DNA of 22,435 bases from IMG/VR virus record IMGVR_UViG_3300021960_000569, positions 1-22,435 of that record; one strand, 5' to 3'. Origin of the DNA: a virus. Below the pieces are notes generated by a model, which was not told the origin of the DNA, ran no database searches, and saw only the letters and a program-made list of their open reading frames with translations. How positions within the stretch are numbered: position 1 is the stretch's first letter; each line of letters opens with the position of its first letter. Made by a program: the position numbers and the translations under genes. Of the stretch, positions 1 through 22,435 are shown one piece after another.

Positions 1-1440
1 TATTTCCATAGACTGTCCACCAACTAAAGCAGACTCATCTACATCAAACACCAAAGACCCAGCCATTGCTAGGTTATCTACAGCCATACGTGCATGACCA
101 TTCATAATCTGTTGAGAATCATCCATGTTCTCAGCTACACCAATACCAAAGAAGTTGTATGGGTTTCTTTCGTATGGAAAAGCGTGGTAAGGTATTCTAT
201 AAGGAGTAAATGGATTAACCACTGCTCTTAATAAACTATCACCACACACCCAAGCATTGATTTGAACTTCGTCTAAATCATCAATATCATCAGCTATGTC
301 TATACCGACTTCACGTGCATACTCTGCATCCATGATTCCCCAGTATTCAAGAACTTCAAAGTTAGATTGATAGTCTTCATCGCTTCTTGCATCATCTTTT
401 AATTGTGATTCAAAGCTTTTTTCTTCGTAGTTAGCTCCCATCTGGATACAATTACGTATAGCATCCTCATCAAAATAAGGCATATTACGCAGTTGTCTAA
501 GTTGAGATTTGTTTAGCTTGTGTCTGTGAATAACATACTCACACTCTTCAATGCTAGTAGCTCCGGGGTCTGGATAAAAATCCCAACAACTAACAAACTC
601 AATTCTAGGTACTCTAACTTCTAATGGGTTATAACTTCTTTCACCATCTTCACCTGTTTCCCATTTGTGAAGTTTCTTGTTATAATTGAAAGGTCCTTTT
701 ACAATCCCTGTACCAAGTAGAGAAGATTCTAAAAGAGCATTTCTAATTTCTGATGAACCCTTTGATTCATCTATTTGGTCATGAATAAGTTTTTCCATTC
801 TCCTTGCAGCTTTCTGTGCTGGAGAAATTTCTAAAGCTGTAGGTATTGGACTAAAGCCTTCAACTAATTGGTCGTCTATTTTATTTTCTAAAGAGTCTTC
901 AAATACTCCTTTAACAAAAGTAGCTCCGGGTTTAAGAACTTTACCATCACCTTCATATCCAACATCGTAAGGATTATCCATTCTGTTACCAATATCATCT
1001 GGTAACTCACCACCACCCATAGTACTTTCAATACCGGGTGCACCTGTTTGAGTATCAAGGTGTGCACTAGCTAACTCACCTTCTGGTATTTTAGTTTCAG
1101 CAATACCGATTGGAAACTTACCTGTACCAAAGATAACATCTACTAACTGACCAAAAGCAGCAAGTACTTTTGTTTTAGTAATCTTTACAAAGATACGAGA
1201 CTTCTCTGAGTCTCTAAACTTAACAGACTTGTTGTAAAGTCCTCTATAGTTTTCGTAAGCTTTTAACCAACGATGTTCATCTGAACGTCTAGAGTCTTCT
1301 GAAACGGTGAATCTAGATTTAACAATACCGACAAGATTACTACGCTGTTCCATTTCAAGGTCAAGCGTTTTACCAGCTTCACCTTCCACATCCATGTAGA
1401 TGTTATCAGCGTTTAAAAATGTATTATCCTTGTCTGCCAT
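1..1440 (-). CDS. Portal protein, P22-like (partial, C-terminus beyond window)
   Basis: An uninterrupted reading frame from an ATG at 1440 runs off the window at position 1 (480 residues seen). The portal forms the dodecameric ring at the head vertex through which DNA is packaged and to which the tail attaches. The conserved tail of the visible part, around residues 425-470 (NPYNFFGIGVAENMDDSQQI, then MNGHARMAVDNLA), is what I recognise from P22-type podoviral portals. Residues 40-105 (a K/R-rich helix followed by FVKITKTKVLAAFGQLVDVIF) also fit that family. A Gly/Asp-rich stretch near residues 130-175 looks like a flexible insertion. The gene starts 5 bases after the large-terminase stop, so the two are co-transcribed, in the usual TerS-TerL-portal order. 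The ribosome-binding site is weak, suggesting translational coupling. Confidence 0.85.
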   Translation of the reverse strand, partial: MADKDNTFLNADNIYMDVEGEAGKTLDLEMEQRSNLVGIVKSRFTVSEDSRRSDEHRWLKAYENYRGLYNKSVKFRDSEKSRIFVKITKTKVLAAFGQLVDVIFGTGKFPIGIAETKIPEGELASAHLDTQTGAPGIESTMGGGELPDDIGNRMDNPYDVGYEGDGKVLKPGATFVKGVFEDSLENKIDDQLVEGFSPIPTALEISPAQKAARRMEKLIHDQIDESKGSSEIRNALLESSLLGTGIVKGPFNYNKKLHKWETGEDGERSYNPLEVRVPRIEFVSCWDFYPDPGATSIEECEYVIHRHKLNKSQLRQLRNMPYFDEDAIRNCIQMGANYEEKSFESQLKDDARSDEDYQSNFEVLEYWGIMDAEYAREVGIDIADDIDDLDEVQINAWVCGDSLLRAVVNPFTPYRIPYHAFPYERNPYNFFGIGVAENMDDSQQIMNGHARMAVDNLAMAGSLVFDVDESALVGGQSMEI

Positions 1441-1445
1441 AAACT

Positions 1446-3242
1446 TTAATATCCAAATGTAGAATCAGCCGGTTGATGGATATCTCTTTTTAATCCTCTC
1501 AACCTATCGAATGTACTTACCATTCGTGGTCTACTCATTATCATATAACGCAATGCATCATATGCGTGGTCTGAAGCATGTGTATCTACATCTTCAGGAT
1601 TATTTTTTGATAATGGTATAGACTGTAATTCTCTTATTAAGTTAGGACATGTATTAAATATCTGTAACTTAGGTCTTCCATTTTCTTGTACCTTTAAAAA
1701 CTCATGTATTTGGATTTTACCTTGTATTCTATTTTTATCTGCAGGTCTAAGCTTATGTCCTTGTCTAACCAAAGCTTCTCCTACAGTCGGACCAGTTGTT
1801 CCTGTTCTAGCCCATGCTGCGGTATCCAAAACACCTGAAACTGAATAAGGGTCTTCAAGTTCCATATCTGTTATTATACTGCCCAATTCTTCTCCTGTCA
1901 AGCCTTTTCTATATAATTCTCGATAAATTATTAATGTACCGTCATTTTGGTCCATTATTCCCCATAAACAACAGCTTTCTGATGCATAACCATAGTCAAT
2001 ACCTTTTACTCTTTCCCAATGTAAAGGAAGTTCAAATGGAGTAATAACATGATGAACTGGAGAAAACTCTACAAAAGCTGCACCTTCTGCTACATCCCAA
2101 TTACCTTCAAGTAACTGTCTACGTTGAATTGGGGGTAGCGATTTAAGCATCTGCTCATACACACCGTCTTCTGCAAGATAGGGATTATCAGCTAACTTAG
2201 CAGGAATAAACTTACGTGTTAATCCATCTTTACCTAAAAAACTTTGATTATGTTCTGAGGGTTCTATATATCTTTTTTTTACCCAATGCGAACCAACACC
2301 ACCGGGGTTAGCAGTACAACGTAAATAAGTTTTTATTTCTGGGTCAGTTGTACGTAGCCTTGAAGCAAGATAGTTCCAGCTAAACTCTGTAGGTAAGTGA
2401 GTAATTTCATCAAACCCTATCCAAGAGTAGGCTTGTCCTTGATACCTGTACACGTCTGCATCTCGTTCAAGGAAACCAAACTCCACTTTTGCACCACTGG
2501 GAAAATTCCAAAGTTTTTCAACTTCTCTGAACTTAGCACCGGGAAATGCTTGTGGATATAGTTCACGAGATTTGTCAATCATCTCTCTGAGTTCTGGCAT
2601 AGAACGTCTTAATATAAGAGCTCTATGGGCTGGGCGATGACAATTTCTCAATGGGTCTACAATCATAGCAAAAGATTTGCCTCCTCCTGCTGCTCCTCCA
2701 TAGAGAACATCTTTTTCATCTGCAGCTAAAAAGTCTGTTTGAGGACCTTCATTAGCGTGAAATAATACTTTAGAATTTTTAATTGTTTCTTGTACAGAAG
2801 GAACAACGTTTTTTAATTCTTCATCTGTTACAATTTTAGATTGTGTTTGCTCTGTTGCTTTTTTAATAACTTTTTCTTCAGCTTTAAGTTTGGCTTCTTT
2901 ATATGCAACTTTTTTCTTAGTTTTTTCTAATTCTTTTTTTTGTTTAGATAATTCGTTTTTACGTTTTTGTTCTTTTGAATATTGATACTTAGGTGTTAAA
3001 TTTTGTTTTTGAACTAATTTCGATAAACCAACATGACTTATTTTTCTTTGAGCTTCTATTGATAAACTAGTTGCTGCTTCACGTAAAGATAATTCTTTAT
3101 TTAAAACTGAATTAATATATTTTTGTAATAGTAAAAGTTGCTCCGGAATAGGAGCTAGATAGCCTTTAGTAGAGTTACTAAGCCTATACCCAAAAGGAAC
3201 TGTTCTTCCTTTCTTTTTTATATACCCTTTAGGGATTGACAT
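1446..3242 (-). CDS. terL: Terminase large subunit (ATPase and nuclease) with extra N-terminal DNA-binding-like domain
   Basis: This is the DNA-packaging motor, 598 aa. The ATPase has Walker A GGAAGGGKS (182-190), Walker B WIGFDEI (274-280, D278/E279) and coupling motif TANPGG (310-315). The C-terminal RNase H-like nuclease has acidic residues D416 (GIDYG), D473 (VLDTA) and D559/D562 (SDHAYDALRY). The N-terminal 150 residues are extra. Residues 12-62 (GRTVPFGYRL ... ELSLREAATSLS) resemble the DNA-binding 'recombinase' domain of large serine recombinases. They are followed by a lysine/glutamate-rich predicted coiled coil (about 84-135). It overlaps the stop of the 53-aa gene by one base (TAATG), with AGAAGG eight bases upstream as ribosome-binding site. 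ATPase and nuclease identification is firm; the N-terminal relationship is by eye. Confidence 0.95.
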   Translation of the reverse strand: MSIPKGYIKKKGRTVPFGYRLSNSTKGYLAPIPEQLLLLQKYINSVLNKELSLREAATSLSIEAQRKISHVGLSKLVQKQNLTPKYQYSKEQKRKNELSKQKKELEKTKKKVAYKEAKLKAEEKVIKKATEQTQSKIVTDEELKNVVPSVQETIKNSKVLFHANEGPQTDFLAADEKDVLYGGAAGGGKSFAMIVDPLRNCHRPAHRALILRRSMPELREMIDKSRELYPQAFPGAKFREVEKLWNFPSGAKVEFGFLERDADVYRYQGQAYSWIGFDEITHLPTEFSWNYLASRLRTTDPEIKTYLRCTANPGGVGSHWVKKRYIEPSEHNQSFLGKDGLTRKFIPAKLADNPYLAEDGVYEQMLKSLPPIQRRQLLEGNWDVAEGAAFVEFSPVHHVITPFELPLHWERVKGIDYGYASESCCLWGIMDQNDGTLIIYRELYRKGLTGEELGSIITDMELEDPYSVSGVLDTAAWARTGTTGPTVGEALVRQGHKLRPADKNRIQGKIQIHEFLKVQENGRPKLQIFNTCPNLIRELQSIPLSKNNPEDVDTHASDHAYDALRYMIMSRPRMVSTFDRLRGLKRDIHQPADSTFGY

Positions 3243-3403
3243 TACTTAGCCTTCTTTTTTTTGCCAAATATTTTATCCCAGTTATCTCTATAATCTTGTG
3301 TATAGAATCCGGGTCTAGGGTTAGCTCCTTTACTGTCTGATTTTTTATAGACGTGGTTTCTAAATGAAACTGGCTTGTTGTCACTGCCTATTTGTTTACC
3401 CAT
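3242..3403 (-). CDS. Small basic protein, 53 aa, unknown function
   Basis: A short frame from ATG at 3403 to TAA at 3242-3244, 53 residues, beginning MGKQIGSDNKPVSFRNHVYK and ending in a lysine-rich tail (FGKKKKAK). It fills the gap between the 176-aa gene and large terminase and shares one base with the terminase start, the same TAATG coupling seen at neighbouring junctions. That junction and the lack of any other use for the gap support a real gene. I recognise no family. Its place between structural genes suggests a packaging or virion role, but that is inference. Confidence 0.7.
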   Translation of the reverse strand: MGKQIGSDNKPVSFRNHVYKKSDSKGANPRPGFYTQDYRDNWDKIFGKKKKAK

Positions 3404-3409
3404 ATTACT

Positions 3410-3940
3410 TTACCACTTCACTTTGTCAGCCCAATAAGCTGCTGACATTTTACCTTTAGCAATGTTTCTTCTGTGTCTAGCTTTAAAAGATTTACGTTTA
3501 GCTTTCATCTTAGCTGACTCACCTGCTTTAGGTTTCCCTGCAGTCTTAGCTCCTTGCTCACCAAACCTAATAGTCTTAATCTTATCTCCGACTTTAGCCA
3601 CAACAATGTGTGACTTAGTAGGATGATTGGGAGTACGCTTGGGTTTATTATAACCACTTACTCCTGCTCGTTTTAATCTGCTATCTGCTTTACCGCCTTT
3701 AGCCATTCTAAACTTTGCTGTTTTCTCTGCAATCTTTTTAGGTTGAGCTGAGTGTTGTTTACCGGCAGCTTTATCTTTTCTTTTCTTTGCTGTTGTAGCT
3801 GCATACTCTGAATCACTTAAAGCTTCTCTAGCTTTCTCAGGTAAATATCTTTCGCCTGTCTTACTAGAGGGTTGTCCAGACTTAGTACCCCACTTCTGTT
3901 TACCCCATTCAACTAAGGACTTCTGAGCTTGTTTTAACAT
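3410..3940 (-). CDS. Conserved basic phage protein, 176 aa (DUF5872-like)
   Basis: A very basic 176-aa protein. The N-terminal part (residues 1-60: LVEWGKQKWGTKSG, TGERYLPEKAREALSDSEYA, KKRKDKAAGKQHSAQPKKIA) matches what I remember of the DUF5872 family, found in marine phages and some large viruses. The C-terminal half (about 105-176: SHIVVAKVGDKIKTIRFGEQ, KRKSFKARHRRNIAKGKMSA, AYWADKVKW) is a second conserved block, also common in phage structural regions. No catalytic motif is visible. Its charge suggests nucleic-acid or capsid-interior binding. The start has a good GGAGG and overlaps the preceding stop by one base (TAATG). Function unknown; family recalled, not searched. Confidence 0.85.
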   Translation of the reverse strand: MLKQAQKSLVEWGKQKWGTKSGQPSSKTGERYLPEKAREALSDSEYAATTAKKRKDKAAGKQHSAQPKKIAEKTAKFRMAKGGKADSRLKRAGVSGYNKPKRTPNHPTKSHIVVAKVGDKIKTIRFGEQGAKTAGKPKAGESAKMKAKRKSFKARHRRNIAKGKMSAAYWADKVKW

Positions 3941-4152
3941 TACTTGTAACCTCCACCAGCTTTCTTGTAAGCTTTGGCTAGTGCTTGGGCTTTACGTGCA
4001 GACCATTTACCGGCTGCAGTACCGTGTGAAGCAGCAGCTTTAATTCTTTTGAATATTCTTTCTCTTAGTCCGGGCTTAGTGTAGTTACCGGCTGCGTTGA
4101 CTTTTGATTTAGCCTTGCCACCTTTTCTAAGTTGTAATCTTTCTACTAACAT
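3940..4152 (-). CDS. Conserved small basic protein, 70 aa
   Basis: A 70-aa lysine/arginine/alanine-rich protein with the conserved core KVNAAGNYTKPGLRERIFKR and the C-terminal stretch AAGKWSARKAQALAKAYKKA before GGGYK. I recognise this as a widespread small phage protein of unknown function, often next to the DUF5872-like gene as here. It is predicted soluble and strongly positively charged, so DNA binding or a minor virion role is possible. Start and stop are coupled to both neighbours by one-base TAATG overlaps at 4152 and 3940. Confidence 0.8.
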   Translation of the reverse strand: MLVERLQLRKGGKAKSKVNAAGNYTKPGLRERIFKRIKAAASHGTAAGKWSARKAQALAKAYKKAGGGYK

Positions 4153-4361
4153 TAGTGTATAATCCTATCTTCTTCTTTAGGTATAGTATTAAGGTATTCT
4201 TTTTCTAACTCATCATCCACATAGATACTATCTAACTCACCTACAACCACTAAATGGTTTTGAGCTGCAGCTATCTCTGCTTTCTCATAGGATGAAGCTA
4301 CGATGTTAGGACCTGCAAAGGTTGTACCGTAGGCTTCGATTTCAGTTAGGAATATCTTCAT
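4152..4361 (-). CDS. Small acidic protein, 69 aa, unknown function
   Basis: A 69-aa acidic protein (MKIFLTEIEAYGTTFAGPNI ... VVVGELDSIYVDDELEKEYL). The alternating strand-helix-strand pattern with 'GPNIVASSYEKAEIAA' resembles small phage proteins of unknown function that I have seen beside terminase genes, but I can give no family name. No membrane segment or cysteines. It begins four bases after the stop of the 34-aa membrane ORF and overlaps the 70-aa gene by one base. The ribosome-binding site is poor (nearest GGAG about 18 bases upstream), so translation may depend on coupling. Confidence 0.75.
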   Translation of the reverse strand: MKIFLTEIEAYGTTFAGPNIVASSYEKAEIAAAQNHLVVVGELDSIYVDDELEKEYLNTIPKEEDRIIH

Positions 4362-4365
4362 TTTT

Positions 4366-4470
4366 TTATAGTAAAATAGCTCCTATTATAAAACCTAAAA
4401 CAAAGACAACACCGTCTTGTTTAGGATTAGTTTTAATGTGATGTATTAAATTATTTAGGTAATTCTTCAT
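4366..4470 (-). CDS. Membrane micro-protein, 34 aa
   Basis: A 34-codon frame with ATG at 4470 and TAA at 4366-4368. The N-terminal half is polar and basic (MKNYLNNLIHHIKTNPKQDG); the C-terminal half is one hydrophobic span (VVFVLGFIIGAILL). A GAGGA ribosome-binding site lies about ten bases upstream, inside the end of the small-terminase gene, which it overlaps by 20 bases. It fills the gap between that gene and the 69-aa gene. The N-in/C-out arrangement would fit a tiny membrane-anchored phage protein such as a holin-like or inner-membrane regulator. Nothing here proves a lysis role. Confidence 0.6.
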   Translation of the reverse strand: MKNYLNNLIHHIKTNPKQDGVVFVLGFIIGAILL

Positions 4471-4864
4471 AATCTGCTTCCTCAATATTAATTGTTTGTT
4501 TTTCTGGTAATATAAAAATACCACCGCCTGTGTTGTGATTTACATCAAGTTTATCTTGTTTGCCTAATCCAACCCTATCAAGGATGGTTTGAGCTGCTTG
4601 AAGTTTAACGTTAGCTTGTGGCATAGCGTTATCACTTTGCATAACTTCAACGAGTTTAAAAGCAGCAGAAGGGGCTTCCCTTGCTAGGATGTTTGAGGCT
4701 AAATCTACTATTTCTTGTCTAAGACTCTTTATTACTTGGTAGTGATTTCCTGCATACCCGGCAAGTTCGGCTGAAAGTTTAAGATTTCCTTTGGTCTCAA
4801 TAAGATTATTAAGAAAATCTTGTTGTTTATCTGTTAGTTTTCGTTCTGTTGAAGGTAAACTCAT
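4451..4864 (-). CDS. terS: Terminase small subunit (DNA recognition)
   Basis: A 137-aa protein whose N-terminal part (LTDKQQDFLNNLIETKGNLK, then LSAELAGYA) reads as the helix-turn-helix of the small terminase. The central AQTILDRVGLGKQDKLDV motif is typical of TerS C-terminal regions. The protein would recognise the packaging site and recruit large terminase, which lies five small genes downstream on the same strand. It is the first gene of the late minus-strand operon. A consensus promoter ends seven bases before the ATG, so the transcript probably begins at or next to the start codon and there is no room for a Shine-Dalgarno. The next internal Met is far downstream, so this start is kept. 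Confidence 0.8.
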   Translation of the reverse strand: MSLPSTERKLTDKQQDFLNNLIETKGNLKLSAELAGYAGNHYQVIKSLRQEIVDLASNILAREAPSAAFKLVEVMQSDNAMPQANVKLQAAQTILDRVGLGKQDKLDVNHNTGGGIFILPEKQTINIEEADYEELPK

Positions 4865-4871
4865 AGCACTT

Positions 4872-4900
4872 ATTATAGTTGTTTATTAAAGGTTTGTCAA
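4872..4900 (-). promoter_or_regulatory. Consensus sigma-70 promoter for the late (terminase/portal) operon
   Basis: On the minus strand, TTGACA (4895-4900) and TATAAT (4872-4877) are perfect matches with a 17-base spacer. The expected transcription start is about 4865, immediately before the small-terminase ATG (4862-4864). Confidence 0.85.
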
Positions 4901-4927
4901 GACTTATAAAAATATTTTACAAACCCC

Positions 4928-4956
4928 TTGACAAAACACGAAAATAACTCTATAAT
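4928..4956 (+). promoter_or_regulatory. Consensus sigma-70 promoter facing a gene-free region
   Basis: TTGACA (4928-4933), a 17-base spacer and TATAAT (4951-4956) form a perfect consensus on the plus strand, with start expected near 4963. No convincing plus-strand gene follows until 6309. It faces away from the late promoter; the two -35 boxes sit inside a 9-bp inverted repeat (TTTGTCAAG 4893-4901, CTTGACAAA 4927-4935). Confidence 0.8.
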
Positions 4957-5522
4957 AACACTTAGGTGTGCCGGGGTTAAATGTATATTCTACTGACCTA
5001 TTAGACCCGACCTAACCTGCCAAAACCTGTCGAACCCGACCAAACTCCTTAACAACCAAAATTGCTCAGAATGTATAAGTATTAGTATATATATACGGGT
5101 GGGGGTGGGGTGCTCCTGCCTACCCCCTAAGCTTCACAAACTCTGCAGAGTTTTATAGGTTTAGGGAGTTTTCACCGAGAAACCTGCCAAGATTTACCAA
5201 ACTCTATAGAGTTTGACTAGCTCTGAAAGAGCTACCGAGAGATTTACAGGGAAAATATGGAGATTGTGAAGCTAAACAATAAGATTTAAACTCTGCAGAG
5301 TTTACCAAGGATTGTTATATTGTCGAGCTTTCTAAGAGTTTTCCTTTGGAAACTAAGGTCGATGGTCATCCTATTGTTTTCCGTTCAGCACAGAGCTTTA
5401 CAGAGCCCCACAAAGCTATGCTTTCCTGCACAGCTCGACACAGCTCGATATGCTTTTCAGCGTGGGGAAATCGCATAAGTATTATGCAGGTGTTTCGGTA
5501 GGGAAATTACAGACAAAAAAAA
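4957..5522 (+). ncRNA. Candidate structured non-coding RNA / control region
   Basis: About 560 bases without a credible gene on either strand, downstream of a consensus plus-strand promoter and rich in inverted repeats. Seen: a GC-rich stem at 5101-5127; a 10-bp long-range stem AGCTTCACAA (5130-5139) with TTGTGAAGCT (5264-5273) enclosing several hairpins; a 9-bp stem TGTCGAGCT (5321-5329) with AGCTCGACA (5432-5440); CCCCAC (5406-5411) with GTGGGG (5462-5467); and small hairpins at 5337-5354, 5412-5424 and 5473-5487. That this is a functional RNA is inference; the repeats could equally be operators or part of an origin. No known RNA family was identified. Confidence 0.45.
5138..5303. repeat. 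Three near-identical 16-bp palindromes
   Basis: AAACTCTGCAGAGTTT at 5138-5153, AAACTCTATAGAGTTT at 5199-5214 and AAACTCTGCAGAGTTT again at 5288-5303. The arms are identical; only the central four bases differ (TGCA, TATA, TGCA), and each centre is itself a palindrome. A related TAGCTCT-GAA-AGAGCTA lies at 5218-5234. They could be operator sites for a dimeric regulator or RNA hairpins with self-complementary loops. Confidence 0.8.
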
Positions 5523-5538
5523 CCCCTCGAATGAGGGG
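5515..5538 (-). terminator. Intrinsic terminator of the 90-aa gene
   Basis: On the minus strand a 6-bp GC-rich stem (CCCCTC 5523-5528 with GAGGGG 5533-5538, 4-base loop) is followed by eight T (5515-5522). It lies 24 bases after the stop codon and separates this gene from the late operon. In the plus direction only three T follow, so it should act mainly on the minus strand. Confidence 0.85.
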
Positions 5539-5548
5539 CTTTGAAGTG

Positions 5549-5862
5549 AGCTCTTTAGAGCTTAGCCAAGACTTACAAGCTTCTTGTAAGCTCTCATAGC
5601 TGTCAAATCTGCCTTCGGCAAACTCTTTAGCGAAAGTATCTTCGATACTTGTCCCTGTGTAAGTGGGGACTTGGTATCGTTTAGCTTCGCTAAAAAATGA
5701 CCTCGAACAGTGCCGAACTTGATGTCCTTCGGACAGTTCTTAGCTTTGCTAAAGTGCATTGCAATCCTTTGGATTTGACCATAAGTTGCAGTTGCTTTAG
5801 GGTTTTTCACTTCAAACGTAGTTTGGTTTGACATATTTTTTTCTCCATAGTCCCAAGGGACT
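5549..5862 (-). repeat. Series of short hairpins across the 90-aa gene and its leader
   Basis: Perfect short inverted repeats with small spacers: 5549-5562 (AGCTCT/AGAGCT), 5573-5589 (7-bp arms), 5610-5620 (TGCC/GGCA), 5634-5650 (AAGTATC/GATACTT), 5651-5670 (GTCCC/GGGAC), 5680-5694 (TTTAGC/GCTAAA), 5723-5735 (TGTCC/GGACA), 5740-5752 (TTAGC/GCTAA), 5763-5775 (AATCC/GGATT) and, in the leader just before the ribosome-binding site, 5849-5862 (AGTCCC/GGGACT). Most loops read GAA or AAA on the mRNA strand. Confidence 0.75.
5562..5834 (-). CDS. Small basic protein, 90 aa, in a hairpin-packed gene
   Basis: A monocistronic minus-strand gene with its own promoter (5897-5926) and terminator (5515-5538). 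The chosen ATG at 5834 has GGAG eight bases upstream; the frame is open to an earlier ATG at 5888, but that would place the start at the predicted transcript end. The protein (MSNQTTFEVKNPKATATYGQ ... RAYKKLVSLG) is strongly basic, rich in Lys and Ser, with no cysteine pair and no membrane span. I do not recognise it; nucleic-acid binding is a guess from charge and position in the control region. The coding DNA holds about nine short inverted repeats with mostly three-base spacers (see findings), so the mRNA could fold into a chain of hairpins. The plus-strand promoter at 4928 would produce antisense RNA across it. Confidence 0.75.
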   Translation of the reverse strand: MSNQTTFEVKNPKATATYGQIQRIAMHFSKAKNCPKDIKFGTVRGHFLAKLNDTKSPLTQGQVSKILSLKSLPKADLTAMRAYKKLVSLG

Positions 5863-5896
5863 AAGTTAGTGCTTGACGACATTGCCAAGCCATTAC

Positions 5897-5926
5897 ATAG
5901 TAATCCGATTTACCACAAAATGTCAA
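5897..5926 (-). promoter_or_regulatory. Promoter of the 90-aa gene
   Basis: Minus strand: perfect TTGACA (5921-5926), 18-base spacer, TACTAT (5897-5902, four of six). Start would be near 5890, giving a leader of about 56 bases that contains the 14-bp inverted repeat at 5849-5862. Confidence 0.6.
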
Positions 5927-5936
5927 ACTTTTTTTT

Positions 5937-6036
5937 CACCCTTTAGGGTGTTTTGCTCAAAATTAGCCAAAAATTGCCCCAAAAATCACCACGAACCACC
6001 CAAAATCCCTAAAGTCTAGTAAGACTTTAATTTTTT
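5937..6036 (+). terminator. Plus-strand terminator with possible competing (attenuator-like) pairing
   Basis: TAAAGTCT (6010-6017) pairs with AGACTTTA (6022-6029) across a 4-base loop and is followed by six T (6031-6036), a good plus-strand intrinsic terminator. Upstream CTTTAGGG (5941-5948) is perfectly complementary to CCCTAAAG (6007-6014), which overlaps the terminator's left arm, so the two structures exclude one another. CTTTAGGG also lies in a local hairpin CACCC-TTTA-GGGTG (5937-5950) followed by four T. There is no gene in this stretch. Confidence 0.6.
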
Positions 6037-6130
6037 ACCCAATCTTTACGCCTGTGTATATATACTTACGCATAAGACTTATGTAAATAGGATTTCCTAT
6101 GGTTAGGCGAAAGTCAATACTATTATGCGT

Positions 6131-6193
6131 AAATCGTGTGTAAATATTTACGATAAATCGCATGTAAACTTTATGCAGAAATCGTCATGTAAA
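6131..6193. repeat. Three iterated 14-15 bp repeats on a 24-bp period
   Basis: AAATCGTGTGTAAA (6131-6144), AAATCGCATGTAAA (6155-6168) and AAATCGTCATGTAAA (6179-6193) begin exactly 24 bases apart. A 12-bp palindrome GTAAATATTTAC (6140-6151) overlaps the first. TTATGC precedes the first and third copies, and AAATCGCAT recurs at 5468-5476. They lie just upstream of the first early promoter and could bind a regulator or an initiator protein. The rest of 6037-6220 is AT-rich and holds no gene. Confidence 0.7.
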
Positions 6194-6220
6194 TTTAAAA
6201 CTATATGTGCACGTTTCTGC

Positions 6221-6249
6221 TTGACAAGCTCGACAGCATTTGCTAGGGT
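6221..6249 (+). promoter_or_regulatory. Early promoter P1
   Basis: TTGACA (6221-6226), 17-base spacer, TAGGGT (6244-6249), with TGC just before the -10 as an extended -10. Start is expected near 6256, at a GGCAA shared with P2 and P3. The spacer contains AGCTCGACA (6227-6235), also found at 5432-5440. The leader ends with a hairpin GAGCT-ACTG-AGCTC (6284-6297) abutting the GGGAG ribosome-binding site. Confidence 0.6.
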
Positions 6250-6308
6250 TGTTGGGCAATCAGCAATGTCGTTGGTTGTTTTTGAGCTACTGAGCTCGGG
6301 AGAATATT

Positions 6309-6488
6309 ATGTCAATAGACAAAACAAAACCTATCTTCGATAGTCGTGAATCAGAAACATTCGATTTGTACGATAGTTCTGACGACTATGGAATGGCGAA
6401 TGATATTGATGTCAACGAAGTTGTTGACGAAATGGAAAGCATTGATGATGGCATCAACGAAAATAACTTTAACTTTATGGAGGTGTAA
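6309..6488 (+). CDS. Small acidic protein, 59 aa
   Basis: First gene of the early plus-strand region: ATG at 6309 after GGGAG (6298-6302), stop at 6486-6488. The 59-aa product (MSIDKTKPIFDSRESETFDL ... NNFNFMEV) is very acidic, rich in Asp, Glu and Asn, with no cysteine or hydrophobic span. Small acidic early proteins in phages often act by binding host enzymes or mimicking DNA, but there is no specific evidence for that here. Its stop lies just before the TTG start of the next gene, whose GGAGG sits inside its last codons. Confidence 0.7.
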   Translation: MSIDKTKPIFDSRESETFDLYDSSDDYGMANDIDVNEVVDEMESIDDGINENNFNFMEV

Positions 6489-6489
6489 A

Positions 6490-6849
6490 TTGGAAATTTT
6501 AATTGACAAAATCAGCGAAACTAGGCAGGAAAGACTTTTGAATCCTCAAATGTCTGACCACTACCGAACTTGGTTTCAAGGAAAATATGGTATGAAATTA
6601 TACGATATCAAGGTTGGTCGAAAGTGGGTGTTTATTCGTTCAAAATCTCACAGGGCGAGACTTCCACTTGCGAAGTTTAAAACACAAGCGTTTGTTCAAT
6701 GGCATTGTGATGCAAGAACTCACGCTAGTTCAGAGACTTACGCTGAAACAGGTAGGTATAAAAAGAGCAGAGGTTGGTGGAAAAACTATGGTTTTGAAAC
6801 TAATCCTGCAGATGTAAATTATGACCGAGGACACTTGATATGGAAATAA
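6490..6849 (+). CDS. Unknown basic protein, 119 aa (TTG start)
   Basis: The conserved-looking part begins at a TTG (6490-6492) that has GGAGGT (6479-6484) five bases upstream; the first in-frame ATG after it (6550) would remove 20 residues and has no better site. The frame remains open upstream but there it overlaps the 59-aa gene. The 119-aa product is basic and aromatic-rich (DHYRTWFQGKYGMKLYDIKV, then GRKWVFIRSKSHRARL; RGWWKNYGFETNPADVNYDR), with a beta-rich centre. I recognise no family. It overlaps the next start by 10 bases. Confidence 0.65.
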   Translation: MEILIDKISETRQERLLNPQMSDHYRTWFQGKYGMKLYDIKVGRKWVFIRSKSHRARLPLAKFKTQAFVQWHCDARTHASSETYAETGRYKKSRGWWKNYGFETNPADVNYDRGHLIWK

Positions 6850-7061
6850 ATGAAAACATATGCGTTTGTGAAATGTGTGAACTTCCTTCCGATTTCGGTA
6901 AAGAAGTTTCTCGTGAAGTAAACGACACCGAAGGTTTTATAACTTATGAGCATGGAATCATGTATGGTTCTGTGGAAGATGAAGATACTTATTGGTGTAA
7001 TGATTGTTCTGAATCAGAAACAAAAGCTTACAACGAATGGTTTTGGGGGGAAACTACATAA
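6840..7061 (+). CDS. Small zinc-ribbon-like acidic protein, 73 aa
   Basis: A 73-aa acidic protein with two CX2C pairs, C10/C13 (CEMC) and C53/C56 (CNDC), about 40 residues apart, plus C8. This spacing suggests a single zinc-binding ribbon. The C-terminus is aromatic and acidic (YNEWFWGETT). No nuclease or helicase motif accompanies it, so a protein- or RNA-binding accessory role is more likely than catalysis. It overlaps the previous gene by 10 bases with GAGGA upstream. It ends 28 bases before promoter P2, so it is likely the last gene of the first early unit. Confidence 0.7.
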   Translation: MEINENICVCEMCELPSDFGKEVSREVNDTEGFITYEHGIMYGSVEDEDTYWCNDCSESETKAYNEWFWGETT

Positions 7062-7089
7062 ATATAAATACTTACCTGTGCTATCTCAC

Positions 7090-7119
7090 TTGACAAGAGG
7101 TAGCACTTGGGGGTACAAT
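7090..7119 (+). promoter_or_regulatory. Early promoter P2
   Basis: TTGACA (7090-7095), 18-base spacer, TACAAT (7114-7119). The -35 is bracketed by an inverted repeat GTGCTA (7078-7083) / TAGCAC (7101-7106). The initial transcript contains GGCAACTAA (7124-7132), shared with P3. The bases upstream (CTCACTTGACA) are also shared with P3. Confidence 0.7.
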
Positions 7120-7169
7120 GCTCGGCAACTAACGACTGCTCACTCAGTCATTTTAAAGGTACTTACTTT

Positions 7170-7430
7170 ATGAAAACAAAATGTGAAAATCCTAATGGTC
7201 TTGCGAATATGAAAGCTATTAAAGATAAAAAAGCTAAAAAGCTAATGATATTTAACACTCTATGGAATGTTAAACAATACTTAGCTGAACATAATTATCG
7301 TTTATTATCTAATCATTCTTTTAAAAATGATGTTTATACTTTGTATAACAGAGGTTCTAAAATTATTTCTGTTAAGCCTTTCATACAAAACTATGACCAT
7401 ATTAAATATCAAATCGAGGTAATCAAATAA
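7170..7430 (+). CDS. Unknown basic protein, 86 aa
   Basis: Start taken at ATG 7170 (MKTKCENPNGLANMKAIKDK); the frame is open further upstream, but that part is promoter P2 and its initial transcript. The 86-aa protein is lysine-rich at the N-terminus. The remainder (YLAEHNYRLLSNHSFKNDVY, then TLYNRGSKIISVKPFI) has a helix-strand-strand look of small phage regulators. No family recognised. The ribosome-binding site is weak (AAAGGT, 11 bases away). Its stop shares one base with the next start (TAATG), so the two are coupled. Confidence 0.65.
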   Translation: MKTKCENPNGLANMKAIKDKKAKKLMIFNTLWNVKQYLAEHNYRLLSNHSFKNDVYTLYNRGSKIISVKPFIQNYDHIKYQIEVIK

Positions 7431-7702
7431 TGAAACAAGGACACTTAATAAATAAAATTAATAAACTTATCCCTGTTGCAAAAGCAACACCTATGTCAGA
7501 ATTTTATGATGACGATAGTACAGGTATTTGGATAAGAGGTAGTGAATATTCCTACAAAGGTTCTTTATCTTATGATAGATTATTATTTGAATATTACTTA
7601 GAGGACGAAGCTGTTCATCCAGACTTAGCAAAAATAATAGAAGATGCTAATTGGATGTGGGAACCTTATGATGCAGGTACATTAATGCTTTATCCTAATT
7701 AA
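7430..7702 (+). CDS. Unknown acidic protein, 90 aa
   Basis: A 90-aa acidic, aromatic-rich protein (MKQGHLINKINKLIPVAKAT ... MWEPYDAGTLMLYPN). No cysteine motif or membrane span and no family I recognise. It starts on the last base of the preceding stop codon and ends 23 bases before promoter P3, so it forms a two-gene unit with the 86-aa gene under P2. A protein partner in the host is possible but unsupported. Confidence 0.65.
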   Translation: MKQGHLINKINKLIPVAKATPMSEFYDDDSTGIWIRGSEYSYKGSLSYDRLLFEYYLEDEAVHPDLAKIIEDANWMWEPYDAGTLMLYPN

Positions 7703-7725
7703 ACTATTTACCCCTGTGTTCTCAC

Positions 7726-7755
7726 TTGACATGGGGGTTGCTTTGATGCTAAGAT
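7726..7755 (+). promoter_or_regulatory. Early promoter P3
   Basis: TTGACA (7726-7731), 18-base spacer, TAAGAT (7750-7755) with TGC before it (extended -10). It lies in the same sequence setting as P2: CTCACTTGACA upstream and GGCAACTAA (7759-7767) at the transcript start. ACCCC upstream and GGGGT downstream bracket the -35, as a different inverted repeat does in P2. Confidence 0.6.
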
Positions 7756-7759
7756 AGTG

Positions 7760-8008
7760 GCAACTAAATGAGCAGTAAGCAAAAGAGCTGAAAATAAAAT
7801 CAGATAAAATAATAATGCTTACTTCTAAGGGACATGGAGAAACACCAGCGTAATAGCGAAAACTTGTAAAACTATTTCAAAATAACCTGCATGAAACTCC
7901 CCCGACTTAAACATTCGCTATAGATTTGTTTTAGAAATTACCATGTGCTAGTTCATGGTTAAAAACTAACTAGCACCTTTATTAACCTTAATAACTATGG
8001 AGATAGAT
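7760..8008 (+). promoter_or_regulatory. Long structured leader A (about 250 bases) of the 141-aa gene
   Basis: No gene is visible here. Possible RNA stems: AGTAAGC with GCTTACT (ending about 7823), ATAGCGAA (7853-7860) with TTCGCTAT (7914-7921), ACATGG (7832-7837) with CCATGT (7941-7946), and GTGCTAGT (7945-7952) with ACTAGCAC (7969-7976) just before the start. The GGGACATGGAGAAACACCAG segment (7829-7848) has a relative in leader C (9039-9059). This may be a 5' regulatory leader or a separate small RNA. Confidence 0.5.
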
Positions 8009-8434
8009 ATGTCAAAATTGATATACAGCAGAAATGGTAGCGAGACTACTGAAAGCATTACTAATGCACAACCTCAGATTCAAGCAATATGGAATCAAGC
8101 ACATAGATTTGGTGCGAATATTGTAAGAGTAAGAGCAGAAAAATTACGCTATGGTAATAGCACAGGTAAAACTTTTAATTCTTTTCATGAAGGTTATGTA
8201 TCAGTCTATAAGCAAAAAGATAAAATTCATGAGAGTGATGCCTTATACTTTGCTAGAAAAATACCTCTTACCAAAGTAAACAAAGGTATGCAAATACTTG
8301 AGATAGCATCTAATGTAGATGTCCAAGATACTTTAGATACTATTGATACTATTCAATACTACTCAGAGACTTCTTTCTTAGGAAGACTTTACAATAGAAT
8401 TGTTTACGGGACACCAATGTCTATAAATTCCTAG
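8009..8434 (+). CDS. Unknown protein, 141 aa
   Basis: Start placed at ATG 8009, six bases after GGAG (7999-8002), rather than the in-frame ATG at 7997, which overlaps that ribosome-binding site. The 141-aa product (MSKLIYSRNGSETTESITNA ... RLYNRIVYGTPMSINS) has an N-terminal polar region and a repeated Asp-Thr segment, VQDTLDTIDTIQY, near residues 110-122. No motif of known function. Its leader belongs to the A/B/C family described in the findings, suggesting shared control with the next two genes. The last codons and stop lie inside a 19-bp repeat (8429-8447) that recurs at 9023-9041. Confidence 0.7.
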   Translation: MSKLIYSRNGSETTESITNAQPQIQAIWNQAHRFGANIVRVRAEKLRYGNSTGKTFNSFHEGYVSVYKQKDKIHESDALYFARKIPLTKVNKGMQILEIASNVDVQDTLDTIDTIQYYSETSFLGRLYNRIVYGTPMSINS

Positions 8435-8453
8435 ATTAAATTCGGGGTAAGTG

Positions 8454-8484
8454 TGGGTATCACTTGAAAACTACCCATTTTTTT
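8454..8484 (+). terminator. Terminator-like hairpin in leader B
   Basis: TGGGTA (8454-8459) pairs with TACCCA (8472-8477) across a 12-base loop, followed by seven T (8478-8484). It stands 27 bases before the start of the 150-aa gene, so it could end the upstream transcript partially or act as an attenuator. Confidence 0.5.
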
Positions 8485-8510
8485 AACGCTAATATTTTTG
8501 GAGATATATT

Positions 8511-8963
8511 ATGGCACAGATGAGAGTAAAAGACCAAGACCTAGTTGTAGAACAGGTTGTAGAAAAGATTGAAGCTACTGAACTTAATAAGTTCAAAGCT
8601 CGTAAAGATGTTCAAGCAGTTCAATCTGATATTGAAGCAAGAATCGAAGTAATTTCAAGACTTTTTGAACAATACAAAAAGCTTGAAGAAAATATCAAAG
8701 CTGAACAACAAGAACTAAAAGATTTAGTCCAAGGATTTCAAAAAGCTAATGGTTTTGAATATAGTTCTTATGCTACTAAACAAGGTATATGGTTAGACAA
8801 TATTTCAACATATGGTGTTTCAATCCCTGAACTAAAACTTGTATGGCAACTACCTTATACAAAAAAGCATGAGATATCTACTAAACTCAGACTTCAAACT
8901 ATGGGTGGAGACTTTGATGTCTACAAACTTATTGAGGAGTTGACAGCAGAGTTTAGTTCGTAG
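8511..8963 (+). CDS. Unknown coiled-coil protein, 150 aa
   Basis: A 150-aa protein. Residues about 10-80 form a long charged helix (VEQVVEKIEATELNKFKARK ... YKKLEENIKAEQQELKDLVQ) likely to be a coiled coil. The C-terminal part (GFEYSSYATKQGIWLDNIST, then YGVSIPELKLVWQLPY) looks beta-rich. No family recognised; an oligomeric scaffold or host-factor binder is possible. Start supported by GGAGATA with ATG eight bases beyond GGAG; the second in-frame ATG is three codons later. Its stop codon is adjacent to the -10 of promoter P5, so transcription of the next unit starts immediately after it. Confidence 0.7.
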   Translation: MAQMRVKDQDLVVEQVVEKIEATELNKFKARKDVQAVQSDIEARIEVISRLFEQYKKLEENIKAEQQELKDLVQGFQKANGFEYSSYATKQGIWLDNISTYGVSIPELKLVWQLPYTKKHEISTKLRLQTMGGDFDVYKLIEELTAEFSS

Positions 8964-8969
8964 TATAAT
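8940..8969 (+). promoter_or_regulatory. Promoter P5
   Basis: TTGACA (8940-8945), 18-base spacer, perfect TATAAT (8964-8969). The -35 lies inside the end of the 150-aa gene and the -10 begins right after its stop (8961-8963). Start near 8976, about 300 bases before the next gene. Confidence 0.75.
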
Positions 8970-8975
8970 AATTTT

Positions 8976-9278
8976 GTAGTTAGAAAGTGAGCCTTATAAA
9001 ATCCTTTGGAGTCCATTATAAATCCTAGATTAAATTCGGGGACATGGAAAACATCAAGGTTAGGATAAAAGTAAATGAGAACTAAACCACCATGCACTAA
9101 CTACAAATTTGTCCGAGGAACTATCTGCGAGTTTCACAATGATTGTTGCAACAGTCGTGGAACTAAAGAAGAGAAGGACAAACACTCATCAGTCCCTAGA
9201 GTGTGAGTATAAATCTAGGATAGGGGTAGGTTGGTAGTCCTACACAAAAAACTACCACTTAATTTATAGGAGATAAAT
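8976..9278 (+). promoter_or_regulatory. Long structured leader C (about 300 bases) of the 82-aa gene
   Basis: No gene seen. Possible stems: TTTGTCC (9108-9114) with GGACAAA (9176-9182), enclosing GGAACT (9117-9122) with AGTTTC (9130-9135, one wobble) and the palindrome TGTTGCAACA (9144-9153); ACACTC (9182-9187) with GAGTGT (9199-9204); TGGTAG (9232-9237) with CTACCA (9252-9257) just before the ribosome-binding site. It carries one full and one degraded copy of the 19-bp repeat and the GGGACATGGA segment shared with leader A. Confidence 0.5.
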
Positions 9279-9527
9279 ATGCAAACTATATATCAAATCG
9301 TTGAAGAGGTATGCTTGAGAGACTTTCCAATTCTTGGAAGACTATCTGAAGCACAACAAAATAAATTTATTGACAACATCTATCAAGATGTATTGTCAGG
9401 TGATAATCCTTCTGAGATTGCAGAGCATGAACTGTATGATTACATTGAAGAGTTTATTGTAAAGTCTATTATAAAAATGTTAATATCTTTGGAGGAAAAC
9501 TCTAATGCCTTACAAAACATGTCATAG
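9279..9527 (+). CDS. Unknown acidic protein, 82 aa
   Basis: An 82-aa, mostly helical acidic protein (MQTIYQIVEEVCLRDFPILG, then RLSEAQQNKFIDNIYQ). The C-terminus is predicted helical and ends in ENSNALQNMS, overlapping the HNH gene by 23 bases. GGAGATAAAT precedes the ATG. No family recognised. The long leader and separate consensus promoter suggest controlled, probably strong expression. Confidence 0.65.
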   Translation: MQTIYQIVEEVCLRDFPILGRLSEAQQNKFIDNIYQDVLSGDNPSEIAEHELYDYIEEFIVKSIIKMLISLEENSNALQNMS

Positions 9528-9969
9528 TTGTGATGAAACCAAAGAATTAAACAAGGATAATTTTCCACTTAGAAAAAATAAAAATGGTGTTGGTTATCGA
9601 GCACAATGCAGGTTATGTTATAACAAATTAAGAAGAACAAATCCAAGATATGCTAGAAAAAAATCTATTCAATTAGCAAAGGACAGGGCAGAGAAAAAAG
9701 GACTAGAGTTTAATTTATCATTAGATAAAGTTGTGTTTCCTGATACATGTCCAATACTTAACATCAAGTTAGAACATGGCAATCAAGATTGGCAAACCTC
9801 ACCATCTATTGATAGAATAGACAATAGTAAAGGATACACACTTGATAATATTATTGTAGTGTCAGCACTTGCAAACAGTATTAAAAACTGTGCTACTTGG
9901 AAACAAATAATACAAGTAGGAAAATTTTATAAAAATTTAGAAAAGGAGAAGAACCATGCCAAAATATAA
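9505..9969 (+). CDS. HNH endonuclease with N-terminal zinc ribbon
   Basis: A 154-aa predicted DNA endonuclease. The N-terminus carries two cysteine pairs, C6/C9 (CHSC) and C35/C38 (CRLC), forming a probable zinc ribbon. The C-terminal half has the HNH signature of this phage group: CPILNIKL (82-89), then SPSIDRIDNSKGYTLDNIIV (99-118) and a following ANSIK, with D103 and N115 as likely active-site residues. Such genes are often free-standing homing endonucleases; some serve in packaging or recombination. It overlaps the previous gene by 23 bases and the next by 14, so it is embedded in an operon, with its own GGAGG about 10 bases upstream. The distance from terminase genes favours homing over packaging. 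Confidence 0.85.
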   Translation: MPYKTCHSCDETKELNKDNFPLRKNKNGVGYRAQCRLCYNKLRRTNPRYARKKSIQLAKDRAEKKGLEFNLSLDKVVFPDTCPILNIKLEHGNQDWQTSPSIDRIDNSKGYTLDNIIVVSALANSIKNCATWKQIIQVGKFYKNLEKEKNHAKI

Positions 9970-10681
9970 TTTGCTATCTAGTGGTAGCACCAAGATTGAA
10001 AAGAGCAACAAGCTATCTGACAAATACTTTAGTCGGATAGTTTATTTAGCACCTGATGATTTAGCAGATGGCAAAAGAACTTTATGTCCATATGCTAAGA
10101 TTGCCAAGTGTAGTGAAGCCTGTTTGAACACAGCAGGGATGGGTAAATTTTCTAATGTTCAGCAGTCAAGAATTAGAAAATCTCTACTGTTTTTAAACGA
10201 CCAGCAGGAGTTTATGAGACAGCTTGTACAAGACGTAAATAAATTTCTTAAGGAATGTGATAGGCTTGGTAAAAAACCTGCCCTACGTCTTAATGGTACA
10301 AGTGATATTCAATGGGAAACTATCGAGGTTGATGGGTATAAAAATATCTTTGCCATGTTTCCACAGATACAGTTTTATGACTACACAAAAATTCCAACAC
10401 GTAAGGTAGAGCACATACCTAATTATCATTTGACTTGGTCTTACTCTGAAGCCAATGATAAGTATGCTACTCTGTTCGATAAAGTCTCGAACAACATAGC
10501 AGTAGTCTTTCGTGATGCTCTACCTAAAATGTTTAAAGGTTTGAAAGTAATTGATGGGGACAAACATGACATGAGATTCTTAGATGAAACTCAAGTGGTG
10601 GTAGGACTGATTGAAAAAGGTGAAGCCAAGAAGGATACTTCAGGCTTTGTAATTGATTTAATAAATGCGAGGGCAATATAA
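9956..10681 (+). CDS. Gp88-like conserved phage protein, 241 aa
   Basis: Recognised by its conserved core: a CPYAKIAKCSEACLNTAGMG motif (44-63, cysteines C44, C52, C56), a following VQQSRIRKSLLF, then LRLNGTSDIQWE (about 111-122), PQIQFYDYTKIPTRK, NYHLTWSYSEAN, VVFRDALP, VIDGDKHDMRFLDE and a C-terminal SGFVIDLINARAI. This is the family I know as mycobacteriophage gene product 88-like, widespread in phages. Biochemical function unknown to me; the three cysteines and conserved acidic residues suggest a metal site. It overlaps the HNH gene by 14 bases with AAGGAG upstream, and shares one base with the next gene. Confidence 0.8.
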   Translation: MPKYNLLSSGSTKIEKSNKLSDKYFSRIVYLAPDDLADGKRTLCPYAKIAKCSEACLNTAGMGKFSNVQQSRIRKSLLFLNDQQEFMRQLVQDVNKFLKECDRLGKKPALRLNGTSDIQWETIEVDGYKNIFAMFPQIQFYDYTKIPTRKVEHIPNYHLTWSYSEANDKYATLFDKVSNNIAVVFRDALPKMFKGLKVIDGDKHDMRFLDETQVVVGLIEKGEAKKDTSGFVIDLINARAI

Positions 10682-10956
10682 TGTATGCAGAAAAACCAAA
10701 ACCAGTAAACAAATACTTACAAGCAACTGATGTAGAGATAGCTGAAGTTGAAATGGATAGGAAGTTCGAGGAACTTTATGATGGTATCGAAGATTTAAAT
10801 TATAAACAAGAAGATTTTGAAGCTGATATTGATACTGTTCAATCAGATGTGGCAGATTTAAACATTGAAGTTAGTGGTTTGTTAAGAACTGTAGAAGACT
10901 TACAAGATACTATTCAAGAACTACAAGATAAACTAGAGGAACTAAATGATGAGTGA
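10681..10956 (+). CDS. Small coiled-coil protein, 91 aa
   Basis: A 91-aa strongly acidic protein. Residues 20-91 form an almost continuous heptad-type coiled coil (ADIDTVQSDVADLNIEVSGL, then LRTVEDLQDTIQELQDKLEE). No catalytic motif. It probably oligomerises; the partner is unknown. It begins at the last base of the Gp88-like stop (TAATG) and overlaps the next gene by 11 bases, so expression is coupled. Confidence 0.75.
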   Translation: MYAEKPKPVNKYLQATDVEIAEVEMDRKFEELYDGIEDLNYKQEDFEADIDTVQSDVADLNIEVSGLLRTVEDLQDTIQELQDKLEELNDE

Positions 10957-11224
10957 AGACTATGACTATAAAAAAGCTACTATAATAGTAGAAAAAGCAA
11001 TATCAAAAGCATTCTTTAATGGCTATGGCTTAATGTTTAAGTACCACAAGATTGAAACAGGTGAGTACGAACAACGAATGCTGTTGACTGTATCAGATAT
11101 TAAATACAACCATGATGATGAAATTTTAGTAGGTGGTTGTATTAATAATGATGGGGATTACAGACAATTCTTTTTAGAAAACATGGAGTCTGTTAAACCT
11201 TTTAAGTATGTGTCTATTGACTAA
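10946..11224 (+). CDS. Unknown protein, 92 aa
   Basis: A 92-aa protein with two adjacent ATG codons (10946 and 10949), GAGGAAC upstream. The C-terminal part (ILVGGCINNDGDYRQFFLEN, then MESVKPFKYVSID) has the strand-turn-helix look of the tail of WYL-like or small beta-barrel domains, but this is too short to assign. No membrane segment. It overlaps the coiled-coil gene by 11 bases and is followed after 11 bases by the next gene. Confidence 0.65.
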   Translation: MMSEDYDYKKATIIVEKAISKAFFNGYGLMFKYHKIETGEYEQRMLLTVSDIKYNHDDEILVGGCINNDGDYRQFFLENMESVKPFKYVSID

Positions 11225-11235
11225 GGAAAACTTTT

Positions 11236-11706
11236 ATGACAACTAAAAAAGACAAAGGTCGTTGGGTATATCAATTTACTTGTGCTGATACAGGTCAAAA
11301 AGTTTGGAAAAGATATACTAACGAAACAAGTGAAGATGTAATCAAGTTTTTAGAATCTAAGAACTTAAAGTACATACTCAAAGGTGCTAACAATATTTCT
11401 ATTTATACACATAAAGCTAAGTTTTCTTATTACTATACCACAGGTAGAGGAACAGGACTTTTTAATAGTGCATATCATGGTATGAAAGTACAAAAATATC
11501 TTCAGTTTAAAAACATTGAAGCTTTTTACAAAGAATTGTTAGAGCCTACTTTAAAACAAGAAGAAAAAAACTTAAACATTACTGAGGATAGTGTTAATGA
11601 AAGGTATGTCTACGAGAAAACAACAGGTAAAAACTTAAGTGAAACTTTTTATCCGAGGTATAGTGTTGATTTTTATGAGAAAGTTGACAAAAAAGATTGC
11701 TTATGA
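11236..11706 (+). CDS. Unknown basic protein, 156 aa
   Basis: A 156-aa lysine- and tyrosine-rich protein (MTTKKDKGRWVYQFTCADTG ... YSVDFYEKVDKKDCL), start preceded by AAGGA about 10 bases upstream. The first 30 residues resemble a zinc-less beta hairpin; the middle (NNISIYTHKAKFSYYYTTGR) is beta-rich and the rest helical. No family recognised. A promoter for the following genes overlaps its last codons (11684-11712). Confidence 0.65.
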   Translation: MTTKKDKGRWVYQFTCADTGQKVWKRYTNETSEDVIKFLESKNLKYILKGANNISIYTHKAKFSYYYTTGRGTGLFNSAYHGMKVQKYLQFKNIEAFYKELLEPTLKQEEKNLNITEDSVNERYVYEKTTGKNLSETFYPRYSVDFYEKVDKKDCL

Positions 11707-11712
11707 TACAAT
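11684..11712 (+). promoter_or_regulatory. Promoter P6
   Basis: TTGACA (11684-11689), 17-base spacer, TACAAT (11707-11712) preceded by TGA (extended -10). Start near 11719, 22 bases before the next gene. The -35 and spacer overlap the end of the 156-aa gene. Confidence 0.7.
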
Positions 11713-11740
11713 ATATCTTTTTATTTAAAGAGGATTATTT

Positions 11741-11956
11741 ATGGAATTTATATTAATAGTAGTGGGGGTTGTTATATTATTAACGACAACAGTTTTGTAC
11801 ATGTACTTGGTAGATGAGGAAAAGATAGAACCACACTACCCAACTACTGCACAGCGTGGAAACTTTTGGGATGCAGAGACTAAGAAGTTTTACAAGTGGG
11901 ATGAGTTAATGGAACTTAAAAAAGAAAGAGAGGAACAAAATGACAGAACACATTGA
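11741..11956 (+). CDS. Single-span membrane protein, 71 aa
   Basis: A 71-aa protein with an N-terminal hydrophobic segment (EFILIVVGVVILLTTTVLYM, residues 2-21) followed by a charged soluble tail that contains NFWDAETKKFYKWDELMELK. The segment could be a signal anchor, with the tail in the cytoplasm or periplasm. AGAGGA lies about nine bases upstream. It overlaps the next gene by 17 bases. No family recognised; inner-membrane association is the only supported statement. Confidence 0.7.
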   Translation: MEFILIVVGVVILLTTTVLYMYLVDEEKIEPHYPTTAQRGNFWDAETKKFYKWDELMELKKEREEQNDRTH

Positions 11957-12140
11957 TGCTGTTGAACAACAGAGACAAATGCTTGAGTTAGAAAAACAAG
12001 CAAAGCGAGTTGTAGGTATTGACACAAGGTACAAAGATGGGTTATGGTATAAACAAACAGTTGACTATGCTGATGGGCGAAGGGTTACAGAGTATAGAGA
12101 TAAACGCAGAGCAACGATAGAGGAACATTATGAAAGGTGA
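11940..12140 (+). CDS. Unknown charged protein, 66 aa
   Basis: A 66-aa highly charged, mainly helical protein (MTEHIDAVEQQRQMLELEKQ, then a beta-like VVGIDTRYKDGLWYKQTVDY). AGAGAGGAAC precedes the ATG. It overlaps the membrane protein upstream by 17 bases and the next membrane protein by 11, so it is made with both and may act with them. No family recognised. Confidence 0.65.
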   Translation: MTEHIDAVEQQRQMLELEKQAKRVVGIDTRYKDGLWYKQTVDYADGRRVTEYRDKRRATIEEHYER

Positions 12141-12318
12141 AATATTTGGATTTGGAATTGGGTTAATGGTGGCTTTAATATTAATGAATGTAGTATTTAT
12201 CGTGGAAGAAGTTAAAGAACAGAAAGGACAAAGCTATGAAGTTTGTCGAGATAAACTGTTCAAAGCTTATCCACAAGAAGTAGATTACAAAAAGTGGAGG
12301 ACATGTATTAATGGCTAA
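12130..12318 (+). CDS. Membrane protein, 62 aa
   Basis: A 62-aa protein with a hydrophobic span at residues 6-25 (FGFGIGLMVALILMNVVFIV) and a charged C-terminal tail with two cysteines (C39 in YEVCRD, C59 in WRTCING). If the tail is exported, the cysteines could form a disulfide, and the arrangement would fit a small spanin- or Rz1-like or envelope protein, though no lipobox is seen. GAGGAA lies upstream; it overlaps its neighbours by 11 and 8 bases. Confidence 0.65.
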   Translation: MKGEIFGFGIGLMVALILMNVVFIVEEVKEQKGQSYEVCRDKLFKAYPQEVDYKKWRTCING

Positions 12319-12460
12319 GACATGGACGAAGAGTACACATACTTCTGCTACACAAGGCAGAGGTAAAAAGACAAGTCAAGGTAGAGGTAATGTTGCTTTC
12401 TCTACCATGAACAAGAACAAGAAAAGCAACTTCAAAAAATATCGAGGGCAAGGAAAATGA
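12311..12460 (+). CDS. Small basic protein, 49 aa
   Basis: A 49-aa frame from ATG 12311 to TGA 12458-12460, preceded by GGAGG about 12 bases upstream and ending in an ATGA overlap with the next gene. The product (MAKTWTKSTHTSATQGRGKK, then TSQGRGNVAF...) is rich in Lys, Ser, Thr, Gly and Gln, has two QGRG repeats and is likely disordered. Its charge suggests nucleic-acid binding. The overlaps on both sides make it a real gene. Confidence 0.65.
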   Translation: MAKTWTKSTHTSATQGRGKKTSQGRGNVAFSTMNKNKKSNFKKYRGQGK

Positions 12461-12696
12461 ATATTAAAATATTAAAAAACAAAGTAACTATTGAATTGAC
12501 TACAAGCGAGTATGATGATATGTTCAAATACATTAACAAACTTAGAAGCATGTTATCTACTTTGCATGAGACAAATGATTTGTGGTTGTCTGATGTTCAT
12601 AATTTAGACAGTTTACAATATGATTTGGTTAATCTATTAGATGCTAAATGGGATGCTGGTAGTTATAGATATGTTAAACGAGGGCAAGGTAAATGA
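12457..12696 (+). CDS. Unknown protein, 79 aa
   Basis: A 79-aa protein with a strand-helix N-terminus (NIKILKNKVTIELTTSEYDD) and a helical body with alternating Leu (LRSMLSTLHETNDLWL). It is coupled to the previous gene by an ATGA overlap and to the next by four bases. The EIEL/EYDD pattern and size recall the 63-aa protein that follows (both start with a short beta strand, then helix and a C-terminal acidic helix), so the two may be distant relatives. Function unknown. Confidence 0.65.
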   Translation: MNIKILKNKVTIELTTSEYDDMFKYINKLRSMLSTLHETNDLWLSDVHNLDSLQYDLVNLLDAKWDAGSYRYVKRGQGK

Positions 12697-12884
12697 ATGA
12701 GAAACAAATAACAATTAAAATTCCAGCAAGACATTTAGAATGGATTAAAAAGAACTATAGTAAATCTAGAAGTGGTGTGACCAGTTTGTTTGAGTATGGT
12801 GGTATAGATATCCAAGAGGTACATGCCATAGCAGACTTACTGTATCATCTTAATGAAGCATTTGAAATTGAAGGTGGTGAATGA
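12693..12884 (+). CDS. Unknown protein, 63 aa
   Basis: A 63-aa protein (MNEKQITIKIPARHLEWIKK ... LLYHLNEAFEIEGGE) beginning with a beta strand and followed by helices. No motif of known function. It overlaps the preceding and following genes by four bases each (ATGA), so it sits inside a translationally coupled chain from 12130 to 13596. Confidence 0.65.
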   Translation: MNEKQITIKIPARHLEWIKKNYSKSRSGVTSLFEYGGIDIQEVHAIADLLYHLNEAFEIEGGE

Positions 12885-13378
12885 ACATATTTTATTTTGA
12901 TGAGTGTCCTACTATATCAGCAGAAGCACAGCCTGATAAGATGTTAGTCAAGATGCCACTGGAAACAGCACAGATGTTATGCACAGCACACCGAGAACTA
13001 GATGGTGATGAGTATGCAGATGCTAATGGACTTTACAAACGTGCATACTGGAATCATCCATGTACTATATGGGCTAGAGAATCTAGCTCTAATTACTCGT
13101 GGTTATACAAACACTTCTTAGCATTAGGACTTGAGTATGAGTACAGGTATGGTAGGAAACATGCAAGTGTGGTCAAGCTAGAAGAACCGTTGAGTAAGAT
13201 GCCTGACAACATTACACATACAAGTCTGACACCACTAGCACAGGCTATGCCTGAGGAGTATAAGAATGAGGATGCTATTATTGCTTATCGTGATTACTGC
13301 ATTAACGAAAAACACTATGCCAAATGGGAACGCAATAGAGCTAAGCCTATATGGTGGTCAACACAGGAGGTTGCATGA
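12881..13378 (+). CDS. Conserved phage protein, 165 aa (function unassigned)
   Basis: A 165-aa protein of a family I recognise from marine phages by its blocks: MNIFYFDECP at the N-terminus, KMLVKMPLETAQMLCTAHRE (20-39), HPCTIWARESSSNYSWLYKH (59-78), LTPLAQAMPEEYK and AIIAYRDYCINEKHYAKWER. Some relatives are labelled as pyrimidine-dimer glycosylase-like in public annotation; I have not confirmed that and see no resemblance to T4 endonuclease V. The family consensus as I recall it has CDKHVVKM; here it reads QPDKMLVKM. It is coupled by ATGA overlaps at both ends. Confidence 0.7.
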   Translation: MNIFYFDECPTISAEAQPDKMLVKMPLETAQMLCTAHRELDGDEYADANGLYKRAYWNHPCTIWARESSSNYSWLYKHFLALGLEYEYRYGRKHASVVKLEEPLSKMPDNITHTSLTPLAQAMPEEYKNEDAIIAYRDYCINEKHYAKWERNRAKPIWWSTQEVA

Positions 13379-13596
13379 ACTACATATACGAAAGGATGAT
13401 GGCTGAAGGAGAGACAGCTATCTTTGACCGAAATGAACTCAGAAAGTTTGAAAATTATGTAGCTAAAAACTATACAGAATTTTATGAAAGCAAAGCAGGA
13501 TATGAGATAGAAAAGCAAGGAGAAGAGTTCCTTGTTACGCTGTTTAAAAATCCTGTTATAACAATGGAAGATATTTTGCTTGACATTAGAGATTAA
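13375..13596 (+). CDS. Unknown acidic protein, 73 aa
   Basis: Start at ATG 13375, which overlaps the previous stop (ATGA) and has AGGAGG (13365-13370) four bases upstream; the frame is open further upstream but that start lies inside the previous gene without a comparable site. The 73-aa acidic product (MNYIYERMMAEGETAIFDRN ... FKNPVITMEDILLDIRD) is helix-rich. No family recognised. The -35 of promoter P4 lies inside its last codons. Confidence 0.65.
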   Translation: MNYIYERMMAEGETAIFDRNELRKFENYVAKNYTEFYESKAGYEIEKQGEEFLVTLFKNPVITMEDILLDIRD

Positions 13597-13608
13597 TCAG
13601 TGTATAAT
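13580..13608 (+). promoter_or_regulatory. Promoter P4 of the replication module
   Basis: TTGACA (13580-13585), 17-base spacer, TATAAT (13603-13608): perfect consensus. Start near 13615, 29 bases before the ssDNA-binding protein gene, which has AGGAGG. Confidence 0.85.
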
Positions 13609-13643
13609 GCACTCATTAAAATGCCAAAACAAAGGAGGATTAT

Positions 13644-14096
13644 ATGGCAGTATTAGAAGGAAAAGCCTACTGGGCATCAGTAACAACACCAAACACTACG
13701 TTTGAGCCTGTGTATACAGTTGACTTAGTTGTGGGAGAAGATGTTGCCGATGAGTTTCAAGCTCGTGGGTTTAAAGTAAAAGACTTATCTGTTAAGGATG
13801 AGAGTGGTGGTGCGACACCTATTGGTAGAGCACTTACAATAAAACGTAAAGTTAATGGACCAAATGGCATGGTAAGAAATGCCCCAAAACTTTTCGATAA
13901 AAATAAAGAACCATTAGATGCTATTGTTGGTAATGGCTCGACTGTTAAAGTACAGTATAACGAGTGGGAAACCGACAATAAATATGGTAGCTTTAAAGGC
14001 TTGGATTTTCAAGCTATGCAGGTACTTGATTTAGTATCTTTAAAATCACAGGATGGCTCTGAGTTAGACCCATTCGGTGATGGAGAAGAATTCTAA
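13644..14096 (+). CDS. Single-stranded DNA-binding protein, T7 gp2.5-like
   Basis: A 150-aa protein fitting the phage ssDNA-binding family of the T7 gp2.5 type. It has a beta-rich OB-fold-like body (EGKAYWASVTTPNTTFEPVY, VKVQYNEWETDNKYGSFKGL) and a final acidic tail with a terminal aromatic residue (ELDPFGDGEEF). In this family the tail binds the helicase and polymerase. It would coat template strands and coordinate the primase-helicase and polymerase encoded just downstream. It follows a perfect-consensus promoter and strong AGGAGG, and a strong terminator lies after the next gene, so it should be the most abundant product of the module. It shares one base with the 84-aa gene. Confidence 0.8.
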   Translation: MAVLEGKAYWASVTTPNTTFEPVYTVDLVVGEDVADEFQARGFKVKDLSVKDESGGATPIGRALTIKRKVNGPNGMVRNAPKLFDKNKEPLDAIVGNGSTVKVQYNEWETDNKYGSFKGLDFQAMQVLDLVSLKSQDGSELDPFGDGEEF

Positions 14097-14350
14097 TGAT
14101 AATTACCATCAACAATGACGAGGGGACTACAAACTTTGATGTAAATAATATTAGTGACGATGCTGTAAAGCAAGAAGCAACTGTTATTGTACAAAAAGTA
14201 GGTAATTTGCAAGTCGTAATCGAGGCTTTAGATTTTGCTAGTCGTACTCATAGAGCTAACTTGGAAGAGTTGCTTAAGGGTAGAGACGAAGCTATTGTTG
14301 AGTCTGAGCCCGAGCCCGATGTAGTAGAAGAAGATTCAGACGAATCCTAA
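14096..14350 (+). CDS. Acidic protein, 84 aa, unknown
   Basis: An 84-aa protein with a helix-rich centre (VQKVGNLQVVIEALDFASRT) and a very acidic C-terminal tail (ESEPEPDVVEEDSDES). It is coupled to the ssDNA-binding protein by a one-base overlap (TAATG) and shares its transcript up to the terminator at 14371. The acidic tail could mimic DNA or compete for the same binding sites as the ssDNA-binding protein tail, which is speculation. No family recognised. Confidence 0.65.
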   Translation: MIITINNDEGTTNFDVNNISDDAVKQEATVIVQKVGNLQVVIEALDFASRTHRANLEELLKGRDEAIVESEPEPDVVEEDSDES

Positions 14351-14370
14351 TTGCTACATCTATCTCCAAC

Positions 14371-14406
14371 AAAGCCTCTCTATTTTAGGGAGGCTTTTCT
14401 TTTTAT
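14371..14406 (+). terminator. Strong intrinsic terminator before the primase-helicase gene
   Basis: AAAGCCTCTCT (14371-14381) pairs with AGGGAGGCTTT (14387-14397) with one G-T pair and a 5-base loop, followed by a T-rich run (TTTTCTTTTT). It ends only about 12 bases before the primase-helicase start. I see no strong promoter between it and that gene. Confidence 0.9.
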
Positions 14407-14417
14407 AGGAATTAATT

Positions 14418-16079
14418 ATGAATCAAAGTAAATTTGTAAAGTATCATGTGCCTTGTCCCGAGTGTAAAAGCACAGATGCATGTTCAATAAACGAGGATGG
14501 TTCAGCTAAATGTTTTAGTTGTGATGCCTTTTTTCCTAAATATTCAAACGGAACAGTTATGTCTACAGAAAATTATAATAAATCCACACCCACACCTAAA
14601 GTTTTGAATGCTCATGGTGGTATTTTTGCAAAGCTAACCGACAGAAATATAAGCAAAGAGACAGCAGAAAAGTTTGGTGTCAAGGTTGTTTATGATGGGG
14701 CAGGTCAATTAGCACAGCACCTGTATCCATTCTATATAAATCATGAACAGTGTGCTACGAAGATTAGATACATACGAGACAAACGTTTCTCTTTTGAGGG
14801 GACAATACAGGGCTCGGGATTATTTGGACAAAATTTATTTAAAGAGGGTGGTAAATACTTGACAATTGTTGAGGGTGAATGTGATGCTATGGCTACCTAT
14901 GAATTGTTAGGTAGTAAGTGGGCAGTTGTTTCCATTAAACGTGGTGCTGCTTCAGCAGTCACAGACATTAAAGAAAGCATTGAGTATGTCGAAAGTTTTG
15001 ATAATGTTGTGATATGTTTTGATAAAGATAAGGCAGGAGAAGATGCTGCAAAGAAAGTCGCAACAATACTTAAGCCCGGCAAAGCAAAGATTGTTACGCT
15101 TCCTAATGGGTACAAAGACCCTAACGATATGCTGAACAAAGGAAGACACCAAGAGTTTACAAGAGCTTGGTGGGATGCACAAGTTTATACACCGAGTGGG
15201 ATTATTCGAGTGGCTGATAAACAAAAAGAGTTTCTTAATCGTGAACAGAAACAAAGTGTTCCGTATCCTTGGGATGGTTTAAACAAAAAACTTCTTGGTC
15301 TGAGAGCAGGAGAGCTTGTAACTCTTACAGGTGGAACAGGGCTAGGTAAGTCGAGTGTTACTCGTGAGTTAGAACATTGGTTAATAAAAGAAACAAATGA
15401 CAATGTTGGAGTCATTGCTTTGGAAGAAGATTGGAAACGTACAGTGGATGGTATCCTTTCTATTGAAGCAAACGATAAACTATACATTGACAGTACTCGT
15501 AATAGTTACACAGAGAATCAATTGACAAATATGTTTGACAGAGTTTTTGCAAACGATAGAGTATTTATTCATGCTCACTTTGGTGCTAATGATATTGAAG
15601 AAATCTTTGCTAAGCTACGCTACCTTATTGTGGGTTGTGATTGTAAGTGGGTAGTTGTAGACCATCTACACATGCTTGTTAGTTCAATGCTTGATGGTGA
15701 TGAACGTAAAGCTATTGATAGTATTATGCACAGACTACGTAGCATGGTAGAAGAAACAGGTGCAGGGATTATCCTTGTCTCTCACCTTAGAAGAGTTGAA
15801 GGAAACAAAGGACATGAGAATGGTATTACTGTAAGTCTTTCACACTTACGTGGTTCAAATAGTATAGCCCAATTATCAGATTGCGTGATTGCCCTCGAAA
15901 GAAATCAACAATCGGATGATGATTTAGAATCTCGCACAACGAATCTTCGTGTGTTGAAGTCTAGATATACAGGAGATGTTGGCAACGCTACATCTTTAGT
16001 GTATAATAAAGACACTGGGAGATTACATGAGTATGAAGACTCAGAGTTATTACATGACAGTGATGCCATTCCATTTTAG
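14418..16079 (+). CDS. Bifunctional DNA primase-helicase, T7 gp4-like
   Basis: A 553-aa protein of near-identical length to T7 gp4 (566 aa). Zinc-binding domain C13/C16 and C32/C35; TOPRIM primase with VEGECDA (E152) and CFDKDKAG (D202, D204); helicase with Walker A GGTGLGKSS (305-313), E336/E337 in ALEEDW, Walker B VVVDHLHML (D415), VSHLRR (454-459) and an arginine-finger region RGSNSIAQLSDC (478-489). The C-terminus is acidic and ends in Phe (DSDAIPF), like gp4, where it contacts polymerase. It would unwind the fork and lay primers for the lagging strand. The gene follows a strong terminator, so it may be expressed by read-through at lower level than the ssDNA-binding protein. Confidence 0.95.
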   Translation: MNQSKFVKYHVPCPECKSTDACSINEDGSAKCFSCDAFFPKYSNGTVMSTENYNKSTPTPKVLNAHGGIFAKLTDRNISKETAEKFGVKVVYDGAGQLAQHLYPFYINHEQCATKIRYIRDKRFSFEGTIQGSGLFGQNLFKEGGKYLTIVEGECDAMATYELLGSKWAVVSIKRGAASAVTDIKESIEYVESFDNVVICFDKDKAGEDAAKKVATILKPGKAKIVTLPNGYKDPNDMLNKGRHQEFTRAWWDAQVYTPSGIIRVADKQKEFLNREQKQSVPYPWDGLNKKLLGLRAGELVTLTGGTGLGKSSVTRELEHWLIKETNDNVGVIALEEDWKRTVDGILSIEANDKLYIDSTRNSYTENQLTNMFDRVFANDRVFIHAHFGANDIEEIFAKLRYLIVGCDCKWVVVDHLHMLVSSMLDGDERKAIDSIMHRLRSMVEETGAGIILVSHLRRVEGNKGHENGITVSLSHLRGSNSIAQLSDCVIALERNQQSDDDLESRTTNLRVLKSRYTGDVGNATSLVYNKDTGRLHEYEDSELLHDSDAIPF

Positions 16080-16087
16080 GAGAACGT

Positions 16088-17824
16088 ATGGAATTAGTAT
16101 TTGACATTGAAGCTAATGGTTTATTTTTTGAAGCCGACACTATATGGTGTATTGTAGCTATCGATGAGAACGATAAGGTTTATTCTTTTAAACCTGACAA
16201 AATAAAAGAGGGTATAAAATTTTTACAGTCAGCCGATAAACTTATAGGTCATAATATTATTGGCTATGATATACCTGTTATTAAAAAATTATATGATATT
16301 GATTTACATAAAACAAGTAAAGTTTTAGATACTCTTATTCTTTCTAGGATTTCTAATCCAGTAAGAGAGGGAGGACATTCTATTGAAAAGTGGGGCTATC
16401 GTTTAGGTGGAGTACAAAAACAACAACATGATGATTGGTCTCAGTTTTCTGAGGAAATGTTAAGTCGTTGTATAAAAGATGTTAAAATAAATAAAACATT
16501 ATTTAATTATTTAAAAAAAGAATGTATTGGATTTTCAAAAGAATCAATTTTAATTGAACATCAAACCACAAAAATTTTACAAGAACAAACAGAAAATGGT
16601 TTCTTCTTTGATGAGAAAGAAGCTATGTTATTATTAAGTAAAATTAATAAAAGAAAAAGTGAAGTCGAAACTGAAGTACATGAAACATTTAAACCTAAAT
16701 GGGTAGACATTAAAGAAGTAAAACCAAAATTAAAAAAAGATGGTACGCTTTCAAAATCAGGATTAACCGAAATTGAATACTCGGAAAGAGTTAAAACAAA
16801 TAATATAAAAGCTTTTATGAGACAAGAATTAAAAGAATTTAATCTTGGTTCTCGACAACAGATAGGTGAATACTTAAAAGATTTTGGATGGAAACCGACA
16901 AGGTTTACTCCCACAGGTCAGCCGATTGTTGACGAAGCAACTTTAAATAAAGTAAAACATATTAAAGAAGCCGGTTTAATTGCAGAGTTTTTACTCTTAC
17001 AAAAAAGAGCTGCCCAAGTTTTATCGTGGATTGATGCTTTAAATCATGACAGAGTTCATGGTTCAGTCATATGTACTGGTGCTATCACAGGCAGGATGGC
17101 ACATCGAAGTCCAAACATGGCTCAAGTACCTGCTGTATACAGTCCTTATGGAACTGAGTGTCGAGCATGTTGGTCTGTTCCCGAAGGATACAAACTTGTA
17201 GGTGTAGATGCAAGTGGATTAGAACTAAGAATGTTAGCACACTACATGGCTGACGAGGAATACATAAATGAAATTATTAACGGAGACATTCACACAGCTA
17301 ACCAAACGTTTGCTGGACTTAAATCAAGAGATGAGGCAAAAACTTTCATCTATGCCCTCATTTACGGAGCAGGAGATGAAAAGATTGGAAGCATCATTAA
17401 AGGAAGCAGAGCAGATGGTAAACTCTTGCGAGAACGCTTTCTTAGTAGTCTACCAGCACTTGCAACTCTTAAGAACAGAGTTGATATCGCAGCAGAAAAA
17501 AAATTCCTTAAAGGATTAGATGGTCGTAAAATATTTTTAAGACATAAACATGCAGCTTTAAATACTTTATTACAAGGTGCAGGTGCTATTCTCATGAAGA
17601 AAGCATTAATTATGTTAGATAGTTTGCTTAGACTAAATACAATTGATTATAAATTTGTTGCAAACATACACGATGAGTGGCAAATTGAGGTGAAAGAATC
17701 TCAAGCAGAATTTACAGGTGAACTTGCTGTTAAAAGTATTATAGAAGCAGGTGAACATTTTAATCTTCGCTGTCCAATGGATGGTGAATACAAGATAGGA
17801 GATAATTGGAGTGAAACCCACTAA
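16088..17824 (+). CDS. DNA polymerase, family A (T7 gp5-like)
   Basis: A 578-aa replicative polymerase. The 3'-5' exonuclease has FDIEANGL (D6, E8), HNIIGYD (D61) and CIKDV (D131); the usual exo III tyrosine position (D131-4) is Arg127. The polymerase has motif A DASGLELR (374-381), motif B RDEAKTFIYALIYGAG (R414, K418, Y422, Y426) and motif C HDEW (D529). Tyr422 aligns with T7 Y526 and E. coli Phe762. A region near 253-300 (FNLGSRQQIGEYLKDFGWKP) aligns by eye with the T7 thumb. It is about 125 residues shorter than T7 gp5 (704). It starts eight bases after the primase-helicase stop and overlaps the next gene by 14 bases. Confidence 0.95.
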   Translation: MELVFDIEANGLFFEADTIWCIVAIDENDKVYSFKPDKIKEGIKFLQSADKLIGHNIIGYDIPVIKKLYDIDLHKTSKVLDTLILSRISNPVREGGHSIEKWGYRLGGVQKQQHDDWSQFSEEMLSRCIKDVKINKTLFNYLKKECIGFSKESILIEHQTTKILQEQTENGFFFDEKEAMLLLSKINKRKSEVETEVHETFKPKWVDIKEVKPKLKKDGTLSKSGLTEIEYSERVKTNNIKAFMRQELKEFNLGSRQQIGEYLKDFGWKPTRFTPTGQPIVDEATLNKVKHIKEAGLIAEFLLLQKRAAQVLSWIDALNHDRVHGSVICTGAITGRMAHRSPNMAQVPAVYSPYGTECRACWSVPEGYKLVGVDASGLELRMLAHYMADEEYINEIINGDIHTANQTFAGLKSRDEAKTFIYALIYGAGDEKIGSIIKGSRADGKLLRERFLSSLPALATLKNRVDIAAEKKFLKGLDGRKIFLRHKHAALNTLLQGAGAILMKKALIMLDSLLRLNTIDYKFVANIHDEWQIEVKESQAEFTGELAVKSIIEAGEHFNLRCPMDGEYKIGDNWSETH

Positions 17825-18236
17825 AGAAAACAGAAAAAAGTTTGACATTGACCTAGAATATGGTACAATACGTGAAGAAAAGATAGCAGACATGCTAACT
17901 AATAAAAAGATTGAAGTTAAATCTGAAAAAGATTTATGGCAGAAGTCCGGAAACATATGTATTGAATATGAATCATGGGGTAAACCTTCAGGAATTAGAG
18001 CAACAGAATCTGATTACTGGTTTCATAATCTTTGTGTAGGAGACAATGAATTTTGTACTCTTGTGTTTAAAACAGATGTTCTTAGAACTATAGTAGATAA
18101 ACTTGATACATTTAAAACTGTTAGTGGTGGTGACCACAAAGCAAGTAGAATGTTTCTTGTAAATTTACAAAAACTATTTTCATCAGATGTAATTAAAGCC
18201 TTTAAGGAGGCAGACAATGAAAAAGAAACTAAATAA
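17811..18236 (+). CDS. Predicted PD-(D/E)XK-type nuclease, 141 aa
   Basis: GTG start at 17811, with AGGAG nine bases upstream; a later ATG would lose the conserved N-terminus. Residues 11-37 (FDIDLEYGTIREEKIADML then KKIEVKSE) read as a nuclease fold helix with E22/E23 followed by the E-V-K core (E35, K37). They are followed by GNICIEYESWGKPSGIRATE and DYWF, a combination I know from small phage proteins suspected to be Holliday-junction resolvase-like nucleases. The catalytic aspartate of the fold is not obvious, so the class is tentative. It overlaps the polymerase gene by 14 bases and the exonuclease gene by 20. Confidence 0.6.
   Translation: MKPTKENRKKFDIDLEYGTIREEKIADMLTNKKIEVKSEKDLWQKSGNICIEYESWGKPSGIRATESDYWFHNLCVGDNEFCTLVFKTDVLRTIVDKLDTFKTVSGGDHKASRMFLVNLQKLFSSDVIKAFKEADNEKETK
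17842..17869 (+). promoter_or_regulatory. Possible internal promoter P7
   Basis: TTGACA (17842-17847), 16-base spacer, TACAAT (17864-17869) preceded by TGG (extended -10). It lies inside the start of the 141-aa nuclease-like gene and would feed the exonuclease, resolvase and ribonucleotide reductase genes. Confidence 0.5.
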
Positions 18237-19080
18237 TTTAGTAGCAGATATTTACAGCGTATTAGATTCTCTTACCGAGGGAAACGAATTAAATATTTCA
18301 GAAGAAATGTTTGAAGAATTTGGTAAAGATATGACTGATGCGTTAAGACATTGGGCTACACCACAAAACGTAGAAGGTAAACCTGTTTTACGTATGTCAA
18401 ATGTAGGTAGACCTGAACGAAGACTTTGGTTTGATACTCACACCCAAGCTGATACGACAGAAAAATTACAACCAAGCACTCAAATTAAATTTTTGTATGG
18501 ACATTTGTTGGAAGTATTAATTTTGTTCTTTGTTAAATTATCAGGACATAAACTTACGGCACAACAAAAAGAAATAACTGTAAGTGGTATCAAAGGACAC
18601 ATGGATTGTATGATAGATGGCGAAGTTGTAGATGTTAAAACTGCTTCAGGTTATGCTTTTAAGAAATTTAAAGAAGGAACATTGGCAGAAGACGATGCGT
18701 TTGGATATCTTTCTCAGTTGGCAGGGTATGAAGCTGCAGAAAAAACTAATGCAGGTGGCTTTCTTGTTATGAATAAAGAAACAGGTGAGTTAACTATGTT
18801 TATTCCTGATGATATAGATAAGCCAAATATTAAATCTAAAATTAAAAACGTAAAAAATATTATTGCTTCAGACACTCCTCCGGATTTTTGTTACTCTCCT
18901 ATACCGGAAGGTAAAGCAGGTAATATGAAAGTTGCAAGAGGTTGTTCATGGTGTCCTCATAAGTTTGAATGTCATAAAGATGCTAACGATGGGCAGGGAT
19001 TGCGTGTGTTTAATTATGCAAAAGGACCTGTATATTTTACAAAAATTGTTAGTGAACCTAACGTGGAGGAAGTCAGATGA
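18217..19080 (+). CDS. Cas4/RecB-like exonuclease (PD-(D/E)XK, possible Fe-S)
   Basis: A 287-aa nuclease, likely the functional counterpart of T7 gp6 exonuclease. Signature: FLYGHLLE (93-99, H96, E99), GHMDCMIDGEVVDVKTAS (D130, D139, K141: the D-...-D-X-K core) and QLAGY (Q167, Y171). Four cysteines near the C-terminus (C225, C243, C246, C252 in CSWCPHKFEC) could hold an iron-sulfur cluster as in Cas4 and AddB. It would degrade host DNA, remove primers or resect ends for recombination. It begins inside the previous gene (20-base overlap) with AAGGAGG upstream and overlaps the next by four bases. Confidence 0.85.
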   Translation: MKKKLNNLVADIYSVLDSLTEGNELNISEEMFEEFGKDMTDALRHWATPQNVEGKPVLRMSNVGRPERRLWFDTHTQADTTEKLQPSTQIKFLYGHLLEVLILFFVKLSGHKLTAQQKEITVSGIKGHMDCMIDGEVVDVKTASGYAFKKFKEGTLAEDDAFGYLSQLAGYEAAEKTNAGGFLVMNKETGELTMFIPDDIDKPNIKSKIKNVKNIIASDTPPDFCYSPIPEGKAGNMKVARGCSWCPHKFECHKDANDGQGLRVFNYAKGPVYFTKIVSEPNVEEVR

Positions 19081-19337
19081 ACGGAAAAAAATCTAAAGCA
19101 ATAAGAAAAAAATCAATTGAGTTTGTTGTTGAGTGGTTAAAAACTATGCTCATAGAAGAAGAACAAAAGAAAATTTCGGTTAAAAACTATCAAAATTATA
19201 TGCCAACTGAAACTCATATGTTTGCAAACAATAAATTTTTAGTTTCTTCTTATACTCCAAGATGGTTTGGCAAGTTAATTAAACGTAAATTAAAGTCTAA
19301 ACCTCTTGACAAAATCCAGTACTCGGATATAATATAA
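19077..19337 (+). CDS. Unknown basic protein, 86 aa
   Basis: An 86-aa basic protein (MNGKKSKAIRKKSIEFVVEW ... PRWFGKLIKRKLKSKP), helical at the N-terminus with a C-terminal RWFxKLIKRKLK segment. I do not know a family. It is coupled by a four-base overlap (ATGA) to the exonuclease and by one base to the resolvase, so it probably works with one of them, possibly by DNA binding. Its last codons carry a consensus promoter (19306-19333). Confidence 0.65.
   Translation: MNGKKSKAIRKKSIEFVVEWLKTMLIEEEQKKISVKNYQNYMPTETHMFANNKFLVSSYTPRWFGKLIKRKLKSKPLDKIQYSDII
19306..19333 (+). promoter_or_regulatory. Possible promoter P8 at the resolvase start
   Basis: TTGACA (19306-19311), 16-base spacer, TATAAT (19328-19333). 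The -10 ends three bases before the resolvase ATG, so the transcript would begin inside or just past its start codon. It may serve the downstream genes instead, or be chance in AT-rich sequence. Confidence 0.45.
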
Positions 19338-19786
19338 TGGTTGGCTTTAGAAAACCAAGGAAGATAAGACCAACAGAAAAGAATGTTCCAAAAGGATATG
19401 ATTCTAAATGGGAACAAACTCTACATTCTACTGTTTTACAAAAGTGGAATCATCATTCAGAAAAAATACCATACGTAGTTGAACACAATTACGAGCCTGA
19501 CTTTGTTAAAACGATTAATGGTCAAACAATATTATTAGAAGCTAAAGGTAGATTTTGGGATTACGCAGAGTACAGTAAATATATTTGGATAAGAAAAGCT
19601 TTAGAAGAACAGATAGGAGAGTTTGAGTTGGTGTTTTTATTTCTAAGTCCTTATGCCCCAATGCCTCAAGCTAAAAAAAGAAAAGACGGAACAAAAAGAA
19701 CCCATGCTGAGTGGGCTGAAAAAAATAATTTTAGGTGGTACAGTGAAGATACTTTACCGAAAGAATGGAGAACAGATGAATTATAA
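19337..19786 (+). CDS. Holliday-junction resolvase, T7 endonuclease I-like (gp3)
   Basis: A 149-aa protein with the catalytic pattern of T7 endonuclease I. S23-K24-W25-E26 (catalytic Glu), YEPDF (D55), LLEAKG (E68, K70) correspond to T7 E20, D55, E65 and K67. A basic C-terminal half (KKRKDGTKRTHAEWAEKNNF) follows. It would cut branched DNA and help free replicating concatemers for packaging. Same length as the T7 protein (149 aa). It shares one base with the preceding gene and overlaps the DUF3310 gene by 11 bases. Confidence 0.85.
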   Translation: MVGFRKPRKIRPTEKNVPKGYDSKWEQTLHSTVLQKWNHHSEKIPYVVEHNYEPDFVKTINGQTILLEAKGRFWDYAEYSKYIWIRKALEEQIGEFELVFLFLSPYAPMPQAKKRKDGTKRTHAEWAEKNNFRWYSEDTLPKEWRTDEL

Positions 19787-20042
19787 ATTTAATGAAGACA
19801 AACTATTACAAGAACTTAAAGGATACATTGATGCTACATACAGTCAGCATTATGCATCCGATAAATATCAGGCTACCGATGTTATTATTGATTCGGGACA
19901 TGGTGAGGGCTTTAGTCTTGGTAATATTATGAAGTACGCTAAACGCTATGGGAATAAAGACGGAAAGAACAGAAAAGACTTGCTAAAAATATTACACTAT
20001 GGTATAATTATGCTTGACATACATGATAAGGAGAACACGTAA
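19776..20042 (+). CDS. DUF3310 (SaV-like) nucleotide-kinase-related protein, 88 aa
   Basis: The true start is ATG 19776, with GGAG seven bases upstream; the frame is open earlier but only as a shadow of the resolvase gene. The 88-aa product has the DUF3310 hallmark: ATDVIIDSGHGEGFSLGNIM, then KYAKRYGNKDGKNRKDLLKI and LHYGIIMLDIHD. The family includes the C-terminal part of T7 gp1.7, a nucleotide kinase. The pairing with ribonucleotide reductase fits a dNTP-supply role, but this short form may only be regulatory. It shares one base with nrdA (TAATG). Confidence 0.8.
   Translation: MNYKFNEDKLLQELKGYIDATYSQHYASDKYQATDVIIDSGHGEGFSLGNIMKYAKRYGNKDGKNRKDLLKILHYGIIMLDIHDKENT
19980..20008 (+). promoter_or_regulatory. 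Possible promoter P9 for ribonucleotide reductase
   Basis: TTGCTA (19980-19985, four of six), 17-base spacer, perfect TATAAT (20003-20008) with TGG before it (extended -10). Start near 20015, 27 bases before nrdA, whose ribosome-binding site is AGGAG. It overlaps the end of the DUF3310 gene. Confidence 0.5.
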
Positions 20043-21937
20043 TGGTCGAAGACAAGGTGGGTATCAAGGAATATCTTGGTATAAAAATTAATTACAGTAA
20101 TGAAAAACTATTAGATAAGTTTAGCCTTGATACTCTCAAGGATAGATATTTATGGGAGAATGAAACACATGCACAAGAAGCATTCGCAAGAGCATCCGTC
20201 TTCGGAGCAACATACAAAGGTCACACGGATTTTGAATTGGCTCAAAGGCTTTATCACTACAGTTCCAATTGTTGGTTCATGTTTAGCACTCCTATACTTA
20301 GCAACGGGGGAACAAGTCGTGGGCTTCCTATTAGCTGTTTCCTCAATTATGTACCTGACAGCAGGGATGGTCTATCTGCTCACTATGACGAGAATATATG
20401 GTTGGCGAGTTCAGGCGGAGGTATTGGTGGATATTGGGGAGATATTAGGAGTAACGGTATATCTACTACTCACGGGAGTCGTTCTACTGGTTCAATTCCT
20501 TTCATCCATGTAGTTGATTCACAGATGTTAGCCTTTAATCAAGGCACAACAAGACGAGGTTCTTACGCTGCATACATGGATATATCTCACCCTGAGATTG
20601 AAGAGTTTATTAACATGCGTAAAGAATCCGGTGGTGATATCAATCGCAAGAATCTTAATCTTCATAATGGTATCAACATTACCAATGAGTTCTTGAAAGC
20701 TGTTGAAGAAGATGCAGACTTTAGATTGATTGACCCTAAGACTAATGAGCCTACTAAGATTGTAAATGCTAGAGACTTATGGTGGCAGATAATTAATGCT
20801 AGAGCAGAGACAGGTGAGCCATACATGGTTAATATAGATACATGTAACGAAGCCTTACCTAAAGAACAAAAAGATTTAGGATTAGAAATTAAACAGAGCA
20901 ATCTTTGTTCTGAGATTACTTTACCTACTAATGAAGAACGAACAGCAGTATGTTGTTTGTCTTCTGTAAACTTAGAATACTTTGATGAATGGTCAGAGAA
21001 TCCTATGTTCATTGATGATTTAATAACCATGTTAGATAATGTACTTCAACATTACATCGACAACGCAGTAGATACAGACAACTTAGGAGAGTACAATGCA
21101 AACTTTAAAAGATTTCAAAAACACATTAAAGAAGGTAGGGAAGGCTTTACTAAATCTGCCTACTCAGCTTATAGAGAAAGGTCGTTGGGTCTTGGTGCGA
21201 TGGGATTCCATTCGTATCTCCAATCACGCAACATTCCTTTTGAAGGTATCTTTGCTACGGGCTTTAATTACAAAGCATTTAAACACATTAAGACACAGGC
21301 AACCAGAGCTTCTGAAAGACTTGCAGAGGACAGGGGTGAAGCTCCTGATGTCAGTGGTAGTGGCAGGAGGAACGCTAATCTACTCGCTGTTGCACCTAAC
21401 GCTAGTTCTAGTATTATATGTGGCGGTACTTCTCCTTCGATTGAGCCATATCGTGCTAACGTTTATACGCACAAGACTCTCTCAGGTTCGTTCCAAGTTA
21501 AGAACAAATACCTAGAAGAGGTATTACAAGATAAAGGATTAAAGAAAGATGAGTTGACTGTCTTGTGGAAAGACATTGCAGGTAATGAAGGTTCAGTGCA
21601 ACACCTTGATATTCTTACTGACGATGAAAAAGAAATATTTAAAACTGCTAATGAGATAGACCAAATATGGATTGTTGAACATGCATCTAAACGACAAGAG
21701 TTTATATGCCAAGCACAGTCAGTTAATCTTTTCTTTACACTTCCCAAAGCTACTGAGCCACAAGAAGTACATGATGAGTACATGCAGTACGTCAATGATG
21801 TACATTGGTATGGAATGAATAAACTAAAGTCTTTGTATTACTTCAGAACTAATGCTGCTAGAAATGCAGAGAATGTTAACACTAAAGTACAACGTATTAA
21901 ATTAGACGATGCTGAATGTATAGCTTGTGAGGGATAA
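20042..21937 (+). CDS. nrdA: Ribonucleotide reductase, class I, large subunit
   Basis: The 631-aa catalytic subunit that reduces ribonucleotides to deoxyribonucleotides. Visible: C99 (LPISCFL, equivalent to E. coli C225), NLCSE (N287, C289, E291; the thiyl-radical cysteine and partners), C304 in VCCLSS (equivalent to C462), YGMNKLKSLYYFRT near 600 (two adjacent tyrosines of the radical pathway) and the C-terminal pair CIACEG (C626, C629). It lacks the N-terminal ATP-cone, as in many phages, so it should not be switched off by dATP. Length below E. coli NrdA (761). It precedes a 59-aa gene and nrdB, with which it forms the holoenzyme. Confidence 0.95.
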   Translation: MVEDKVGIKEYLGIKINYSNEKLLDKFSLDTLKDRYLWENETHAQEAFARASVFGATYKGHTDFELAQRLYHYSSNCWFMFSTPILSNGGTSRGLPISCFLNYVPDSRDGLSAHYDENIWLASSGGGIGGYWGDIRSNGISTTHGSRSTGSIPFIHVVDSQMLAFNQGTTRRGSYAAYMDISHPEIEEFINMRKESGGDINRKNLNLHNGINITNEFLKAVEEDADFRLIDPKTNEPTKIVNARDLWWQIINARAETGEPYMVNIDTCNEALPKEQKDLGLEIKQSNLCSEITLPTNEERTAVCCLSSVNLEYFDEWSENPMFIDDLITMLDNVLQHYIDNAVDTDNLGEYNANFKRFQKHIKEGREGFTKSAYSAYRERSLGLGAMGFHSYLQSRNIPFEGIFATGFNYKAFKHIKTQATRASERLAEDRGEAPDVSGSGRRNANLLAVAPNASSSIICGGTSPSIEPYRANVYTHKTLSGSFQVKNKYLEEVLQDKGLKKDELTVLWKDIAGNEGSVQHLDILTDDEKEIFKTANEIDQIWIVEHASKRQEFICQAQSVNLFFTLPKATEPQEVHDEYMQYVNDVHWYGMNKLKSLYYFRTNAARNAENVNTKVQRIKLDDAECIACEG

Positions 21938-22117
21938 ATGAAACAAGAAGAGTTTACAAATGTGTTTAGCCAAAAATTTTCTGGCTTTACAAGTAGGATG
22001 TGGTTAGATTATTGTGATGAAAATAATAATCCATTCGCAAAAACAAAAGATTACGCAGGATATGTAATTGAAAATTTTAAATATTTAGTTAAGAGATTTA
22101 ACGAGGAGAACAGATGA
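21938..22117 (+). CDS. Small protein, 59 aa, between nrdA and nrdB
   Basis: A 59-aa frame from ATG 21938 directly after the nrdA stop, ending in an ATGA overlap with nrdB at 22114-22117. The product (MKQEEFTNVFSQKFSGFTSR ... YLVKRFNEENR) is charged and helical. No glutaredoxin CXXC is present (one cysteine only), so it is not a reductase redox partner. Its fixed position between the two reductase genes suggests a linked function, unproven. Confidence 0.65.
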   Translation: MKQEEFTNVFSQKFSGFTSRMWLDYCDENNNPFAKTKDYAGYVIENFKYLVKRFNEENR

Positions 22118-22435
22118 GCTTATTAGACACAAGAGATTACTACAAACCATTCGACAATCCTTGGATGTTTGACTACTATGTCTTACAAAACCAAATGCAT
22201 TGGATGCCGGAGTCAGTACCTTTACACACCGATGTTAAAGACTGGCAAGAGTTAGACTCAAAAGAAAAGAATTTACTGACACAAATCTTTAGATTGTTTA
22301 CTCAATCAGATGTAGATGTTGGTGCAGGTTACGTTGATAGATACATGCGTATCTTTAGAAAGCCTGAAGCTAGAATGATGATGGGTTCGTTTGCAAACAT
22401 GGAGTCTATCCATCAACATGCTTACAGCTTGTTAC
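22114..22435 (+). CDS. nrdB: Ribonucleotide reductase, small (radical) subunit, partial
   Basis: The first 107 residues of the diiron-tyrosyl radical subunit; the gene continues beyond the window. E97, H100 and Y104 in MESIHQHAYS match E. coli E115, H118 and Y122, so the radical tyrosine is present, as are the upstream D66/D68 (QSDVDVG), one of which would be the first iron ligand. GGAG lies six bases upstream of the ATG, which overlaps the previous stop (ATGA). With NrdA it supplies dNTPs for phage replication. Confidence 0.9.
   Translation, partial: MSLLDTRDYYKPFDNPWMFDYYVLQNQMHWMPESVPLHTDVKDWQELDSKEKNLLTQIFRLFTQSDVDVGAGYVDRYMRIFRKPEARMMMGSFANMESIHQHAYSLL

Follow-up and report, generated by a model that had tools for sequence, protein, structure and literature searches.

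The g90 locus

The window, the whole stretch of 22,435 nt that we analysed (IMG/VR record IMGVR_UViG_3300021960_000569, positions 1 to 22,435), is a contig of the HMO-2011/HTVC115P type. Its TerL matches that of Pelagibacter phage HTVC115P at 67% and that of HMO-2011 at 47%, and it shares homologous TerL and TerS and the same divergent gene layout with HMO-2011-type and HTVC115P-like phages. The group was described in PMC9038755, where hairpins, palindromes and inverted repeats go unmentioned.

Between the divergent early genes and terS lies g90 (5562..5834, minus strand, ATG at 5834), a hairpin-saturated gene for a basic protein of 90 aa, for which AlphaFold2 predicts a confident four-helix domain (pLDDT 87). 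The gene has a sigma-70 promoter (TTGACA-18-TACTAT, 5897..5926, minus strand) and an intrinsic terminator (5519..5542, minus strand), past which the hairpins go on. Homologues, found in 22 virus contigs by a first search and in 53 by a later one, always occupy this position and read in the direction of terS; none was found in the named-phage collection or the GTDB genomes searched. The protein had no significant match in Pfam, PHROGs, the PDB sequences or a Foldseek fold search. g90 is a real gene but an orphan.

The terS-like gene (4451..4864, minus strand; promoter 4900-4872), which resembles genes annotated as putative terminase small subunits, forms a hairpin-poor flank. Opposite to it, a consensus sigma-70 promoter (TTGACA-17-TATAAT, 4928..4956, plus strand) faces the noncoding region and the hairpins, whose boundary is marked by a conserved element, CCCCACCCCCACCC-GTATATATATAC (5085..5110, minus strand), with a G-run on the plus strand.

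Two longer proteins (L171:1226-1795 and L179:12707-13285), which have a K/A/P-rich tail and hairpins immediately upstream, may contain a domain distantly like g90 (ATAKQIYFIGRHFA...). Contig IMGVR_UViG_3300046167_000092 carries the g90 locus near both of its ends (L247/L248), which points to a genome of about 51 kb that is circular or permuted.

The hairpin array

The densest part of the array (5138..6029) holds about 20 perfect hairpins, with arms of 4-9 bp and effective loops of 3-4 nt, and spans the g90 promoter, leader, ORF and terminator as well as noncoding DNA. The individual hairpins are given here as read on the minus strand. Upstream of the g90 promoter are TAAAGTCT-TACT-AGACTTTA (6010..6029) and CACCC-TAAA-GGGTG (5937..5950), the second being terminator-like on the plus strand. 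The leader hairpin TAGTCC-CTTG-GGACTA (5848..5863) adjoins the ribosome-binding site. Within the ORF follow CAAAC-TAC-GTTTG (5813..5825), AATCC-AAA-GGATT (5763..5775), TTAGC-AAA-GCTAA (5740..5752), TGTCC-GAA-GGACA (5723..5735, kept in most type A homologues), TTTAGC-GAA-GCTAAA (5680..5694), AAGTATC-GAA-GATACTT (5634..5650), TGCC-GAA-GGCA (5610..5620, with 4-bp arms) and CTTACAAG-AAG-CTTGTAAG (5572..5590). AGCTC-TAAA-GAGCT (5549..5562) lies 3′ of the stop codon, and the noncoding part (5138..5304) includes TAAACTCTGCAGAGTTTA, TAGCTCT-TTC-AGAGCTA, CAAACTCTATAGAGTTTG and AAACTCTGCAGAGTTT.

The first-pass annotation had reported hairpins in the 90-aa gene and its leader, and all of them are present where it placed them, including the leader hairpin at 5848-5863 and the four loops (5728-5730, 5686-5688, 5641-5643 and 5614-5616) whose minus-strand sequence is GAA. 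In the ORF, seven perfect triloop hairpins have arms of 5 bp or more, against 0.9 expected after codon shuffling; among 1000 synonymous-codon shuffles of g90 the maximum was five triloop hairpins, so that 0/1000 reached seven. The folding energy of the g90 mRNA likewise departs from that of synonymous-codon shuffles (global z = -5.8). Since both hairpin count and folding energy go beyond the codon shuffles, the observation is real and does not derive from codon or amino-acid content. Counts also exceeded the shuffles in every type A homologue tested, which bears out the earlier suggestion of joint selection on nucleic-acid structure and protein; by these counts, it is synonymous and conservative choices of codon that create the hairpins within g90.

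Two other parts of that description had to be revised. The array is not a feature of the gene alone, for the hairpins run from about 6030 to 5138 and make this the main hot spot of the contig. Nor is GAA a special signal, a candidate we rejected: homologues have AAA, TTC, TTT, TAC and other loops at equivalent places, and loops vary among GNA and ANA types on either strand. The counterpart of the 5634..5650 hairpin in L002, for example, has a TTC loop between identical arms (a K to S change), and that of the 5610..5620 hairpin in L003 is CTGCC-AAA-GGCAG, with an AAA loop and 5-bp arms. The common codon register of the four GAA loops is explained by where the ORF hairpins are centred, 45 of 53 on codon position 1 or 2 and 8 on position 3, whereas chance hairpins of other ORFs are centred on position 1 or 2 in 14 of 30 cases. 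Such centring leaves the wobble bases to do the pairing.

The whole array measures ~1.3 kb. It begins upstream of the g90 promoter, takes in leader, ORF and terminator and extends through noncoding DNA towards terS; each long array-bearing genome examined has a single such hot spot (arms of at least 6 bp, loops of 0-4 nt). Over 21 array-bearing loci, which are partly related, so that shared ancestry inflates the counts and they are not independent trials, we counted 107 hairpins in the ORF against 7.0 expected from composition, 271 in the noncoding g90-terS stretch against 26, 52 in the upstream region against 10.9, and 3 in terS against 11.6. Hairpins upstream of the g90 -35 box numbered 39 against 5.4 expected. 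The excess is confined to loops of at most 4 nt (in the g90-terS stretch of the 21 loci, hairpins with loops of 5-10 nt numbered 21 against 27 expected, no excess); by arm length it sets in at 5 bp, peaks at 6 bp and declines beyond. The hairpin region has no tandem repeats beyond trivial ones, and Rfam, consulted for a known RNA family, gave sub-gathering chance matches only. Because the hairpins saturate the region beyond g90, the feature belongs to the region, and the coding sequence has been overwritten by it.

Conservation, turnover and distribution

Hairpins homologous to those of the noncoding part (5138..5304) covary in relatives. At one homologous place the variants TTAACC-ATA-GGTTAA, TCAACC-ATA-GGTTGA, TCAATC-ATA-GATTGA and TTAAGC-ATA-GCTTAA occur. 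Between sister pairs, 115 noncoding paired positions had been altered on both sides with pairing intact, against 314 unpaired changes (both directions counted in each case); since unpaired changes outnumber compensated ones, the hairpins turn over. In an alignment of 23 sequences, 7 of 11 reference hairpins beat all 200 partner-shuffles for paired cells. The compensation in the arms looked for among homologues is thus found, and the comparisons indicate that folding rather than sequence is what is conserved in the array.

At 48 of 56 distinct loci, those whose g90 has a short N-terminus, the array is present in both ORF and noncoding DNA. It is present in neither at the other 8, where g90 has an extra N-terminal segment (LSKELEKFLKSNPKVLEELG...) and a core that shares as much as ~60% identity with the window protein. 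ORF and noncoding region gain or lose hairpins together, and the existence of the extended homologues without hairpins means that the protein does not need them. The array is also absent from the sampled isolates HTVC115P, HTVC103P, HTVC033P and HMO-2011 (partial records), and is not essential to HMO-2011/HTVC115P-type phages. All array loci are metagenomic; the isolates are the named phages only.

In the L192 clade a second 90-aa ORF downstream of g90 (L192:959-1231, and in L190) is hairpin-saturated and unrelated to g90; it has a weak match to phrog_4074 (E 4e-4), to which no function is attached.

Loop grammar and the level of selection

Triloops of GNA or ANA type on either strand make up 75% in the noncoding array, 84% in the ORF and 88% in an unrelated ORF family described below, against 35% in the control (P = 4e-15, 7e-10 and 4e-7, respectively), and a 5′-C...G-3′ closing pair is favoured (C:G 87:7 and 35:12 against 109:91 in chance hairpins; P = 8e-12 for 87:7 against 109:91); these tests were chosen after the pattern was seen, and those on loop and closing pair were run again on the unrelated ORF family. 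The loops of GNA/ANA class are equally frequent on both strands (40:49 and 17:19), and excess local folding is equal for the two strands.

The most serious alternative to a DNA-level role is that the hairpins are selected as RNA, in the g90 mRNA or in a long untranslated early leader from the 4928-4956 promoter, where they might block Rho, RNases or translation or form a structured regulatory RNA. The promoters make it probable that transcription crosses the array on both strands, mRNA folding reaches z = -5.8, and many loci have a leader hairpin near the ribosome-binding site (15 against 0.7 expected). Against this, G.U pairs are not preferred over A.C on either transcript (G.T against A.C, 76:67 and 23:21 in sister pairs and 55:69 in the alignment), and hairpins with one mismatch or wobble stand at background level in the noncoding DNA even though perfect ones abound. 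The loop type is strand-symmetric and belongs to the DNA GNA/ANA class, to which an RNA triloop table assigns no stability bonus, and the structure is not bounded by the transcript, with hairpins both past the g90 terminator and upstream of its promoter. Autoregulation by the product through its own mRNA, RNase control and a translational throttle, all proposed in the first-pass annotation, are disfavoured on the same grounds, and we discarded the idea that the array serves mainly as an autoregulatory mRNA structure. An RNA-level origin of the pattern seems to us unlikely.

The absence of strand preference in wobble, loop type and folding excess, together with a loop and closing-pair grammar that is that of stable DNA mini-hairpins and of the phage N4 hairpins, is what leads us to read the array at the level of DNA rather than mRNA. 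The sequence statistics argue strongly for selection on the folding capacity of the DNA.

A mutational origin, with little or no selected function, would have template switching or snap-back synthesis perfect inverted repeats at a site that is often single-stranded. It would account for the perfection of the arms and the scarcity of single-mismatch forms, for the exact inversion of the L002 loop from GAA to TTC, and for the high turnover of hairpins between clades. Template switching does not, however, predict arms this short, with their threshold-like rise to a peak at 6 bp and fall thereafter, and the strong closing-pair and loop preferences also speak against it. Spacing and position stay similar while the sequence changes, and the array is wholly absent in relatives that retain the gene and the promoter. 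We regard such an origin as quite improbable.

Recurrence in ~65-68-kb phages

A scan with the pattern AAACTCTnTAGAGTTT was of value as a lead to other arrays; among the matches listed, most are by arithmetic due to chance. A hairpin-saturated, K/P/Q-rich ORF of 311 aa was found at L162:1286-2221, L153:8314-9174 and L293:4001-4933, on contigs of 67.7, 66.8 and 64.9 kb, respectively. TerS, TerL and g90 had no match at the array loci tested (L162 and L153). In this family 21 of 24 distinct triloops are of the GNA/ANA type, and the closing base is C in 24 hairpins, T in 12 and G in 1 (arms of at least 6 bp). The same grammar in an unrelated 311-aa ORF is the strongest sign that this grammar has a function and did not simply come down with a single gene.

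An origin-like setting

The minimum of cumulative GC skew falls at the array in six sequences (window 6052, G001 13433, G002 6692, G003 16344, G016 4644 and G017 33077; G012-G014 are not among them), although divergent transcription alone could produce such a minimum. The promoter directed away from terS into the region is found in 94 of 95 relatives, with 11-12 of 12 consensus positions and a spacer of 16-18 bp. In 57 relatives a G-run lies about 95-180 nt downstream of it, beside TATATATA, and promoter and G-run are followed by a stretch without long ORFs. Promoter and G-run also occur without the array, and the promoter also without g90. By sequence, the 4928-4956 promoter region is a candidate early promoter or R-loop origin.

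This arrangement resembles T4 R-loop origins such as oriF, where a promoter is followed by an AT-rich unwinding element (PMC3016281); in the present phages the consensus promoter is followed by the G-run and TATATATA. T4 origins differ in needing no hairpins, none being mentioned in PMC3016281, whereas here the promoter element is also found without the array.

The skew minimum, conserved promoter and G-run at the array make a role in replication origin our best guess, in which we have moderate confidence, and the likeness to an R-loop-type origin underlies the proposal that the array folds when the DNA is opened or underwound. Among the options offered in the first-pass annotation, that of a DNA structure with a use in replication fits best. 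The best overall explanation, to which we would give slightly less than an even chance, is a DNA mini-hairpin array that serves replication proteins at a phage origin. The array consists of about 20-30 DNA mini-hairpins, each with a perfect ~6-bp stem and a loop of 3-4 nt, usually d(C-[G/A]NA-G) on one strand or the other, and covers ~1.3 kb of the early/late intergenic region together with the small gene there. In the proposed mechanism, the hairpins would most likely extrude, or fold as the strands part, under negative supercoiling or origin opening. Beside the promoter, the G-run and the AT element, the stem-loops would stay unannealed and free of SSB, and may offer replication proteins a place to load or anchor.

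Other roles for DNA structure, as a packaging or pausing signal near terS or as decoy or counter-defence DNA, are very unlikely in our judgement. The array does lie beside terS in all phages of the g90 group, and the cassette has a strong early-type promoter; close relatives with alignable TerL have no array, however, and no terS match was found at the array of the unrelated ~65-68-kb phages.

Comparison with known systems

The array hairpins are most like the promoter hairpins read by the N4 virion RNA polymerase (Schitoviridae), which have a 5-7-bp stem, a 3-nt loop, 5′-C...G-3′ closing and G..A loop bases. This closing pair and these loop bases are required for extrusion of the N4 hairpins at physiological supercoiling (PMC4496689). 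The array has the N4-type stem, triloop, C-G closing pair and purine-N-A loop, a match that could suggest N4-type promoters or sites for a phage RNA polymerase or hairpin-recognising transcription protein. N4, however, has three early promoters of conserved sequence read by vRNAP, whereas here about 20-30 hairpins with unrelated stems run through a gene. Apart from the loop grammar there is no conserved sequence of the kind that N4 vRNAP needs: the stem and flank bases that the polymerase recognises (-11 purine, -10G, -8G and +1C) were not found, and the stems of the array are mutually unrelated. No giant virion RNA polymerase was evident among the window ORFs by length, and the few large ORFs scanned in relatives yielded no recognisable RNA polymerase. 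Ordinary sigma-70 promoters serve the locus, and both hairpin orientations are packed into coding sequence. Hairpin promoters are thus a highly improbable reading. Equally little can be said for double-stranded palindromic sites bound by a dimeric protein such as the small, basic g90 product: AAACTCTnnAGAGTTT recurs in the noncoding part, but no sequence is common to the ORF arms, spacer length varies between 0 and 4, and the preferences for C:G closing and for GNA/ANA loops would be left unexplained.

The mini-hairpin array that we prefer also resembles the extra-stable DNA mini-hairpins of the d(GCGAAGC) type (GNA triloops): GCGAAGC itself occurs at 5684-5690, and the d(C-RNA-G) class is found throughout. 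Those mini-hairpins, unlike the array, are known chiefly as tools in physical chemistry and aptamer work, and we found no description of a natural kb-scale array in the part of the open-access literature covered. The ssDNA origins of phages G4, alpha3 and phiX have 1-3 conserved noncoding stem-loops that are read by primase and not covered by SSB. The array would share with them several short, SSB-free stem-loops on ssDNA at the start of replication; it differs in belonging to dsDNA phages and in having many variable hairpins that include coding sequence. The injection-stop region of phage T5 is palindrome-rich noncoding DNA with a structural role. It is likewise palindrome-rich phage DNA, but it lies in the terminal repeat, outside coding genes, and we know of no loop grammar there.

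We see about an even chance that the array represents a new class of phage cis-element: a kb-scale DNA mini-hairpin array, defined by grammar and not by sequence, running through coding DNA at or near an origin in at least two unrelated marine phage groups (the g90 group and that of L162, L153 and L293). Selection on DNA folding, as opposed to RNA folding or protein binding, is seldom visible in sequence, and here it would shape a whole coding gene. The array is a test case for the formation of small hairpins in living DNA at native supercoiling, which to our knowledge has so far been seen mainly at N4 promoters. It would also locate a probable replication origin in marine phages that are abundant and in which, as far as we know, no start of replication has been mapped. 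There is a warning in it too: selection at the DNA level can give phage genes strong signals of mRNA structure.

Some neighbouring features deserve mention. Very long ORFs were seen in G012, of unrelated phages (4160 aa, L294-L297, 22663-35145), with no Pfam or PHROG match, and in G013 (3772 aa, L298-L301, 41628-52946). On a 49-kb contig (TerS 58%), palindromes with arms of up to ~20 bp and small loops lie upstream of terS (L172:1749-2115) and adjoin an ORF with an AT-hook-like GRPKG tail. In the DNA that separates the array of the window from its first early gene, a 24-bp direct repeat, TATTATGCGTAAATCGTATGTAAA, is present in three iteron-like copies (6121-6194).
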